From contig NZ_JACETV010000002.1 of NCBI RefSeq assembly GCF_013912375.1, forward strand, positions 806,001 to 870,000: DNA of 64,000 nucleotides. Direction: 5' to 3'. Positions within the stretch are counted from its first letter, which is position 1, and the number at the start of each line of letters is the position of its first letter. This stretch comes from Emticicia sp. BO119 (GTDB lineage: Bacteria; Bacteroidota; Bacteroidia; Cytophagales; Spirosomataceae). The notes under the pieces are model-generated. The model saw nothing but the letters and a program-made list of their open reading frames with translations. It made no database searches and was not told the DNA's origin. Shown here piece after piece: positions 1-64,000 of this stretch. The translations under genes were made by a program, and so were the position numbers.

Positions 1-406
1 TTCTGATCACTTCTCCCGAGTATATTCTATTCTTCATGCCGAGTTCAATGTTTCGAGCGAAGTAAGGAATCAGGCTTTACGTTTAAAAAATGAAAAGGCT
101 CTGGGAATTGCAAAATGGGGAGGGCTAAACCCAAGAGTAATAGATTTAACGACTATAGACAGATTTAAGCCAATTAAACAAGGCGATTCTGTGATGACTT
201 CTGAGCAAAACGTGATTTTTCCATCAGGAACAATGGTTGGTAAAATACGTAAACTAAGTGCAAAACAAGACCAGGCTTTTTATGAGATTGAGGTTGAGTT
301 AGCAACCGATTTTCAGAATATTTCCTATGTCTACGTAGTAAACAATAAATTGAAAAACGAACAGGAAAAGCTCGAAGAAAGTACTAAAGTTGAAGTAAAA
401 AAATAA
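1..406 (+). CDS. mreC: MreC rod-shape protein, C-terminal fragment (5' end outside window)
   Basis: The reading frame is open from base 2 to the TAA at 404-406 and gives about 134 residues. The translation carries MreC features: an N-L-P/N-P-R-V-I-D-like stretch, a 'GDSVMTS' loop and a 'FPSGTMVGKI' strand, followed by a charged lysine-rich tail. MreC is the periplasmic elongasome scaffold linking MreB filaments to the cell-wall synthases. The frame stays open well upstream of the first in-frame ATG (near 194), so that ATG is internal. mreD follows 72 bases downstream on the same strand, as in the usual mreBCD order. The N-terminal membrane helix and coiled coil would lie before base 1. Confidence 0.9.
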   Translation, partial: SDHFSRVYSILHAEFNVSSEVRNQALRLKNEKALGIAKWGGLNPRVIDLTTIDRFKPIKQGDSVMTSEQNVIFPSGTMVGKIRKLSAKQDQAFYEIEVELATDFQNISYVYVVNNKLKNEQEKLEESTKVEVKK

Positions 407-478
407 TATTTCAGATCAAACCATAGATAGAATGTGTATCAACTACATATGCTATTTTAATCATACCCCGGGCTATAA

Positions 479-985
479 ATGAATTCGCAAACAGTCATAC
501 GGTTAGTAGTTACTTTTTTTATATATTTATTATTACAAATTGTGGTGCTTCGCAATTTTGTGTTTTTTGATGTGGCTTTTTGCTTCGTTTACATTGCCTG
601 TATCTTATTATTACCTGACGAGATTCCGCCTGTATGGGTTATCCTGATAAGTTTTCTTACGGGGCTACTTGTTGATATTTTCTATAATACCGCGGGGGTA
701 CATGCCTCAGCAAGTGTATTGATTGGTTATTTAAGAGGATACATCATAAAATTCCTTTTCCCGACAAAAGGTATTGAAAATGAAATCGTTATATCTCTAA
801 AGGACATGGGTGCCGAACGCTTTGTCAGGTATGTTGCAATTCTGACATTGATACATCATTCAACCTTGTTTTTTGTGGAAGCAGGCGGTTTTGCTTTCTT
901 TCTTATTACGATTCTGAAAATCATTTGTAGTGTTGTTTTCACTTCTTTTATGATTATTATATTGCAGTACGTAAGAGGAAATTAA
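479..985 (+). CDS. mreD: Rod shape-determining protein MreD
   Basis: 168 residues, almost entirely hydrophobic, with about five membrane segments (roughly residues 8-28, 34-46, 52-70, 110-130 and 138-163). This is the size and topology of MreD, the integral membrane member of the elongasome. The motif 'SFLTGLLVDIFYNTAGVHASASVLIGYLRGYI' region (about residues 58-90), with its conserved G-D and T-x-G-x-H-A, is typical of Bacteroidota MreD. It sits 72 bases after mreC. The usual next genes (mrdA/PBP2 and rodA) are not downstream; a beta-lactamase-fold hydrolase is found there instead. Confidence 0.9.
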   Translation: MNSQTVIRLVVTFFIYLLLQIVVLRNFVFFDVAFCFVYIACILLLPDEIPPVWVILISFLTGLLVDIFYNTAGVHASASVLIGYLRGYIIKFLFPTKGIENEIVISLKDMGAERFVRYVAILTLIHHSTLFFVEAGGFAFFLITILKIICSVVFTSFMIIILQYVRGN

Positions 986-1043
986 TGTTGGTATAGAACG
1001 ATTTTTTAAATCGTATATTTATCTTATTTATCGGGTTTTAAAA

Positions 1044-2240
1044 ATGCGTTTCTATTTATATATTTTTGTTTTCTTCTATTGTATTTCCAATTTTTCATGC
1101 CAAAACAAAACTGCTGAAAATACTAACGCTTCGGGTGCTGTTATAGATAGTGCTGCCTTAAAAAGAAAAGAAGCCAAAATCAGAAAAGATATTAAAGCTG
1201 ACATAAAAGCAGCTTTAATTGAGGAAGTAATGCAGAAGAAACTGGCGCAAGGTTTTAACGGCAATGTGCTGATTGCTCAGAAAGATGTAATTGTCTATCA
1301 AAAAGCCTTTGGATTTGCCAATTTTAAGGATACTATCCGCAATGTATTGCAATCTAAATTTCAGTTAGCTTCATTGTCTAAGACCTTTACGGCTGTAGCT
1401 GTAATGAAACTGACCGAACAAGGCAAACTTGGTTTAGATAATACTGTAAAAGACTATTTTCCTGATTTCCCATATGATGGTGTTACAGTCCGCAGTCTGC
1501 TTTGCCACCGCTCAGGCTTACCGTTTTATCAATACACTTTTGATAAGCTGGTCAGGGGAGAGCAACTCTATCCGACTAATCAGCAAATGATGCAATGGTT
1601 TGGCAAAGCCCAGCCTACGCCACCAATATTTAACCTGCCCGACCACTTCTTCAGTTATAATAATACCAACTTTGCTATTTTAGCTGCCTTGGTTGAGAAA
1701 GTCTCGGGGAAGTCATTTGATGTTTATATGCGTGAAAATATCTTTTTGCCTGCAGGAATGAAAGACTCATACATTGCCACTACAAAAAATGACTCTATTA
1801 ATATTAATCGCACGTATGGCTATCAGTTCGGGCAACGGTTGCCAAAAGATTATTATGATGATATAACAGGAGATAAGGGGGTTTATTCAACAGTAAAAGA
1901 TTTGCTCAAATATTATATAGCACTAAAGAATAATAAACTCATTACCAAGGAGTCATTTAAAGAAATGGTATTACCACGTAGCTTTGAACATCCGGGTTTG
2001 CGTAATTATGGTTATGGATTCAGATTATGGGTAAATGCCAAACAACAAACCGACTACATTTATCATACAGGCTGGTGGAAAGGCTACAACACTATCATGT
2101 TTTTTGACCTCCGTGAAGACTTTGTAATTATTCTCCTGAGCAATCGTTACAACCGCTCAGTATATAATATCAAAGAAATAGTAGATATTATGCATGGCGG
2201 CAAACAATCGAGTGTAGAAGAAAATATTCTTGATGAATAG
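1044..2240 (+). CDS. Serine hydrolase / beta-lactamase-fold lipoprotein
   Basis: 398 residues with an N-terminal export signal ending in a lipobox-like 'SNFSC' (Cys about 19), so probably a lipoprotein. The Pfam Beta-lactamase (class C / PBP4*-like) fold is indicated by three catalytic motifs in order: S-L-S-K at about residues 110-113, Y-N-N at about 205-207 (replacing Y-S/A-N) and H-T-G at about 341-343 (in place of K-T-G). A charged Lys/Glu-rich linker (residues 40-70) separates the lipid anchor from the enzyme domain. Such proteins act as D-amino-acid peptidases, esterases or carboxypeptidases; the substrate cannot be told here. It lies 58 bases after mreD on the same strand, so a cell-wall role is plausible but inferred. 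Confidence 0.8.
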   Translation: MRFYLYIFVFFYCISNFSCQNKTAENTNASGAVIDSAALKRKEAKIRKDIKADIKAALIEEVMQKKLAQGFNGNVLIAQKDVIVYQKAFGFANFKDTIRNVLQSKFQLASLSKTFTAVAVMKLTEQGKLGLDNTVKDYFPDFPYDGVTVRSLLCHRSGLPFYQYTFDKLVRGEQLYPTNQQMMQWFGKAQPTPPIFNLPDHFFSYNNTNFAILAALVEKVSGKSFDVYMRENIFLPAGMKDSYIATTKNDSININRTYGYQFGQRLPKDYYDDITGDKGVYSTVKDLLKYYIALKNNKLITKESFKEMVLPRSFEHPGLRNYGYGFRLWVNAKQQTDYIYHTGWWKGYNTIMFFDLREDFVIILLSNRYNRSVYNIKEIVDIMHGGKQSSVEENILDE

Positions 2241-2297
2241 AACTTTTTGGCTGACAGCAATTATTAACTAAACAGAGAAAACCTGCAAAACAAAATT

Positions 2298-4070
2298 ATG
2301 AGCTATCAGCATATTGCGAGCAATGCTACTGTATTTATAAAAAAGAATAAATCCACCGCTAATCAGATTTCCTATTTACGGCTTTTCTTAGCTATGCTTG
2401 AGGCTTACATCCTGTTTATTATTATCAGAGATGGCTCTTCTAATTGGTTAGCTATCGGGGCTGTGATAGTGCTGTCTGCTTTCTTCTTTTTTGTTAATTA
2501 TCATCAGAAGATTCTCGAAAAAATTCAATATCATGAGTCAATATTAAAGGTTTGTGAAAAAGAGATACTCGCTACACAGGGTATCCACAACCAATTCGAT
2601 AATGGGAAATTGTACGAAGATAAAACGCATTTTTTCTCTTACGATTTAGATGTCTTCGGTAATCATTCTATTTTTCAGTTACTAAACAGAAGCATTACTA
2701 AATCGGGAAGTGATGCTTTAGCAAATCGCTTAAAATCACCTTTTCTGAGTAAAGAAGCAATTGAGTCAAGGCAAGCAGCAATCGAGGAATTGAGTAATAA
2801 AATTGATTGGAGAGTAGATTTTTTAGCCACAGGAAATTTGTTAGAAAAAGACGAAGCCAAATATCAGCAATTACTCAAATGGCTCAAAAGTACTGATATT
2901 GATCTAATGGGTAAATTTAGATTTTTATTATGGCTGGTACCTGCTATAAATGCGATCATCTTAGGCACATGGATATTGGATGTGATTTCTTTTAAAGTAT
3001 GGTTATTGACTTTGATTCTGCAATCGGTCTTCTCGTTTGTTAATCGTAAGCAGTTAAATTCTTTATACCTGAATATCAGTAAGAATACAACAAATCTGCA
3101 AAGATATATTCAATTGTTTCAGCTCATAGAAAAAGAGGATTTCAAAGCACCCATATTGAAAAGCTGGAAAGATGCTTTGGCTACACCATCTTATATTTCT
3201 AATGCCATAAAAAAATTAGCTACCATATCAGCTTATTTTGCTATTAGAAATAGCTTTTTTGCGCCTGTCCTGAATGCCTTTTTCTTATGGGATTATCAAT
3301 GTGCTCATCGGTTTGAAGCCTGGAAAAGACAACATAACGAAGCCTTATTGCAGGCCTTTACAGTATTGCATGAATGGGAGGTATTAGTTGGTATTGCCTG
3401 TTATGATTTTGCCAATGATACTTATACAGTTCCTGAGGTTTCAGATACTGTGGTTCTTGATGCATCGCAATTAGGACACCCTTTGCTCAAGAAAGGAAAG
3501 AGTGTAAACAATAATTTTAAAATAAATGAAGGTGAACAGTTATTTATAGTAACAGGAGCTAATATGGCAGGCAAAAGCACTTTCCTTCGGGCAGTTGGCT
3601 CAAACTTTATATTAGCGATGATTGGTGCAAGAGTACGCGCGGAGAGGTTTGTATTTAAGCCGATTCAGGTCTATACCTGTATGCGTATTACCGATTCGAT
3701 AGATGAAGGAGAGTCTTATTTCCATGCTGAACTGCTGCGTTTGCAACAGGTAGTAAAAATGCTTGAAACAGGCAAAGAGATATTTGTAATATTAGATGAG
3801 TTGCTAAAGGGTACAAATTCTAAAGATAAGCTGCAAGGCTCTGAATTGTTTTTAGCAAAACTGACTCAATATAAAACGGTCTTTGGTATGATTGCTACCC
3901 ATGATTTAGACCTGACTGACATGGCAACAAAACACCCTCAAAAGATTAAGAATATATGCTTTGAAATTGTCATTGCCGATGACAAAATGACTTTCGATTA
4001 TAAACTACGTGAAGGTGTTACCCAAAATATGAATGCACTGTTTCTGATGAAGCAAATGGGAATTGTATAG
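2298..4070 (+). CDS. Membrane-anchored MutS-family ATPase
   Basis: 590 residues, much shorter than MutS1 (about 850), and lacking the mismatch-reading domain I. Two pairs of hydrophobic helices are visible (about residues 27-68 and 205-246), which canonical MutS lacks. The C-terminal ABC-type ATPase is complete: Walker A G-A-N-M-A-G-K-S-T at about residues 420-428, Walker B 'FVILDELLKGTNS' near 500, and a switch 'ATHD' histidine near 535. The middle (about 100-330) is the MutS core/lever region. Related Bacteroidota proteins are labelled 'DNA mismatch repair protein MutS', but without domain I and with membrane helices it probably does not do canonical mismatch recognition. It converges on the glycosyltransferase gene with only 2 bases between stop codons. 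Confidence 0.82.
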   Translation: MSYQHIASNATVFIKKNKSTANQISYLRLFLAMLEAYILFIIIRDGSSNWLAIGAVIVLSAFFFFVNYHQKILEKIQYHESILKVCEKEILATQGIHNQFDNGKLYEDKTHFFSYDLDVFGNHSIFQLLNRSITKSGSDALANRLKSPFLSKEAIESRQAAIEELSNKIDWRVDFLATGNLLEKDEAKYQQLLKWLKSTDIDLMGKFRFLLWLVPAINAIILGTWILDVISFKVWLLTLILQSVFSFVNRKQLNSLYLNISKNTTNLQRYIQLFQLIEKEDFKAPILKSWKDALATPSYISNAIKKLATISAYFAIRNSFFAPVLNAFFLWDYQCAHRFEAWKRQHNEALLQAFTVLHEWEVLVGIACYDFANDTYTVPEVSDTVVLDASQLGHPLLKKGKSVNNNFKINEGEQLFIVTGANMAGKSTFLRAVGSNFILAMIGARVRAERFVFKPIQVYTCMRITDSIDEGESYFHAELLRLQQVVKMLETGKEIFVILDELLKGTNSKDKLQGSELFLAKLTQYKTVFGMIATHDLDLTDMATKHPQKIKNICFEIVIADDKMTFDYKLREGVTQNMNALFLMKQMGIV

Positions 4071-4072
4071 TT

Positions 4073-4807
4073 TTATCTTTTAAAACTCTTGAACCAACTC
4101 CAGATTTTCATCATTACAACCCCTAAAACGGCTTCTCTGAAAATCTTGGTCGACATCTTTGACACGCCTTTGGTACGGTCTGTAAAGATGATAGGTACTT
4201 CGGTAATATTAAATTTATAAAGAAAAGCATTGAACTTCATTTCTATCTGAAAGGCATAGCCAACGAATACAATTTTGTCAAGTGGAATAGTTTTTAATAC
4301 CTCCTTGCGGTAGCAGATGAACCCGGCAGTAGGATCCATGATTTTCATGCCTGTGATAAATCTTACATACACTCCGGCAAAATAAGACATCAATACCCGC
4401 CCCATAGGCCAATTGACAACATTCACCCCCTTTATATACCGTGAACCTACAGCTACATCAAAACCATTTATTTTACAGGCTTTATACAGCCTTACCAAAT
4501 CTTCAGGATTGTGTGAGAAATCGGCATCCATTTCATAAATAAACTCATACCCTTGTTCTATTGCCCATTTGAAACCATAAATATACGCTGTACCTAAACC
4601 TAACTTACCACTACGTTCTATCAGATGCAGTTCGTTTGGATACTCAGCTTGTAGTTCTTTTACTTTGAGTGCTGTTCCATCAGGAGAGCCATCATCTAAA
4701 ATCAGAACATCAAAATTTTCATCCAGATGCATCACTTTTCTGATAATAGCTTCAATGTTCTCAATTTCGTTGTATGTCGGTATAATAACAAGGTTCTCTT
4801 TAGACAT
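4073..4807 (-). CDS. Polyprenol-phosphate mannosyltransferase-like GT2 glycosyltransferase
   Basis: 244 residues of the GT2 (Glycos_transf_2) family in the dolichol-phosphate-mannose-synthase clade. Visible motifs are the N-terminal nucleotide-binding strand 'LVIIPTYNEIENI' (residues 5-17), 'VLILDDGSPDGT' (about 33-44) and the metal-binding D-A-D in 'YEMDADFSHNPEDL' (about 91-104). 'GSRYIKGVNVVNWP' and 'DPTAGFICYRKEVL' are typical of DPM1-like enzymes. There is no C-terminal membrane domain, so it should be a soluble or peripheral enzyme charging undecaprenyl phosphate with a sugar. The DUF4296 gene precedes it by 23 bases on the same strand, so the two are probably co-transcribed. Confidence 0.88.
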   Translation of the reverse strand: MSKENLVIIPTYNEIENIEAIIRKVMHLDENFDVLILDDGSPDGTALKVKELQAEYPNELHLIERSGKLGLGTAYIYGFKWAIEQGYEFIYEMDADFSHNPEDLVRLYKACKINGFDVAVGSRYIKGVNVVNWPMGRVLMSYFAGVYVRFITGMKIMDPTAGFICYRKEVLKTIPLDKIVFVGYAFQIEMKFNAFLYKFNITEVPIIFTDRTKGVSKMSTKIFREAVLGVVMMKIWSWFKSFKR

Positions 4808-4830
4808 CTGTTCAGGATTCTTTATGGATT

Positions 4831-5196
4831 TCAGTCTGTTTTAATTTGTTTGTTCTTTTTCTTTTCATCTAAAATATTGAGGGTCTCGTCATAAACTTTT
4901 ACCATCAATTCGGGGTTTTGTACATAAAACCGGTAACTCGCCTTATAATGGGCAGTATCAACTTTATATTTAGCCATAATTCTGCGTTCATATTCTAAAT
5001 ATAGCACTCGGGTGGAATCATAAACCTGAAAACTCAATCTGTTTACTTTTGCCTCTGTTAAATGAATATCTGCCAGAATCTTCGCCATTGTATTTATGTC
5101 AATTACATTATCCGGTGGGGTAGGATCTGCTATACAAGAAATAAGTGTTGAAATAATGGCTAAATGCAAGAATATTTTTTTTGTCAGTATTTTCAC
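4831..5196 (-). CDS. DUF4296 domain lipoprotein
   Basis: 121 residues. The N-terminal signal 'KKIFLHLAIISTLISC' ends in a lipobox cysteine at about residue 21, so this is a predicted lipoprotein. The remainder matches the Bacteroidota family DUF4296: the 'MAKILADIHLTEA' helix (about 37-49), a 'LEYERRIMAKYKVD' helix (67-81) and a 'SYRFYVQNPELMVKVYDETL' helix (86-105). No enzymatic motif is present and the function is unknown. It lies directly upstream of the glycosyltransferase on the same strand. Confidence 0.8.
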   Translation of the reverse strand: MKILTKKIFLHLAIISTLISCIADPTPPDNVIDINTMAKILADIHLTEAKVNRLSFQVYDSTRVLYLEYERRIMAKYKVDTAHYKASYRFYVQNPELMVKVYDETLNILDEKKKNKQIKTD

Positions 5197-5308
5197 TTTA
5201 TCTTCGTTTTCAGATTAAAGAACAAATTACGGAAAAAAATAAGAGATTGAATAAGTTAAAGTTTGTTAATCTCGTTAAAAAATTCAGGACAATAATTAGT
5301 AAAAGATA

Positions 5309-6172
5309 GTGGTAGAAGATATAATCTCTAAACTCAATAAGTACGAAATAAAAATCCGTAAGGCTGTGGACTCACAGATGCACGGAAACTTTCGTTCAGT
5401 TTTTAAAGGCTCTGGTCTGGAGTTTAGCGACTTACGTACCTATCAATACGGTGATGATGTGCGAACCATTGACTGGATTACAACTGCCAAAGGCCATGGC
5501 GCATATGTGAAGATTTTCAAAGAAGAAAAAGAACAAACAGTCTTTTTTATGTTAGATGTGAGTGCTTCTCAGGAAGTTGGGAACAATGGACAATTAAAGT
5601 TAGATACTGCTAAGGAGATATGCGGAGTTTTGTCATTATCAGCCATTAAGGAAGCCGGGCACGTGGGTTTATATTGTTTTTCAGACCAGAAGGAGTTGTA
5701 TTTTAAACCAGCCAATGGGTTAAAACATGGGTATGAAATTATATTGAGTTTGTTTAAAATGAAGCCATTGTCACAACAAACCAATATTCCTGATGCTATA
5801 GGTTTTGCACTCAATATCCTGAAACGCCGTAGTGTTGTGTTTTTGATTTCTGACTTTTTGGATAAAGACTACGAGCATAACCTGAAAGCCCTGGCAAGAA
5901 AGCATGATTTAGTAGTGATTCATATCTATGACCAAAGAGAGATAAGCCTGCCAAGTTTAGGCATTATTCCGGTCTTGGATAAAGAAAGTAAGCGTACAGT
6001 CTGGCTCAATACCTCATCTCCTACTTTCAAGAAAGAAATGAAAGATATATTTGAAAATAATCAGGAAAGATTAGAAAAACTCTGTAAACAGCACAATGCT
6101 AACTATCTGGCCATTGATTCAAGAGAAGATTATGTCTCAAAACTTATACAATTGTTCAGAGTCAGAAAGTAA
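5309..6172 (+). CDS. DUF58 domain protein (von Willebrand-like)
   Basis: 287 residues starting at a GTG codon. The DUF58 signature is clear: 'FSDLRTYQYGDDVRTIDW' (about residues 32-49) followed by the vWA-like strand 'FFMLDVSAS' (about 77-85) with D-x-S-x-S spacing. Later strands include 'VVFLISDFLD' and 'LVVIHIYDQRE'. DUF58 proteins usually accompany MoxR AAA+ ATPases and Bat aerotolerance proteins and are thought to act in protein maturation at the membrane. Here no moxR is adjacent; a membrane protein follows 4 bases after the stop codon. The GTG was chosen because it places the conserved amphipathic N-terminus at the expected distance. Confidence 0.85.
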   Translation: MVEDIISKLNKYEIKIRKAVDSQMHGNFRSVFKGSGLEFSDLRTYQYGDDVRTIDWITTAKGHGAYVKIFKEEKEQTVFFMLDVSASQEVGNNGQLKLDTAKEICGVLSLSAIKEAGHVGLYCFSDQKELYFKPANGLKHGYEIILSLFKMKPLSQQTNIPDAIGFALNILKRRSVVFLISDFLDKDYEHNLKALARKHDLVVIHIYDQREISLPSLGIIPVLDKESKRTVWLNTSSPTFKKEMKDIFENNQERLEKLCKQHNANYLAIDSREDYVSKLIQLFRVRK

Positions 6173-6176
6173 CCCA

Positions 6177-7097
6177 ATGCCATACAGCCGATACTTCAGA
6201 ATCAATTCTTTTGCTGCTATTCGTATATGGTATAGTGGAGTGATAGTTTTTTGCCTGATACTCTCGCATACCTATGCTCAAAAACCAGTCGGGAGATTTT
6301 TAACCGATAGCGTTGAATTAGGCCGACCTTTCGATTATGCCCTGAGTTATTATCATTCTCCTGCTGATGAACTGTTCTTTCCGGATACCTCTTATAATTT
6401 TTATCCTTTTGAAATGGTCCGCCGGAACTACTTCACAACCATCACTAATAAAAACCGAAGCCTCGATAGCGTAGTTTATACCCTGGTTACTTTTGATATT
6501 ACTAAAACACAAAAATTTAATCTGCCTGTTTATGTATTGGGTAAACGGGATTGTACTACTGTATTTGCTGATTTAGACTCTGTTTTTCTCAAGGAGATGA
6601 TAAAAACAAGTGCAGACTCACTGAAACTCAAAATTGATACGAAACTGATGCCTTTAGAGCAGCAGGTAAACTATCCGAAAATTATTGGATATTTATTAGG
6701 AGTAATAGGCGTATTAGGGCTGATTTATGCCTTTTTTGGTAGAAGAATCGAAAAACAGTATCGCCTTTTTCTGTTTGGTCGGAAACATAAAGATTTTGTA
6801 AGTAATTACAGGAAAATTATTCGTGGTACACTTGATAGTAGTAATATAGGAAAGGCTTTGGTCATGTGGAAAGAACATTTAGAATGGTTAGAAAATCGTC
6901 CTTATACATCTTATACAAGTAAGGAAATCATTAATCGACTACCGAGCGAATCGTTAGAAGAATCATTGCATGATGTAGATACTGCTATTTATGGGGGTAT
7001 TCTTTCTACGCATATGCCTATTGCTATGAACGTTTTATTAGATAAGGCTGTTGAATTATATCGGAAACGCCGGGCAGAATTAGCGATTAATTCATAA
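6177..7097 (+). CDS. Membrane protein of unknown function, partner of DUF58 gene
   Basis: About 306 residues from the ATG at 6177, 4 bases after the DUF58 stop. An earlier in-frame start at 6096 would put 27 residues inside the DUF58 gene and bury the signal sequence. The N-terminus has a signal-like hydrophobic stretch ending 'ILSHTYAQ'. The middle (about 40-160) looks like a periplasmic beta-rich domain, followed by one membrane helix 'IIGYLLGVIGVLGLIYAFFG' (about 168-187). The C-terminal 120 residues are basic and presumably cytosolic. This layout (periplasmic domain, single helix, cytosolic tail) resembles BatD/DUF4381-type partners of DUF58/MoxR systems, but I do not recognise a named family. 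Confidence 0.7.
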   Translation: MPYSRYFRINSFAAIRIWYSGVIVFCLILSHTYAQKPVGRFLTDSVELGRPFDYALSYYHSPADELFFPDTSYNFYPFEMVRRNYFTTITNKNRSLDSVVYTLVTFDITKTQKFNLPVYVLGKRDCTTVFADLDSVFLKEMIKTSADSLKLKIDTKLMPLEQQVNYPKIIGYLLGVIGVLGLIYAFFGRRIEKQYRLFLFGRKHKDFVSNYRKIIRGTLDSSNIGKALVMWKEHLEWLENRPYTSYTSKEIINRLPSESLEESLHDVDTAIYGGILSTHMPIAMNVLLDKAVELYRKRRAELAINS

Positions 7098-7158
7098 GTT
7101 AAAAACAGCGTGATTGATAACTCATCAAAACACTCATTCAGTAAAAGAAAATTTAGAA

Positions 7159-7791
7159 ATGCAGAACCCCGTATTGATTTTTGGAGCAGGTACGCTTGGC
7201 AAAGTTGCCCTGGATATTTTTAATCGTAACAATGTATTGGTATATGGTTTTTTAGATGATGATAAAAAACTGCACAATACTGAGATAGGAGAAATAGTAG
7301 TATTAGGTGAAACTGATGATGATGGTTTGCTGAAAATTATCGGACAAAAAACAGAGGCTTTTATAGCAATAAGTAATACCAAAGTAAAAAAGAAAATTGT
7401 GGAGATTCTGAACCAGCGCCGTCATGTAATGCCTGTAAACGCCATTCATGACCGTTCGGTAGTTTCAGAAACCGCCATAATCGGGCATGGGAATTTATTG
7501 ATGGCTAATGCCACAATTAATCCATTCGCAAAAATGGGCAATCACTGCATTGTTCAGTCAGGAGCATTAGTAGATACAGAAACTAAAGTATCAGACTTTG
7601 TAACTATTGCTTCCGGTGCTCAGATAAACGCAGGAGCAGAAATTGCTGAAGGAGCTTTTATAGGCTCAGGTGCTGTGATTGTGGCAGGTATGAAAGTAGG
7701 TAAAAATGCCCGCATAGGTGCAGGCTCTGTGGTAATTGAAGACATACCCGATAACGTTACGGTTTTTGGGAATCCTGCCAAAAAGATTTAG
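7159..7791 (+). CDS. NeuD/PglD-like hexapeptide-repeat sugar O-/N-acyltransferase
   Basis: 210 residues from the ATG at 7159; the longer frame from a TTG at 7114 adds residues unlike the family. The N-terminal domain has a Rossmann-like 'VLIFGAGTLGKVALDIF' (about 4-20) and 'VYGFLDDD'. The C-terminal left-handed beta-helix has hexapeptide repeats from about residue 95 ('AIIGHGNLLMANATINPFAKMGNHCIV' region) to the end, finishing 'GNPAKKI'. A histidine in 'NAIHDRSVV' is a candidate base. This is the architecture of sialic-acid O-acetyltransferase NeuD and PglD, which act on nucleotide-sugar or cell-surface sugar precursors. No sugar-synthesis genes are adjacent, so the substrate is unknown. Confidence 0.8.
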   Translation: MQNPVLIFGAGTLGKVALDIFNRNNVLVYGFLDDDKKLHNTEIGEIVVLGETDDDGLLKIIGQKTEAFIAISNTKVKKKIVEILNQRRHVMPVNAIHDRSVVSETAIIGHGNLLMANATINPFAKMGNHCIVQSGALVDTETKVSDFVTIASGAQINAGAEIAEGAFIGSGAVIVAGMKVGKNARIGAGSVVIEDIPDNVTVFGNPAKKI

Positions 7792-7800
7792 TAAAGGCTA

Positions 7801-8415
7801 TTAATATTTTTTGGCATAATTCATTTCTCCGGCTTCAATAGCTATTTGTAGATGATTTTCTCGTGGTGGTATCGGGCAACTATAGCCTGCGCCAAATGCG
7901 CAGTAAGGGTTATAAGCCTTATTGAAATCTAAAATGATTTTATCGTTCTCGAGTTGTTTCATACGCAAGTCAATGTAACGCCCACCACCATAAGTTTCTT
8001 TTCCGTTCGTTAAATCCTTAAACGGAATAAAAAGGTAATCGCGGTACTGTGGTATTCTTTGCAAATCAGGTGATCGGTAAACAGCTAACTTGTAGGTTTT
8101 GCCATCTAACTGGAAACTTAACTCTCCGAATTTGGCATATGTTTTAGTCTCGCCTGAAGTGGTTGGAATTTGAAAAGGCCTTCCTCCAGTGGTAGCTGTA
8201 AACTGGCATTCTATCTTAAATTTTTCATTGGGTTCATAAAAACGAAGATACTGCAAATCTTCTTCCTTTAAAGGTGAAAACTTCGATTTCAGAAATTCAG
8301 CTTTGTATTCTTCTCTGAATATCTTTATTTCTGTTTTGAAATCCTGAGCAAAGGCATTTAAAGATAATAGTAATAATGTAAATGCACAGGCAAATAGATT
8401 GTTTATCCGTAGCAT
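7801..8415 (-). CDS. DUF1684 domain exported protein
   Basis: 204 residues with a cleavable-looking signal (residues 1-23, ending 'LNAFAQ'). DUF1684 hallmarks are visible: 'GELSFQLDGKTYKLAVYRS', 'LFIPFKDLTNGKETYGGGRYIDL' and 'LDFNKAYNPYCAFGAGYSCPIPPRENHLQIAIEAGE' regions, with conserved R-Y-x-D, N-P-x-C-A and C-P-x-P-P-x-E-N. The function of the family is unknown; the two conserved cysteines and the N/D/E cluster suggest a binding or enzymatic site. It converges on the NeuD-like gene with 9 bases between stops and follows the MFS gene 17 bases downstream on its own strand. Confidence 0.85.
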   Translation of the reverse strand: MLRINNLFACAFTLLLLSLNAFAQDFKTEIKIFREEYKAEFLKSKFSPLKEEDLQYLRFYEPNEKFKIECQFTATTGGRPFQIPTTSGETKTYAKFGELSFQLDGKTYKLAVYRSPDLQRIPQYRDYLFIPFKDLTNGKETYGGGRYIDLRMKQLENDKIILDFNKAYNPYCAFGAGYSCPIPPRENHLQIAIEAGEMNYAKKY

Positions 8416-8432
8416 GGTCTTAAAAGGTTTAA

Positions 8433-9665
8433 CTATGAAACATTTACAGGATTTTCATTGATAACAATTGGCTGTGGAATTGGTTTCACCGTACGGGCAA
8501 TAAAAATGCTGAGAAAAATCATGGTAATGGCAAAATAACCTACCCACGCATAGTTCTCAATATAACCCGAGGTAGTTTTATGGATTATAAAACCACCAAT
8601 ATTAGCAGCCATTGCTTGGGCAAAAAGTTGTAGAGACGAGTTGATGGCCATAAAGCTTCCTCTTTGCTGTGGAGCTACTACATTAGAAATCATGGCCTGT
8701 GTGGGAATCATACGGCCATTTGAGAAAATAAAAAAGATACCTGCAACAAATAACACTGCCCACACTGCCCCGGAAAACATATTGGTAATAAGATAAATCG
8801 GAATTAACGACAAAAATGCAAATATCACAAAAATAGGGTATTTGCCTTTTTTATCGGCTAATTTACCGACCATAGGTGCTGAGAAGATAGTAAATAAACC
8901 ACCTACTAAATAAATCAGAAATATATTATTCTGACTAAAACCGACATTTGCAACTAAGGTAGGAGCTATATAAGGAATAATACTGAAATGCCCCAACATA
9001 ATAGTAGTTGAAAGCCATAAAGCCCTTAATTGATTAGGATTTTGCAGGATATTAGTAATAACCGTCAAAGGGTTTGGTTTTTCCAGATTATTCTTCAGAT
9101 GTTTGTCAATAGGAGGCACATATTTGATTATCAGAAAAATAACAATAAGCCCCAAGCCGCCTATCACTAAAAAAGGTGTATGCCAACCTGATTGATTAGC
9201 TAAAAATAAACCTGCCGGAATACCCACAACTGAAGCTATGGAAAAAGCAGTGGTGATAAAACCCATAGCTGTGGCTCTACGTTGGTAATCGAAAGTATCG
9301 GCAACGATTGACATGACCTGTGCACCAATCAAACCACCGAAAATTCCGGCTATCACACGTGCTAAAATCAAAAATTGATGAGTAGGGGCGAAAGCACAGG
9401 CAAAAGTACCTATTACAAAGCCTATATAGGCAAAGAGTACAACTTTTTTGCGGTCGTAATTATCTACAAAAAAAGCAGCTAAAAATCCTGAAATTCCGGC
9501 ACTCATGCCATAGGCAGAGACAATGAACCCAAAATGTCGGGGCGTAATATTGAAAATTTGCATGAGTTGAGGCCCCAGAGGCATCATAATCATGAAATCA
9601 ACTATATGTGTAAAGTTGATGCAGGCAAGTATAAAGAGTAATAATTTTTCTTTTGAACTCATCAC
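8433..9665 (-). CDS. MFS transporter (drug/arabinose efflux type)
   Basis: 410 residues with about 12 membrane helices. The inter-helix 2/3 motif A-like stretch 'FLAAFFVDNYDRKKVVLFAYIGF' (about 59-81) and the second-half repeat 'GKLADKKGKYPIF' (about 265-277) identify the Major Facilitator Superfamily. The N-terminal 'HIVDFMIMMPLGPQLMQIFNITP' resembles the MFS_1 drug-H+ antiporter and arabinose-efflux group. The substrate cannot be read from sequence. The SDR gene ends 52 bases upstream on the same strand, so SDR, MFS and DUF1684 may form one operon. Confidence 0.85.
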   Translation of the reverse strand: MMSSKEKLLLFILACINFTHIVDFMIMMPLGPQLMQIFNITPRHFGFIVSAYGMSAGISGFLAAFFVDNYDRKKVVLFAYIGFVIGTFACAFAPTHQFLILARVIAGIFGGLIGAQVMSIVADTFDYQRRATAMGFITTAFSIASVVGIPAGLFLANQSGWHTPFLVIGGLGLIVIFLIIKYVPPIDKHLKNNLEKPNPLTVITNILQNPNQLRALWLSTTIMLGHFSIIPYIAPTLVANVGFSQNNIFLIYLVGGLFTIFSAPMVGKLADKKGKYPIFVIFAFLSLIPIYLITNMFSGAVWAVLFVAGIFFIFSNGRMIPTQAMISNVVAPQQRGSFMAINSSLQLFAQAMAANIGGFIIHKTTSGYIENYAWVGYFAITMIFLSIFIARTVKPIPQPIVINENPVNVS

Positions 9666-9717
9666 ATAAAATCTTCGGAGTATATGTTTCCAACGAAAAT
9701 ATATGTGTCGTAGTTCA

Positions 9718-10515
9718 CTATTTATTACTATTTGCGAGCTGGCTATCCATGCTATTCACCGGAATCTTTCCTTGAACACTCCAGCCTCCATCTACAAAGA
9801 ATAATTGCCCTGAAACATAGCTTGAATCATCAGAAGCCAGGAATAATGCGGGGCCAACCATTTCTTCTGGCTCTCCAGTACGTCCCATTGGTACTACGCC
9901 ACCCCAGTTGGTTCTATAATTAGGGTCTTCTTTCAGATTGCGCTCTACATTAATAGGGCCGGGGCCAAAAGTATTCACACGGATATTATAAGGAGCTAAT
10001 TCAACAGCCATTTGCTCTGCCATTGCATGAATACCACCTTTGCTGGTAGAATAGGTAATCAGGTTTTTTACACTCAAAGCAGCACAGATAGTTGAAATAT
10101 TAATAATGCTTCCACCGCCATTCGTACGCATAATTTTGGCGGCCTCGATAGAACAGAATAATGTACCTTTCAGGTTAACGCCCATTACTGTATCAAAAAC
10201 GACTTCATCGGTTTCAAAGAAATCGCTCCAGCCTGTAATACCTGCATTATTGACTAATACATCAAGTTTATGGTATTTCTCAGTAATCTTTGCAAACATC
10301 TCTCTGATTTCTGAAACCTTTGAAATATCAGCATATATCACTTCCGATTGCCTTCCCAGGGCTCTGATTTTAGCCACTACTTCTTCTGCATAATTTGCTC
10401 CTGCTACTTCGTTAATAATGACATCGGCACCCTCCCGGGCGAATCCTAATGCAATGGCCTCGCCAATCCCACGTCCGGCACCTGTAATAAGGGCAATTTT
10501 ATTTTTTAATCGCAT
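9718..10515 (-). CDS. Short-chain dehydrogenase/reductase (SDR)
   Basis: 265 residues of the classical SDR family. The cofactor motif T-G-A-G-R-G-I-G is at residues 11-18, N-N-A-G at 89-92, and the catalytic S141 and Y155-x3-K159 are intact. 'RVNTFGPGPI' and 'LFLASDDSSYVSGQLFFVDGG' complete the fold. It is related to glucose 1-dehydrogenase and 3-oxoacyl-ACP reductase (FabG-like) enzymes; the substrate is undetermined. A possible -7 box (TACTTTTG, minus strand, 10538-10545) lies 23 bases upstream of the start. The REPIN-like inverted repeat separates it from the upstream ThuA gene. Confidence 0.88.
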   Translation of the reverse strand: MRLKNKIALITGAGRGIGEAIALGFAREGADVIINEVAGANYAEEVVAKIRALGRQSEVIYADISKVSEIREMFAKITEKYHKLDVLVNNAGITGWSDFFETDEVVFDTVMGVNLKGTLFCSIEAAKIMRTNGGGSIINISTICAALSVKNLITYSTSKGGIHAMAEQMAVELAPYNIRVNTFGPGPINVERNLKEDPNYRTNWGGVVPMGRTGEPEEMVGPALFLASDDSSYVSGQLFFVDGGWSVQGKIPVNSMDSQLANSNK

Positions 10516-10557
10516 GGTTGAATAGAATATTGAAAACCAAAAGTAATAAAAAAAATT

Positions 10558-10712
10558 GTGGCGCGAACGTCTCGTTCGCAGTGAATACAGGCATTTGGAA
10601 GAAAGCTATTTATAATGGAAATAATTTTCTACTAATACCTCCTAATAAATTAGTCTTCCGTTTTTCAATGCCCATTGCGAACGAGACGCGACCGTCGCCC
10701 GGTTCGCGCCAC
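10558..10712. repeat. REPIN-like GC-rich inverted repeat element
   Basis: About 155 bases much richer in GC at its ends than the flanking DNA. The outer arms GTGGCGCGAAC (10558-10568) and GTTCGCGCCAC (10702-10712) are exact complements, as are the inner arms GTCTCGTTCGCA (10569-10580) and TGCGAACGAGAC (10676-10687). Each end also folds on itself through GCGAAC/GTTCGC (10563-10579 and 10677-10707). The right end carries 14 extra bases with a nested GCGAC-C-GTCGC hairpin. The AT-rich interior also pairs imperfectly (GCATT...GGAAGA). This is the layout of two REP-like hairpins in inverted orientation. It fills the gap between the ThuA and SDR genes. No transposase is nearby. Confidence 0.7.
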
Positions 10713-10718
10713 AAAACT

Positions 10719-11489
10719 TTACAACCCTTTCCCGGTAGCAGCCCAATAAATAGCACCAAACAAATGGTCAAGGAAGAGCGAATCGCTGAAATTTTGTGGT
10801 ACGTGTCCCATGGCAGTATAGAATGCTCTACCGCCGTCGTAGTTATGATACCATGAAATAGGGTGGAAGCCCATGCCTTTCCCTTCATTATCTCCCCATT
10901 TTACAACCGGATTGTAGGTTTTCTCATCAATAGAAATTAAGAAATGTAGATCTTTTGACTTGGCAGCACTGAACTCATACCATTCATCAGTCCATAAAAG
11001 TTTAGCAGGAAAACGTTCCATACCCGGAAAATTTTTGTCTTCTACTTTGAGATAGGCAGTCTGGATAGTCGGGTGAATCTTGAACATCATACCCACCATT
11101 TTGGTATACCATTCCCAGTCATATTCAGTATCGCTGGCACTATGAATACCTACATAACCTTTACCCGATTGAATAAATTTTTCAAAGGCTGTTTGTTGCT
11201 CTGGGGTCAGGATATTTCCGGTTGTGTTTAGAAAAATTACGGCTTCGTAATTAGCCAGATCTTTTTCATTGAAAACCGAAGCGTTCTCCTGCCAGCTAAC
11301 CGAAAAGAATTGTCTTTCAGCCATAGCCTTGATAGCCGTTACTCCTTCGTTGATAGATTCGTGGTGGAAGCCGTCAGTCTTACTGAATAAAAGTACTCTG
11401 AATTGTTTTCTTTGGGCAAAAGAAGAGGAAGAAAAGCAAAGTACGAATACAAGCATTAGTAATGCTTTAGGAGTGAGTAGTAGTTTCAT
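10719..11489 (-). CDS. ThuA-like domain exported protein
   Basis: 256 residues with a signal peptide (about 1-25, ending 'SSFAQ'). The ThuA domain begins 'FRVLLFSKTDGFHHESINEGVTAI' (about 29-52). The glutamine-amidotransferase-like features 'VIFLNTTGNILTPEQQTAFEKFIQSGKGYVGIHSASDTEYDWEWYTKMVG' span about 85-134, and 'HPISWYHNYDGGRAFYTAMGH' lies near the end. ThuA proteins are linked to trehalose and other sugar utilisation, but the biochemical activity is poorly defined. Its stop codon lies 7 bases beyond the REPIN-like element. A Bacteroidota-type promoter is visible upstream at 11548-11578. Confidence 0.87.
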   Translation of the reverse strand: MKLLLTPKALLMLVFVLCFSSSSFAQRKQFRVLLFSKTDGFHHESINEGVTAIKAMAERQFFSVSWQENASVFNEKDLANYEAVIFLNTTGNILTPEQQTAFEKFIQSGKGYVGIHSASDTEYDWEWYTKMVGMMFKIHPTIQTAYLKVEDKNFPGMERFPAKLLWTDEWYEFSAAKSKDLHFLISIDEKTYNPVVKWGDNEGKGMGFHPISWYHNYDGGRAFYTAMGHVPQNFSDSLFLDHLFGAIYWAATGKGL

Positions 11490-11547
11490 TGTTTAATAAT
11501 TTAGGTAGATTGAATATTTCGTGTCAAATAAACACTTATTAATTTAA

Positions 11548-11578
11548 CAAATGTATTGTTTTGTCTTAAATCAACCAA
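11548..11578 (-). promoter_or_regulatory. Predicted Bacteroidota promoter of the ThuA gene
   Basis: On the minus strand a -7 box TACATTTG (11555-11548) lies 20 bases downstream of a TTG (-33 element, 11578-11576). This fits the TTG-N19-21-TAnnTTTG consensus of the Bacteroidota primary sigma factor. The predicted start of transcription is about 50 bases before the ThuA start codon. Confidence 0.55.
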
Positions 11579-11583
11579 TAAAA

Positions 11584-11628
11584 GAGGGGAGATTAAAAAT
11601 CATCTCCCGACAATTTTAATCTCCCCTC
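11584..11628 (-). terminator. Hairpin terminator of the thiolase gene
   Basis: A perfect 15-bp inverted repeat: GAGGGGAGATTAAAA (11584-11598) and TTTTAATCTCCCCTC (11614-11628), with a 15-base loop. It begins 36 bases after the thiolase stop codon (minus strand) and lies before the ThuA promoter. A strong U-run is lacking, but the stem is GC-rich and perfect. Probably a terminator separating the two transcription units. Confidence 0.65.
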
Positions 11629-11664
11629 AATAAATTATATCTGCTATATCTGAAGTAAGGCCTC

Positions 11665-12843
11665 TTAATTCAGGAATTCATATATACCTGCCACACCTTG
11701 TCCGCCACCTACGCAGGCAGTTACCATACCGTATTTCTTATTCTGACGGCGAAGCTCGTTCAGCACCTGAACTGATAATCTGCCTCCGGTTGAACCCAAG
11801 GCATGCCCTAAAGCAATTGCGCCACCGTTCGGGTTAATTTTGTTCATATCTAAACCTAATTCTTTGATAACAGCTAATGATTGTGCAGCAAAGGCTTCAT
11901 TCAATTCGATTACATCAATATCATCCTGTTTCAAGCCTGCCTGTTTTAATGCTACCGGAATAGCTGCTACAGGGCCGATACCCATAATACGAGGTTCAAC
12001 CCCTGCCGAGGCGTAGGCCATCATGCGAGCAATGGGTTTCAAGCCTAATTCATTCACCATTTTCTCTGACATCACAATCACGAAAGCGGCACCATCTGAA
12101 GTTTGTGAAGAGTTACCTGCTGTTACACTCCCGTCCATCGTGAATACAGGTTTTAGTTTGGCCAATGCTTCTAAGCTTGTATCAGCGCGTGGGCCTTCGT
12201 CTTTTGTAACAGTGTATTCTTTGGTTTTCTTTTTGCCCGAATTCTGGTCAAAGAATGTTTCCTGCACTTTAATCGGCACAATTTCTTCATCAAATTTGCC
12301 TTCTGCCTGTGCAGCTAAAGCTTTTTTGTGAGAATTGTAGGAAAACAAGTCTTGTTCTTCACGACTGATACCGAATTGCTGGGCTACCTGTTCGGCAGTT
12401 AAACCCATACCAATATAATAATCAGGATGTGTAGATGCCAGATTATAGTTTAAGGCTGTTTTCCAACCCATTGTTGGCACTAATGACATCGATTCTGTAC
12501 CACCAGCCACAATACAATCGGCCATTCCGGCATGGATTTTAGCGGCTGCCATTGCAATTGTTTCTACACCTGAACCACAATAGCGGTTTACGGTTACACC
12601 CGGTACGGTTTTGCCCAATGCTAATAACGAGATGTAACGTGCCATTTGCATGCCCTGCTCTGCTTCCGGTACGGCGTTTCCTACGATTACGTCCTCTACA
12701 CGGGCAGGGTCTAAATTTGGAACGCTTGCCATCAGATGTTTGATAACCTCTGCCGCTAAATCATCAGGGCGGGTAAAACGGAATACTCCTTTAGGTGCTT
12801 TGCCGACTGCACTACGGTAGCCAGCGACTATATATGCATTCAT
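11665..12843 (-). CDS. fadA: Acetyl-CoA C-acyltransferase (beta-oxidation thiolase)
   Basis: 392 residues, the usual thiolase length. The nucleophilic cysteine is C89 in 'VNRYCGSGVET'. The C-terminal catalytic residues appear in 'GGAIALGHALGSTGGR' (His) and 'TACVGGGQG' (second Cys), and 'IELNEAFAAQ' is present. It catalyses CoA-dependent cleavage of 3-ketoacyl-CoA in fatty-acid oxidation. The FadN-type fusion gene ends 76 bases upstream on the same strand, so together they form a fadN-fadA type unit supplying steps 2-4 of the cycle. The symbol is by function; an exact ortholog assignment would need a tree. Confidence 0.88.
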   Translation of the reverse strand: MNAYIVAGYRSAVGKAPKGVFRFTRPDDLAAEVIKHLMASVPNLDPARVEDVIVGNAVPEAEQGMQMARYISLLALGKTVPGVTVNRYCGSGVETIAMAAAKIHAGMADCIVAGGTESMSLVPTMGWKTALNYNLASTHPDYYIGMGLTAEQVAQQFGISREEQDLFSYNSHKKALAAQAEGKFDEEIVPIKVQETFFDQNSGKKKTKEYTVTKDEGPRADTSLEALAKLKPVFTMDGSVTAGNSSQTSDGAAFVIVMSEKMVNELGLKPIARMMAYASAGVEPRIMGIGPVAAIPVALKQAGLKQDDIDVIELNEAFAAQSLAVIKELGLDMNKINPNGGAIALGHALGSTGGRLSVQVLNELRRQNKKYGMVTACVGGGQGVAGIYEFLN

Positions 12844-12919
12844 GTTCTGCTATTTTTATCTTAACCCTTAGAAAGTTTTAACTTAAGAAGAGCGAATGTG
12901 TTTTAATAATATAACAATA

Positions 12920-15328
12920 TTAATTTCTTGGGGGTTTCCCACCGCTTAATAGTCCTTGCATACGCTCCAATGTTTTCTTTTCACCTGTCAAAGAAAGGAA
13001 AGCCTCTCTTTCAAGGTCTAAAAGATACTGCTCTGAAACATTCTGCGGATAACTTAAATCACCACCACAAATCACATAAGCTAATTTATCAGCAATTTTA
13101 GCATCATGTTCAGTAATATATCTACCCATGAGCATACCCGTAATACCCGCTTTGAAAAGCGCAATCCCGGTTTTACCTTGAACCTTAATATCTGTGCGTT
13201 GCTTAGGCTGAGTGTATCCATCTTCGGCCAGTTTGATAGCTTCTTCTTTTGCTTCAGCAATCAGACGACTACGGTTCAGCACGATTCTGTCTTTATCCGG
13301 TTTCAGATAATTCATGTCAAACGCCTCTTGTGCTGAGGTAGAAACTTTAGCCTGAGCAATGTTCATAAAGGCAGACTGTAGAATATTTAATTCAGTATCA
13401 CCGGTATGATACATATCCGAGCAACGAACAGCCATTTCTTTTGTTCCACCACCGGCAGGAATCAGACCAACACCTAATTCAACTAATCCCATATAAGTTT
13501 CGGCATGAGCCAGCACTCTGTCAGCATGTAGATTCAACTCACAACCACCGCCTAAGGCCAGACTATGAACGGCTGTTACAACAGGTATAGAAGAGTATCT
13601 GGCACGCATCATCGTTTGCTGGAATTGCGCAATCATCATATTGATTTCGTCATACTCCTGCTCAATGGCAAACATGAACAGCATAGCTAAATTTGCTCCT
13701 GCTGAGAATGCTTCATTTGAATCATTTCCTACTACCAAACCTCTGAAATCTTTTTCTGCAACGGCATAGGCTTTGTTTAGCCCTTCCACCACTTCTGCGC
13801 CGAAAGTATTCATTTTTGAGTGGAACTCTACTCCAGCAATGCCATCACCTAAATCGAAAATGGTAGAACCCGCATTTTTCCAGATAACGTTTGTCTGGCG
13901 AAGATTATCCAGAATAATAAACGACTCTGTGCCCGGAATTACTTTGTATGATTTACTTGGAATATCATAGTATTTCTTTTTACCTCCCTCGACTTTATAG
14001 AAAGTTTCGTTACCTGCTTCTAACATTTCATATACCCATGCAGCAGGTTTCATATTCAGGTCTTCCATGATTTTGAGCATCGGTTTTACACCAATGGCAT
14101 CCCATGTTTCAAAAAGACCCAATTCCCAACCAAAGCCCGCACAAATGGCTGAATCTATTCTATATAATTCGTCAGATATTTCAGGAATACGATTGGTTGA
14201 ATAGCGGAAGAAATCGGCAAAGGTTTTTCTGTAGAATTCACCTGCATTGTCTTTTCCGGCTAAAAGCACCGAGAATCGTTTCTTCAAATCGTCAATGCTT
14301 TTGGTGGTTTCGAGCGTAGCAAATTTTACTTTTTGCGATGGTTTATATTCAAAAGTTTTCAGGTCTAAAGCCAGAATAACCGTCTGACCTTTTTCGTCTT
14401 TGGTTTTTTTATAGAAGCCTTGTCCGGTCTTATCACCCAGCCACTTGTTTTCCATCAGTTTCACCATAACCGGCGGCAATTGGAAAGCATCTTTCGACTC
14501 ATCATTCTCTAAAACCTTTGATAAATTATTACATACATTCACAGTTGTATCCAGACCCACCACATCAGACAAACGGAAAGTGCCTGATTTCGGACGGCCA
14601 ACAACAGGGCCGGTCAATTTATCTACTTCTTCAACCGTCAAGCCCATTTCTTCTGCTACTCTAATGGTTTGTACCATTGCATAGATACCCAGGCGGTTGG
14701 CAATAAAAGCCGGTGTATCTTTACATAGTACGGTTGTTTTGCCTAAATACAAATCGCCATAATGCATCAGAAAATCAACAATGGCCGGGTCTGTCTGAGG
14801 CGTTGGAATAATCTCCAGCAAGCGCAGGTAGCGAGGAGGATTAAAGAAGTGTGTGCCGCAGAAATGTTTCTGAAAATCTTCTGAACGGCCTTCTGCCATC
14901 AGATGAATAGGAATACCGGAAGTATTAGAGGTAATCAGAGTACCGGGTTTACGGAACTGCTCTACTTTCTCATAAATCGATTTTTTGATGTCTAATCGCT
15001 CAACTACTACCTCAATAATCCAGTCATAATCCTTGATTTTAGGCATATCATCGTCGAAATTACCCAGTTTTACACGAGTAACCGACTGCTGACTAAAAAC
15101 AGGGGATGGACTGGCTTTAACAGCCGCCATAAACAATTCATTAACGATTCTATTACGTACTGCCGGATGAGTAGTATCAAGGCCTTTGGCTTTCTCCGCA
15201 TCATTAGGCTCGCGTGGTACCATGTCGAGTAGCAGTACTTCTACTCCAATATTAGCAAAGTGCAAGGCAATACGACTACCCATAATACCCGCACCTAAAA
15301 CAGTTACTTTTTTTATACTACGATTCAT
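12920..15328 (-). CDS. fadN: 3-hydroxyacyl-CoA dehydrogenase / enoyl-CoA hydratase fusion, FadN type
   Basis: 802 residues. The dehydrogenase half comes first: NAD-binding 'VLGAGIMGSRIALHFANIGVEVLLLD' (about 9-34), 'SNTSGIPI' and 'FCGTHFFNPPRYLRLLEIIPT' (His in the catalytic site) at about 135-175, then a C-terminal 3HCDH domain (about 200-300) and a second 3HCDH-like segment near 370-430. The crotonase half follows: 'FSAGANLAML' (about 555-564) and 'LALGGGCELNLHADRVLAHAETYMGLVELGVGLIPAGGG' (about 605-645). This order is as in Bacillus FadN, the reverse of E. coli FadB. It performs hydration and NAD-dependent oxidation in beta-oxidation and pairs with the downstream thiolase. No acyl-CoA dehydrogenase is adjacent. 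Confidence 0.9.
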   Translation of the reverse strand: MNRSIKKVTVLGAGIMGSRIALHFANIGVEVLLLDMVPREPNDAEKAKGLDTTHPAVRNRIVNELFMAAVKASPSPVFSQQSVTRVKLGNFDDDMPKIKDYDWIIEVVVERLDIKKSIYEKVEQFRKPGTLITSNTSGIPIHLMAEGRSEDFQKHFCGTHFFNPPRYLRLLEIIPTPQTDPAIVDFLMHYGDLYLGKTTVLCKDTPAFIANRLGIYAMVQTIRVAEEMGLTVEEVDKLTGPVVGRPKSGTFRLSDVVGLDTTVNVCNNLSKVLENDESKDAFQLPPVMVKLMENKWLGDKTGQGFYKKTKDEKGQTVILALDLKTFEYKPSQKVKFATLETTKSIDDLKKRFSVLLAGKDNAGEFYRKTFADFFRYSTNRIPEISDELYRIDSAICAGFGWELGLFETWDAIGVKPMLKIMEDLNMKPAAWVYEMLEAGNETFYKVEGGKKKYYDIPSKSYKVIPGTESFIILDNLRQTNVIWKNAGSTIFDLGDGIAGVEFHSKMNTFGAEVVEGLNKAYAVAEKDFRGLVVGNDSNEAFSAGANLAMLFMFAIEQEYDEINMMIAQFQQTMMRARYSSIPVVTAVHSLALGGGCELNLHADRVLAHAETYMGLVELGVGLIPAGGGTKEMAVRCSDMYHTGDTELNILQSAFMNIAQAKVSTSAQEAFDMNYLKPDKDRIVLNRSRLIAEAKEEAIKLAEDGYTQPKQRTDIKVQGKTGIALFKAGITGMLMGRYITEHDAKIADKLAYVICGGDLSYPQNVSEQYLLDLEREAFLSLTGEKKTLERMQGLLSGGKPPRN

Positions 15329-15424
15329 GCTTTAGTTGAATATGATTTTTTAAAAACAGATGGATTATTATATGGTAACAGAAAAATAATTTAACAACAA
15401 ATAAAAATAGAACAGTTAAAAGAA

Positions 15425-16126
15425 CTAAACATTAACACCAAAAAAGTAGCCTACTAACGCCGAAAGCCCCATAGCAACTGTACCCCAGATCGTAATTCTC
15501 ATAATGGCTTTCCTGACACTTGAACCACCGGTTTTTGCTGATATTATTCCTAAGATAATTAAAAATAAGATTGTAAACCCGTAAAGCCAATATTCCATTC
15601 CGGTCACGGGTGTAAGTAATGTTACTAACAGGGGTAGTATTCCGCCTACAGTAAATGATGTACCCGACGCCAGCGCTGCCTGAAGTGGATTTGCCTGACT
15701 AATCTCATTGATACCTAATTCGTCTCTGATGTGAGCCCCTAACGCATCAGCATCTGTTAACTCTTTAGCAACCTGCCAGGCGGTTTCTTTCTTTAAGCCT
15801 CTTTTCTCATAGATTTGAGCCAGAATTTGTAGTTCTATTTCAGGCATTTCTTTTAATTCCTGAGCTTCTCTTCTTATATCTGCCTTTTCAATATCGGTCT
15901 GCGAACTAACAGAAACATATTCACCGGCTGCCATTGATAGAGCACCGGCAACCAGACCTGCCACTGTAGCTAAAATAATAGGCTCTCTTGTTGAACTTGC
16001 GGCAGCTACACCTATTGCAAGACTTGATATAGAAATAATTCCGTCATTTGCACCTAATACAGCAGCTCTCAGCCAGTTACTTTTATGTATATAATGGTTA
16101 TCTAAATAGTTATCTATTGTTATCAT
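15425..16126 (-). CDS. VIT1/CCC1-family iron/manganese transporter
   Basis: 233 residues. The first helix 'WLRAAVLGANDGIISISSLAIGVAAA' (about 19-44) and second helix region 'AGLVAGALSMAAGEYVSVSSQTDIEKAD' (about 55-82) are the hallmark of the VIT family, with the G-x-N-D and metal-binding E/D residues. A cytosolic helical metal-binding segment (about 80-140, 'EAQELKEMPEIELQILAQIYEKRGL') is followed by three more helices. The family moves Fe2+ or Mn2+ out of the cytosol. It stands alone: 96 bases upstream of the fadN start and about 200 bases from the DUF4442 gene. No metal-responsive operator was recognised. Confidence 0.88.
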   Translation of the reverse strand: MITIDNYLDNHYIHKSNWLRAAVLGANDGIISISSLAIGVAAASSTREPIILATVAGLVAGALSMAAGEYVSVSSQTDIEKADIRREAQELKEMPEIELQILAQIYEKRGLKKETAWQVAKELTDADALGAHIRDELGINEISQANPLQAALASGTSFTVGGILPLLVTLLTPVTGMEYWLYGFTILFLIILGIISAKTGGSSVRKAIMRITIWGTVAMGLSALVGYFFGVNV

Positions 16127-16328
16127 CTTTCGGTTATCTTTAAAATGATGTCCAACTTTATTATTTGAGTTTTACCAACAATTCCTGACTTCTTAAAGTG
16201 GTATAAAGTATTCTTTGAATCTTTATAGCCTCTGGTTATAATTTCTTAACTTTTAGATTTTATCTTCAATCTGTTCGAATTTATTGTTTCCTTCCGTTTT
16301 AAAGAAATGATTTTTGTATAACCGAAAA

Positions 16329-16817
16329 TTATTTCTTCAGAACCCACGCCCAGTTCATCTCTGCTACAACAACTTCTTCTTCCGTTTCATCAATAATTTT
16401 TACAGCTACATTAATATCGCCTTTATCTGTTTCACGAATCTGGCTAATTTGCTGCTCTGTCAGCGTTGCTATGGCTTTTTGTTGGCCTTGACTACGTCTG
16501 ATAAATTTTACTGAGAGATTTTTCATCAAAGGCAATTTGTTGTCGGGGATATTCATACCCACCACCATCCCAGTAGCAGTTTCAGCCAGAAGGGTAGTAG
16601 CCGCAGCATGAATCTGCCCGATATGATTCTGAACTTTAGTTTTGTTGGGAAGTGTAACTACAACCTCACGACACGTCATTTTTTCGAAATGGATACCTGC
16701 TGTGCCAACGAATTTAACAAATTTACCGATGGAATAATTAAGTAACCAATTTTGCAGAAAAGCTGGCATTTTCTGAACCTTTGCAAGGTTTCGGTTAAGG
16801 TTGTTGTTATATTCCAT
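16329..16817 (-). CDS. DUF4442 hotdog-fold (thioesterase-like) protein
   Basis: 162 residues from the ATG at 16815-16817. A longer open frame to 17057 exists, but its first 80 residues read through the promoter and operators and look non-coding. The DUF4442 / YiiD-C hotdog domain is seen in 'GKFVKFVGTAGIHFEKMTCREVVVTLPNKTKVQNHIGQIHAAATTLLAETATGMV'; the N-H-x-G-x-x-H-A-A helix is the thioesterase-like motif. Members are thought to hydrolyse acyl-CoA thioesters, though few have been assayed. The promoter carries two copies of the palindrome found at the second thiolase gene (31197), linking it to fatty-acid metabolism. Confidence 0.8.
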   Translation of the reverse strand: MEYNNNLNRNLAKVQKMPAFLQNWLLNYSIGKFVKFVGTAGIHFEKMTCREVVVTLPNKTKVQNHIGQIHAAATTLLAETATGMVVGMNIPDNKLPLMKNLSVKFIRRSQGQQKAIATLTEQQISQIRETDKGDINVAVKIIDETEEEVVVAEMNWAWVLKK

Positions 16818-16886
16818 TAGGATTGAGAGAAAGATATTAGTATCTTTAGATGATTTTTTTACGACCATCTCAGAACTAAATAATAG

Positions 16887-16898
16887 TATGCAAGCATA
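16887..16898. promoter_or_regulatory. Operator palindrome TATGC-AA-GCATA (site 1, DUF4442 gene)
   Basis: The 12-base near-palindrome TATGCAAGCATA has 5-bp arms and a 2-base centre. It lies 9 bases past the -7 box on the minus strand, overlapping the predicted transcription start region. The same 12 bases occur at 16931-16942 and 31152-31163. Its position suggests repressor binding. Confidence 0.65.
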
Positions 16899-16907
16899 AT
16901 TATCCGA

Positions 16908-16937
16908 CAAAGATACAGGAAACAAAATATTATGCAA
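16908..16937 (-). promoter_or_regulatory. Predicted promoter of the DUF4442 gene
   Basis: On the minus strand the -7 box TATCTTTG (16915-16908) is preceded at 19 bases by TTG (16937-16935). This is an excellent match to TTG-N19-TAnnTTTG. The -33 TTG lies inside operator site 2. Predicted transcription starts near 16902, giving a leader of about 85 bases. Confidence 0.7.
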
Positions 16938-16942
16938 GCATA
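16931..16942. promoter_or_regulatory. Operator palindrome TATGC-AA-GCATA (site 2, DUF4442 gene)
   Basis: An identical 12-base palindrome centred 44 bases (about four helical turns) from site 1. It covers the -33 element of the DUF4442 promoter. Flanking bases are also conserved: CATACTAAT follows this site and the thiolase site at 31152, and site 1 read on the other strand has CATACTATT. Confidence 0.65.
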
Positions 16943-17137
16943 CTAATATAAAATTTATTCGCAACAAATTAAGGATAAATAAGGCAATAAAAATTTTGTA
17001 TTGGTGAGGGTTTTTATGAAACCATTTTTTTGTGGCATTGGTTTTTATTGGTGACACTCAGATATAACACTCTACCATTAGATTATTTTTATTGATTTAA
17101 TATTATTCGATAAAAATTAAAATCACTATTTGTTTAT

Positions 17138-17989
17138 ATGAAACTGATACCCATTGAAAGACGCAGCAACTTAAGTCGAGAAGAGTTCATAGAAAATTAT
17201 TTGAAACCTAAAAAGCCAGTTATTTTTACTGATTTAGTAAAAGATTGGCCAGCATTAGAGAAGTGGACTTTTGATTGGCTTCGTGAGAAACACGGAAAGA
17301 TTGAGGTTCCGCTGTTTGATAATAATGTACACGACGCAAAAAATTATTATAAGGCAGCTAAAACGATGCCTTTTGGCGAATACCTGAGTTTAATAGAAAA
17401 AGGACCAACCGATTTACGTATTTTCTTATTTGATATTTTTAAGAAAGTGCCTGAACTGGCAGATGATATTCGTTTTCCGACGATTATGGATGGATTTCTG
17501 AAAAGTTATAAGTTTATGTTTTTTGGTGGCCAGGATGCCGAGGTAAACCTTCATTATGATATGGATTGTTCGCACGTATTCCTGACACAGTTCCAGACCC
17601 GTAAACAAATTATTCTTTTTCCGCAGGAAGAGAGTGTTAACCTGTATCATCATCCATTTACAGTACAAAGTCACGTACACCCTTTAAAACCAGATTTCAA
17701 CAAATTCCCTGCTTTTGAAAAATCGGTGGGGTATGAAGCAACATTCGGTCATGGCGAAACGGCTTTCATTCCGTCGTTATGGTGGCACTACATTAAGTAT
17801 GTTGATGGTGGTTTCAGTTTAGCTTTAAGAGCCAATGATTCTATTTTCACTACTGTAAGAGGTGGATGGAACCTTGTGCGTCATACCTTTGTAGATAAGG
17901 GGATGGCTAAAATGTGGGGTCCTCAGTGGAAAGAATGGAAAGAAAATAAAGCTCAGGAAAAAGCAAATCAATCGTTACAGGAAGCCTAA
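17138..17989 (+). CDS. JmjC-like cupin (Cupin_8) Fe(II)/2-oxoglutarate oxygenase
   Basis: 283 residues. The Cupin_8 layout is clear: an N-terminal 'RSNLSREEFIENYLKPKKPVIFTDLVKDWPALEKW' region (9-43), then the facial triad H139-x-D141 in 'NLHYDMDC' and distal H217 in 'IPSLWWHYI'. Relatives are peptidyl or tRNA hydroxylases of the FIH/TYW5/JMJD7 type; the substrate here is unknown. The 5-formyl-THF cyclo-ligase gene follows after 3 bases, so the two are probably co-transcribed. The start is divergent from the DUF4442 gene across a 320-base gap that holds the two operators; the half near this gene shows no clear -7 box. Confidence 0.85.
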   Translation: MKLIPIERRSNLSREEFIENYLKPKKPVIFTDLVKDWPALEKWTFDWLREKHGKIEVPLFDNNVHDAKNYYKAAKTMPFGEYLSLIEKGPTDLRIFLFDIFKKVPELADDIRFPTIMDGFLKSYKFMFFGGQDAEVNLHYDMDCSHVFLTQFQTRKQIILFPQEESVNLYHHPFTVQSHVHPLKPDFNKFPAFEKSVGYEATFGHGETAFIPSLWWHYIKYVDGGFSLALRANDSIFTTVRGGWNLVRHTFVDKGMAKMWGPQWKEWKENKAQEKANQSLQEA

Positions 17990-17992
17990 AAT

Positions 17993-18565
17993 ATGATGAA
18001 AGCAGCATTAAGGAAAGAGTATCTTCAAAAAAGGAATAACCTGCCCAATTCGGATATCCGCGGGTATTCAAAGAAAATTCATGATTGGATTTTCAAGAGT
18101 TTTCCTATGCATAATTATGCTGTAATTCATACATTCTTACCCATCAGACGCAAGAATGAAGTAGATACACATCTGGTAATTGATACGTTAAAAAAAGATT
18201 TCAAGGCAGATATTGTAATACCTAAAAGCCATAACGATGGGAGTATGACTCATTATCCGTTAAAAGATGATACTATTTTATTGGAAAATAAATTCGGAGT
18301 ACCTGAACCTCTCAATGGTTCACCGCTCACAGTAAACCCTAAGGAGGTCGATTTAGTAATACTTCCCTTATTGGCTTTCGATAAACAAGGGTATCGGGTA
18401 GGCTATGGTAAAGGGTATTATGACCGCTTTTTAGCCGAATGCCGACCGGATGTAGTGAAGATTGGTGTTTCTTTTTTTGAACCTGTTGATGTTATCGAAG
18501 ATATAAATAATGAAGATGTAAAGCTTAATTATTGCGTCACACCGAAGGGAATCTGGAGCTTCTAA
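17993..18565 (+). CDS. 5-formyltetrahydrofolate cyclo-ligase
   Basis: 190 residues. The family's N-terminal basic helix 'KAALRKEYLQKRNNLP' and the C-terminal signature 'VDLVILPLLAFDKQGYRVGYGKGYYDRFL' (about 123-151) with the phosphate-binding G-Y-G-K-G-Y-Y-D are intact. It converts 5-formyl-THF to 5,10-methenyl-THF with ATP in the cytosol. Start codons ATG at 17993 or 17996 are equally possible. It is preceded by the cupin gene at 3 bases. A hairpin (18624-18650) and a possible new promoter lie between it and asd. Confidence 0.9.
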   Translation: MMKAALRKEYLQKRNNLPNSDIRGYSKKIHDWIFKSFPMHNYAVIHTFLPIRRKNEVDTHLVIDTLKKDFKADIVIPKSHNDGSMTHYPLKDDTILLENKFGVPEPLNGSPLTVNPKEVDLVILPLLAFDKQGYRVGYGKGYYDRFLAECRPDVVKIGVSFFEPVDVIEDINNEDVKLNYCVTPKGIWSF

Positions 18566-18608
18566 AATATTTTGTACTATTCCAAGAAAAACAAACAAAA
18601 AATTCTAT

Positions 18609-18616
18609 TATTTTTG
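18609..18616 (+). promoter_or_regulatory. Possible -7 box for asd
   Basis: TATTTTTG followed by CAC fits TAnnTTTG. No TTG is found at the expected 17-23 base distance, so support is partial. Transcription from here would start just before the hairpin at 18624, placing that hairpin in the asd leader. Confidence 0.4.
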
Positions 18617-18623
18617 CACTCCC

Positions 18624-18650
18624 AAGCCCCTTTGCAAATTGGGGCTTTCT
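18624..18650 (+). terminator. Hairpin with T-rich tail between cyclo-ligase gene and asd
   Basis: AAGCCCC (18624-18630) pairs with GGGGCTT (18641-18647) around a 10-base loop and is followed by TTCTTG. It lies 59 bases past the cyclo-ligase stop and 53 bases before the asd start. It may terminate the upstream gene or act as an attenuator in the asd leader. Confidence 0.55.
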
Positions 18651-18702
18651 TGTAAATATATGTCTAACTAAAATTTTCCCATGTAAGCGTGGGGTTTTTA
18701 TC

Positions 18703-19698
18703 ATGAAAATCGCAGTTGTAGGTGCTACCGGACTGGTTGGTACTGAAATCTTGAAAGTCTTGGCGGAACGCAATTTCCCCGTTACCGAAATCATTCCTGT
18801 TGCTTCTGAAAAATCAATTGGTAAGCAGGTTGAATTTAAGGGTAAGCAGTTTACGGTAGTAGGCTACGAAGACGCAATCAAGATGAAGCCTGCGGTGGCA
18901 ATATTTTCGGCTGGTGGATGTACTTCGTTGGCGTTGGCTCCGAAATTTGCAGAAGCAGGTATCCCGGTTATTGACAATTCATCAGCCTGGAGAATGGACC
19001 CAACCAAAAAACTGGTTGTGCCTGAAGTAAATGCTGATACACTCACGGTAGAAGACAAAATCATTGCTAATCCGAATTGCTCAACTATACAGATGGTAGT
19101 TGTCATGAAACCTTTACATGATAAATACAAGATTAAACGTGTAGTTGTATCAACTTATCAATCGGTTACAGGTACTGGAAAGGCGGCGGTTGATCAGCTT
19201 TTTGCTGAAAGAAGTGGTGATGAGGAAGTGAAGAAAGTTTACCCACACAAAATAGATTTGAATGTATTGCCTCATATCGATGTTTTCTTGGATAATGGTT
19301 ACACCAAAGAGGAAATGAAAATGACCAATGAAACCAAGAAAATTATGGGTGACGATAGTATTGCTGTAACCGCTACTACCGTTCGTATCCCGACTATCGG
19401 CGGTCACTCAGAGGCAGTTAATATAGAGTTTGAAAATGATTTCGATTTAGCAGAAGTAACACAATTGTTGAGCGAAACCGAGGGCGTAATTGTGCAGGAC
19501 GACCCGAAGAACTTTATATATCCGATGCCAATCAATGCACACGGTAAAGATGAAGTTTTTGTTGGACGAATCCGTCGTGATGAATCTCAACCGAAAACTT
19601 TGAATCTTTGGATTGTGGCAGATAACCTTCGTAAAGGTGCCGCTACTAATGCCGTACAAATTGCAGAATACCTCTTGAGTAAAGGTTTACTTGCTTAA
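18703..19698 (+). CDS. asd: Aspartate-semialdehyde dehydrogenase
   Basis: 331 residues from the ATG at 18703; the open frame extends to 18532 but the added part crosses the terminator. NADP-binding 'MKIAVVGATGLVGTEIL' is at the start, the catalytic cysteine is C126 in 'IIANPNCSTIQ', and the catalytic His lies in 'RIPTIGGHSEAVNIEF' (about 243). The enzyme reduces aspartyl phosphate to aspartate semialdehyde, the branch point to Lys/diaminopimelate, Thr and Met. It ends 22 bases before a strong terminator. It stands as a single gene or as the last gene of the cupin/cyclo-ligase unit. Confidence 0.95.
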   Translation: MKIAVVGATGLVGTEILKVLAERNFPVTEIIPVASEKSIGKQVEFKGKQFTVVGYEDAIKMKPAVAIFSAGGCTSLALAPKFAEAGIPVIDNSSAWRMDPTKKLVVPEVNADTLTVEDKIIANPNCSTIQMVVVMKPLHDKYKIKRVVVSTYQSVTGTGKAAVDQLFAERSGDEEVKKVYPHKIDLNVLPHIDVFLDNGYTKEEMKMTNETKKIMGDDSIAVTATTVRIPTIGGHSEAVNIEFENDFDLAEVTQLLSETEGVIVQDDPKNFIYPMPINAHGKDEVFVGRIRRDESQPKTLNLWIVADNLRKGAATNAVQIAEYLLSKGLLA

Positions 19699-19720
19699 TG
19701 GCAGAACATACAAGAAAAGC

Positions 19721-19749
19721 AAAAGGGTCTCGAATGAGACCCTTTTTTG
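19721..19749 (+). terminator. Rho-independent terminator of asd
   Basis: AAAAGGGTCTC (19721-19731), loop GAAT, GAGACCCTTTT (19736-19746) and a T-run. An 11-bp perfect stem with a U-tract, 22 bases past the asd stop. Confidence 0.92.
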
Positions 19750-19781
19750 TTTGAAGATGAAGTGTTTGTAACTTATTTAGC

Positions 19782-19824
19782 GATACAAAAATAGGCTATA
19801 AAAAATATAGGCTATTTTTGTATC
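19782..19824 (-). terminator. AT-rich hairpin, terminator of the susD-like gene
   Basis: GATACAAAAATAG (19782-19794) pairs perfectly with CTATTTTTGTATC (19812-19824). The loop holds a second nested CTATA/TATAG pair. It lies 7 bases past the susD-like stop on the minus strand and faces the asd terminator, so the convergent pair is insulated from both sides. Confidence 0.65.
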
Positions 19825-19831
19825 TGCATTA

Positions 19832-21124
19832 TCAGATTGCCGGATCATTTGGCGTGCTGGTATTATTATCCTTCTCGGTTGTAGGGTAAGGATACCAGTT
19901 ACGGGTACGCTCTGCACCTGCTGCTCCCGGTCCAGGACGGCCAAAGCGACGACTATCTTCTAAACGAAAACCTTGCAGGAATAACTCAATACTACGTTGT
20001 TTGTAAATCTCAGTCAGAATTGCTGTCGAAGTTTTTTCTCCAGCATAGGCTGGCAGACCCGCACCAATACCCCAAATATCAGTAGTTTTGGTTAAAACGT
20101 TATTCAGTTCGGTTATTGCTGCGTCAAGGTTACCTTTACGCGCATTGGCTTCTGCTTTAATGAGCATAATCTCGCCTGGTAAATACAAAGGTATCGCAGA
20201 ATTGTTGGCAGTGTAAAAACTTGCTCTGCCCAAATTGTTGGTGGCACTTGAAGTCTGGAAAAAGAAGGCAATTCTTTTATCAGCCGGATCAGGCTTCAAG
20301 ATAGCGGGAAGGCCGAAATCAGTATTGATTGGTTCGGTAACATTACGGTTACTGAATACAACATCGAACATCGGGTTACGAGAAGTATCATCAAAGTTAA
20401 AGGATGATTTTTTAGTTAAATCAACTTTTGCTGCTGCTGCCAATGCTTTATCATAATCGCCGAGCATAATACTATAGCGGGCAATCAATGCCTGAATAGT
20501 ATTAGCCAAGTCGATACCTGGTACAATACGACTGGTGAAATTAGCTGAAACAGGGGTAGTTAAAGCAGTAGCTGCGCTTTCAAGAGTTGTTATGGCAGTT
20601 TTTAGCACATCTGTCCGGGGCACAAAAGTAGCATTAGCACCTACAACCAATGGGGCTTGCTCCCAACCATTGGCTAAATTCCCCAAAGCCAAAGCCTTGA
20701 AAATGGAAGCATAAGCTATTAAGCCGCTTTTAGTACCAGCATCTTGTACATTATTGGCATTATTTAAAATATTGTCGGCATTGGCTTTTACTAAATGACT
20801 CTGATTCCAGAGGTTTGTAGTAATTGAATTTGGATTTTGAACGCTACTACCTCCGGTTTCTAAAAATGCTTCATCTCCATTCCCTGCATTTAGTACTTTC
20901 AATTCCTTGGTTGTTAAGCCTATTGCGGTCGGAAGAGCATAGGCCGGACTTGCCCGGCCAATTGTTAGGCGATATTGCAAGCCATTGGCTAAGGCAATCA
21001 GACCGTTTACATCGCCGACTACCTGTTGTTCACTTGCAGCACTCGGATTAAGGTACTCTTTATTGCAAGAAGTAGCCAACAGAGTAGAAGCTGTGAGCAC
21101 TGAATATATGAATGTTTTTTTCAT
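19832..21124 (-). CDS. SusD/RagB-family nutrient-binding outer-membrane lipoprotein
   Basis: 430 residues. The signal peptide ends in the lipobox 'LLATSC' (Cys at about 20) followed by 'NKEYLNPS', the usual SusD start. TPR-like helices, 'LPGEIMLIKAEANARKGNLDAAITELNNVLTK' (about 308-340) and 'YKQRSIELFLQGFRLEDSRRFGRPG' (about 370-395), are characteristic of the RagB/SusD family. SusD lipoproteins sit over the SusC pore and bind the substrate outside the cell. The SusC gene lies 89 bases upstream on the same strand. No glycosidase or other degradative gene flanks the pair, so the ligand is unknown. Confidence 0.9.
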   Translation of the reverse strand: MKKTFIYSVLTASTLLATSCNKEYLNPSAASEQQVVGDVNGLIALANGLQYRLTIGRASPAYALPTAIGLTTKELKVLNAGNGDEAFLETGGSSVQNPNSITTNLWNQSHLVKANADNILNNANNVQDAGTKSGLIAYASIFKALALGNLANGWEQAPLVVGANATFVPRTDVLKTAITTLESAATALTTPVSANFTSRIVPGIDLANTIQALIARYSIMLGDYDKALAAAAKVDLTKKSSFNFDDTSRNPMFDVVFSNRNVTEPINTDFGLPAILKPDPADKRIAFFFQTSSATNNLGRASFYTANNSAIPLYLPGEIMLIKAEANARKGNLDAAITELNNVLTKTTDIWGIGAGLPAYAGEKTSTAILTEIYKQRSIELFLQGFRLEDSRRFGRPGPGAAGAERTRNWYPYPTTEKDNNTSTPNDPAI

Positions 21125-21213
21125 CTTTTTTAAGACCCCTGTTAAAGATTCTCATGCTTGGGGGTAAATTAAGGCATGAAATCTGTTTTTTAAAGAACCA
21201 GATTTGTTGTATA

Positions 21214-24200
21214 TCAGAAAGTAGCTGTTAGCTGAATCTGATAAGTTTTCGGAATCGGTACGTTACCGAAGTCTACATTACGTAGCAAATCGTTGTTTCC
21301 GCCTGCATTGGTTTCAGGATCATAACCATTGTATTTATCCCATGAAGCAAGGTTCCGACCGACCAGTGAAATATTGATATTGCTGATACCTTTAATGATA
21401 TTTGGCAATTGGTAGCCGAACGATAATTCACGAAGTTTTACAAAGGAGCCGTTATCAACACGGTATTCGCTGATATTAGCTAAAGAGAACACATATCCGC
21501 GTGGTAATTCTCCTGTCATTTCTTTTTCAGCTATATCGCCTATCCCCACGTTATTTCTGGTACGTTTATCGGCATTGAAAACACTAACTCCCTGCACAGC
21601 ATCTAACAAGAATCTGAAGTTAAAGTTTTTCCAGCCGAGAGAGTTAACAAATGAACCTGTCCAATCAGGATTAGGATTTCCTATAATTGTTCTTACAAAA
21701 GTTGTTCCGGCTTCATAAGATGGTTGGCCTTGTGCATCGCGTGACGGTGTATAGGTAATAGAATTAGCAGCCTGAACTCCTCTTTCACGTTGGGGCAATC
21801 CTTGTGATGTTAACAATAAACTTCCATCAGAGTTTCTTGCATAGGGGAATTCATAGAATACAGAAGCTGGTTGACCCTGAATCAAATAGACGGGTGCTCC
21901 AGCCGAATTAGAAATAGCTACAGTTGGGCTACCTAAACTAATCACTTTATTACGGTTGCGGTTATAAATAAGGGTGAAGTCCCAGTTGAAATCTTTTGTT
22001 TTAATAGGTGTTACATTCAAAGCAATTTCAAGTCCTTTGTTTTCCATTGTACCTACGTTATTCACAATACTTGTACCGCCAGTAGTTGCAGCTAATACAC
22101 GGTTTACAACCAGATCTGAGATTTTCTGCTTGTAAACAGTCACCCCAACATTGATTTTGTTTTTCCAGAATGATAAGTCTGCACCACCTTCGGTTTCTGT
22201 CATACGCTCAGGACGCACGCTTGGATTAGCCAGAGTTGAGCTTGGAATAATTGTGTTTTTCCCGAGTAGTGGTACAGGCAAGAATTGCCAGAAACGGTCG
22301 TAAGAACCAATACCCGTCAAGTTTCCTGCCTCACCCCAAGAAGCACGTAATTTTAATCCACTTAAAACATCATTAATTTTACTGTTTTTCCAGAAGTCTA
22401 AATCAGAGGGTACGAAACTACCGCTTAATTTAGGATATAACTGCTTGGTTTCGCTTGGAGAAAATTTAGATGAACGATCCTGACGGATAGCACCTGTAAT
22501 AAAAGCCAGGTTTTTGTACCCAAAAGTAGCTTGTCCGAAAACACCACTCAGATTATATTGGTCTAAACCAAAGCCTGCCGTTACGGTTGTACTTGCCGCA
22601 CCACTTACTGTTTCAATAAAAGGAGCGAGGTTTTCACCACTTGCTCTTGCAAATTCTACTTTGCTTGATTGATAGTTACCACCTGCAATCAGGCTCATAG
22701 TGAAATCTTTGCTTAATTCTCGTTGATATGAGAAGTTCAAGTCAGTATTGAAAAGTAAAGAGTTATTGTTAGCATTGGAAGCGTAACCATTCGGATAACG
22801 CTCAGCCGGAAGACCTGCGACTGCCTGATATGGATAAGCAGGAATATAGTTTTTGCCTAAAGCTGCATACGCATCAACCCCTACAATCCAGTCAATAGAA
22901 AAACCTTTGAATGGGGTTAGATTTAACTGGAAGTCATTAACGGTACGATTAACGGCTTGGGTAAACTTCATAGCCTCAATGGTAGTTAATGGGTTTACAC
23001 GAGTTGGCTCTACAGCCTGTAAGTTTCCGGCAGCATCACGAACAGTGATATCGTAAATATTATTCGTAATATTAACTGAGTTGATTGGGCTGTAGAAAAC
23101 GTTACCATTGGCTTTTTCATTGGAGAAGCTATTGGTATAACTTAATCCAACTGACATTTTTGCCCAGTTTGCTAAACGCTGGTCAACTCTGGCTCTTACG
23201 CCATAGCGATTAAAGTCCGTACCTTTAATAATACCTTCATTTTTCATATAAGACAATGAAGCAAAATATTGGGTTTTGTCAGTACCACCACTTATTGAAA
23301 CATTATTATCTGTTCCATATCCTGTTCTGAAAATCTGATCCTGATAATCATACCGCCTTACATCAACGAGGTTATTTGCCAAATTAGACGTAGTTCCGTC
23401 ACGTTGAATACCCACAACTGTTGTTCCAGGGTTAGCTGCAATCTGAGCAGGTGAAATAACACCAATTGTATGCAAACGAAGACCTGCAAATCCGAACTGC
23501 TTGCCATAGGTAGAGATAAATACTTTTTTGCGTAATTCGTTGGCATTTACACTGGTTGTAAATGTAATGCGGGGTGTACCTGATTTACCGCGTTTAGTGG
23601 TAATCAGTACTACACCATTTGCTGCACGCGAACCATATTGTGCCGCCGCTGCCGCACCATTAATCACGTTGATGCTTTCAATATCAGAAGGATTAATGTC
23701 AGCTAAACGATTAGTACCAATAGTAGCCGCACCAACCTGATTGCCTAAAGCTGTTTGGGATACGTTGGCAGAAGAATTGCTCACAATTACTCCATCAATT
23801 ACATAAAGTGGGTCGGAACTACCCTGAATGGATTTTACCCCACGTAAGCGAACTGTAATTCCACCGGCAGGGTCTCCAGAGTTCTGTGTGATTTGAGCAC
23901 CTGGAACTTTACCTTGTAAAGCACTTACTAAGTTTGATGAACCGGTTTCTTTCAACTGGTCTGCATTAACAGCACTGATGGCATTTCCTAATTCACGACG
24001 AGATGTACGGATAGTAGAACCTGTTACCACCACCTCGTCAAGATTCATCACATCGTCTTTCAGGGTTACATCTAAAGTAATAACTGTCTGATTTTCTAAG
24101 TTTACATCTTCTACTTTAGTGGCATACCCTACCGAACTCACTGAAATTTTGTATCTTCCCGAGTTAAGGTTGGCATTTAATGTGTACGATCCTTCTATGT

Positions 24201-24381
24201 CGGTCATTGTACCGAAGGATGTTCCGTCAATTTTAACAGTTGCTCCAGGTACACCTCCTGAAGCATCTGAAACTTTACCCTTAATCACGTAGGCTGTTCG
24301 TTGTGCCCATGTGCTTAAAGCGCATAGCATCACAGCTACGAAAGTAAGAGATCGTAATTTTACCCGGTAATTTTTCATCAT
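21214..24381 (-). CDS. SusC/RagA-family TonB-linked outer-membrane transporter
   Basis: 1055 residues. After a signal peptide (about 1-27) comes a carboxypeptidase-regulatory-like domain ('VIKGKVSDASGGVPGATVKIDGTSFGTMTDIEGSYTL', about 32-70). The TonB plug follows with 'LDEVVVTGS', 'VPGAQITQNSGDPAGGITVRLRGV' and 'SDPLYVIDGVIV' (about 113-200), then the 22-strand barrel, ending in 'IQLTATF' with a terminal aromatic residue. It moves oligomeric nutrients through the outer membrane using TonB energy. It is followed by susD and divergent from a DeoR-family regulator, with repeated candidate operators in the shared 205-base gap. Confidence 0.94.
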   Translation of the reverse strand: MMKNYRVKLRSLTFVAVMLCALSTWAQRTAYVIKGKVSDASGGVPGATVKIDGTSFGTMTDIEGSYTLNANLNSGRYKISVSSVGYATKVEDVNLENQTVITLDVTLKDDVMNLDEVVVTGSTIRTSRRELGNAISAVNADQLKETGSSNLVSALQGKVPGAQITQNSGDPAGGITVRLRGVKSIQGSSDPLYVIDGVIVSNSSANVSQTALGNQVGAATIGTNRLADINPSDIESINVINGAAAAAQYGSRAANGVVLITTKRGKSGTPRITFTTSVNANELRKKVFISTYGKQFGFAGLRLHTIGVISPAQIAANPGTTVVGIQRDGTTSNLANNLVDVRRYDYQDQIFRTGYGTDNNVSISGGTDKTQYFASLSYMKNEGIIKGTDFNRYGVRARVDQRLANWAKMSVGLSYTNSFSNEKANGNVFYSPINSVNITNNIYDITVRDAAGNLQAVEPTRVNPLTTIEAMKFTQAVNRTVNDFQLNLTPFKGFSIDWIVGVDAYAALGKNYIPAYPYQAVAGLPAERYPNGYASNANNNSLLFNTDLNFSYQRELSKDFTMSLIAGGNYQSSKVEFARASGENLAPFIETVSGAASTTVTAGFGLDQYNLSGVFGQATFGYKNLAFITGAIRQDRSSKFSPSETKQLYPKLSGSFVPSDLDFWKNSKINDVLSGLKLRASWGEAGNLTGIGSYDRFWQFLPVPLLGKNTIIPSSTLANPSVRPERMTETEGGADLSFWKNKINVGVTVYKQKISDLVVNRVLAATTGGTSIVNNVGTMENKGLEIALNVTPIKTKDFNWDFTLIYNRNRNKVISLGSPTVAISNSAGAPVYLIQGQPASVFYEFPYARNSDGSLLLTSQGLPQRERGVQAANSITYTPSRDAQGQPSYEAGTTFVRTIIGNPNPDWTGSFVNSLGWKNFNFRFLLDAVQGVSVFNADKRTRNNVGIGDIAEKEMTGELPRGYVFSLANISEYRVDNGSFVKLRELSFGYQLPNIIKGISNINISLVGRNLASWDKYNGYDPETNAGGNNDLLRNVDFGNVPIPKTYQIQLTATF

Positions 24382-24426
24382 AAGAATAAGAGTTTAATAT
24401 GATTAAGTAAATAGCTGTTGAAAAAC

Positions 24427-24439
24427 GCATAAAACCGCA
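24427..24439 (+). promoter_or_regulatory. Candidate DeoR operator repeat 1 (susC side)
   Basis: GCATAAAACCGCA, 46 bases upstream of the susC start codon. The same 13 bases recur at 24566-24578, with a related copy at 24589-24601. All three are in the same orientation in the susC/deoR divergent region. Confidence 0.55.
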
Positions 24440-24565
24440 TTTTTAATAAGCAGATTGATTTGCATATTTACTACTAAAAAATTGATTGTAAAACAGTTAT
24501 TGAAAATATTTATTTATTCTATTTTGCTTTTAAGGAAAAATATATAATTTAGTTGATGTAAAATT

Positions 24566-24601
24566 GCATAAAACCGCAAAATAATAATGCACAAAGTCGC
24601 A
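24566..24601 (+). promoter_or_regulatory. Candidate DeoR operator repeats 2 and 3 (autoregulatory side)
   Basis: GCATAAAACCGCA (24566-24578) is followed by GCACAAAGTCGCA (24589-24601, 9 of 13 bases the same as the motif), spaced 23 bases start to start. The second copy overlaps the deoR-family start codon (24587). Direct repeats near the gene for a DeoR-family protein fit autoregulation. Confidence 0.5.
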
Positions 24602-25357
24602 ACGCCTTTACTATTAAAAAAAGAAAGACAGGATTTTATTATTAAAGAACTTAATTTACACAACAAAGTTCTGTCATCAGACCTGTGTAGTCAGCTCAAC
24701 GTTTCAGAAGACACAATCAGACGAGACCTGAATGAATTAGCAGAAATTGGAAAATTGGTGAAAGTGCATGGAGGAGCTTTGTCTGTCTCCTATTCTGGTA
24801 ATAGTAGTGAAGATGCGATTTATGCCCGCGAACAAAAACTTATTATAGCTCAAAAAGCCATGAGCCTTATTCATGATGGTATGCTGATTCTAACCAGTGG
24901 AGGAACTACCTTACGAGAAGTGATCAAATTATTGCCTAAAGATTTGAATGCAACATTTTGCACTGTAAGCTTAATGACAGCAGAAGAACTATTGAAACAT
25001 CCTAATATAGAAGTAATTTTTATAGGTGGCAAACTATCGAAAGATGCAAAGATATGTGTTGGCGGCGATTCTATTCTGAAATTAAGTGAGATGTCTTTCG
25101 ATATGTGCATGGTAGGAACCAACGGTATTGATGCAAAGTTTGGAGTGACAGACTCTGATTTGGAAGTAGTACAAGTGAAAAAAGCTATGATTAGGGCCTC
25201 TAAAAAATTAGTAGTTCTATCTATCTCCGAAAAACTGGATACGGTTTGTAGAGGCGGCATCTGTAAACCCAATGAAATAGATTACCTGATTACTGAATTA
25301 GATAATAGGGCAATGGAATTGGCGAGTTATCGTGAGGTAGGAATAAAACTACTATAA
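24587..25357 (+). CDS. DeoR/GlpR-family transcriptional regulator
   Basis: 256 residues. The N-terminal winged helix is at about 10-60: 'RQDFIIKELNLHNKVLSSDLCSQLNVSEDTIRRDLNELAEIGKLVKVHGGA', with the family's T-I-R-R-D-L recognition helix. The C-terminal DeoRC sugar-phosphate sensor domain follows: 'MLILTSGGTTLREVIKLLP' (about 88-106), 'IFIGGKL' and 'MCMVGTNGID'. Such regulators respond to phosphorylated sugars. It is divergent from susC and probably controls the susCD pair and itself through the GCATAAAACCGCA repeats; this is inference from position. Confidence 0.88.
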   Translation: MHKVATPLLLKKERQDFIIKELNLHNKVLSSDLCSQLNVSEDTIRRDLNELAEIGKLVKVHGGALSVSYSGNSSEDAIYAREQKLIIAQKAMSLIHDGMLILTSGGTTLREVIKLLPKDLNATFCTVSLMTAEELLKHPNIEVIFIGGKLSKDAKICVGGDSILKLSEMSFDMCMVGTNGIDAKFGVTDSDLEVVQVKKAMIRASKKLVVLSISEKLDTVCRGGICKPNEIDYLITELDNRAMELASYREVGIKLL

Positions 25358-25449
25358 GTTGTTTGATTGATGATAATAAATTTTACCAAATTGTAACTAA
25401 CGGCATGATGTGATACAACCTTGAAATATTTAAGTTCCTTTACACAGAT

Positions 25450-25470
25450 TGTGGCAATTCAATTGCCACA
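25450..25470. promoter_or_regulatory. 21-base perfect palindrome between deoR and rimO
   Basis: TGTGGCAATT (25450-25459), a single C, then AATTGCCACA (25461-25470). It lies 92 bases past the DeoR-family stop and 155 bases before rimO. No T-run follows, so it could be an operator or a weak terminator. The rest of the 268-base gap shows nothing else. Confidence 0.45.
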
Positions 25471-25625
25471 GAATTACCAATACATAAATGTAGCTATATT
25501 GATAAATACTTGTAATTAAGACTGTTAATTCTCCTCAATTTTTTAATCTCCTATTCTTTTCCGAACTTTGTAGGCTGAATAGCCGTTAAGCTATTCTATA
25601 TTATCAAATTCCAATCAATACAAAG

Positions 25626-26936
25626 TTGAAAACTAAAGGTTCTGTCAAAAATAAAGTAAATATAGTTACGCTTGGTTGCTCAAAAAATCTGGTCGATTCC
25701 GAAGACATTTATACGCAATTGAAGGGAAATGGCTACAACGTAACGCATGAGTCAAAAAAGGATGATGCAAATATAGTCATTATCAATACCTGTGGTTTTA
25801 TTGATAATGCCAAACAGGAGTCAATCGATACTATTCTTCGCTATGCTGATGCCAAAGATGCTGGTGTAGTGGATAAAGTATATGTAACAGGTTGTTTATC
25901 GCACCGTTATAAAGATGAGTTAGAGATAGAAATCCCAACGATTGATGCCTGGTTTGGTACCAACGAATTACCTCGTTTATTAAAGACTTTAAAAGCAGAC
26001 TATAAGCAGGAATTAGTGGGAGAGCGTTTATTGACTACTCCTGCCCACTATGCATATATGAAGATTTCGGAGGGTTGCGACCGCCCTTGCAGTTTTTGTG
26101 CAATTCCATTAATGCGTGGTAAACACTTATCAAAACCGATTGAGCAATTAGTGCTGGAAGCTAAAAATCTTGTAAAAAAGGGTACTAAAGAATTAATTCT
26201 ATTGGCACAGGATTTAACTTATTATGGTATAGACTTGTATAAGAAACGGGAATTAGCTAATTTACTCGACCAATTATCTGATGTAGAAGGAATTGAGTGG
26301 ATTCGTTTACAATATGCCTATCCTTCAGGGTTTCCTTTAGATATTTTAGATGTTATCAAGAATCGTTCAAATGTCTGTAAATACCTTGATATGCCTTTGC
26401 AACATGGCTCAACAGAAATGTTGAAAATCATGAGAAGAGGTATTACAAGAGAAAAAACAGAAGACCTTATTAAAACTATTCGGGATACCGTACCAGATAT
26501 TGCCTTGCGCACTACTCTGATTACAGGGCATCCGGGTGAGACAGAGGAGCATTTTGAGGAAATGTATCGTTTTGTAGAAATGACCAGATTTGAGCGTTTA
26601 GGCGTTTTTCAGTATTCACACGAAGAAAACACCCATGCTTATTCAATGTCTGATGATGTGCCAACCGAAGTTAAGCAAGAACGTAATGATTTAATTATGG
26701 AATTGCAACAGGGTATTTCGCAGGAATTGAATCAGGAGAAAATAGGTAAAACATTTAAAGTATTATTTGATAGAAAAGAAGGTGGACACTTTATTGGAAG
26801 GACGGAGTTTGATTCTCCGGAAGTGGATAATGAAGTATTGGTACCTGCTTCCCAATATGTTCGCAGAGGAGATTTTGCTAATGTCAGAATCACCGATGCT
26901 ACTGAATTTGACCTATATGGAGAAGTAATAGCATAG
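25626..26936 (+). CDS. rimO: Ribosomal protein S12 methylthiotransferase RimO
   Basis: 436 residues starting at TTG (25626); no ATG occurs before the first conserved motif 'VNIVTLGCSKNLVDSE'. N-terminal cluster cysteines are C18, C56 and C90. The radical-SAM triad is C151-x3-C155-x2-C158 in 'GCDRPCSFCAIP'. A C-terminal TRAM domain covers about the last 65 residues ('GKTFKVLFDRKEGGHFIGRTEFDSPEVDNEVLV'). The 'LGCSKNLVDSE' wording distinguishes RimO from MiaB. It methylthiolates Asp88 of ribosomal protein S12. It appears monocistronic. Confidence 0.94.
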   Translation: MKTKGSVKNKVNIVTLGCSKNLVDSEDIYTQLKGNGYNVTHESKKDDANIVIINTCGFIDNAKQESIDTILRYADAKDAGVVDKVYVTGCLSHRYKDELEIEIPTIDAWFGTNELPRLLKTLKADYKQELVGERLLTTPAHYAYMKISEGCDRPCSFCAIPLMRGKHLSKPIEQLVLEAKNLVKKGTKELILLAQDLTYYGIDLYKKRELANLLDQLSDVEGIEWIRLQYAYPSGFPLDILDVIKNRSNVCKYLDMPLQHGSTEMLKIMRRGITREKTEDLIKTIRDTVPDIALRTTLITGHPGETEEHFEEMYRFVEMTRFERLGVFQYSHEENTHAYSMSDDVPTEVKQERNDLIMELQQGISQELNQEKIGKTFKVLFDRKEGGHFIGRTEFDSPEVDNEVLVPASQYVRRGDFANVRITDATEFDLYGEVIA

Positions 26937-27080
26937 TACTTCTCTCTATTTTATAAATAGCTTTCCCTTACATGAGCCAATTATAAACAATTTACTGATC
27001 CATTGAAATAACAGTTCCCCGTTGATTTATTAAATTTTTTAAAATTCTAATAATTTAGCAAATCACTCGTTATTTATTCG

Positions 27081-27917
27081 ATGTTCATGTCAAGAAAAGT
27101 GATGAGATTGTATTTGTTTTCGTGTGTATCTGTACTTATATCAGTCGAGCTACTGGCGCAACAACCTGTTTTTCGTTCACAGAGTACAAACGTGAGTGTT
27201 TTTTCATCAAGCACTACGCACACTACCAAGCCCAATTCTTTTATTCAGGAAACTGAAAAAAAGAACACAAAAAAACACTTTGCTCCTGCCGGAATAAATA
27301 TCCATCTAATGCCTCTGTTTGGCGGATATGATAAAACCGATAGCCAGAAAGCTATTGATGCTGAGTTTTTGAAAGTTTGCGATGTAAACTTTAAAAATCG
27401 CAAAGAGGCAAGTGATTTTTTCTCTGTTAGAGCCTGGGAATATTTAAGTGAGGGTCAGAAAGATACTGCTACTTATCGTTTTAATCTGGCTTATTTGCTT
27501 GATGATGAAAATATAGATGTTTATTGGGGGTTAGGTGTAATTAACTATCAGAATGAAAAGTATGAAGATGCTGTGAGTTTGATGGAGCATGGTCTGGAAT
27601 TAGAAGATGAAGACAATGTAACTCTGATGGTTGATTTATCTACAGTATATCTGAAATGGTTTATGGTTGATAAAAATACTGAACATCTTGAAAAAACATT
27701 TGATCTTTTAGCCAGTGCAATTAGAAAATCTCCTGAATGTGCCAATGCATATATGCAATTATCATTGGCAAGATTAACTAATAACCAGATTGATGAGGCT
27801 TGGGAAAATTTTCATAAAGGATACGAAATCGATCCGCAAAATGCCAACAATGAAATTTTGCAGGCATTATTAGAAAAGAAAGAAGATCCTAAAGGGGTTT
27901 TCAAGAGAGGTCAATAA
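27081..27917 (+). CDS. Exported TPR-repeat protein
   Basis: 278 residues. The N-terminus is a signal sequence (about 1-26, ending 'ELLAQQ'). After a low-complexity Ser/Thr stretch and 'INIHLMPLFGGYDKTDSQKAIDAEFLKVC', at least three TPR-like helical pairs appear between about 115 and 265: 'AWEYLSEGQKDTATYRFNLAYLLDDENIDVYWGLGVINYQNEKYEDAVSLMEHGLELEDED', then 'PECANAYMQLSLARLTNNQIDEAWENFHKGYEIDP'. TPRs mediate protein contacts; the partner is not known. It stands alone between rimO and the AraC-family gene. A start at the third codon (ATG TCA) is equally possible. Confidence 0.75.
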   Translation: MFMSRKVMRLYLFSCVSVLISVELLAQQPVFRSQSTNVSVFSSSTTHTTKPNSFIQETEKKNTKKHFAPAGINIHLMPLFGGYDKTDSQKAIDAEFLKVCDVNFKNRKEASDFFSVRAWEYLSEGQKDTATYRFNLAYLLDDENIDVYWGLGVINYQNEKYEDAVSLMEHGLELEDEDNVTLMVDLSTVYLKWFMVDKNTEHLEKTFDLLASAIRKSPECANAYMQLSLARLTNNQIDEAWENFHKGYEIDPQNANNEILQALLEKKEDPKGVFKRGQ

Positions 27918-27974
27918 ATTCTCGCTGATTTTAAATTAACTGATAAAGGATTGTTCGGATTGCCCCTGAATAAA

Positions 27975-28820
27975 TCATCCAAAACTCCTGCGATAAACCA
28001 TTGGTGTAACACCTGTCTGAGTCTTAAAAATCCTGTGAAAGTGTGAAAGATTCTGAAAACCACACTCTATACAAATTTGGCTTATATCCAATTGATTATC
28101 CATTAGCATTTTGCGGGCATTGCTCAGGCGTATCTCATTAAGAAAATACACATAGGTTTTTCTTGTACGAGATTTAAAATATCTGCAAAACGATGGAACA
28201 GTAAGATTGGCTACTTCGGCAATAGTTTCCAACGGAATATCTTCTTTAAAATTTTCTAAAGTAAACTCTATTATCTTTCTCATTCGCTCATTTTCTGTTT
28301 CATCAGGTTTAATATTAAAACCATTACTTGCCAGAAGCTCATACTCTTCGGTTTTAGCCAGTTGTTCTAATGCATTAATTAAAGCCACTAAACGATTCAC
28401 ACCTTCTGTTTCAAGTACTTTCCATATAAAATGGGCAAGTGTTTGCGGAAATCTGACACCAGTCTTGGCTATATTTAAAATGGTTATAATAGACGTACAT
28501 TCAGGCAGGTTTGCCAAGATATTATTTGCAAAATCTGTGGAAAACTGAATCACTATTGCTTCATGGAGCTCTCCATCATTTTTTGAATTTACATCACTCC
28601 GCCAGAAATGGGGGAGGTTAGAGCCTAATAGTACTAAATCACCTGCTTCAAAATCGGCCACGTGGTCTCCCACAAATCTTTTGCCTTGTCCTTGTACTAT
28701 CAATGTTAATTCAAACTCTGGATGATAATGCAAAGGTGAGTCGAATTGTGGTAACGCAACATATCGGGTCAGAAATGACGAACCTTCATCTGCTGATATT
28801 TTCTCAAAAAAGGCTTTCAT
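27975..28820 (-). CDS. AraC-family transcriptional regulator
   Basis: 281 residues. The N-terminal cupin-type sensor (about 15-100) contains 'PLHYHPEFELTLIVQGQGKRFVGDHVADFEAGDLVLLGSNLPHFW'. The C-terminal AraC double helix-turn-helix (about 180-281) has 'DIPLETIAEVANLTVPSFCRYFKSRTRKTYVYFLNEIRLSNARKML' and 'ISQICIECGFQNLSHFHRIFKTQTGVTPMVYRR'. It resembles sugar- or small-molecule-responsive regulators common in Bacteroidota. It is divergent from the PhyH gene across 190 bases, making that gene the likely target. Confidence 0.88.
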   Translation of the reverse strand: MKAFFEKISADEGSSFLTRYVALPQFDSPLHYHPEFELTLIVQGQGKRFVGDHVADFEAGDLVLLGSNLPHFWRSDVNSKNDGELHEAIVIQFSTDFANNILANLPECTSIITILNIAKTGVRFPQTLAHFIWKVLETEGVNRLVALINALEQLAKTEEYELLASNGFNIKPDETENERMRKIIEFTLENFKEDIPLETIAEVANLTVPSFCRYFKSRTRKTYVYFLNEIRLSNARKMLMDNQLDISQICIECGFQNLSHFHRIFKTQTGVTPMVYRRSFG

Positions 28821-29010
28821 GCAAAGTGATCAGGACAAAGAAAATATAGACGTATTTCAGTTTGGTAAAACACATTAATTAACATTATACGTGTTTCGAT
28901 GAACAAATTTATGTTAAAATACTATATAAAAATGAAAATAATAAAGATTTTTCTTAGAAAAATTCTATCGTACTTTGCAGCACTCTATTCAACCTTAACA
29001 TGATTAAGCA

Positions 29011-29838
29011 ATGACTGCTCATTCAGAGAAAGCGTCGCTTTTGCACCAACTCAACGAACCTTTTTATTTGTCAGACGAAGCCATCGCTTTTTATAGAGAA
29101 AACGGTTATGTAAAACTCAAAAATGTACTTTCTGCTGATGTATTAGCTTACTATGGCGAAATTATTACTGAATGGGTTTTCAAACTGAATAAGCTCACGA
29201 AACCGATGGAAGAGCGCACGACTTATGAAAAGGCCTTTTTACAAATTATGAATATGTGGAGGGAAAACGAGGAGGTAAAAGAGTTTGTTTTTTCTAAACG
29301 TCTGGCTCGAATTGCTACGGAATTGATGGGAGTCTCCGGTGTGAGACTCTATCATGACCAAGCCCTTTACAAAGAAGCAACAGGAGGTATAACACCCTGG
29401 CATGCTGACCAGTTTTACTGGCCTTTATCAAACCCGAATACGATCACCGTATGGATACCTTTGCAGGCTACACCTATGGAAATGGGACCACTGGCATTTG
29501 CCGAAAAAAGTCAGAATGTAGAGATTGGTCGGGATAAAGAAATATCAGACGAATCGGAAGCATTATTGACAGAAACCCTGAAACAATTCAGCATGAACGA
29601 TACACCTTTTGACTTAGGTGAAGTGAGTTATCATGCGGGGTGGACGTATCATAGAGCAGGAGCAAATAAATCTGGCAGAGCTCGTAAGGTAATGACCATG
29701 ATTTATATGGACAAGGATATTAAAGTGATTGAACCTACCAATGAGTATCGAATGGCAGACTGGCAGACGTGGCTTGACAGCAAGCCTGTAGGTAGTATTG
29801 CAGACGGTAAATTGAACCCTATACTATACTTCTCTTAA
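29011..29838 (+). CDS. Phytanoyl-CoA dioxygenase (PhyH) family oxygenase
   Basis: 275 residues. The Fe(II) site is H131-x-D133 in 'PWHADQFYW' and H214 in 'WTYHRAGAN', with R222/R224 after 'SG' as candidates for binding 2-oxoglutarate. The N-terminal 'LSDEAIAFYRENGYVKLKNVLS' is a classic PhyH start. Family members hydroxylate varied small molecules, including lipids, osmolytes and secondary metabolites; the actual substrate is not predicted. It is divergent from an AraC regulator and ends 12 bases before the stop of the convergent MFS gene. Confidence 0.87.
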   Translation: MTAHSEKASLLHQLNEPFYLSDEAIAFYRENGYVKLKNVLSADVLAYYGEIITEWVFKLNKLTKPMEERTTYEKAFLQIMNMWRENEEVKEFVFSKRLARIATELMGVSGVRLYHDQALYKEATGGITPWHADQFYWPLSNPNTITVWIPLQATPMEMGPLAFAEKSQNVEIGRDKEISDESEALLTETLKQFSMNDTPFDLGEVSYHAGWTYHRAGANKSGRARKVMTMIYMDKDIKVIEPTNEYRMADWQTWLDSKPVGSIADGKLNPILYFS

Positions 29839-29850
29839 AGAAGAGGGGTC

Positions 29851-31038
29851 TTATGTTAATTTTTTGCGTAAAACTCCAAATCCTATAGTCGCTACTAAAC
29901 CCAACGACCCTAAGATATACCAAAGTGCATCGAAACCAAATAAGGCGATGGTTTGTGTACCTATCAAAGGTGCAGAAATCTGGGCTACCGACCAGCTCAT
30001 GGCATACAGCGCCGAATACTGACCTCTGTTATGAGGTTTTGCTCGCTCAATACTAAAGGCGTTCATAAATGGCATGGCAAACATTTCGGAGAAGGTTGCA
30101 AAGATAATCCCTACAAGCAGCCACGTATAATTGTGTGTAAGCAAGAAAATAATGTAGTTCGGTATTACAAGAAAAGCCCCGAAACTGATAAGCGATAAAC
30201 GTTTGAATTTTCCTTCAATTTTATAAATAAAAACCATCTCAAATATGGCTACTACCAGGCCATTTAGCCCTAATAAATATCCAATCTGTACTTCTGTCAG
30301 ATTACAAGCCTGTTTATAAAAAAGCGGCCCGATGGTAAATAGTTGCGAAAAGGCAATAGCATATAATGATGCAAGTACAATAAATATCATATACGTGCGG
30401 TCTCTTAACGCCGAATCTCTTTTATTGATGACGACTTCTGTGGCTATCGTTTCTTTGTGCCTTCTTGTCCCTCTCAGAAAAGTCCATACAAATAGTCCTG
30501 CCCCGATATTGGTCAGCCCATCTGCCCAGAAAAGTAAATCATAGTTTCTTGCCGCTAAAAAACCACCAATGGCAGGGCCGATAGACCAGCCTAAATTAAT
30601 GGCTAAACGTATCATTGAAACCGAGCGTGTAAAAGTTTCTGGTGTGCTGAAATCGGCAATAGAAGCAGAGTTAGCCGGACGGTAGGCTTCGCCAAAGGTG
30701 CTCAACAAAAAAGCATAAATACAGAGAAGGTAGAAATGTTGAGTATGCACCATCACGATAAACATGATTCCACCTAAAAGCAAGCTCCAGAATTGTACAG
30801 GATAGTAGCCTATTTTATCAGTCAGTTTTCCACCCATCCATGTACCAAAAATAGAACCAATGCCAAACATAGTCATGACAATCCCGGCCTCCCGCACACT
30901 GAAATTCAGTTTTTGAGTCAGATAAACTGTCAGGAAAGCAATGACCATCGTACCGCTACGATTGATGAACATCACAATTGCCAATAACCACACTTGCCGG
31001 GAGAGTCCACCGAAAGCATTACGAAATAAGGAAATCAT
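29851..31038 (-). CDS. MFS transporter
   Basis: 395 residues with about 12 membrane helices. The motif A variant 'GTWMGGKLTDKIGYYPVQFWSLLLGG' (about 65-90) and the helix 5 motif 'RLAINLGWSIGPAIGGFLA' (about 143-161) support the drug/multi-solute MFS group (YfcJ/MdtH-like). Its promoter is back-to-back with that of the second thiolase gene, and the operator palindrome lies 31 bases upstream of its -33 element. It may therefore be co-regulated with the thiolase; the substrate is unknown. Confidence 0.85.
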   Translation of the reverse strand: MISLFRNAFGGLSRQVWLLAIVMFINRSGTMVIAFLTVYLTQKLNFSVREAGIVMTMFGIGSIFGTWMGGKLTDKIGYYPVQFWSLLLGGIMFIVMVHTQHFYLLCIYAFLLSTFGEAYRPANSASIADFSTPETFTRSVSMIRLAINLGWSIGPAIGGFLAARNYDLLFWADGLTNIGAGLFVWTFLRGTRRHKETIATEVVINKRDSALRDRTYMIFIVLASLYAIAFSQLFTIGPLFYKQACNLTEVQIGYLLGLNGLVVAIFEMVFIYKIEGKFKRLSLISFGAFLVIPNYIIFLLTHNYTWLLVGIIFATFSEMFAMPFMNAFSIERAKPHNRGQYSALYAMSWSVAQISAPLIGTQTIALFGFDALWYILGSLGLVATIGFGVLRKKLT

Positions 31039-31089
31039 GTGAGGGAAAAGGAGATAATAGCTTTACGAGCCTGTTTAAACAGACTCTAA

Positions 31090-31120
31090 CAAAGGTAATA
31101 TTTTATGTGCTTGCTTCAAA
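31090..31120 (-). promoter_or_regulatory. Predicted promoter of the MFS gene
   Basis: On the minus strand TTTG (31120-31117), 19 bases, then TACCTTTG (31097-31090). A full match to the Bacteroidota consensus, about 50 bases before the MFS start codon. It overlaps the divergent thiolase promoter. Confidence 0.7.
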
Positions 31121-31141
31121 CTAAAGTATTTCTTAGTTTTG
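31111..31141 (+). promoter_or_regulatory. Predicted promoter of the second thiolase gene
   Basis: TTG (31111-31113), 20 bases, then TAGTTTTG (31134-31141). Transcription would start about 31147, immediately before the operator palindrome, leaving a leader of about 50 bases. Confidence 0.7.
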
Positions 31142-31142
31142 T

Positions 31143-31164
31143 CATACGAGGTATGCAAGCATAC
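31143..31164. promoter_or_regulatory. Operator with three half-sites at the thiolase promoter
   Basis: GTATGC-AA-GCATAC (31151-31164) is a perfect inverted repeat with 6-bp arms containing the same 12 bases as the two DUF4442 sites. An extra CATAC half-site (31143-31147) precedes it. It begins 10 bases past the -7 box, matching the position of site 1 at the DUF4442 promoter. Likely a repressor operator shared by fatty-acid genes. Confidence 0.65.
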
Positions 31165-31196
31165 TAATTCTTATTTAAAAACATACTATTCAACTA

Positions 31197-32396
31197 ATGG
31201 AAGCATATATATATGACGCCATCCGCACTCCCCGCGGTCGCGGCAAATCTGATGGTTCTCTGCATGATGTTCAGCCTATACAATTACTTTCAACGGTCTT
31301 AAAATCTTTAAAAGAACGTAATGATTTAGATACCAGTCTTGTCGATGATGTTATTGTAGGTTGTGTATCCCCAATTGGCGAGCAAGGAGGCGATATTGCT
31401 CGTGCGGCAGTATTAGATGCTGGTTACTCCCAGACAGTGGCCGGTGTACAAGTGAATCGTTTCTGTTCATCTGGCCTGGAGGCTATTAATATGGCGGCCG
31501 CTTATGTGATGTCTGGTCAGGTAGATTTATTGGTAGCTGGTGGGGTAGAATCTATGTCACGCGTGCCAATGGGGTCTGATGGAGGCGCTTTGATGATGAA
31601 CCCACAACTGATATCTCATCATAAGATTGTACCACAAGGTATCTCTGCCGACTTGATTGCTACAAAATATGGTTATTCAAGAAATGATGTAGATACTTTT
31701 GCGGCTGAGTCAGTTCGCAGAGCAGTAGAAGCACAAAAGAATGGCTATTATAAATCAATGGTGGCTGTGAAGGATGAAATCGGACTGACGGTTTTGGAGA
31801 GAGACGAAGGTATCAGACCGGAGACAACTGTAGAATCATTAAGCAAACTCAAACCAGCATTTGAAATGATAGGCAGCATGGGGCTTGATGCCTTGGCCTT
31901 AATGAAATACAATCATTTAGTGAATATCAATCACGTGCATCATGCCGGAAACTCATCTCAAATCAGCGATGGGGCCGGGGCATTGCTGATAGGTAATAAA
32001 GAGACTGGAGCAAAGTTAGGTTTGAAGCCACGAGCCAGAATCAAGTCTTTTGCCATAGTAGGATCAGACCCTACGATTATGTTGACAGGGCCTATACCTG
32101 CGACACAAAAAGTATTAAAGAGAGCCGGAATGAGCATAAATGATATAGATATTTTTGAGATTAACGAAGCCTTTGCCGCAGTACCCATGCTATTCATGGA
32201 TAAATTGGGCGCAGACCATAGCAAAGTGAATGTGAATGGTGGTGCTATTGCTTTAGGGCACCCACTTGGTGCAACGGGGGCTATTCTTTCTACAACTCTG
32301 CTTGATGAAATGGAACGTTCAGATAAAACCGTTGGTTTGGTAAGCCTTTGTATTGGTGGAGGCATGGGAATCGCTACTATTTTTGAGAGAATTTAA
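31197..32396 (+). CDS. Acetyl-CoA C-acetyltransferase / thiolase
   Basis: 399 residues. The active cysteine is C90 in 'VNRFCSSGLEAINMAA'; the catalytic His is in 'NGGAIALGHPLGATGAI' and the second Cys in 'LCIGGGMGIATIFE'. 'FEINEAFAAVPMLF' and 'HHAGNSSQISDGAGALLIG' are standard thiolase segments. It differs from the first thiolase of this window (11665-12843), so the two probably act on different chain lengths or branches. It is transcribed from the promoter and operator at 31111-31164 and ends before a strong terminator. Confidence 0.9.
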   Translation: MEAYIYDAIRTPRGRGKSDGSLHDVQPIQLLSTVLKSLKERNDLDTSLVDDVIVGCVSPIGEQGGDIARAAVLDAGYSQTVAGVQVNRFCSSGLEAINMAAAYVMSGQVDLLVAGGVESMSRVPMGSDGGALMMNPQLISHHKIVPQGISADLIATKYGYSRNDVDTFAAESVRRAVEAQKNGYYKSMVAVKDEIGLTVLERDEGIRPETTVESLSKLKPAFEMIGSMGLDALALMKYNHLVNINHVHHAGNSSQISDGAGALLIGNKETGAKLGLKPRARIKSFAIVGSDPTIMLTGPIPATQKVLKRAGMSINDIDIFEINEAFAAVPMLFMDKLGADHSKVNVNGGAIALGHPLGATGAILSTTLLDEMERSDKTVGLVSLCIGGGMGIATIFERI

Positions 32397-32407
32397 TTAA
32401 GATTGAG

Positions 32408-32443
32408 AAACGGGACAAGTATAGAGAATTTGTCCCGTTTTTG
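32408..32443 (+). terminator. Rho-independent terminator of the second thiolase gene
   Basis: AAACGGGACAA (32408-32418) pairs with TTGTCCCGTTT (32430-32440), with an 11-base loop and a T-run. The 11-bp stem begins 11 bases past the stop codon. Confidence 0.92.
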
Positions 32444-32445
32444 TT

Positions 32446-32453
32446 TATTTTTG
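32446..32453 (+). promoter_or_regulatory. Possible -7 box of the metalloprotease gene
   Basis: TATTTTTG (32446-32453) followed by C, 43 bases before the metalloprotease start and directly behind the terminator. The nearest TTTG upstream is only 13 bases away and inside the terminator stem, so the -33 element is unsupported. Confidence 0.35.
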
Positions 32454-32496
32454 CTGAATAACCTGATCACCTTTTTAACCGACTAAAAAAGCTGCA

Positions 32497-35400
32497 ATGA
32501 AAAGAATTTACCCACTGATTCTGCTCCTAACTTTATTCACAAACTTTCCTCTCTTTGCTCAAAAACAAGATTTTTCATGTGGAGTTAATGATAACAATTT
32601 ATCTGAAAAAACTTTACAGGCCATGCGCATGGCTCCTGTCTGGTTAGCAGAAAAGAAAACCCGGAAGGCAACCAATGATTTATATTTATGTCGTATTGGT
32701 ATTGATATTGACTCTGATACCTATAATTATTTTGATAAAGATTCTGCCAGAATTAAATACGAGGTTACTAAAACTATTGAGCGGGTTTCAAAAATCTACG
32801 AAGCAGAAATCAATACCCAATTAGTAGTAACGCATATCAATATCCGGAAAGACCAGAAAACAGACCCTTATTATGGTATCAATGATATTTTTGCATTAAT
32901 AGATAAAGCAATTAATATATGGGTACAAGCCCCTTTTAAAAACCTTCCCATTGATAAAGTGATGTATCTGCCCACTAAATTTTTCTATGGCGCAGGTGGC
33001 GTGGCCGGAGGGAATGTTAATGTCTCACCCTGGGGTAATGTTTCTGTAATTGCACATGAGTTGGGGCATAATTTTGGTTCGCCACATACACAAAGCTGTA
33101 ACTGGCCTGGTGGTGCTATTGATTTTTGTTATCCTGTAGAAGGGCCTTGCTACGAAAACTCCATAGATTATATCAGGGGCACGATTATGAGTTATTGCCA
33201 AAAAGAATTGACTTTTCATCCTTTATGTCAGGCATTAATGCAAAATCATGCAGAAACTGAATTGAAAAAAATAGGAAAGATAGAGAAAGCTCCAGTATTG
33301 GCTGATACAATCAGACACGATGGTAACCCGTTTATTCTTTTTAACCCAAGCCTGTCAGCCGAAAATTATTATTATGAAATGGCTGAAACAGCAGATTTTT
33401 CTCAGATTGTTTTGGCAGATTCTTCCTATATCAACGCCGTTCTTTTGCAGCAGTTTAAGAAAAATACTACTTATTATCTACGCATAAAAGCACAAAACCG
33501 ATTAGGTACTTCCAGTTGGTCAAACACGGCCGTTGTTATTATTCCTAATACTATCTTATTGCCCCCGGTACTAAAGACTCCCGAAAATGGTATAATTGAG
33601 AATAATAATATATTTATCGATTATCCTAATCAGACACATAACTTATCTTTTGATTTAGATACCGATGCCGCTCAATATGAGTTGAAATTGTATTTTGAAT
33701 ATGATGATTATAAATTAACCGAACTGGCTTATTCTACCATAAATAGCAGAGACCAGAATTTCTCTTTCAGACCATCAGGGGTAGTGGGAGCGGCTACTTT
33801 TTTCTGGCGAGTGCGAGCTATAAATGCGAATACTACAGGCGCATGGTCTGAATTGCAGACAGTAAATTTTATTGAGAAAGACAATACGATTGTATTCCCT
33901 GTTTATAACTTGAATAACGATAGCGATATGCCAATTAATTTCCCGCTCTTTTATTGGGGTAATGGGGAGTCGTACGATGTGAAGTTCACTATCTCCGCCA
34001 ATAGTGATTTTTCTAACCCTATTACAGTGAAATTGGTAAAACCCACTAAATATTCAAGAGAACCTACGCTTGATTATTCCATTATGTCAGGTAAGCTTGC
34101 TCCGGATACTGAATATTTTTTGAAAGTAGAAACCATTTTCCCTACGGGTTCTGTATTTCGTACTATTATTAAAAAATTCAGAACCGAAAGTTCAGATATT
34201 GGTAGCCAATACAAAATCCTGAAGCATGATATTACCCCTAATCTTGGCAGGGTTTTAACTAAACTTGTATCAACCGATAAAGGTGTATTTGTACTTTCAT
34301 CAGAGGGTATTTCGAGAGTAGATGGGAATAAACTTACTGCTGAGGCTTTTACGAGAGATAATACAAATGGAGCAATTGGTAATTCTGCAGGAATAATGAA
34401 CACAGATTCTTTAGGCAATTTATGGGTTATCACCAGACTTAGTAAAAGAACAGGAGGATATGATGGTGCTTTTCCCAAACCAGTATATGCACTCAGAAAA
34501 TTTGATCGAAGCACTATGGCATTATTATCCTCACAAGAATTTTTATTAGGTGATGGAATGAGGTATTATAACTATATTGATCCCGATAACCAGTTAGTAA
34601 TTACCGATGCACAAATAACCAAAATAGAAAATGGAGTTCTGAAGTCCCAGATAAATTTTGGAGACCAGTTTAATATTACAAGTTTTGCAAACAGCAAATC
34701 CTATTTGTGGATTGCAGGCTATAATTATCAGAGATCCAGAGTCGAACTAAAAAGATACAATATACTCACAAAAGAGGCAGAAGATAAAACACCAGATAGT
34801 AAGTATGATGTGCAATCAATGGTAGTTGATAAGTCAGGGAGTTTATGGGTTACATTTAATACTGGTCAGGGTATAGCGAGATATGATGGGGTCAACTGGA
34901 TAACATATAACTTAAGTAATTCGCCATTAGATGGATATGGTTTTAGTATAAGTGCAGATAATTTTAATAATGTATATATAGCTTCGCAATCACCAAAAAG
35001 ATTATTTCAGTTTAATAACGAAAACTGGAAAGAATTGGAAGGCTATTCAAAGATTAATATAAATAATATTATAGTTGATAAGTCAGGTAAAATCTGGTCT
35101 ATTCTGACTTCCAATGGTTTGATTCGTTTTGACCCATGCAGGCAAATCATCAAACCAACTATTGTCAGCTCAGCTACAGTAACATCAGAAAAACCGATAA
35201 TTTTAGAAGCCAAAGGGTGCAGTAGCGTTATCTGGAACTGGAAGAGCAAAGAGGAAGAGGTACATGAAAAGCTGGTGTCTGGCACAAGTAAGATAGAAGT
35301 TATGCCTAAAACTGCAACTACTTATCGTGCCCGTTGTTATGATAATGGTTGTTCGGGTGAGGAAGATTCTTTTACCATTAGTTCGTATAACATTATCGCA

Positions 35401-36417
35401 GGCAAAGTTACAAAGAATGAGATATGTCAAGGAGATTTTGTTGTAATCAGTCCAGCTATTGAAGGTACTTTTGATACAAAGAATCAGTTTTCAGCAATAT
35501 TGACCTCTTCGCAAAAGCACTTCAAAATAGACCTGGAAAAGGTAAGAGAAGGTTTCAGATTTGAAACCGATATTAACCTGCCACCTGGAAAATACTGGTT
35601 AAGAATGGCTGCAAGTTCTCCTGAAATTATTTCAAAAGATTCCATTGAAATAGCCATCTTATCGCTACCTGCTGTAAGTATTGTTGGCAAAAATAATATT
35701 TGTTCTGGTGAGGGTACCAGTATTTTTGCAGCAGCTAAAAATGGTAAAGCTCCCTACATTTATAATTGGATACGAGGTAATTTTTCAAGTAGTGGTCCGG
35801 ATAGTGTTATGTTTGGAATCGAAGAACCCACCGTCTTTAGTGTTCAGGTGAAAGATAGCAAAGGTTGTATAAGCAACACCACTAATCATGTGATAACCAA
35901 AACGACATTCGACAATTTTAAACTTTCGATAAGCGGTTCTACTGATTTAATTGATAATACTACAGTTATGTTTTCTGTGCCTTTAGTTGCAACCTATACC
36001 TATCAATGGTATAAAGATAGTCAGCCGATTCAGGGAGCTACAAACAATACCTTTACTGCCAAACAGGCGGGCAAGTATCATGTGCAGGCATACGAAAAAG
36101 GATGTGAGGCACAATCAGATGTGGTAACGGTGAGTGCTATTACTGCCAATGAACCTAATGAAACCAATGATCTTAATCTGAAGGTTTTCCCTAATCCAAG
36201 TGATGGGAATTTCGGTTTCGAATTTACATTGACCGATAATAAGCCGATAGAATTGAGTATATTTGATATAAGCGGAAAGCGTATCTGGCTGAAGAATACC
36301 AAGGGTAGAGGCAAATATGAAGAACAGATAAATTTATCTGAATACCCAACCGGAACTTACTTATTGGTATTGCAAAAGGCTGAATTAAAAAAGACTATCA
36401 AGTTAGAGAAACAGTAA
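32497..36417 (+). CDS. Secreted reprolysin-like zinc metalloprotease with T9SS sorting domain
   Basis: 1306 residues with a signal peptide (about 1-21). The zinc site is H187-E-L-G-H191-x5-H197, followed by cysteines and the Met-turn 'GTIMSYC' (about residues 229-235), as in metzincin peptidases. Two fibronectin-III-like regions follow (about 265-350 and 355-450). A beta-propeller-like stretch with repeated 'GNLWVI', 'GSLWVTF' and 'GKIWSIL' blades (about 575-880) resembles the two-component-regulator propeller. Ig/SprB-like modules follow (about 880-1220), and a C-terminal type A sorting domain ('VFPNPSDGNFGFEF... GTYLLVLQ', last 80 residues). It is probably exported through the Sec and type IX systems and acts outside the cell on proteins. 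It appears monocistronic. Confidence 0.87.
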   Translation: MKRIYPLILLLTLFTNFPLFAQKQDFSCGVNDNNLSEKTLQAMRMAPVWLAEKKTRKATNDLYLCRIGIDIDSDTYNYFDKDSARIKYEVTKTIERVSKIYEAEINTQLVVTHINIRKDQKTDPYYGINDIFALIDKAINIWVQAPFKNLPIDKVMYLPTKFFYGAGGVAGGNVNVSPWGNVSVIAHELGHNFGSPHTQSCNWPGGAIDFCYPVEGPCYENSIDYIRGTIMSYCQKELTFHPLCQALMQNHAETELKKIGKIEKAPVLADTIRHDGNPFILFNPSLSAENYYYEMAETADFSQIVLADSSYINAVLLQQFKKNTTYYLRIKAQNRLGTSSWSNTAVVIIPNTILLPPVLKTPENGIIENNNIFIDYPNQTHNLSFDLDTDAAQYELKLYFEYDDYKLTELAYSTINSRDQNFSFRPSGVVGAATFFWRVRAINANTTGAWSELQTVNFIEKDNTIVFPVYNLNNDSDMPINFPLFYWGNGESYDVKFTISANSDFSNPITVKLVKPTKYSREPTLDYSIMSGKLAPDTEYFLKVETIFPTGSVFRTIIKKFRTESSDIGSQYKILKHDITPNLGRVLTKLVSTDKGVFVLSSEGISRVDGNKLTAEAFTRDNTNGAIGNSAGIMNTDSLGNLWVITRLSKRTGGYDGAFPKPVYALRKFDRSTMALLSSQEFLLGDGMRYYNYIDPDNQLVITDAQITKIENGVLKSQINFGDQFNITSFANSKSYLWIAGYNYQRSRVELKRYNILTKEAEDKTPDSKYDVQSMVVDKSGSLWVTFNTGQGIARYDGVNWITYNLSNSPLDGYGFSISADNFNNVYIASQSPKRLFQFNNENWKELEGYSKININNIIVDKSGKIWSILTSNGLIRFDPCRQIIKPTIVSSATVTSEKPIILEAKGCSSVIWNWKSKEEEVHEKLVSGTSKIEVMPKTATTYRARCYDNGCSGEEDSFTISSYNIIAGKVTKNEICQGDFVVISPAIEGTFDTKNQFSAILTSSQKHFKIDLEKVREGFRFETDINLPPGKYWLRMAASSPEIISKDSIEIAILSLPAVSIVGKNNICSGEGTSIFAAAKNGKAPYIYNWIRGNFSSSGPDSVMFGIEEPTVFSVQVKDSKGCISNTTNHVITKTTFDNFKLSISGSTDLIDNTTVMFSVPLVATYTYQWYKDSQPIQGATNNTFTAKQAGKYHVQAYEKGCEAQSDVVTVSAITANEPNETNDLNLKVFPNPSDGNFGFEFTLTDNKPIELSIFDISGKRIWLKNTKGRGKYEEQINLSEYPTGTYLLVLQKAELKKTIKLEKQ

Positions 36418-36475
36418 ACAGCGACACTGTCACTTTTAAAAGTTGGGAAATAGAATTATGAGAGTATATAAAACA

Positions 36476-36508
36476 AAAATCCCTGGTACTTTCAGCGTCA
36501 GGGATTTT
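36476..36508. terminator. Bidirectional terminator between metalloprotease and lolA
   Basis: AAAATCCCTG (36476-36485) pairs with CAGGGATTTT (36499-36508), loop of 13 bases. A/T runs on both sides let it serve the convergent genes ending at 36417 and 36529. Confidence 0.85.
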
Positions 36509-36528
36509 CAATATATTGTGTAATGGTA

Positions 36529-37176
36529 CTATCGTAAATCAACTATTTCTACTCCAGGATAGAGTTTTTTATCAAATGTAAAGATTTTATCGTCTGCAGG
36601 GGCATTTGGCATAAATTTGTCAACACGGAAAACCGTACGTTTACCACTTTTATCCCATACTTTCCAGGACTTTACCGATTTATCATTTTTATTCACTTTG
36701 ATTTGAACCTTAGCAATTTTACTTGATTTATCTTCCGGTGAAAGTTCAACTACTTCATAAAACTGGCTACCTTCCTTTACTTCTTCGAGAAATACATATT
36801 TATATCCTTTTTTGTAGATCGTATAAATTTTGGTAGGTGACAGTTCCTCCTGCATAGTTGGGTCAAACTCTGTAATATTTACCTCGTTGGTTTCTTTTAC
36901 ATAAGTATATAGGTCTTTACCATTAGCAAAAACTTCCTGTCCTGCCATTTTTAAACGGAACTTAGCACCTTTTACTGTTACATCGCCTTTGTAGCTTTCT
37001 GTCATCTTAGCATTATTGCTCTCTGTGCCATAAGTAAATGAAGCACTAAACGATTTCATATTCTGATATTTTTTACTCATTTGATCCAGAATTGCGGTAG
37101 CTTTCTGGTCTTTCTGAGCATATACTAAAGTGCTAACCAAAAGCACATTAGTAATTATTAAAAGTATTTTCTTCAT
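36529..37176 (-). CDS. lolA: LolA-like outer-membrane lipoprotein carrier protein
   Basis: 215 residues with a signal peptide (about 1-20). The LolA fold is indicated by 'AILDQMSKKYQNMKSFSASFTY' (about 28-49), 'GDVTVKGAKFRLKMAGQEVFANGKDLYTYVKETNEV' (about 64-99) and the C-terminal 'FTFDKKLYPGVEIVDLR'. LolA moves lipoproteins through the periplasm. It lies 71 bases downstream of ftsK on the same strand, an arrangement common in Bacteroidota, so they are probably one operon. It ends at a shared terminator. Confidence 0.88.
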   Translation of the reverse strand: MKKILLIITNVLLVSTLVYAQKDQKATAILDQMSKKYQNMKSFSASFTYGTESNNAKMTESYKGDVTVKGAKFRLKMAGQEVFANGKDLYTYVKETNEVNITEFDPTMQEELSPTKIYTIYKKGYKYVFLEEVKEGSQFYEVVELSPEDKSSKIAKVQIKVNKNDKSVKSWKVWDKSGKRTVFRVDKFMPNAPADDKIFTFDKKLYPGVEIVDLR

Positions 37177-37247
37177 CTATGTATAATGGGGTTAATTTGG
37201 GATACTTTCTGATACCTTAGACTAAAAAACTATTCCAAGGATTAATA

Positions 37248-39824
37248 CTATCGCAAATTTCGTAAAATTTCTTCTAAATGGGTAATATCTTTCACTAAAA
37301 CCTCTCGTGCCTTACTCCCTTCAAATGGCCCTACTATACCTGCACCTTCTAACTGGTCAATAATTCTGCCTGCCCGGTTATAACCCAGTTTCATTTTTCT
37401 CTGTATCAATGATGTACTTCCTTGCTGATGGGTAACCAACAATCGTGCAGCTTCTTCAAACATTTGGTCTAATTCTGAGGGGTCAAAATCCAATGTTTCG
37501 CCTTCATCATCGCCAAAGAATTCAGGCAACATATAAGCAGAATCATATGCTCTCTGGCTACCTATGAACTCACAGATTTCTTCTACTTCCGGAGTATCTA
37601 CAAACGGACACTGAAGACGCACCATATCAGACCCCATCGAAAGCAGCATATCTCCATTACCAACTAATTGTTCAGAACCTCCTGTATCTAAAATTGTTCT
37701 TGAATCGATCTTAGAAGTAACCTTGAACGACAAACGAGCTGGGAAGTTAGCTTTGATTAAACCAGTGATTACATTCACCGAAGGACGCTGTGTTGCAACA
37801 ATCAGATGAATACCAATGGCACGAGCTAACTGTGCCAGGCGAGCAATTGGTTGTTCGACCTCTTTCCCGGCTGTCATCATCAGGTCAGCTAACTCGTCTA
37901 TTACCAATACAATGTACGGTAAATATTTATGCCCCTTTTCAGGATTTAGTCGGCGCTGAATAAACTTGGCATTATACTCCTTAATATTTCTTACCCCTGC
38001 ATCTTTCAATAAATTATATCGGCTATCCATTTCGATACACAGTGAATTCAGCGTATAAATTACCTTTTTAGTATCAGTAATGATGGCTTCTTCAGAATTA
38101 GGTAGCATAGCAAGAAAGTGTCGCTCAATTTTGTTATATAGCGTAAGCTCCACTTTTTTAGGGTCAACCAAGACAAACTTTATCTGAGACGGATGTTTCT
38201 TGTATAATAAAGAGGTCAGGATTACATTCAAACCGACGGACTTCCCTTGTCCGGTTGCACCTGCCATCAATAAGTGCGGCATTTTGGCGAGGTCTGTAAT
38301 AAATGCTTCATTAGAGATGGTCTTACCTAAAATTATAGGCAATTCAAAGTTGCTTTTCTGAAACTTCTCGTTTGAAATCACCGACTTCATGGTTACCATC
38401 TCACGATTTTTGTTGGGTACCTCAATTCCGACTGTACCTTTTCCCGGCATTGGTGCAATAATACGAATACCAAGAGCTGCCAGATTCAACGCAATATCGT
38501 CTTCCAGGTTCTTAATTTTAGAGATTCTGATACCTGCATCCGGCACAATTTCATAGAGCGTTACAGTAGGGCCAATAGTAGCTTTGATGCTTGAAATTCC
38601 AATCTGGAAGTTCCGCATCGTTTCTACGATTTTATTTTTATTGGCTTCTAATTCCTCTTCAGTTACCTTCCCTCCGGCATGATTATACTCATTTAACAAA
38701 GTAATTGGTGGATACTGATAATTGTCTAATTCAAGCGTCGGGTCATATAAACCAAAATCTTTCAGTACTTTTTCGTTTATATCATCATCGTCCAGATCAC
38801 TATTAAAATCATCGTCCGAAGTATCGTTACTTCTGGTGTCTTCTATAATAAATGTCGGATCAGCTTTGATTGGCTCATTCTTTACAGGAGTAGGTTTATC
38901 TACTTCTAATTTTATTCCGTTATTCGAAATCGGAGCCGGAACAGGCTTTTCAATAAATGGGAATGGTTTTTCCTCAAAAGGCTTAGGTATTTCAATCTCT
39001 TCTTCATATCGTGGTGCTTTATAAAGATCATTTACAGTTACCGGAACCGGAATTGGTTCAGGTCTTTTTACAGGCTCACGAAAAGAGGTCTCGTTATCTT
39101 CAATATCATACTGAACAGCCTTTCGGATGCGTTCGGTAGATATATCTTCCTTCGGGGGACGATTGAAGTATTTCGCAAGAAACCAATCATCAATATCAGT
39201 ATAACCATGAAAGAAAATAACCCAAGCAGCCAAGGCTAATAAGATAACTAAGATACCTCCTGAGCCTAATGTGTGATTTAAAAACTTGTTGAAGGAGTAA
39301 CCTATACCGCCACAGAAAGTACCTGCAGGGAGGTCGAACATCAATACAAAATAGCCAATACAGATGCTTGTCCAGAAGATATAGAAAATAGTTGCCAGTG
39401 TGAAGCGATTCAGGCTTTGAGGCAATAAGTCTCTTTTAAAGACCAGCCGATAACCCGCCCAGAAAATAACTGGTAACCAGCCAAAGGCTGCTATTCCAAA
39501 CCATTGAAAGATAAAATAATGAGATAAATATGCTCCCATTAAGCCCATCATATTCTTTGGCTTGCGGTCTATTTGTTCGAGAGAAGCACTGAACGTACGT
39601 TGTACAATATCCTGGTCGGCATCTCCTACTAATAGATGCGAGACAAATGAAACAAGAAGAATAACTGACAGAATCAGCAAAAAGATACCAAACGCTAACA
39701 GGTAGCTGTCAGTACTCACATTGAACTCAATAGGTTTCTGAGTTCCGCTGCTACTTGAGCCTTTTGAAGGTGTACGCGGGGTATTCTTCGGTGGCTGTTT
39801 TTTGCGAAATGTATTACTGGACAT
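37248..39824 (-). CDS. ftsK: DNA translocase FtsK
   Basis: 858 residues. Four to five membrane helices lie in the first 205 residues. A Pro/Glu/Asp-rich linker (about 220-370) leads to the motor: the alpha domain (about 380-470), Walker A 'GATGQGKSVGLN' near 518-529, Walker B 'LVIDELADL' near 640, and the gamma DNA-reading domain in the last 70 residues ('LIQRKMKLGYNRAGRIIDQLEGAGIVG'). It pumps chromosomal DNA at the septum and activates XerCD. The linker is short compared with E. coli FtsK. lolA follows. The 227-base gap upstream of the start shows no clear promoter, only a -7-like CAAATATA (minus strand, 39860-39867). Confidence 0.94.
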   Translation of the reverse strand: MSSNTFRKKQPPKNTPRTPSKGSSSSGTQKPIEFNVSTDSYLLAFGIFLLILSVILLVSFVSHLLVGDADQDIVQRTFSASLEQIDRKPKNMMGLMGAYLSHYFIFQWFGIAAFGWLPVIFWAGYRLVFKRDLLPQSLNRFTLATIFYIFWTSICIGYFVLMFDLPAGTFCGGIGYSFNKFLNHTLGSGGILVILLALAAWVIFFHGYTDIDDWFLAKYFNRPPKEDISTERIRKAVQYDIEDNETSFREPVKRPEPIPVPVTVNDLYKAPRYEEEIEIPKPFEEKPFPFIEKPVPAPISNNGIKLEVDKPTPVKNEPIKADPTFIIEDTRSNDTSDDDFNSDLDDDDINEKVLKDFGLYDPTLELDNYQYPPITLLNEYNHAGGKVTEEELEANKNKIVETMRNFQIGISSIKATIGPTVTLYEIVPDAGIRISKIKNLEDDIALNLAALGIRIIAPMPGKGTVGIEVPNKNREMVTMKSVISNEKFQKSNFELPIILGKTISNEAFITDLAKMPHLLMAGATGQGKSVGLNVILTSLLYKKHPSQIKFVLVDPKKVELTLYNKIERHFLAMLPNSEEAIITDTKKVIYTLNSLCIEMDSRYNLLKDAGVRNIKEYNAKFIQRRLNPEKGHKYLPYIVLVIDELADLMMTAGKEVEQPIARLAQLARAIGIHLIVATQRPSVNVITGLIKANFPARLSFKVTSKIDSRTILDTGGSEQLVGNGDMLLSMGSDMVRLQCPFVDTPEVEEICEFIGSQRAYDSAYMLPEFFGDDEGETLDFDPSELDQMFEEAARLLVTHQQGSTSLIQRKMKLGYNRAGRIIDQLEGAGIVGPFEGSKAREVLVKDITHLEEILRNLR

Positions 39825-40051
39825 CTTACAATTTTATAGGAAAGCAATGAATTTTAAAACAAATATATAAATATTACAATAAAAACACGTAAAATCTAAC
39901 AAATTAGTATTGTAAGGATACACAATCGGTTTATATCCAATAAAATACAAAAATCTACCGGAAACAAACTTTCTCTATCCACCTACAAATTGTTGCTTCT
40001 CTCAGAAATGCAGGTATCGGATATTTGTTGGACAATTAAATCAGGATAATC

Positions 40052-40810
40052 ATGAACGAAAATATCATATATAGAATGTGTTTCTTTTCAATATTTTATG
40101 CCATTTGCTTTGCTGGTATGTATTTCTATGGTAGAAAAGGTTTTCCGGTATTAGCTCCTGTTTTGTGTACAGGGTTATGGCTGTTTTTTACTATTACTAT
40201 GCATTATGCAGGGGGTGCAACTATGAGTTTATTAGCGTTGCTTACCGTTATAATCTTATTATTTGTTCTTAAACCCCCACCTGATAATAGCATACAGCTA
40301 TTCTTCAGTGAAAACAAAATCTATAAATCCGAGGAAAAACCCAAAGCCGTTATAGATCTATTGGGGAATAGAAAATGGTTATTAGCTGAAGGTAGGCTAT
40401 ATACCCGTTCTAACGAATGGGTTAGGTATTTGTTTTGGCAGGGGAGCAGTTCTTTTGGCTATTTTAACGGGAAAAACTATGTTAGCAACCATAGGTATTA
40501 TCTGGCTTTTATTTTTGAACCGAATACAGTAAGCGAACATTTCAAGAAAAAAGCCGAAGCTCTTATGGATAAATCGCACTATACTTGGAAAGAAAAATGG
40601 AAGTATTTCTTTACGCTTGATACTGATAAGCCTTATTTAGTAACTACTACGACCGATGGTGGATTTGTAATAGCTTATGACACTTTTGTAGATGCAAAAG
40701 TGTACGCTAAAAACTTAGCCTGGATAAAGGCTAATATTGAAATAGCTCCGAAAAGTAATCAACATACGGCAACCTATCAACCATCATGGCAATCAAGAGC
40801 TTCTTCTTAA
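40052..40810 (+). CDS. Membrane protein of unknown function
   Basis: 252 residues. Three hydrophobic segments lie in the first 75 residues (about 8-26, 31-47, 55-72), so the protein is anchored at the N-terminus. The remaining 175 residues look like a soluble domain: 'KAVIDLLGNRKWLLAEGRLYTRSNEWVRYLFWQGSSSFGYFNGKNYVSNHRYYLAFIF' and a Trp/Lys-rich 'HYTWKEKWKYFF'. I recognise no named family. Its last 25 bases overlap the next gene in another frame, indicating translational coupling. Confidence 0.6.
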   Translation: MNENIIYRMCFFSIFYAICFAGMYFYGRKGFPVLAPVLCTGLWLFFTITMHYAGGATMSLLALLTVIILLFVLKPPPDNSIQLFFSENKIYKSEEKPKAVIDLLGNRKWLLAEGRLYTRSNEWVRYLFWQGSSSFGYFNGKNYVSNHRYYLAFIFEPNTVSEHFKKKAEALMDKSHYTWKEKWKYFFTLDTDKPYLVTTTTDGGFVIAYDTFVDAKVYAKNLAWIKANIEIAPKSNQHTATYQPSWQSRASS

Positions 40811-41550
40811 GTCTGGTGCTGACTCTTTTCTTGGGCTACTCGCTAACAGTAGGATTGACCACAAAAGGCTCTTTTCTATATAAGATTCCGGACTGGGGAG
40901 GGTACATACTCCTGATAACAACTGGGATACTCTATATTTTGGCTTTCTGGTGGGGAATAAGGGGGTTTCTGGAACATAAATTTTTAAGCCTGATTTCATT
41001 AGGACTTAGTGGTTTTGGTATTGCGTGCTATGCTCTTTTTATTTCTATGGAAATAGATAGAGGAAAGCCATCGCCAAGGCAGTTTGAGTATGATTTATCT
41101 GAAATTCCTGCACAGGAACAAGCAGCTATCCTTTCGTTTGCCAAACAGACAAGAACACCGGAAAGTGAAATTCGCTTGACCGAATACTGGAAACTACAGA
41201 ACTTTCCGCTGGCAGTCTGCATTCAGAAAGGCCATGTGATCGGGGTAGGTCTGACAGATAAACCCATAACTGATATATCAATTCTATCTTCTTTGTCAGA
41301 ATTGAACAGATTGTATCTGAAAGGAGCTCATCTGAAAGATTTAAGCGATTTGCAATTACCGAAGTTATATCGTTTAGAATTACAGAATAATGAGTTTTCC
41401 GATTTGACAAGTTTTTCAGGCATACCCAATGTTGAGTGGCTTTTTGTTCAGAATAATAAACTGAGAACATTAAAAGGAATTGAGCAGATGCCTAAGTTAA
41501 AGGAAAAGATTTTTAGCGGAAACCCTGGCCTGGATAAAAATCAGAGATAA
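40786..41550 (+). CDS. Membrane protein with leucine-rich repeats
   Basis: 254 residues; the ATG at 40786 lies inside the previous gene, overlapping by 25 bases. Three membrane helices occur in the first 85 residues (about 5-22, 32-52, 60-84). The C-terminal half holds three to four leucine-rich repeats: 'LSELNRLYLKGAHLKDLSDLQLPKLYRLELQNNEFSDLTSFSGIPNVEWLFVQNNKLRTLKGIEQMPKL' (about 168-248), as in internalin/SDS22-type proteins. These repeats usually mediate protein contacts. Function unknown; the coupled gene upstream suggests a complex. Confidence 0.65.
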   Translation: MAIKSFFLSLVLTLFLGYSLTVGLTTKGSFLYKIPDWGGYILLITTGILYILAFWWGIRGFLEHKFLSLISLGLSGFGIACYALFISMEIDRGKPSPRQFEYDLSEIPAQEQAAILSFAKQTRTPESEIRLTEYWKLQNFPLAVCIQKGHVIGVGLTDKPITDISILSSLSELNRLYLKGAHLKDLSDLQLPKLYRLELQNNEFSDLTSFSGIPNVEWLFVQNNKLRTLKGIEQMPKLKEKIFSGNPGLDKNQR

Positions 41551-41585
41551 TCTCCCGATGACCAATTTTACTATTATTTATTTTT

Positions 41586-41996
41586 ATGAATCGCTCACAA
41601 GCTTTGATGATATTTGCTATAGTAGTTGTTTTTCCAATCTTTTTTGGCTGTTTATAGAGTGGGGTCTGCTACCTGATAGGTATGGTAGGGGGTTGGCAGA
41701 CCTTAGCGAGAAAATATGAAACGACCAAAGATATACAGGTAGACCAGCAGTTTGCTAATGAAAATGGCAAATTTGGTTTGTCAAGATATAAGTTTACTTT
41801 GACTGTCGGATTCTCAAAGAGAGGTCTTTTTTTTGCCAATAATCCGTTTTTCAGAATTGGACACCCACCTATGCTTATTCCCTGGAGTGCTATCAGGGTC
41901 ATTTCAGCCGACGGCCTGTTTTTGCATATTAAAGCTGATGAAACAGATATATGGTTAAGCAAAAAATTCTTTGCTGATATTCGGATGCATTTGTAA
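41586..41996 (+). pseudogene. Membrane-anchored protein interrupted by an in-frame TAG (or restarted gene)
   Basis: The frame opens at ATG 41586 with a hydrophobic 'ALMIFAIVVVFPIFFGCL', stops at TAG (41655-41657), then continues open in the same frame through 'SGVCYLIGMVGGW' to a TAA at 41994-41996. Without the stop it would be a 136-residue protein with an N-terminal membrane helix and a soluble C-terminal domain ('FTLTVGFSKRGLFFANNPFFRIGHPPMLIPWSAIRVIS'). The remaining intact frame from ATG 41682 gives 104 residues without an anchor. A TGG-to-TAG change would explain the stop. Whether the short product is made is unknown. It follows the LRR gene by 35 bases. Confidence 0.6.
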
Positions 41997-42044
41997 AGAG
42001 TATAGTTTTAAAATTGATGAAACCTGAAAGACTAAAAAACGAGA

Positions 42045-43136
42045 CTATTTTTCCACTCTTGTAACCCAGAACCGTTCTCCTCTGAATTGGCACCAAGCTT
42101 TACTGGCGACCCCTGCCTCATTTTTTACAAAGAGAATATTCATATTCATTGATGAAAAATAGTCGGGGGCATCTTTGTAGAGATGGAAAAAATTCCGGGT
42201 ATCTCTTCCATTCCAGATAAAATACAGCATATTTTCTTTTTGGCTTATCTCTAATTTTCTGCCTGTAGCATCTTTGTAAGTCCCTTCATAAGCGGCATAT
42301 TCTTCTGTTCTATTTTTGACTTTTGGCAGCGCACAAGTGGTTATACTATCTATTTCCTTTATCAGTTCATTGGCAAATGATGCCATGTTTTTCTGCCCTT
42401 TTTCTTTGGTACCTAATGCTGCATAGCCATTAATACCACTTGTATTGAGGTTTCCGGTCTCAATCATTATGGGGGTCATATTGCCACTTTTACCTTTCAT
42501 GCTGGAATCATTCACAGCCTTAGTCATATCTACTAAATCGGGTCTCAAACTCAACACATTCGAAGTTTCTATTTCATCGGCATGGCCGCTATAGGCTTTA
42601 GTTCTGAAATTTGCTTCGGCTATTTCGAATGCGGGGCGGCTGTATTGGCTATAATAGAGCAAGATACCTTCTTCAGCCAGGGTTTTGGCAGCCGTTTCAA
42701 GCGTAGGAGTAGTACTGACCCCTACATTAATGATATAGAATCTTCGTGGACCATAGCCTGCCAGGCTTCTTACAATCTCAACTACCATATTGGTAGCTGT
42801 GGCAAAGGTAGTACTGGTAGAGCCGGGATATTTTAAAAAGGCAGGGTAAAACCCATAGCTCACCACTGGTGTAATCACTACTTTTCTTTCTAAGGCTACT
42901 CTTTTAGCCAACCCTTCTGCTTGTATAAAATCGGTTGCAAGTGGCAGATGAGGCCCATGCTCTTTAGAGGCGGCTCCCAAAGGTATTACTACTACAGTTT
43001 CATTATTGAGTATCTTTTGTGCTTCTGTCCAGCTAATGTCTTCTAAATAAATGGCTTGGTTGGCCGGGTTTCTTTGTTGTGCCATAGAGGCAAACGAGAG
43101 AATTGTAATGAGTAAGAAGATGATAATTTTATTCAT
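42045..43136 (-). CDS. Exported creatininase-family amidohydrolase
   Basis: 363 residues with a signal peptide (about 1-20, ending 'FASMAQ'). The creatininase core is seen in 'TVVVIPLGAASKEHGPHLPLATDFIQAEGLAKRVA' (about 48-82; E-H-G-x-H-L-P-L-x-T-D metal ligands), 'PVVSYGFYPAFLKYPGSTSTT' and 'AYSGHADEIETSNVLSLRPDLVDM'. Cytosolic relatives hydrolyse creatinine or F420/riboflavin-pathway formamides; an exported form with an added C-terminal domain (about 270-363) is less studied. The reaction here is unknown. It faces the interrupted gene and lies 168 bases downstream of the threonine-aldolase-like gene. Confidence 0.85.
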   Translation of the reverse strand: MNKIIIFLLITILSFASMAQQRNPANQAIYLEDISWTEAQKILNNETVVVIPLGAASKEHGPHLPLATDFIQAEGLAKRVALERKVVITPVVSYGFYPAFLKYPGSTSTTFATATNMVVEIVRSLAGYGPRRFYIINVGVSTTPTLETAAKTLAEEGILLYYSQYSRPAFEIAEANFRTKAYSGHADEIETSNVLSLRPDLVDMTKAVNDSSMKGKSGNMTPIMIETGNLNTSGINGYAALGTKEKGQKNMASFANELIKEIDSITTCALPKVKNRTEEYAAYEGTYKDATGRKLEISQKENMLYFIWNGRDTRNFFHLYKDAPDYFSSMNMNILFVKNEAGVASKAWCQFRGERFWVTRVEK

Positions 43137-43246
43137 ATAGTTTACTTTAATTAAAAGGGAAACGTAATTAATAATTTATGGCTTTATTAATTTTACAATT
43201 ATTAGGGTATTTATTCCGTTTTTTGCCAGATTAGCCAATTGTTATT

Positions 43247-43278
43247 AAAAAGGTTCCCACCATAATGGTAACCTTTTT
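43247..43278 (-). terminator. Terminator of the threonine-aldolase-like gene
   Basis: AAAAAGGTT-CCC-ACCAT (43247-43263) pairs with ATGGT-AACCTTTTT (43265-43278): 14 base pairs with a 3-base bulge and A/T runs on both sides. It begins 26 bases past the stop codon on the minus strand. Confidence 0.85.
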
Positions 43279-43304
43279 ATGCTTACATATACCCTTGTGG
43301 AAAT

Positions 43305-44459
43305 CTATTTAAGACTATTCATGAACCCATTTTCCAACGCCTGAACGTTAGTGTTCAATAATGATTCATTGACTAATAAATTAAAAGCATTAGTTTCGTT
43401 GGGGCGGGCAATGATTCCATTTTTCTTTAGGTTTTCGGCAAATGTTTTTGGTACAATCCCCTTTACTGTCATTTTGAAAATATTAGTTCCGTTTGAGACG
43501 CGTTGTATTTCAAAGCGATCATGACCATCTAATTTTTTTATCAATTCTTCACCTATATTGACAGCTTTGCTATATCTATCCGAAAAACCATCTAAATAAT
43601 GCATAGCTACAGCCGCAAACGCCCATACCTGATGCAGGCCTCCACCGAACATCCGGCGGACATGGTACATGGGTTCAATCAGTGCTTTTGGCCCTGCTAA
43701 TACGGCACCGGAAGCTGCATTGAAATATTTGTAAAGAGAAATATAAACCGTATCGAATAAGGAAGCATAAGTAGCAGGGCTGATACCTGTATAGGCTGAG
43801 GCAAGGAAAAGCCTTGCGCCATCTAAATGCATTTTAATATCATTGGTTTTGGCTAAGGCAGAAATCTGTTTCATTTGTTCATAATCAAATAGCTCTCCGG
43901 TTTTCCTACGCACTGGAGACTCGATAGAAATAACCCCCACTTTAGAAGCTACTCTACCTCCGGCAGTGCGTTTCAGTACTTCATTCACTTCATCAACCGT
44001 AAAGGTAGCCTTATCAAACCCCAGAGGAATCAGATTAAGATTGCTTAATGTCTGCACACAATCCCCAGTATCATTATACACATGGCTTTCATGTTGCAGA
44101 ATCACTCTATTGTTATTCCCTGCCAGAGTTCTGATTGCTAAATGATTGGCTAAAGTTCCTGTGGGCATAAACACTGCTGCTTCTTTTCCGAGAATTTGAG
44201 CCATCTTGTTCTCTAATTCTTCTACACAACCTTTTAGTGAATAATTATCTTCTGCAAAATTACCTTTTTTAGAGATTTCGCTTAATAACTGACTATATGC
44301 CGCTGGAGAAAGGTTTAATCCATCTGAGACAAAATTAACTATGTTTTCTGATGAACCCCTGACAGCATCTGTGGCTCCAAAAGCCTGAGCAGATAAAGAG
44401 GGAGCAAATGAAAGCGCAGAAGACATCTTCAGAAATTTCCTGCGTTGGAAGTGGTTCAT
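43305..44459 (-). CDS. Threonine-aldolase-like PLP enzyme with twin-arginine signal
   Basis: 384 residues. The N-terminus 'FQRRKFLKMSSALSFAPSLSAQAFGA' (4-29) is a classical Tat signal, so a folded PLP enzyme is probably exported. The beta-eliminating lyase / threonine aldolase fold follows: 'FMPTGTLANHLAIRTL' (97-112), 'HESHVYND' (123-130), D213 in 'HLDGARL' and the PLP lysine K244 in 'SLYKYFNAASGAVLAG'. Canonical threonine aldolases are cytosolic and cleave threonine to glycine and acetaldehyde. Exported Tat forms occur in Bacteroidota, and their substrate is not established. A strong terminator follows. Confidence 0.82.
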   Translation of the reverse strand: MNHFQRRKFLKMSSALSFAPSLSAQAFGATDAVRGSSENIVNFVSDGLNLSPAAYSQLLSEISKKGNFAEDNYSLKGCVEELENKMAQILGKEAAVFMPTGTLANHLAIRTLAGNNNRVILQHESHVYNDTGDCVQTLSNLNLIPLGFDKATFTVDEVNEVLKRTAGGRVASKVGVISIESPVRRKTGELFDYEQMKQISALAKTNDIKMHLDGARLFLASAYTGISPATYASLFDTVYISLYKYFNAASGAVLAGPKALIEPMYHVRRMFGGGLHQVWAFAAVAMHYLDGFSDRYSKAVNIGEELIKKLDGHDRFEIQRVSNGTNIFKMTVKGIVPKTFAENLKKNGIIARPNETNAFNLLVNESLLNTNVQALENGFMNSLK

Positions 44460-44807
44460 GGGTTTGTGTCTGTTAATGAGAGAATGACTAAAATTAATGA
44501 GAAATTTTAAGTATTGGAAGCAGCTTAAGGTAATTATTCTGAAAATCAGATAGTCATAATTAATGTGTTAGCGTATTTAATGGAAATCTGATGTTTGAAG
44601 TAATTTGACGGGTAAACCTATCGTTTAATATTAACCCTTTGGCCTTATGCATAATCTACAATTTTTTCTATACATTTGTCATGAACTCGTCTATACAAGT
44701 ACTTGACTATGAATTATTAAAATTTTTTAATAATGTTTGAAAATGTTTTATTTTTTCTAAAAAAAGTACTAATTTTGTTTTCTGGTAACCTCTATTTAAC
44801 ACCCTGA
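44460..44807. other. 348-base gene-free region
   Basis: AT-rich divergent intergenic region between the threonine-aldolase-like gene and the DUF1553 gene. A TAATTTTG -7 box lies at 44770-44777 on the plus strand, 30 bases before the DUF1553 start. No TTG is found 17-23 bases upstream of it. I see no RNA gene, repeat or operator in the rest. Confidence 0.4.
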
Positions 44808-47153
44808 ATGAAAACCTTAACCGTAAAACTCAAATACTTTTTTCTCGTTTGCCTTATTACGGTAGGCATCGCTTCTGTTGTCTGGAACTGCACGAATGCT
44901 TCAGCCGAAACATCGGCTATACCTGATGAAGTAGACTTTAACTTTCATATCCGCCCGATTTTATCTGACCGTTGTTTTAAATGTCACGGGCCAGATGCCA
45001 ATAAAAGAGAGGCTGATCTACGATTAGATACCCCGGAAGGAGCCTTCGCTGCATTGAAAGATAATCCGAAAGCCCATGCTCTTGTGGCAGGTAACCCCGC
45101 AATGTCAGCCGTGTTTCTGAGAATTACCTCAAAAGATTCTACGCAGATTATGCCTCCGGTAGACTCGAACCTGAAACTGAGCCAACACGAAATAGATTTG
45201 ATTGAGAAATGGATTAAGCAGGGAGCAAAATATAAGCCTCACTGGGCATTTATTGAGCCGAAAAAGACGAATGTTCCGAAGGCCGACGAAGACTGGGTAG
45301 TGAACGAAATTGACAATTTTGTGTATGACAAAATGCGTGAAAAAGGACTTAAACCTAACGAAGAAGCGGATAAGGAACAATTATTGAAACGGGTAAGCCT
45401 TGATTTAACCGGATTGCCTCCAACATTAGAAATGCAGGAGAAATTTCTGAAAGATACCTCACCTGATGCTTATGAAAAAGTTGTAGATGAACTCTTAAGA
45501 AATAAGCATTACGGAGAAAAAATGGCTACCTATTGGTTAGATGTAGCCCGCTATGCCGATTCTCATGGGTATCAGGACGATGGTTTGCGAACCATGTGGC
45601 CCTGGAGAGATTGGGTGATTCATGCCTATAATGATAATTATCCTTACAGTAAATTTTTAAGCTGGCAACTGGCCGGAGACTTATTGCCTAATCCTGATGG
45701 AAGTAATAAACCCACGAAAGAAATGCTGTTGGCGACAGGATTTAACCGTAACCATAAGATTACACAGGAAGGTGGGGTAATTGACGAAGAGTATCGGGTT
45801 GAATATGTTACCGACCGCACCAATACTTTTGGTAAATCTTTCTTGTCATTAACGTTTGAGTGTGCCAAGTGTCATGACCATAAGTATGACCCGATTTCTC
45901 AGAAAGATTATTACAGCACTTTTGCCTTCTTTAATCAGGTGCCTGAAAAGGGTTTGTTCGGAACTATTGATGCCTCTTATGCCGACCCGCCGAATATGGC
46001 GATTACAGATGCTGATGTGAAATCATTACTGAAGTTTATCAATAAGAAAGACACGGCTAAAGTAATGGTAATGGTGATGAAGGATACCACAAAATTACGC
46101 ACCACTTATGTACTGAACAGAGGTAATTATGATGCGCACGGAGACTCGGTAACTTTTGGTGTACCTAAAAGCATTTTATCATATGATACCACCAGGTATG
46201 GTAAAGGCCGTTTGGGGCTGGTTAAATGGCTTTTAGATGATAAAAATCCGCTGACAGCCAGAGTATATGTAAACAGACTGTGGGCACAGTTTTTTGGCAG
46301 AGGCATTGTGAAAACTCTTGGGGATTTTGGTATGCAGGGAGAGCTACCCTCGCACCCTCGATTGCTTGACTGGCTGGCTGTTGATTTCAGAGAAAAAGGA
46401 TGGAATGTGAAGCGGCTGGTTAAACAGATGGTGATGTCGGCCACTTATAGGCAATCATCGGTTATCACTGAAAAGCATCTCAAGACCGATCCTGAAAATA
46501 TTTTGCTGGCACGTGCTTCACGGATTCGCCTACCCGCAGAAAACGTGCGAGATTATGTATTAGCGAGCAGTGGTATTCTGAACGATGAAATAGGTGGGCC
46601 AAGTATTAAACCCTATCAGCCTAAGGGATTGTGGGAGGTGGCAACTTCGGGCAGAGGGAGTTTATCAAGATATGTACAAGACCATGAGTCTGAACTTTAT
46701 CGCCGTGGGATGTATGTATTTATCAAACGTACCGTTCCGCCACCAACTATGCTTATTTTTGATGCCAGTAACCGTGACCAATGCGAAGTTCAAAGAGTAC
46801 GGACGAACACACCTTTGCAGGCATTAGTGATGATGAATGATCCACAAATGATTGAGGGCTCCAGAGTTCTGGCAGAAAATCTGACCCTTGAAAAAGGCTC
46901 AATAGATGAAAAGTTAGAGAAGGCATTCAGAATGGTGCTTTGCCGGATGCCTAAAGAAAAAGAAATGGCTGTGATTAAGCAGTATTTTGATAACGAAGCA
47001 GGCTTGCTGAAAAAAGACCCTAAAAGAGCTGAAAGGCTTTTGAATATAGGCGAATACCAGCATGAGACGGTTAAAGACAAAGCGTCGGCGGCAGCCTTAA
47101 TGCAGACAATACAGATGTTATACAACATGGAAGAGGCTATTATGAGAGTTTAG
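44808..47153 (+). CDS. DUF1549/DUF1553 protein with cytochrome-c-type heme motif
   Basis: 781 residues with an N-terminal signal (about 1-28). The first domain is the planctomycete-type cytochrome c (PSCyt1): C56-F-K-C59-H60 in 'RCFKCHGPDANKREADLRLDTPEGA'. DUF1549 follows (about 160-370), with a second heme-type motif C352-A-K-C355-H356 in 'FECAKCHDHKYDPI'. DUF1553 (about 455-770) has 'PLTARVYVNRLWAQFFGRGIV' and 'VQRVRTNTPLQALVMMNDP'. It is a periplasmic, probably heme-carrying protein always found beside a DUF1501 gene. The pair is linked to carbohydrate or sulfated polymer degradation in Planctomycetes and Bacteroidota, but no reaction has been proven that I know of. Confidence 0.87.
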   Translation: MKTLTVKLKYFFLVCLITVGIASVVWNCTNASAETSAIPDEVDFNFHIRPILSDRCFKCHGPDANKREADLRLDTPEGAFAALKDNPKAHALVAGNPAMSAVFLRITSKDSTQIMPPVDSNLKLSQHEIDLIEKWIKQGAKYKPHWAFIEPKKTNVPKADEDWVVNEIDNFVYDKMREKGLKPNEEADKEQLLKRVSLDLTGLPPTLEMQEKFLKDTSPDAYEKVVDELLRNKHYGEKMATYWLDVARYADSHGYQDDGLRTMWPWRDWVIHAYNDNYPYSKFLSWQLAGDLLPNPDGSNKPTKEMLLATGFNRNHKITQEGGVIDEEYRVEYVTDRTNTFGKSFLSLTFECAKCHDHKYDPISQKDYYSTFAFFNQVPEKGLFGTIDASYADPPNMAITDADVKSLLKFINKKDTAKVMVMVMKDTTKLRTTYVLNRGNYDAHGDSVTFGVPKSILSYDTTRYGKGRLGLVKWLLDDKNPLTARVYVNRLWAQFFGRGIVKTLGDFGMQGELPSHPRLLDWLAVDFREKGWNVKRLVKQMVMSATYRQSSVITEKHLKTDPENILLARASRIRLPAENVRDYVLASSGILNDEIGGPSIKPYQPKGLWEVATSGRGSLSRYVQDHESELYRRGMYVFIKRTVPPPTMLIFDASNRDQCEVQRVRTNTPLQALVMMNDPQMIEGSRVLAENLTLEKGSIDEKLEKAFRMVLCRMPKEKEMAVIKQYFDNEAGLLKKDPKRAERLLNIGEYQHETVKDKASAAALMQTIQMLYNMEEAIMRV

Positions 47154-47189
47154 CTCTCTGTCGCTTTTCCTTTATCATAAATTTTTCCG

Positions 47190-48644
47190 ATGGAAAACGA
47201 GTTTTTCAAAAACAGGCTAAATATCACTCGCAGACATTTCCTGAGCAAGTCGGCGGTAGGTTTGGGCAGTATGGCATTAGGTTCGTTATTGATGCCGAAT
47301 TTATTTTCGGGCGAAGAAGAAAATCTTGCCCAGTTGCCTTTGGGGCTGCCACATTTTGCACCTAAAGCCAAGCGTATTATTTATCTGTTTCAGAATGGTG
47401 CGCCCTCGCAATTAGAGACTTTCGACTATAAACCATTATTGAATAAAATGGCAGGAGAAGACTTGCCGGAATCTATCAGAGGAGGACAAAGACTGACGGG
47501 TATGACTGCCAATCAAACCAAGTTTCCTTTGATAGGCTCTTATTTTGGTTTTAAGCAATACGGGCAATCGGGGGCATGGGTGAGTGATATGCTGCCCAAT
47601 ATGGCCAAGATTGTTGATGAGCTCTGTATCATTAAAACCATGAATACAGAGGCTATCAACCATGACCCTGCACTGACTTTTATACAAACCGGAGCACAGG
47701 TAGGTAACCGACCAAGCATGGGAGCCTGGATGAGCTATGGTTTAGGTAGTGAGAATAAAAATCTGCCTGCTTTTTGCGTACTGCTTTCTCGTGGTCGGGG
47801 GAATGGGCAAGGTGTTTATTCTAAATTGTGGACAAACGGTTTTTTAGATTCAACCCATCAGGGTGTAGTTTTCAGCAGTGGCGAAGACCCGATTTTGTAT
47901 CTGAAAGATATTGATGGTATCGACAAAGATTCCCGCCGCAGAATGTTGGATAAATTGTCAGAACTCAATCATTTAGGTTTTGAAGCAAGTGGTGACCCGG
48001 AAGTACAAGCCAAAGTACAGCAGTATGAAATGGCCTACCGGATGCAAACGGCTGTACCTGAATTGACAGACCTTTCAAAAGAACCTGACCATATTGTGAA
48101 GATGTATGGCCCAGAGTGTCTGGTACCGGGTACTTATGCGGCCAATGTATTATTAGCAAGGAAACTCTCTGAATCGGGTGTGCGTTTTGTGCAGTTATAC
48201 CATCAGGGGTGGGATCAACACGGTAATTTACCTAATGAAATGCCATTGCAGGCCGAAGATGTAGACCGCTCATCTGCGGCATTGATTATGGATTTGAAAC
48301 AAAGAGGTTTATTAGATGAAACCTTGGTAATATGGGGTGGCGAATTTGGTAGAACCAACTATTGCCAGGGGACTTTTACAAAAGATAATTATGGTAGAGA
48401 CCATCACCCAAGAGCTTATACTATCTGGATGGCAGGTGGCGGAGTAAAACCGGGTATTGTGTATGGCGAAACGGATGAATTCGGCTATAATGTGATTAAA
48501 GACCCTGTACATATCAATGATTTCCATGCGACGGTTATGCATCTGATGGGCTTGAATCATGAACAACTGACTTATAAACACTTAGGCAGAAGATACAGAC
48601 TGACTGACGTAGCAGGTAAATTAGTACCAGGCATCATAGCCTGA
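47190..48644 (+). CDS. DUF1501 protein with twin-arginine signal
   Basis: 484 residues, 36 bases after the DUF1553 gene. The Tat signal 'NITRRHFLSKSAVGLGSMALGSLLMP' is at about 9-34. DUF1501 belongs to the alkaline-phosphatase-like (sulfatase) superfamily fold: 'RIIYLFQNGAPSQLETFDYKPLL' (about 64-86), 'DETLVIWGGEFGRTNY' (about 372-387) and 'GRDHHPRAYTIWMAGGGVKPG' (about 396-416) hold candidate metal ligands (D, H, H). It is exported folded and partners the cytochrome-type DUF1553 protein. The substrate is unknown. Confidence 0.87.
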   Translation: MENEFFKNRLNITRRHFLSKSAVGLGSMALGSLLMPNLFSGEEENLAQLPLGLPHFAPKAKRIIYLFQNGAPSQLETFDYKPLLNKMAGEDLPESIRGGQRLTGMTANQTKFPLIGSYFGFKQYGQSGAWVSDMLPNMAKIVDELCIIKTMNTEAINHDPALTFIQTGAQVGNRPSMGAWMSYGLGSENKNLPAFCVLLSRGRGNGQGVYSKLWTNGFLDSTHQGVVFSSGEDPILYLKDIDGIDKDSRRRMLDKLSELNHLGFEASGDPEVQAKVQQYEMAYRMQTAVPELTDLSKEPDHIVKMYGPECLVPGTYAANVLLARKLSESGVRFVQLYHQGWDQHGNLPNEMPLQAEDVDRSSAALIMDLKQRGLLDETLVIWGGEFGRTNYCQGTFTKDNYGRDHHPRAYTIWMAGGGVKPGIVYGETDEFGYNVIKDPVHINDFHATVMHLMGLNHEQLTYKHLGRRYRLTDVAGKLVPGIIA

Positions 48645-48690
48645 CCTTGCTTCTTAGTCTCTAACCACCTATTGCACCCTAAACACATCA

Positions 48691-50838
48691 ATGAATCGTT
48701 TTTTTAAAGTTTGCTCGTATCTTCTACTGGTAGGTAATATTTTGTTATTATTCTTATTCTTGTTTGAAGAGAAGGTAAGGATTCCTGTCTGGATTAGTCC
48801 GTTTGGCAGGTTACACCCTGCGCTTTTACACCTTCCGATAGGTTTCTCGGTTATTCTGGTCATATTCTTATTCTTCAAAAAGGAATTTGAGCCTAAAAGT
48901 TATACATTCTTTGTAAAACTGATTTTAATTATTACAGCCGTCACTTCATGTATTACTGCGCTGATGGGCTTCTTCTTATCTAAAGAAGGTGGATACGATG
49001 CAAAACTTTTACAATGGCATAAATGGACGGGCGTAGGCGTAAGCTTATTTACCTATGCACTAACGTGGTTTTATGAAGAACTATCGCAGAAAACAAGAGC
49101 GATGCAATTACTCTCTGCGGGAGGTTTAATACTTTTCATTCTCGCCGGACATTTTGGAGCGGCTATCACACACGGAGAAAACTATGTATTTGAAGCCTTT
49201 GAAACGAAAGAAAAAGTACCAATATTTTCGCAGGATAGTAGTATGTATCGGGCAGCAATTCTGCCGATTTTAGAAAAAAAGTGTATGAGTTGCCATAATG
49301 ACCAGAAAGTGAAGGGAGAGCTCAATATGAGTAGTATTGCTAAGATACTGAAAGGTGGTAAACACGGGGTTCTGTGGAAAGCAGGTGATACATTAAATAG
49401 TATTTTGTTAAAAAGGGTGTATCTGCCAATAGAACAAAAAGAACATATGCCTCCCAAAGGCAAGGAACAATTGACTTTTGATGAGATAGCACTCTTAACT
49501 GCCTGGATTAAAGAAGGGGCTGATATGAAGAAGGCTGTAAAAAATTATGTGCCTTTGTCAAAAGCCAGATCTTTAGCTTTTAAAATATCTGGCGGTAGCC
49601 GATCTGAAAAGGTTTACAGTTTTTCAGAAATCTCTGAAAATACTCTGGCAGAAGTTAATACGCCTTTTTGTGTTGTGACTCCTTTGGCAACAGGTTCACC
49701 AGCATTGGAAGCAGAGTTTTTTGTGAGCAGGAAATTTGACCGTAAATCTTTAGAGAATCTTTTAAAAGTACAGGAACAATTGGTTGAGTTAAGTCTGGCA
49801 AAAATGCCTGTAACAGACGCCGATATTAACCTGATTGCCAAATTCCCGAACCTTGAAAAACTGAATCTGAATCAGACCGATATTACAGGGGCTACTTTAG
49901 ACCAACTGACTCAATGCAGGCACTTGAGTTCAGTTGCTTTGTCGGGTACAAAAATAAATAAAGCGCAATTGCAGAAACTGATGGCTCTACCCGCTTTAAC
50001 AGAAGTTTTTGTGTGGAACACTTCACTTGATTCAGTAGCTATACAAGAACTTACTAAAAAATACCCTAAAGTAGCAATTGATGCAGGGTACAAAGCAAAC
50101 CCCAATGAAATCCTGAAACTTAATCCTCCTATTTTAGTGAATGAAGATTTTATTCTGAAAAAGAATATGCCTGTTGAATTGAAACATACACTCAAAAATG
50201 TACAGATTCATTATACTTTAGATGGTACCGACCCTGATTCTACCACACAAACTATTTATAATAAACCACTGGCTATAGATAATTATACAAGAATTAAGGC
50301 AATGGCTACCAAAGATGGCTGGCGGGCCAGTGGCAAGGTAGATTATACTTTCTTTAAATCAAGTTTCAGCGCTGATACTGCGATACTGCTCTCTGAACCT
50401 AATGAACGATACAAAGGCAAAGGAGCAAAAAACCTGATAGACTTAAAGAAAGGCCCTAACGATAATCATGGCGATGCGGCATGGTTGGGGTATCAGAATA
50501 AGGATTTTGTGAGTTTAATTGAATTTAAAAAACCAGTACCACTTACATCTGTTACAGTTGCTTATCTGCAAAGGATAGGTTCGCATATCATGCCGCCTGC
50601 TTCGGTAGAGGTATGGGGGGGTGATAATGAAGCTGATCTGAAGAAATTACAGAGGGTGATTCCGGCGCAGCCTGCAAAAATGGAAGATAAGGCTAATTTA
50701 GGTATTAACGTGCCGATTCAGGCGGGGTTATATAAGGTGTTAAAGATAGTAGTAAAACCTTTGCCTAAGCTCCCTAAATGGCATAATGACAAAGGCAAGC
50801 CTGGTTGGTTTTTTGTGGATGAGATATTGTTTAATTGA
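48691..50838 (+). CDS. DUF2231 / c-type cytochrome / LRR / chitobiase-C-like multidomain protein
   Basis: 715 residues, 46 bases after DUF1501. Four to five membrane helices (about 5-160) form a DUF2231-like domain with 'PFGRLHPALLHLPIGFSVILVI'. A planctomycete-type c-heme domain follows: C198-M-S-C201-H202 in 'KKCMSCHNDQKVKGELNMS', ending 'AWIKEGADMKKA' (about 285). Leucine-rich repeats occur at about 385-455. A chitobiase/HexA C-terminal-like segment ('IHYTLDGTDPDSTTQTIYNKPL...IKAMATKDGW', about 505-550) is followed by a galactose-binding-like domain at the end (about 570-715). It probably anchors electron transfer and substrate binding for the DUF1553/DUF1501 pair at the membrane. Confidence 0.8.
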   Translation: MNRFFKVCSYLLLVGNILLLFLFLFEEKVRIPVWISPFGRLHPALLHLPIGFSVILVIFLFFKKEFEPKSYTFFVKLILIITAVTSCITALMGFFLSKEGGYDAKLLQWHKWTGVGVSLFTYALTWFYEELSQKTRAMQLLSAGGLILFILAGHFGAAITHGENYVFEAFETKEKVPIFSQDSSMYRAAILPILEKKCMSCHNDQKVKGELNMSSIAKILKGGKHGVLWKAGDTLNSILLKRVYLPIEQKEHMPPKGKEQLTFDEIALLTAWIKEGADMKKAVKNYVPLSKARSLAFKISGGSRSEKVYSFSEISENTLAEVNTPFCVVTPLATGSPALEAEFFVSRKFDRKSLENLLKVQEQLVELSLAKMPVTDADINLIAKFPNLEKLNLNQTDITGATLDQLTQCRHLSSVALSGTKINKAQLQKLMALPALTEVFVWNTSLDSVAIQELTKKYPKVAIDAGYKANPNEILKLNPPILVNEDFILKKNMPVELKHTLKNVQIHYTLDGTDPDSTTQTIYNKPLAIDNYTRIKAMATKDGWRASGKVDYTFFKSSFSADTAILLSEPNERYKGKGAKNLIDLKKGPNDNHGDAAWLGYQNKDFVSLIEFKKPVPLTSVTVAYLQRIGSHIMPPASVEVWGGDNEADLKKLQRVIPAQPAKMEDKANLGINVPIQAGLYKVLKIVVKPLPKLPKWHNDKGKPGWFFVDEILFN

Positions 50839-51021
50839 GTGATTAAATTGTCTGAACTTTGATTTACCTGATTTTTGTGATTATAATGATTAGTATTTGA
50901 ATTGATTTTTATACTATATCAGCATTTAAATAAAATCCAATCATTGTTTTTTAGGGAAAAATCAAAATTCAGTTAAATCATTTCAATCAGGTAAATCAAA
51001 GTTCAGACAATTTAATCACTC
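50837..51021. repeat. 185-base element bounded by exact 37-bp inverted repeats
   Basis: Bases 50837-50873 (starting GAGTGATTAAATTGTCTGAA) are the exact reverse complement of 50985-51021. The 111-base interior is AT-rich, has GATT-containing units at roughly 11-base spacing, and pairs weakly. The left end overlaps the last two bases of the upstream stop codon and the right end stops 7 bases before the next start codon, so the element exactly fills the gap. No ORF lies inside it. Transcribed, it would form a very stable hairpin. Confidence 0.85.
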
Positions 51022-51028
51022 ATTTCCC

Positions 51029-52033
51029 ATGCAAATCTCCCGACGATCATTCTTACTAATCAGTCTTGGCTCATGGGCTTTTACGATGAAAAAGCCGCAG
51101 GTGATGACTATTAATGGCTGGATAAATGTTTCAGAAATGGGAAAGACCCTGATACATGAGCATTTTTTAGTTGATTTTATCGGAGCAGATAAAACTAATA
51201 CAAGCCGCTGGGATAAGGAGAAAGTAATTGCCAAAGTATTGCCTTATCTGTTGGAGGTAAAAGCCTTCGGGATAAAAACTGTTTTCGATTGTACGCCTGC
51301 TTTTCTGGGTAGAGATGTGGAACTGCTGAAATTATTGGCTAAAAGAAGTGGTTTACATATAATGACCAATACAGGCTACTACGGTGCCATGTACAATAAA
51401 TACCTTCCGCAATGGGCTCATACAGAAACAGCCGAACAATTAGCCGATAGATGGATTATAGAATTTAAAAATGGCATTGATGATACAAAGGTAAAACCCG
51501 GATTCATTAAAATAGGGGTTGATAGTGGCAAGACCCTGACCGATATTCACCGGAAATTAGTAAAAGCTGCCGGATTGACTCATTTAGCTACTGGGCTTAC
51601 TATCTGCTCTCATACAGGCCCTGCCCATATTGCATTTGAGGAAATAGAGATACTCAAAAATATGGGCGTAAGTTCATCTGCCTTTGTATGGGTACATGCC
51701 CAATCAGAAAATAATAAAGCTGAGTATACCAGAGCCGCACGGCTGGGTACATGGGTAAGTCTGGATGGCATAGGCTGGGGAGGTTTCCCTGCCTATGCCG
51801 ATTCTATTGATTTAATGAAGTCGAACGGGGTTTTAGGCCGCTTATTGATTTCTCATGATTCCGGATGGTATAAGCCTGATGAACCCGATAGTAATGATTT
51901 TAAAGGCTATACCAATATCTTCAAAGAATTAATGCCTTTGCTCAGACAAAAAGGCTTTACAGATGGTGATTTTGAGCAAATATTAGTTAAGAATCCGGCA
52001 GAGGCTTTTGCTATCAGAGTCAGAAAAACCTAA
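51029..52033 (+). CDS. Phosphotriesterase-family metallohydrolase with twin-arginine signal
   Basis: 334 residues. The N-terminal 'SRRSFLLISLGSWAF' is a short Tat-type signal. The TIM-barrel metal site of the PTE family is visible: H43-x-H45 in 'LIHEHFLVD', the bridging lysine K161 in 'GFIKIGVDSG', H195 in 'ICSHTG', H223 in 'WVHAQSENN' and D277 in 'ISHDSGW'. Relatives are aryldialkylphosphatases, lactonases and PHP-like proteins; lactonase activity is a fair guess only. It follows the inverted-repeat element and converges on the DUF2264 gene with 6 bases between stops. Confidence 0.85.
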   Translation: MQISRRSFLLISLGSWAFTMKKPQVMTINGWINVSEMGKTLIHEHFLVDFIGADKTNTSRWDKEKVIAKVLPYLLEVKAFGIKTVFDCTPAFLGRDVELLKLLAKRSGLHIMTNTGYYGAMYNKYLPQWAHTETAEQLADRWIIEFKNGIDDTKVKPGFIKIGVDSGKTLTDIHRKLVKAAGLTHLATGLTICSHTGPAHIAFEEIEILKNMGVSSSAFVWVHAQSENNKAEYTRAARLGTWVSLDGIGWGGFPAYADSIDLMKSNGVLGRLLISHDSGWYKPDEPDSNDFKGYTNIFKELMPLLRQKGFTDGDFEQILVKNPAEAFAIRVRKT

Positions 52034-52039
52034 CCCTTA

Positions 52040-53308
52040 TTAATACCCCACTGCCTTATCCCTTTTAAATGGCTTACCAGACCAGGCTTTCTGTTGTGTC
52101 CATTCTGCATCGGCATCTACCCAGAATGGGTCTGTTGCCGGTAAACCTAAAGGAAGGAAGCCTAATGTTGTCAGATACATACTACCTGCATTAGAATAAG
52201 AATCAGCAATGCCGGGTTGATGCCCTGCAAATCCTAAACTTAGCCAGCCTGCTTTATCAAATACGCCTTCCTGCGCAAACATTCGTTTCATAACCGCGGT
52301 TAAGGCACATCTTACCTGGGCAGGGCTAACACCTTCTGGTAATTGACGCAAAAGGGTTGTATGAGTCAAAGCCTGAAAAGCTCCTAAACGATAGGTAATG
52401 CTACGCCCAAAAGGAGGGAAGCTACCTTCGGGAGAAATTAACCGCTCCAGAAAATCAGCCTGACGCTGCATTCTTTTTACTGCTTTGGTGTACTGGTCTT
52501 CCAGATTCTGGTTTTTCTTCTCCGGCGATTGTTTTTGATGGACTTTCAATAGCGTATCCAATACATCAACAATCATCGGGTGAATGACAAATGAATTATA
52601 ATAATCCATGTGAAAAACCTCTCCGTCTTTAAACCATCCGTCACCCACATACCAATCTTCAATTTTTCTCAACCCGAATTCAATTCTGAAACGGTCGGCT
52701 TCTTCTCCGACAGCTAATAAAAAGACTTCTACAGTAGCTGCAAATAATAGCCAGTTATTGTTAGGGGGTACTACTCTTCTCAATAATCTGAACTCTTCTA
52801 TGACACGTTTTTTAGTCGTTTCGTCCAAAGGCTTCCACAGCGCATCCGGGGCTTTCAGTAAACTCTGGGCTAAAAATGCGGCATCAACGAGGGTTTGCCC
52901 TTCTTTTCTCCAAAGCATATAATCAGGGTTAGCAGGGTCAACACTATTCTGAATGCTTTTCAGCGCATAGTTATGAAGTTGTTTGCGTAGTTTACCTTCT
53001 TCCGAATTATCATCAGGTAAAGCTAACCAGGGAGCAATACCTACCATTGTACGGGCAAACCCTTCAAGATATGCTACTTTTGCATTCCGGTTATCCCAGG
53101 CAGGGCTGTATTCTACCGGCCAGTTTTTTTGTAAGGTACTTTCGCTTAGATTTTTTAAGACCGGTTCTGCAATTTTATAGAGGAGTTTTGCCCAGTAAAG
53201 CCGGGTATTTTCTTGTGGGGTAGCTGGTGTGGCACTAACAGTCGCTGGAGCTGTAACCACAGCCAACCCTGCGAATGTGTTTTTCTGAATAAAATCTCTT
53301 CGGTTCAT
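52040..53308 (-). CDS. DUF2264 protein with twin-arginine-like signal
   Basis: 422 residues from the ATG at 53306-53308; an open frame to 53365 adds 19 residues before the signal. The signal is 'MNRRDFIQKNTFAGLAVVTAPATVSATPA'. DUF2264 is clear from 'KVAYLEGFARTMVGIAPWLALPDD' (about 75-98), 'NWLLFAATVEVFLLAVGEE', 'YVGDGWFKDGEVFHMDYYNSFVIHPM' and 'GRSITYRLGAFQALTHTTLL'. This is an (alpha/alpha)6-barrel-type fold found near pectin and other polysaccharide degradation genes; its enzyme activity is uncertain. It is transcribed toward the PTE-like gene and starts 96 bases from the end of the RNase G gene. Confidence 0.83.
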   Translation of the reverse strand: MNRRDFIQKNTFAGLAVVTAPATVSATPATPQENTRLYWAKLLYKIAEPVLKNLSESTLQKNWPVEYSPAWDNRNAKVAYLEGFARTMVGIAPWLALPDDNSEEGKLRKQLHNYALKSIQNSVDPANPDYMLWRKEGQTLVDAAFLAQSLLKAPDALWKPLDETTKKRVIEEFRLLRRVVPPNNNWLLFAATVEVFLLAVGEEADRFRIEFGLRKIEDWYVGDGWFKDGEVFHMDYYNSFVIHPMIVDVLDTLLKVHQKQSPEKKNQNLEDQYTKAVKRMQRQADFLERLISPEGSFPPFGRSITYRLGAFQALTHTTLLRQLPEGVSPAQVRCALTAVMKRMFAQEGVFDKAGWLSLGFAGHQPGIADSYSNAGSMYLTTLGFLPLGLPATDPFWVDADAEWTQQKAWSGKPFKRDKAVGY

Positions 53309-53403
53309 AGTTAAGGCATAATTTCCCGGCAAGTTAGTTTTAAAACTACTTGCAAGCAATTGCAATGCTTGATAAAAGCCGGAAAATTATACGAAAGAGG
53401 TTA

Positions 53404-54954
53404 CTATGTTATCTCAATTTCATCTCCATGTTTATTCAGGAAATGGAATTCGGTAATACCTATAGAAGAGTCTTTAATGAGTTTTACCCATGTACGATAT
53501 TTAAAGAACCATTGCACTTGTTTAGAGATGATTCCTTCACGGTAATAAGCATACACAAATGGGTGAAGAATGATACTGATACCGCTCTCGTTTTGTTTCG
53601 AGAGGATATAGTCAAGGTTGTTTTCAATCAAATCGGTAATGACGATACTTGCCTGAATCGTTCCGGTACCGCCACAAGTAGGGCAGGTTTCTCGGGTTAC
53701 GATATTCATTTCAGGGCGTACACGCTGGCGGGTTATCTGTAGTAATCCGAATTTAGAAATAGGCAGAATCGTATATTTAGACCTGTCGCCTTTCATTTCT
53801 TCTTTCATTGCTTCCTGAATCAAACGACGGTTCTCGTTTTTCTTCATATCAATGAAATCAATTACTATGATACCACCCATATCGCGCATTCTCAACTGGC
53901 GGGCAATTTCTTTGGCCGCTTCCAGGTTAACTGTCAGAGCAGTTGACTCCTGGTCACCCTCCTGCGTAGATTTATTGCCACTGTTGACATCAATCACATG
54001 GAGTGCCTCGGTATGCTCAATAATCAGATAACCACCACCTGATAAGCTAACCGAACGGCCAAAAAGCGATTTGATTTGTTTTTCTATACCATACTGTTCA
54101 AAAAGCTTGTTTTTGCCAGTATGAAGTTTCAGAATCTTTTCTTTTTCGGGGGCAATAGTATGAAGAAAGCTCTTGATTCCATCAAAATTTTCTTTCGAAT
54201 CTACATAGATATTGTCGAAATCATCATTCAACATATCTCGCAGAATCGAAGAAGCTCTGTCCATTTCGCTGATGATACGGTCACGAGGTTTAGCATCACG
54301 CAGTGTTTTCATGCCCGATTCCCACTTTTCAACGCAAAATTCAATATCTCTTCTTAATTCATCCAAGTCTTTACCTTCTGCCACAGTTCGAACAATCACT
54401 CCAAAATTCTCAGGTTTAATGGAGGACACTAACTTGTGTAAACGCTGCCTCTCTTGTTTATTGGTGATTTTCTTAGAAATATTGACGGAGGTACCAAATG
54501 GAACCAACACGATATTACGCCCTGCAATAGAGATATCGCAAGAGAGACGAGGGCCTTTGGTAGAAATAGGTTCTTTAACTACCTGTACCAGAATTGGGGT
54601 ATTCTTGGTGACAACGTCGTTTATTTTACCTAATTTGTCAATATCTTTTTCTAATTGAAAACCTTTTAAACGAAGGTTGACCGGACGTTTGGCGATAACG
54701 TCTTTAACGAACTTACTGAGAGAATTGTAAGAAATGATTTCGTTGTAGTGAAGAAATCCGTCTTTGTCGTAGCCTACGTCTACAAAGGCAGCATTATTGC
54801 CCTGTACGACTTTTTTGACTACACCCAAATAGATATCTCCGACGGAAAACTGATGCTCCGTCTCATCAAAGTGATACTCAATCAGCCTTTTGTCTTGTAC
54901 GAGGGCTATTCTATCACCTTTCTGTGTGGTACTGATATATAATTCGTTGCTCAA
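53404..54954 (-). CDS. rng: Ribonuclease G (RNase E/G family)
   Basis: 516 residues. An S1-like RNA-binding domain lies at about 38-130 ('FSVGDIYLGVVKKVVQGNNAAFVDVGYDKDGFLHYNEI'). The RNase E/G catalytic core follows with 'SGGGYLIIEHTEALHVIDVNSG' (about 308-329) and the metal aspartates in 'GGIIVIDFIDM' (about 355-365). The Zn-link C-P-x-C is in 'ETCPTCGGTG' (about 428-437). There is no long C-terminal degradosome scaffold, so this is the short RNase G form. It processes 16S rRNA and decays mRNAs. It lies downstream of a 29-residue ribosomal-type gene, with a 14-bp hairpin between them. Confidence 0.93.
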   Translation of the reverse strand: MSNELYISTTQKGDRIALVQDKRLIEYHFDETEHQFSVGDIYLGVVKKVVQGNNAAFVDVGYDKDGFLHYNEIISYNSLSKFVKDVIAKRPVNLRLKGFQLEKDIDKLGKINDVVTKNTPILVQVVKEPISTKGPRLSCDISIAGRNIVLVPFGTSVNISKKITNKQERQRLHKLVSSIKPENFGVIVRTVAEGKDLDELRRDIEFCVEKWESGMKTLRDAKPRDRIISEMDRASSILRDMLNDDFDNIYVDSKENFDGIKSFLHTIAPEKEKILKLHTGKNKLFEQYGIEKQIKSLFGRSVSLSGGGYLIIEHTEALHVIDVNSGNKSTQEGDQESTALTVNLEAAKEIARQLRMRDMGGIIVIDFIDMKKNENRRLIQEAMKEEMKGDRSKYTILPISKFGLLQITRQRVRPEMNIVTRETCPTCGGTGTIQASIVITDLIENNLDYILSKQNESGISIILHPFVYAYYREGIISKQVQWFFKYRTWVKLIKDSSIGITEFHFLNKHGDEIEIT

Positions 54955-55009
54955 ACTTGAGGTAGAATCAAAAGTGTTAGATATTGTTTTGGCTAAATTG
55001 ATGGTATAT

Positions 55010-55050
55010 TAATAGCCATAAGTACAATAGGTCGGAACTTATGGCTATTA
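55010..55050 (-). terminator. Hairpin between the small ribosomal-type gene and rng
   Basis: TAATAGCCATAAGT (55010-55023) pairs perfectly with ACTTATGGCTATTA (55037-55050), loop of 13 bases. It is 14 bases past the small gene's stop and 55 bases before the rng start. It may be a terminator or a leader structure of rng; no T-run follows on the minus strand. Confidence 0.55.
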
Positions 55051-55064
55051 TATGTTAAGAAAGA

Positions 55065-55154
55065 TTATTTTTTCTTATGACGATTTTTTCTAAGACGTTT
55101 CTTTCTTTTGTGCGTTGACATCTTGTGTCTTTTTCTTTTCTTTCCGCAAGGCAT
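55065..55154 (-). CDS. 29-residue basic ribosomal-type protein (AURKAIP1/COX24 domain family)
   Basis: Start ATG at 55152-55154, stop TAA at 55065-55067. The product begins 'MPCGKKRKRHKMSTHKRKK' and ends 'RLRKNRHKKK': 19 of 29 residues are Lys, Arg or His. This is the small protein conserved in Bacteroidota and annotated as AURKAIP1/COX24 domain-containing, related to mitochondrial ribosomal protein mS38; I assign it from memory of the sequence. It probably binds rRNA. It is preceded by a good promoter and a leader with three hairpins, and followed by rng, so both genes may belong to ribosome maturation. Confidence 0.85.
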   Translation of the reverse strand: MPCGKKRKRHKMSTHKRKKRLRKNRHKKK

Positions 55155-55172
55155 ATTTGTAAATGATTATAA

Positions 55173-55246
55173 ACTCCTGAAGGAGTATTTAATAAAAAAT
55201 TTTCTATATATTTCCCTTATAATAATAAGGGTAACCGTTGCACGGT
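55173..55246 (-). promoter_or_regulatory. Structured 5' leader with three hairpins
   Basis: In the roughly 100-base leader of the small ribosomal-type gene three stems follow each other: ACCG/CGGT (55234-55246), CCCTTAT/ATAAGGG (55214-55231) and ACTCCT/AGGAGT (55173-55186). The last lies 18 bases before the start codon. Leaders of ribosomal-protein genes often bind their own product; here that is inference. Confidence 0.45.
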
Positions 55247-55261
55247 GTTTTTATCGAACCG

Positions 55262-55293
55262 CAAAGATAATGAATTATTTTATACTCTCCAAA
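55262..55293 (-). promoter_or_regulatory. Predicted promoter of the small ribosomal-type gene (and rng)
   Basis: Minus strand: TTTG (55293-55290), 20 bases, TATCTTTG (55269-55262). A full match to the Bacteroidota consensus. The -33 element lies inside the 3' end of the TPR gene. Confidence 0.72.
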
Positions 55294-56102
55294 GTCTTGT
55301 TGAGTTCTTCTAATAAAGTCGGTTCTTTTACTTTTTGTTTCAGATCCTGCAATATTTTTTTTGCCTGTTCTTTTTCTCCTAATTCAAGCAAGCTGTAACC
55401 CAAACCAAATTGTGCATTTACATTACCGGGGTTGATTCTCAGTACTTGTCTGAAACGGTCGGCAGCCTTGGCATATTGATTTGATTGCATAGATAATACA
55501 CCCATGTTCATGAGAGCAGGCTCAAAGTTTGGTTCTTCTTCCAATACCTGCCTCAGCATCATAATAGCCTGCATCGGAGAGTCGGTCTGTACGTAGGTCA
55601 TGGCTAAGTTGGTCTTAGCTTGTAATTGTCTGGGGCTTTTTTCCAGTACTTTCTGATATGCCATACGGGTTTTTCCTGCCAGATACTCTACATTTTCAGG
55701 TTTTAAGGCTAATGTAAATGCCTGATAGTAGGCGTCTCCGGCTCTTAACCAATGATCGGTTGTAGGTTGTGCCAATGCAATTTTTTCTACATATACTGAG
55801 GCACTATCAAAGCGGTTTGCTTTGGCAAAGGCCTCTGCTATTTCATTAAATACTGCTATTTTGTCGGAAGTAGCCGCTAATTTTTGTTTTAAATCAGCTA
55901 TTTGTTTTTCTTCTTCCGGCGAAAGCTTCGGGGCTTGCGTAGTTATATCAGGTTTTCCGTTATTGGTGGCAGAAGCTTTAGTATCAGCTACTTTATCCCG
56001 GTTGGCTTTAGCTTCGTTTTTTACAACTACTTTGGGGCGATAATAAAGAAAGCCCGTTAGGGCCACCGCTATTATGATAAGAATTAAAGAATGTCGTTTC
56101 AT
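55275..56102 (-). CDS. Membrane-anchored TPR protein
   Basis: 275 residues from the ATG at 56100-56102; the frame is open to 56168 but that part crosses a perfect hairpin. One N-terminal helix 'SLILIIIAVALTGFLYY' (about 5-21) anchors it, with the rest periplasmic. A Lys/Ala-rich linker is followed by about five TPR motifs (about 85-265), including 'QAIMMLRQVLEEEPNFEPALMNMGVLSMQSNQYAKAADRFRQVLRINPGNVNAQFGLGYSLLELGEKEQAKKIL'. Function unknown. It lies 71 bases downstream of the HU gene, probably in one transcript or with partial termination at the hairpin. Confidence 0.8.
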   Translation of the reverse strand: MKRHSLILIIIAVALTGFLYYRPKVVVKNEAKANRDKVADTKASATNNGKPDITTQAPKLSPEEEKQIADLKQKLAATSDKIAVFNEIAEAFAKANRFDSASVYVEKIALAQPTTDHWLRAGDAYYQAFTLALKPENVEYLAGKTRMAYQKVLEKSPRQLQAKTNLAMTYVQTDSPMQAIMMLRQVLEEEPNFEPALMNMGVLSMQSNQYAKAADRFRQVLRINPGNVNAQFGLGYSLLELGEKEQAKKILQDLKQKVKEPTLLEELNKTLESIK

Positions 56103-56114
56103 AGTAAGATTTTT

Positions 56115-56145
56115 GATCATGGATAGTACAAAACTATCCATGATC
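56115..56145 (-). terminator. Perfect 13-bp hairpin between HU and TPR genes
   Basis: GATCATGGATAGT (56115-56127), loop of 5, ACTATCCATGATC (56133-56145). It lies 28 bases past the HU stop and 12 bases before the TPR start. On the minus strand an A-run rather than a T-run follows, so it may reduce read-through or protect mRNA ends rather than terminate fully. Confidence 0.5.
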
Positions 56146-56173
56146 AGGAAATTTGCCCCGAGAGGCAATGAGA

Positions 56174-56458
56174 TTATTTCACGTTTGCTTTTACTTGTTC
56201 CGTAAATTCTTTGGCCGGTTTAAAGCCCGGAACAGAGTGAGCAGGAACGGTTACCGTAGTTTTAGCAGAAATGTTACGAGCTTTTTTAGCAGCTCTTCTT
56301 TTGTTTACAAAACTTCCGAAACCTCTAACATAGACAGCATCGCCTTGCGATAATGTGTCTTTTACTGTGTCAAAAAATGCCTCAAGTGTAGATGATACAC
56401 TTGCTTTGTCCACGCCAGTCTTGTCGGCAATAGCTGAAATTACTTCTGCTTTAGTCAC
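56174..56458 (-). CDS. HU-family histone-like DNA-binding protein
   Basis: 94 residues, the standard HU/IHF length. It begins 'MTKAEVISAIADKTGVDKASVSSTLEAFFDTVKDTL', has the beta-arm region 'VYVRGFGSFVNKRRAAKKARNISAKTTVTVPAHSVPGFKPAKEF' with the intercalating proline in 'VPAHSVPGFKP', and ends in a Lys-rich helix. It bends and compacts DNA. A full promoter lies upstream at 56603-56635, giving a leader of about 140 bases; the rest of the 298-base gap to mutY is AT-rich without other features. Confidence 0.92.
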   Translation of the reverse strand: MTKAEVISAIADKTGVDKASVSSTLEAFFDTVKDTLSQGDAVYVRGFGSFVNKRRAAKKARNISAKTTVTVPAHSVPGFKPAKEFTEQVKANVK

Positions 56459-56602
56459 GATCGTAACGTTTTTTTAAGAGTGATAATATTGATTTTTACC
56501 AAGATAAATATTGAATTGAAAAGGGCGTAAAAAACTAATTCAGAAGTTCTCAAGTTTTATTAATTCAACATACCCAAACTCTTTGGTTTTATTTTGGGTT
56601 TG

Positions 56603-56635
56603 CAAAGATATGGGTTTTAAAAACATTTTGCCAAA
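56603..56635 (-). promoter_or_regulatory. Predicted promoter of the HU gene
   Basis: Minus strand: TTTG (56635-56632), 21 bases, TATCTTTG (56610-56603) followed by C. A strong consensus match. Transcription would start about 56597. Confidence 0.7.
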
Positions 56636-56705
56636 AAGATTTTAATATTTTTTTTCGTAATCGCTTAATAATTAATGAGTTATGCTTTTTATGATGGTAA
56701 TATAC

Positions 56706-56713
56706 TATTTTTG
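56706..56713 (+). promoter_or_regulatory. Possible -7 box of mutY
   Basis: TATTTTTG followed by GG, 43 bases before the mutY start. No TTG is found at the correct distance upstream, so the match is partial. Confidence 0.35.
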
Positions 56714-56756
56714 GGAAAGAAAAAATAACCGAATATCAAGAAAACCTGGATAAAAA

Positions 56757-57824
56757 TTGGAAAGACAAACGTTTTCCGAAGTACTTCAAAACTGGTATCA
56801 TCGGAATAAAAGAGATTTACCCTGGAGAAATACCAAAGATCCTTATAAAATCTGGTTGTCGGAAGTAATTCTTCAACAAACCCGTGTAGTTCAGGGTTTG
56901 CCCTATTACCTTAAATTTGTTGAAAAATATCCTGCTGTTATGGATTTAGCGAGCGCTGATGAGAAAGAGGTTTTGCGTCTGTGGCAGGGCTTAGGCTATT
57001 ACTCGAGGGCAAGAAACATGCACAAGACTGCCAAAATTATTACCAGTGAGTTAAATGGGAAATTTCCTGAAACTTATGCCGGATTAGTAAAACTTAAGGG
57101 AATTGGGCCTTATACTGCTGCTGCCATTGCCTCTTTTGCTTTTGATGAAAAAGTGGCTGTTGTTGATGGTAACGTATATAGGGTATTGGCAAGAATATTT
57201 GGTTTAGAAACAGATATTGCCAGCCATGAAGCCAAAAAAATATTCGGCGATTTAGCTAATGAATTGATTTCAGATACAACACCCGGCACACATAATCAGG
57301 CAATGATGGAGTTTGGAGCAACTTATTGCACGCCTGCCAGTCCCGGCTGTATGTTTTGCATTTTTCATTATGATTGTGAAGCTAATGCCAAAGGTAAGCA
57401 GGCTGTTTTGCCTGTAAAATCGAAAAAGGTAAAAGTAAAAAGCCGGTATTTTGATTATTTTGTAATTGAACAATCGGGAAAACTGATGATGAGCCAACGA
57501 GGATCTAAAGATATTTGGGAGGGACTCTATGACTTTTACCTGGTAGAAAGCCAAGACAGTTTGCTAAAAATAGAAGCAACAGATAATGATTTTCTGCTGG
57601 ATATTTTGCCTGTCTCTACCATTAAAAACACATCAGAAATCTACAAACATATATTGACTCACCAAAACATAGAAGTACGGTTCTGGCATATTATGATTAA
57701 TGAAGGGCATGGCTTGCAAATACCGTTAGATTATGATTTTTATTCATGGCAAGAGGTAGATGATTTACCAAAGCCAATTCTAATTGAAAAATATCTGAAA
57801 AAGCACCATGGAGAGTTTCAATGA
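56757..57824 (+). CDS. mutY: A/G-specific adenine glycosylase MutY
   Basis: 355 residues. The start must be TTG (56757), because an in-frame TAA lies two codons upstream and the conserved N-terminus begins at once. Features are 'LPWRNTKDPYKIWLSEVILQQTRV' with the catalytic Glu (about 21-44), the HhH-GPD segment 'LKGIGPYTAAAIASFAFDEKVAVVDGNVYRVLARI' with the catalytic Asp (about 112-146), the [4Fe-4S] loop C-x6-C-x2-C-x5-C in 'CTPASPGCMFCIFHYDC' (about 190-206), and a C-terminal NUDIX-like 8-oxoG-reading domain (about 230-350). It removes adenine opposite 8-oxoguanine. It converges on the APC permease gene through a terminator hairpin. Confidence 0.94.
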   Translation: MERQTFSEVLQNWYHRNKRDLPWRNTKDPYKIWLSEVILQQTRVVQGLPYYLKFVEKYPAVMDLASADEKEVLRLWQGLGYYSRARNMHKTAKIITSELNGKFPETYAGLVKLKGIGPYTAAAIASFAFDEKVAVVDGNVYRVLARIFGLETDIASHEAKKIFGDLANELISDTTPGTHNQAMMEFGATYCTPASPGCMFCIFHYDCEANAKGKQAVLPVKSKKVKVKSRYFDYFVIEQSGKLMMSQRGSKDIWEGLYDFYLVESQDSLLKIEATDNDFLLDILPVSTIKNTSEIYKHILTHQNIEVRFWHIMINEGHGLQIPLDYDFYSWQEVDDLPKPILIEKYLKKHHGEFQ

Positions 57825-57845
57825 GAAAAATGAAGATCTAACTTC

Positions 57846-57874
57846 GTAGAGAATGGGCATTGCCCTTTCTCTAC
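57846..57874. terminator. Bidirectional terminator between mutY and APC permease gene
   Basis: GTAGAGAATGGGCA (57846-57859) pairs with TGCCCTTTCTCTAC (57861-57874) with one T-T mismatch and a near-minimal loop. It lies 21 bases past mutY and 54 bases past the permease stop, between convergent genes. Confidence 0.75.
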
Positions 57875-57928
57875 TTGTCCATATTTTGCATGTGTTTGAC
57901 ATCGACTTTTATTTTATAGCATCAAGTT

Positions 57929-59401
57929 TTAAGAGTTTTTCTTATTCAAATGACTATGCTTGGCACTGTAGGCAAAATAAATAATTATACCAATTATACT
58001 CCAAACCAGCAACCTCAACCAGGTTGCCTTATCCAGACTAAACATCAATATTATATTAAATATAATGCCTGATGAGGCTATCAATGTTAAATTCTTAAGC
58101 TTGAATGGCCTGTGTAAATCGGGTTGTTTTTTTCTCAGAACCAATACCGCAGCGCATATCATGGCAAAAGCAAATAATGTGCCTATACTTGTCATTTTTG
58201 AGGCTTTCTCGATAGGGGTAAGTGCTGCTACAACAGAAGCGGCTGACCCTACAAGTAGGGTACTTTTCCAGGGAGTTTTATAGGTAGGATGAATGGCAGC
58301 AAAGTATTTTTGGGGTAATAGCCCATCTTTAGCCATGTTCAGAAAAATTCTGGTTTGTGAAAGGAGCATCACCAGCATCACCGATATTAATCCGACTACT
58401 GCTGCAATAATAATAAGCCCCGATGCCCACCTAAGGCCAACCTCGTTAAAGGCTGAAGCAACAGGGGCACCCAAATCAAGATTTTTGTAGTTGACCATAC
58501 CCGTTAGAACCAGCGAAACAAGTACATATAAGAGTGTGCAACAGATGAGTGAGACAATAATGGCAAAGGGAATGTCTTTAGTTGGATTGATGGCTTCCTG
58601 AGATTGGGTTGAAACTGCATCAAAACCTATAAAGGCAAAAAAAACAATACCCGCAGCAGTTAAGACACCCGAAATGCCGTAGTGAGATTCTCCGCTCTTA
58701 TCAATTATTTTTTCAGGTATGTAAGGTTGCCAATTTGATTCTTTTATATAAAAAGCTCCAACAATGATGACAAATAAAACAGCAAGTACTTTGATGGTAA
58801 CGATAAGATTATTGGTTTTAGCAGACTCTTTAATTCCTTTGATTAATATGTAGGTAACTACCCACAATATAAGCATAGCCGGAAGATTGATAGAGAATGC
58901 CGGGGCAATTATATCCTTTAAAATTGCCTCTTCTCTGGCACTTACGGGATCATTTAACAGCCAGACAGGTATATTATCAATATTAAATAAATGCAGTAAT
59001 TTAATAAAATATTTAGACCAGCTAACTGCAACCGTAGTTGCACCCATCAGATATTCCAATATGAGATTCCAGCCTATAAACCATGCAAAGAATTCGCCGA
59101 TTGTACCGTAAGAATAAGCATATGCAGAACCAGAAACGGGTAGAATACTGGCGAATTCGGCATAGCATAAGCCTGCAAACAAACATCCTATGCCTGCCAA
59201 TATAAATGAAATAGTTAAGGCAGGACCCGCATAAAGATTAGAGGCTACTCCGGTGAGTACAAAAATGCCGCCGCCAATAACAGCTCCGATACCAATGGCT
59301 GTTAGTTCCCATTTGCCAAGTACTCTTTTCAGCTCACTATTTTGCAGGTCGTTCTTATAAGATTCAAGAGGTTTTTTTCTGAAATATTTTTTTAATGACA
59401 T
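57929..59401 (-). CDS. APC-family amino acid permease
   Basis: 490 residues with about 12 membrane helices. The first helix motif 'LTAIGIGAVIGGGIFVLTGVASNLYAGPALTISFILAGIGCLFAGLCYAEFAS' (about 32-84) is that of APC cationic-amino-acid (CAT/YfnA) transporters; 'FFAFIGFDAVSTQSQEAINPTKDIPFAII' (about 255-283) is the conserved helix 6-7 region. It imports amino acids with a cation. It lies 28 bases downstream of the ketopantoate-reductase-like gene on the same strand, with a MocR-type regulator divergent from that pair. Confidence 0.87.
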   Translation of the reverse strand: MSLKKYFRKKPLESYKNDLQNSELKRVLGKWELTAIGIGAVIGGGIFVLTGVASNLYAGPALTISFILAGIGCLFAGLCYAEFASILPVSGSAYAYSYGTIGEFFAWFIGWNLILEYLMGATTVAVSWSKYFIKLLHLFNIDNIPVWLLNDPVSAREEAILKDIIAPAFSINLPAMLILWVVTYILIKGIKESAKTNNLIVTIKVLAVLFVIIVGAFYIKESNWQPYIPEKIIDKSGESHYGISGVLTAAGIVFFAFIGFDAVSTQSQEAINPTKDIPFAIIVSLICCTLLYVLVSLVLTGMVNYKNLDLGAPVASAFNEVGLRWASGLIIIAAVVGLISVMLVMLLSQTRIFLNMAKDGLLPQKYFAAIHPTYKTPWKSTLLVGSAASVVAALTPIEKASKMTSIGTLFAFAMICAAVLVLRKKQPDLHRPFKLKNLTLIASSGIIFNIILMFSLDKATWLRLLVWSIIGIIIYFAYSAKHSHLNKKNS

Positions 59402-59429
59402 AAAAAGATGGTGTTGTTAGGGTGATATT

Positions 59430-60389
59430 TTAAATGGGAGAAAGTATCGATTCAGTCAGATTGTTTTTGCTTAAATCTGATTTTAGCTTGATTAACTCAC
59501 CTGATAAACGAGTTTCTTTTACCAGATGTGCCTTGCCGATGGCTTCTGCCATTTTAGATACTGCAAAATTGAGCGTCTCTATTTCGGTGGTTCTTTTGTT
59601 GAGAATATCCTGATAGGAAGAAATAAGCTGACCATCAGAGAGTTTACTTATAGTGAGCAGACTCTCTAAAACTTCCTGTGAAGTCAATTCAATAGTATAA
59701 GCATTAGCCACCTGAGTGCATTCATCTACAATTCTTTTAGCAAGTGTTAATACATCAGAATTCCGGTAGAATATACCATTATCGGCCTCAATTAGTGGAC
59801 AAACTGAATTGAAAACACAATTAATAATAGCTTTTTTCCAGATGACTTTTTGAATATTTTCTTCTGCTTTGAATGGGAATAGGTCAGTGTTCAGAAATTC
59901 TACAATCTCAGATAATTCTCTTGAATTTCCCTTTACAACCCCTATGGCGGACGGTGAAACAGGCTTGAAACTTATCTTATGATTGTCAATTACCTGACTG
60001 GTAGCAAAAAGTACACATCTGTAGATCAGCGGGAAAAGGTTTTTAATAAAGATGTCTTCAACGCCAAGACCATTCTGTAGAATAACTATCGGCGAATCTC
60101 CTGTTTTCTCTTTCAGGGAATCACATAGATACTTGTTTCCATATGATTTATTGGTCAGAATGACAATGCCGTTTAATTTCTCAAAATGATTTATGGAAGA
60201 AATTTTTATAGTAGCGCATAGCTCAATTCCGGTATTTAAAAGCAGACTTAGGTCTTTCTCAGTTTCTTGCGGTTCTGTAACTGTTGCTCTCAATAATACT
60301 ACATTTCTGTCAGCAGATTTTAAAGCAATAGCCAGCGCTTTTCCGATAGCACCTGCACCCACTACATAAATATTTCTTTGATTTTTCAT
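59430..60389 (-). CDS. Ketopantoate reductase (PanE/ApbA) family protein
   Basis: 319 residues. The NADP motif 'IYVVGAGAIGKALAIAL' is at 7-23, 'PIVILQNGLGVEDIFI' at about 94-109, the catalytic lysine region 'KVIWKKAIINCVFNSVCPL' at about 180-198, and an ApbA C-terminal domain after that. The family includes 2-dehydropantoate 2-reductase and homologues acting on other 2-keto acids. Being upstream of an amino-acid permease and divergent from a PLP-binding regulator argues for a catabolic 2-hydroxy/keto-acid role rather than pantothenate synthesis, but this is inference. Confidence 0.8.
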   Translation of the reverse strand: MKNQRNIYVVGAGAIGKALAIALKSADRNVVLLRATVTEPQETEKDLSLLLNTGIELCATIKISSINHFEKLNGIVILTNKSYGNKYLCDSLKEKTGDSPIVILQNGLGVEDIFIKNLFPLIYRCVLFATSQVIDNHKISFKPVSPSAIGVVKGNSRELSEIVEFLNTDLFPFKAEENIQKVIWKKAIINCVFNSVCPLIEADNGIFYRNSDVLTLAKRIVDECTQVANAYTIELTSQEVLESLLTISKLSDGQLISSYQDILNKRTTEIETLNFAVSKMAEAIGKAHLVKETRLSGELIKLKSDLSKNNLTESILSPI

Positions 60390-60517
60390 TTGTCTTTAAA
60401 AGGCATATTTTAATTATGCGATTGATGGCTGATTATATAATTTATTTGTGGGGCAAAATTCAGTAATAGAACTTTATAATAACAGATGCAGTTTTGTTAT
60501 TTTTAACCATAGCAGTT

Positions 60518-61960
60518 ATGAAGAATAAAGCGCCAGACAAATACTTTTTGTATGAGAGAATTGCTAAAAACATTGAGCAACAGATTTTAAAAGGAATCCT
60601 TAAAATAGGAGATAGGGTGCCTTCGCTACGTATTGTTTGCAGAGAATATGGTGTGAGCCAGAGTACAGCTTTACAGGCTTATTATTTATTGGAAAGCCAA
60701 TCACTCATTGAAGCAAGACCCCAGTCAGGATATTTTGTTTGCAATTCTCCTAAAAAGATGCTTGATATACCCCCTGCAAGCAAACCATCAGATTATCTAT
60801 TTGAAGGGACAATTGATAGTCTTGTGTCGCGGGTTTATGATAATATTGGTCTTAATGAAAAATATATTCCACTTTCTCTGGGAGTACCTGCAATGGAATT
60901 ATTACCGACTGCCAAATTAAATAAGTGTCTTGTACAGGCTACAAGGCAAATGGAAGGGTGTGGTGTAAGCTTAGAACACCCACAAGGTAATGAAAAGCTT
61001 CGGAAGCAGATTGTCAGATGGGCTTTTGCTATGGAGGCCAATCTGAGCCAAGATAATATTATTACTACGAGTGGCTGCCTGAATGCTATTTCGTATTGCC
61101 TGATGGCATTGACAGAACCAGGTGATACGATTGTGCTTGAGAGCCCCATCTCTTTTGGCATGATACAGGTAGCGCAAAGTTTAAAGCTGAATATAATAGA
61201 ACTCCCATGCCATACCGAAACAGGAATTGATCTTACTATGCTGGAAGAAACATTGCGTGGAACTTCAGTAAAACTCATTTTATTGATTAGTAATTTCAGT
61301 AATCCTGTTGGAAGTTGTATGCCTGATGAAAATAAGAAATTACTGGTAGAGTTGATTGAAAAGTATCATATACCTTTGATTGAAAACGATATTAATGCCG
61401 ATGTTTACTTTGGGAGCCAGCGACCCAAATCGTGTAAAACATTTGATAAAAACGGGTTAGTGCTTTGGTGTGGCTCTGTTTCGAAGAGTCTGGCTCCGGG
61501 TTATAGAGTAGGGTGGGTTGAGCCTGGCCGATTTAAAGAGCAGGTATTGAAGAAAAAGCTCTATCATGGTATTTCAACGACAGGTATTACAGAAGAGGCT
61601 ATAGCTATTTTTTTAGAAAACGGAAGATACGAGGCTCATTTACGAAAATTAAGAAATCAGGTTCATCTGAACTACCTGCATTATGTGAGGGCTATTAATG
61701 AGTTTTTCCCTGAAGGCACTAAAGCAAGCCGACCAGGAGGTGGGTTTGTTCTCTGGCTGGAACTCGACAAGAGAATAGATACTGTTGAGCTATATGAACG
61801 AGCTATTAATCGGAGAATAAGTATTGCTCCGGGTAAGATGTTTACTTTAAGAAACCAGTTCGGTAATTGTTTACGTCTGAATTTCGGACTTAACTGGGAT
61901 GAACAGACTTCTGGAGCATTACGAATCCTTGGGCAACTGGCCAAAGATTTATTGCTTTAG
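60518..61960 (+). CDS. MocR/GabR-type PLP-dependent transcriptional regulator
   Basis: 480 residues from the ATG at 60518; the frame is open to a TTG at 60494 but the family starts here. The GntR winged helix is at about 7-75 ('YERIAKNIEQQILKGILKIGDRVPSLRIVCREYGVSQSTALQAYYLLESQSLIEARPQSGYFV'). An aminotransferase class I/II domain follows (about 110-470) with the PLP lysine in 'CGSVSKSLAPGYRVGW' (about 327) and 'SNPVGSCMPDE'. Such regulators sense PLP and amino compounds (GABA, ectoine, taurine, PLP itself). It is divergent from the ketopantoate-reductase-like and APC genes, its probable targets. Confidence 0.9.
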   Translation: MKNKAPDKYFLYERIAKNIEQQILKGILKIGDRVPSLRIVCREYGVSQSTALQAYYLLESQSLIEARPQSGYFVCNSPKKMLDIPPASKPSDYLFEGTIDSLVSRVYDNIGLNEKYIPLSLGVPAMELLPTAKLNKCLVQATRQMEGCGVSLEHPQGNEKLRKQIVRWAFAMEANLSQDNIITTSGCLNAISYCLMALTEPGDTIVLESPISFGMIQVAQSLKLNIIELPCHTETGIDLTMLEETLRGTSVKLILLISNFSNPVGSCMPDENKKLLVELIEKYHIPLIENDINADVYFGSQRPKSCKTFDKNGLVLWCGSVSKSLAPGYRVGWVEPGRFKEQVLKKKLYHGISTTGITEEAIAIFLENGRYEAHLRKLRNQVHLNYLHYVRAINEFFPEGTKASRPGGGFVLWLELDKRIDTVELYERAINRRISIAPGKMFTLRNQFGNCLRLNFGLNWDEQTSGALRILGQLAKDLLL

Positions 61961-62034
61961 AATTGAAGGATTGACCTGATAATCTGACAAAAAAGATAAA
62001 AAGTGTCTATACCCAAGTATTTGGCCTGAGCTTT

Positions 62035-62062
62035 TTTCTCTATTTTATTAAAAATAGAGAAA
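62035..62062 (+). terminator. AT-rich hairpin downstream of the MocR gene
   Basis: TTTCTCTATTTT (62035-62046), loop ATTA, AAAATAGAGAAA (62051-62062). A perfect 12-bp stem lying 74 bases past the MocR-type stop and 140 bases before ssb. No T-run follows on the plus strand; probable transcript end. Confidence 0.55.
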
Positions 62063-62152
62063 CCCTTACATCTGCTTAAAAAAGTGCGATAAAAAGCCCC
62101 TGAAACACACGAAAAATTTAAAATATTTAATAAAATTTCAATAATTTCTTTG

Positions 62153-62160
62153 TAAATTTG
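62153..62160 (+). promoter_or_regulatory. Possible -7 box of ssb
   Basis: TAAATTTG, 42 bases before the ssb start. It matches TAnnTTTG, but no TTG occurs at 17-23 bases upstream. Confidence 0.45.
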
Positions 62161-62202
62161 ATTAGTTATATAAAACGTCAATATTTCAAACTTTTTTAGA
62201 AA

Positions 62203-62673
62203 ATGGCTGGTGTAAACAAAGTTATTTTATTAGGAAGACTGGGGCAAGACCCCGAAGTCCGCACACTTCCGAGTGGTGGTAAAGTGGTAAACTTTAGCAT
62301 TGCTACCTCAGAAAACTATACAAACAAAAACGGAGAAAGAGTAGAGCAAACAGAATGGCATAGAGTTGAGTTATGGGATAACCTCGCAAATGTTGCAGAG
62401 CAATATCTGAAGAAAGGCGACATGGCTTATGTTGAAGGGAAAATCCGTACTGAGAAATGGACTGACCAGAATGGGCAAGAAAGATATACGCAGAAAATCA
62501 GGGGTACTGCTATGCAATTGGTAGGTGGTAGAGGTAATGCAGTAGAAGAAAATGAGACGACCTCTTCTTATGGCAGCAATAGCGGTGGCGGATATGCGCC
62601 TAAGCCGGCCCCCATACCAACCCCTCCGCCAATTGAAATGGCCGGAAACGGAGGCGATGATTTACCGTTTTAA
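62203..62673 (+). CDS. ssb: Single-stranded DNA-binding protein SSB
   Basis: 156 residues. The OB-fold (1-108) starts 'VNKVILLGRLGQDPEVRTLPSGGKVVNFSIATSENYTNKNGERVEQTEWHRVELW' and includes 'EGKIRTEKWTDQNGQERYTQKI'. A Gly/Ser/Pro-rich linker leads to the acidic tip 'GGDDLPF', the protein-docking tail of bacterial SSB. It coats single-stranded DNA in replication and repair. uvrB converges on it across a palindromic terminator. Confidence 0.95.
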   Translation: MAGVNKVILLGRLGQDPEVRTLPSGGKVVNFSIATSENYTNKNGERVEQTEWHRVELWDNLANVAEQYLKKGDMAYVEGKIRTEKWTDQNGQERYTQKIRGTAMQLVGGRGNAVEENETTSSYGSNSGGGYAPKPAPIPTPPPIEMAGNGGDDLPF

Positions 62674-62698
62674 ATGAAATAGCATATCGGTATAATAC

Positions 62699-62726
62699 GT
62701 AGGGGTTCAGAATTCTGAACCCCTAC
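62699..62726. terminator. Palindromic bidirectional terminator between ssb and uvrB
   Basis: A 28-base perfect palindrome: GTAGGGGTTCAG (62699-62710), AATT, CTGAACCCCTAC (62715-62726). It lies 25 bases past the ssb stop and 10 bases past the uvrB stop. Confidence 0.8.
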
Positions 62727-62736
62727 ATCATTTATA

Positions 62737-64000
62737 TCAATTTGCCCTTTCAATCTTTTCTTTCAATTGAAGCATTTCATCTCTGAATCGGGCTGCTTCG
62801 AGGAAGTCAAGCTCTTTGGCGGCACGTTCCATCTTTCTCTGAGTTTCTTCCAGTAGTTTCTGTAACTGACTTTTGTTCATATAGCCTACTACCGGGTCGG
62901 CCGCTACATTCACTTCCTGTGGTTCAAGATAATAACTCTTTGTGCTTGGTCTGCTATCAGCAATAGAGGTTTGTTCCATAATTGCTTCTTTGCTCTTGAA
63001 TACCGTTTTAGGTACAATTCCATTAGCTTCATTATAAGCCATTTGAATAGCTCTCCTACGATTCGTTTCTTCAATTGCCTTAGCCATTGATCCTGTTATG
63101 GTATCTGCATACATCAATACTTTGCCGTTTTCGTTACGCGCAGCACGACCAATGGTTTGAATCAAAGAGCGTATGTCTCGCAGGAAGCCTTCCTTATCGG
63201 CATCCATAATTGCTACCAATGATACCTCTGGTAAGTCAAGCCCTTCTCTCAACAAGTTAACACCGACCAAAACGTCAAATACGCCTAACCTTAATTCCCG
63301 CAGGATTTCGACACGTTCAAAAGTTTTAACTTCTGAATGAATATACCGGCCTTTAATACCGACTTTATCCAGAAATTTGCTTAGTTCTTCGGCCATTCGT
63401 TTTGTAAGCGTAGTAACCAGTACCCGTTCTTTACGCTCTACCCGTATATGAATTTCTTCCAGTAAATCATCAATCTGATTGATGCTTGGTCTTACTTCAA
63501 TTTCAGGGTCAAGTAACCCAGTGGGGCGGATAATCTGTTCTACAACTACACCCTCTGCTCTTCTGATTTCGTAATCGGCAGGGGTAGCGCTTACAAAAAT
63601 AGTCTGTCCCACTAAATCTTCAAATTCCTGGAACTTCAATGGGCGATTATCCATCGCGGAGGGTAACCGGAATCCATACTCGACCAAAGACTCTTTACGT
63701 GAACGGTCGCCACCCCACATGGCTCTGATCTGTGGCATAGAAGCATGGCTTTCATCAACCACCATTAAAAAATCCTGTGGAAAGTAATCTAATAAACAGA
63801 AGGGACGTTGTCCGGGTAAACGTCTGTCGAAGTACCTTGAATAGTTTTCAATACCTGAGCAATAGCCCAATTCACGCATCATTTCCAAATCGAACTCTGT
63901 ACGTTCCTGTATGCGTTGAGCTTCCATCACCCGGCCATCAGATTCAAAATATTTGATTTGTTTTACCAATTCATCCTGTATCTCATGAATAGCCGTTTGC
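62737..64000 (-). CDS. uvrB: Excinuclease ABC subunit UvrB, C-terminal part (5' end outside window)
   Basis: The minus-strand frame is open from the window edge at 64000 to the stop at 62737, about 420 residues. Recognisable UvrB segments are '[49 protein letters not shown]' (the DESH Walker B region), '[12 protein letters not shown]', '[19 protein letters not shown]', '[34 protein letters not shown]', '[12 protein letters not shown]' and a C-terminal UVR domain '[36 protein letters not shown]' for UvrC binding. It verifies and loads nucleotide-excision-repair damage sites. The N-terminal Walker A and beta-hairpin lie beyond the window. Confidence 0.95.

Follow-up and report, generated by a model that had tools for sequence, protein, structure and literature searches.

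Fatty-acid breakdown has well-known regulators in Proteobacteria and Bacillus, and both FadR and PsrA place scattered β-oxidation genes under the control of one regulator. Members of the MarR family, namely MarR, SlyA/RovA, MepR, FabT and CouR, share with the system reported here the winged-helix MarR domain and fold, a palindromic operator and the presence of that operator in the regulator's own promoter, and SlyA-type operators also have GC-AA-GC at their centre. For Bacteroidota, our literature search for a regulator, a motif or a gene set found no regulator of fatty-acid breakdown among the matches listed, with subscription papers and preprints outside its scope. The main text of a study of a flavobacterium reports strong up-regulation of β-oxidation genes in the presence of fish mucus and plasma, and the word MarR is absent from that text (PMC9723704). 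Here we describe a palindrome in Emticicia sp. BO119 that is very likely the operator of a MarR-family regulator controlling its own gene, most probably a repressor of β-oxidation. This reading is based on sequence comparison, which shows the operator itself, where it sits in promoters, which genes it precedes and that it stands before marR.

The palindrome was noticed in a 64,000-nucleotide stretch of the genome (the window), upstream of a thiolase gene (31197–32396, plus strand, 399 aa; identified with Pfam and NCBIfam). A sequence-only reading of the window had described an exact palindrome located 10 bases past the -7 box of this gene, and both observations held: GTATGC-AA-GCATAC (GTATGCAAGCATAC) occupies positions 31151–31164 (unstranded) and starts 10 bases past the last base of a TAnnTTTG-type box, TAGTTTTG, read at 31134–31141 on the plus strand. 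A TTG at 31111–31113 on the same strand, 20 nt before the box, is the probable -33 element. The -7 box consensus TAnnTTTG has been mapped at -12 to -5 in Flavobacterium psychrophilum, as given in the text of PMC9723704; setting the boxes of the window at the same distance predicts transcription starts at 31146 for the thiolase gene and 16903 for a second gene discussed below, so that the thiolase operator would span +6 to +19. An additional CATAC half-site (31143–31147, unstranded) had been counted as part of the operator. We rejected it as a component, because the pair of thiolase promoters most similar to it (L111 and L112) have CAGAG and CAAAG at this place; it is not conserved and is probably incidental. 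The start of a divergent MFS transporter gene (29851–31038, minus strand) is 113 bases away from the thiolase operator, which this gene might share.

A near-identical copy with the same promoter geometry had been claimed at a DUF4442 gene (16329–16817, minus strand, 162 aa; profile search), whose product presumably has a hotdog thioesterase-like fold. We found two copies there, each with one mismatch and neither assigned a strand, lying 44 bp apart from start to start. The one nearer the gene (16886–16899) is separated by 8 bases from the -7 box TATCTTTG (16908–16915, minus strand) and is predicted to cover +5 to +18 on the minus strand; the outer one (16930–16943), on the other side of the box, is predicted to cover -40 to -27. 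The central TTG of the outer operator (16935–16937, minus strand) occupies the -33 position, with a spacer of 19. Among orthologues, a site with at most two mismatches was found upstream of the thiolase gene in 22 of 25 genomes, Emticicia sp. BO119 included, and in the DUF4442 promoter in 11 of 15 loci, each list taking in one or two genomes outside Spirosomataceae.

Downstream of DUF4442 on the minus strand lie a VIT1-family gene (15425–16126), fadN, which encodes an 802-aa 3-hydroxyacyl-CoA dehydrogenase/enoyl-CoA hydratase (12920–15328), and fadA, which encodes a 392-aa thiolase (11665–12843). A terminator-like hairpin follows fadA (11587–11608, minus strand) and is weak as a signal, with two such hairpins in the region versus a shuffle mean of 4.5. 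The sequence-only reading had reported no motif before fadN/fadA, which is correct for the DNA directly upstream; it does not place the unit outside the regulon, since DUF4442 with its two sites precedes fadN. Of 50 loci, 10 (our own and nine relatives) have DUF4442 upstream of fadN in the same orientation, at spacings of 28 to 1,101 bases; six of these pairs are 28–409 bases apart, and in our genome the distance is 1,003 bases, with the VIT1-family gene between. This arrangement across relatives suggests that the DUF4442 operators are probably also those of the fadN/fadA unit of the window, in which case DUF4442 would be co-transcribed with fadN–fadA, and we therefore rejected the exclusion of fadN/fadA from the gene set.

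Within the window, matches with up to three mismatches were not above chance (8 found versus a shuffle mean of 5.7), as would be expected of a chance or non-regulatory repeat such as a mobile repeat or an RNA element. The genome-wide motif search that had been proposed as a check gave a different picture. The whole genome contains 14 GTATGCWWGCATAC sites with at most one mismatch, versus 1 for the reversed control, and GTATGCNNGCATA gave 8 forward and 10 reverse matches, corresponding to 13 distinct sites, versus 0 and 1 for the controls. In addition, KTATGCNNGCATAM occurs exactly 14 times, at 12 places; these exact matches were taken from a one-mismatch scan whose control applies to its full set of matches (66 versus 51). 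The counts far above reversed controls bear out the earlier judgement that coincidence is unlikely. Together with the enrichment before lipid genes, the specific gene set and the conservation before orthologous genes with low controls described below, they leave a chance or non-regulatory repeat with next to no probability.

The genes at these places, identified with Pfam and NCBIfam profiles on the genes downstream of the sites, agree with the fatty-acid (acyl-CoA) gene set that had been anticipated: 11 of the 12 places precede β-oxidation, lipid or electron-carrier genes or a MarR-family gene. Besides the window's thiolase (one site) and DUF4442 (two sites), they comprise genes for FadE, with two sites (L057), another acyl-CoA dehydrogenase (L056), SCP2, ahead of an acyl-CoA dehydrogenase (L058), a 157-aa protein upstream of a FadJ-like multienzyme (L059), a fatty-acid hydroxylase (L054), and EtfB, assigned by Pfam, with a downstream gene taken as EtfA from position and similarity only (L060). 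Two further targets at distant loci, a 442-aa 4Fe-4S protein (L052, 3640–4968) and a 266-aa cysteine-rich CCG protein (L053, 4061–4861), resemble what we take to be the two halves of an ETF:quinone/menaquinone oxidoreductase. Upstream of the MarR-family gene (L057:11987–12454), at 44 bases from its start, lies a perfect palindrome, GTATGCCTGCATAC. The one exact site of the 14 without a lipid or marR gene, TTATGCGTGCATAA at C12:880825 (L020:1501–1514), is flanked by a sigma-70-type gene about 260 bases away and an ORF without a Pfam hit. A near-site, ATATGCAAGCATAC, precedes a DUF3089 gene (L055). Alignment of 14 sites from this genome, including the L055 near-site and leaving out C12:880825, gave an extended operator of approximately AATAGTATGC-WW-GCATACTATT.

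Considering that Bacillus, Thermus and Pseudomonas use TetR-type regulators for fatty acids, a FadR-like or PsrA-like TetR protein encoded elsewhere might bind the palindrome, and a TetR-family gene with the motif in its own promoter had been suggested as something to look for. The search found instead a single MarR-family gene with a perfect palindrome, the only other regulator being the sigma-70-type gene at the non-lipid place. No TetR gene was identified among the genes immediately 3′ of the 12 places, the position covered by this check, and the motif precedes a MarR gene across the class. We therefore rejected the TetR regulator and consider this explanation highly improbable. The MarR-family gene is the likely regulator, as it carries the palindrome in its own promoter across the class. 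It lies at C26:140986–141450 of the genome, and its protein shares 96% identity with its counterpart in Emticicia sp. C21. The MarR domain PF01047 was detected at 46.0 bits, versus a cut-off of 24.6 (E = 4.8e-12), and its Pfam and NCBIfam hits include no TetR model and neither the GntR nor the FadR C-terminal domain; the NCBIfam FabT model scored 25.3 bits, versus a cut-off of 200. An AlphaFold2 model (pLDDT 92.1) has the MarR fold, and the 50 matches listed in a structure search with this model were MarR-type by title (Z 14.4–16.6), with sequence identities to solved relatives of 12–27% among them.

To follow the regulator and its site across genomes, we used an E value of at most 1e-8 to define MarR orthologues. 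They were found in 48 of 58 genomes, our own and all 36 Spirosomataceae included. In a separate set from class Bacteroidia, MarR was found in 74 of 149 genomes. A site with at most two mismatches was present within 400 bases upstream of marR in 43 of the 48 genomes (the other five MarR genes have none at this threshold). At the same mismatch limit, a site within 250 bases was found in 77 of 80 named loci, most of which belong to Emticicia, Spirosoma, Runella, Dyadobacter, Larkinella or Arcicella, as well as in 28 of 30 class genomes. These three sets share members, the 30 class genomes containing our own and two others of the 48, and the genomes are related, so that the counts are not independent. 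By comparison, six control palindromes, one of which shares the ATGC-GCAT core, had matches with at most two mismatches in 22 of 888 promoter tests. The alignment of MarR proteins comprised 47 orthologues, L084 being left out owing to a stop in the matched stretch. Across the class set, our own protein aside, MarR identity is only about 47–60%, which indicates that conservation of the operator is old.

The neighbourhood of marR is conserved as well. In 20 class neighbourhoods, hand-picked from the 74 MarR-bearing class genomes, fadN lies directly 3′ of marR (less than 200 bases away, same strand) in 19, and within 6 kb of marR fadA was found in 18 and fadE in 17. The usual layout in the class is marR–fadN–fadA–fadE. 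An operator was present upstream of fadN in 36 of 43 MarR-bearing versus 0 of 8 MarR-lacking genomes, and outside Spirosomataceae in 8 of 11 versus 0 of 8 (Fisher p = 0.002); this comparison is partly circular, as the site counted in the marR–fadN layout is often the site before marR. It leaves out two fragmentary fadN matches (G023 and G004) and reaches about 1,500 bases, so that our own genome and G003 were scored negative, their DUF4442 genes starting more than 1,400 bases away and the sites lying farther out than the stretch covered. Three layouts keep an operator with fadN: marR–fadN, DUF4442–fadN, and fadN with a site and neither gene directly upstream. Where fadN is separated from marR, it often has its own site or that of DUF4442. 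G019 (L376, L100), a reduced Spirosomataceae genome of 2.7 Mb, retains MarR and fadN and has zero operator copies at one mismatch or fewer in the whole genome.

The reach of the regulon differs between Spirosomataceae and the rest of the class. The 36 Spirosomataceae genomes contain 368 sites versus 43 for reversed controls, or 0 to 17 per genome (mean 10.2). A site was present in 34 of 34 etfB promoters and 30 of 33 promoters of the Fe-S gene in this family, totals made up of 30 and 27 (G039 aside) plus 4/4 and 3/4 from added family genomes. In MarR-bearing genomes outside the family, 2 of 11 etfB and 0 of 10 Fe-S promoters had a site; G039, another such genome, also has none in its Fe-S promoter, and MarR-lacking genomes had none in 16 etfB and Fe-S promoters. 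The etfB and Fe-S sites thus fail to discriminate (2 of 21 MarR-bearing versus 0 of 16 MarR-lacking; Fisher p = 0.32), and we rejected them as a mark of MarR presence. As MarR-bearing genomes outside Spirosomataceae mostly lack these sites, the wide set with etfBA and the Fe-S carriers is, judging from the sites, a trait of the family, and the site at the head of the operon is what the class shares. Over whole genomes outside the family the difference was weak: 12 MarR-bearing genomes had 32 sites (controls 20) and 10 MarR-lacking genomes had 10 (controls 5; Mann–Whitney p = 0.019).

Twelve chosen class genomes contained 45 sites versus 6 for controls, with none in G117. Twelve of the 45 are at marR, and about one-third of the other 33 precede recognisable lipid genes, including those for EtfBA (L303 and L311), FadE (L300), fatty-acid hydroxylase (L296, and L315 as the second gene downstream), a short-chain dehydrogenase (L305), an AidB-like acyl-CoA dehydrogenase (L307), phasin-like proteins (L306 and L310) and an alpha/beta hydrolase (L309), each as the first or second gene after the site. 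The remaining sites had no recognised lipid gene in a comparison that for most of them consisted only of BLAST to our own genome's protein set. Phasin-like genes follow the operator in two other lineages (L306:2522, below the PF05597 cut-off, and L310:2517, above it), which hints at a link to polyhydroxyalkanoate granules.

The position of the operator bears on how the regulator might act. Around 97 sites, we found 80 exact -7 boxes (background density 0.0032 per base), a count that draws on related sequences and enters one box twice for two-site promoters; 29 boxes have 5–10 bases between box and site, 42 lie on the far side after 10–17 bases and 9 are elsewhere. In the far-side class, the centre on the coding strand is TT in all nine DUF4442 sites, and in Spirosomataceae MarR promoters it is TT in 13, CT in 10 and AT in 1. 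Of the 20 far-side sites outside the family, just 4 have a TT centre, which confines the reading of the central TTG as a -33 element to Spirosomataceae. The offset windows used in this comparison of centres left many thiolase sites unclassed. The location of many sites on or next to the -33 region, and not downstream of the start, might indicate that the MarR protein is an activator, or works in both modes depending on site position, and MarR-family proteins such as SlyA can activate. The thiolase and inner DUF4442 sites, however, lie at about +5 to +19, a position typical of repressors, and the outer sites overlap the core promoter, so that activation appears unlikely, if less remote than binding by a TetR protein. 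Both positions, after the -7 box and over the -33 region, fit steric repression as predicted from the promoters.

Under repression, we infer the following sequence of events. When fatty acids are absent, a MarR dimer would cover about 22 bp, roughly the extended operator, either just past the -7 box, as at the thiolase gene (about +5 to +19), or over the -33 region; at DUF4442 and FadE, dimers might sit at both positions, 43–44 bp apart. The bound dimer would block RNA polymerase, and a fatty-acid-derived ligand, probably a long-chain acyl-CoA, would release MarR. For the history of the system, we lean towards a model in which a MarR-type repressor heading a marR–fadN–fadA–fadE operon was the ancestral β-oxidation switch of Bacteroidia. 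In Spirosomataceae it would have grown to a regulon of about ten sites by adding the thiolase, etfBA and the Fe-S electron carriers, and a fadN that left marR would have kept an operator through DUF4442 in front of it or a site of its own. In the family's outer sites, the central TTG would double as the -33 element, with sigma factor and repressor competing for it. If true, this would offer a clean example of a regulator expanding from a single operon to a regulon, with the operator staying with its targets through rearrangement. A candidate regulator, an exact operator, a list of targets and genomes that lack marR make the proposal directly testable.

Compared with described systems, the regulator is similar to CouR, which by title has been solved with an acyl-CoA-type ligand (5cyv), and to FabT, which has the MarR fold and acts in lipid metabolism (6jbx; Z 14.4, rmsd 2.7, 140 aligned residues). 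FabT differs in controlling fatty-acid synthesis, not breakdown. Unlike the known MarR-family repressors, the regulator has predicted targets in fatty-acid breakdown, with fadN, fadA and fadE following marR. FadR of E. coli (GntR family), and FadR of Bacillus and PsrA (both TetR family), belong to different protein families and have different operators, and the present regulator would nonetheless work as FadR and PsrA do.
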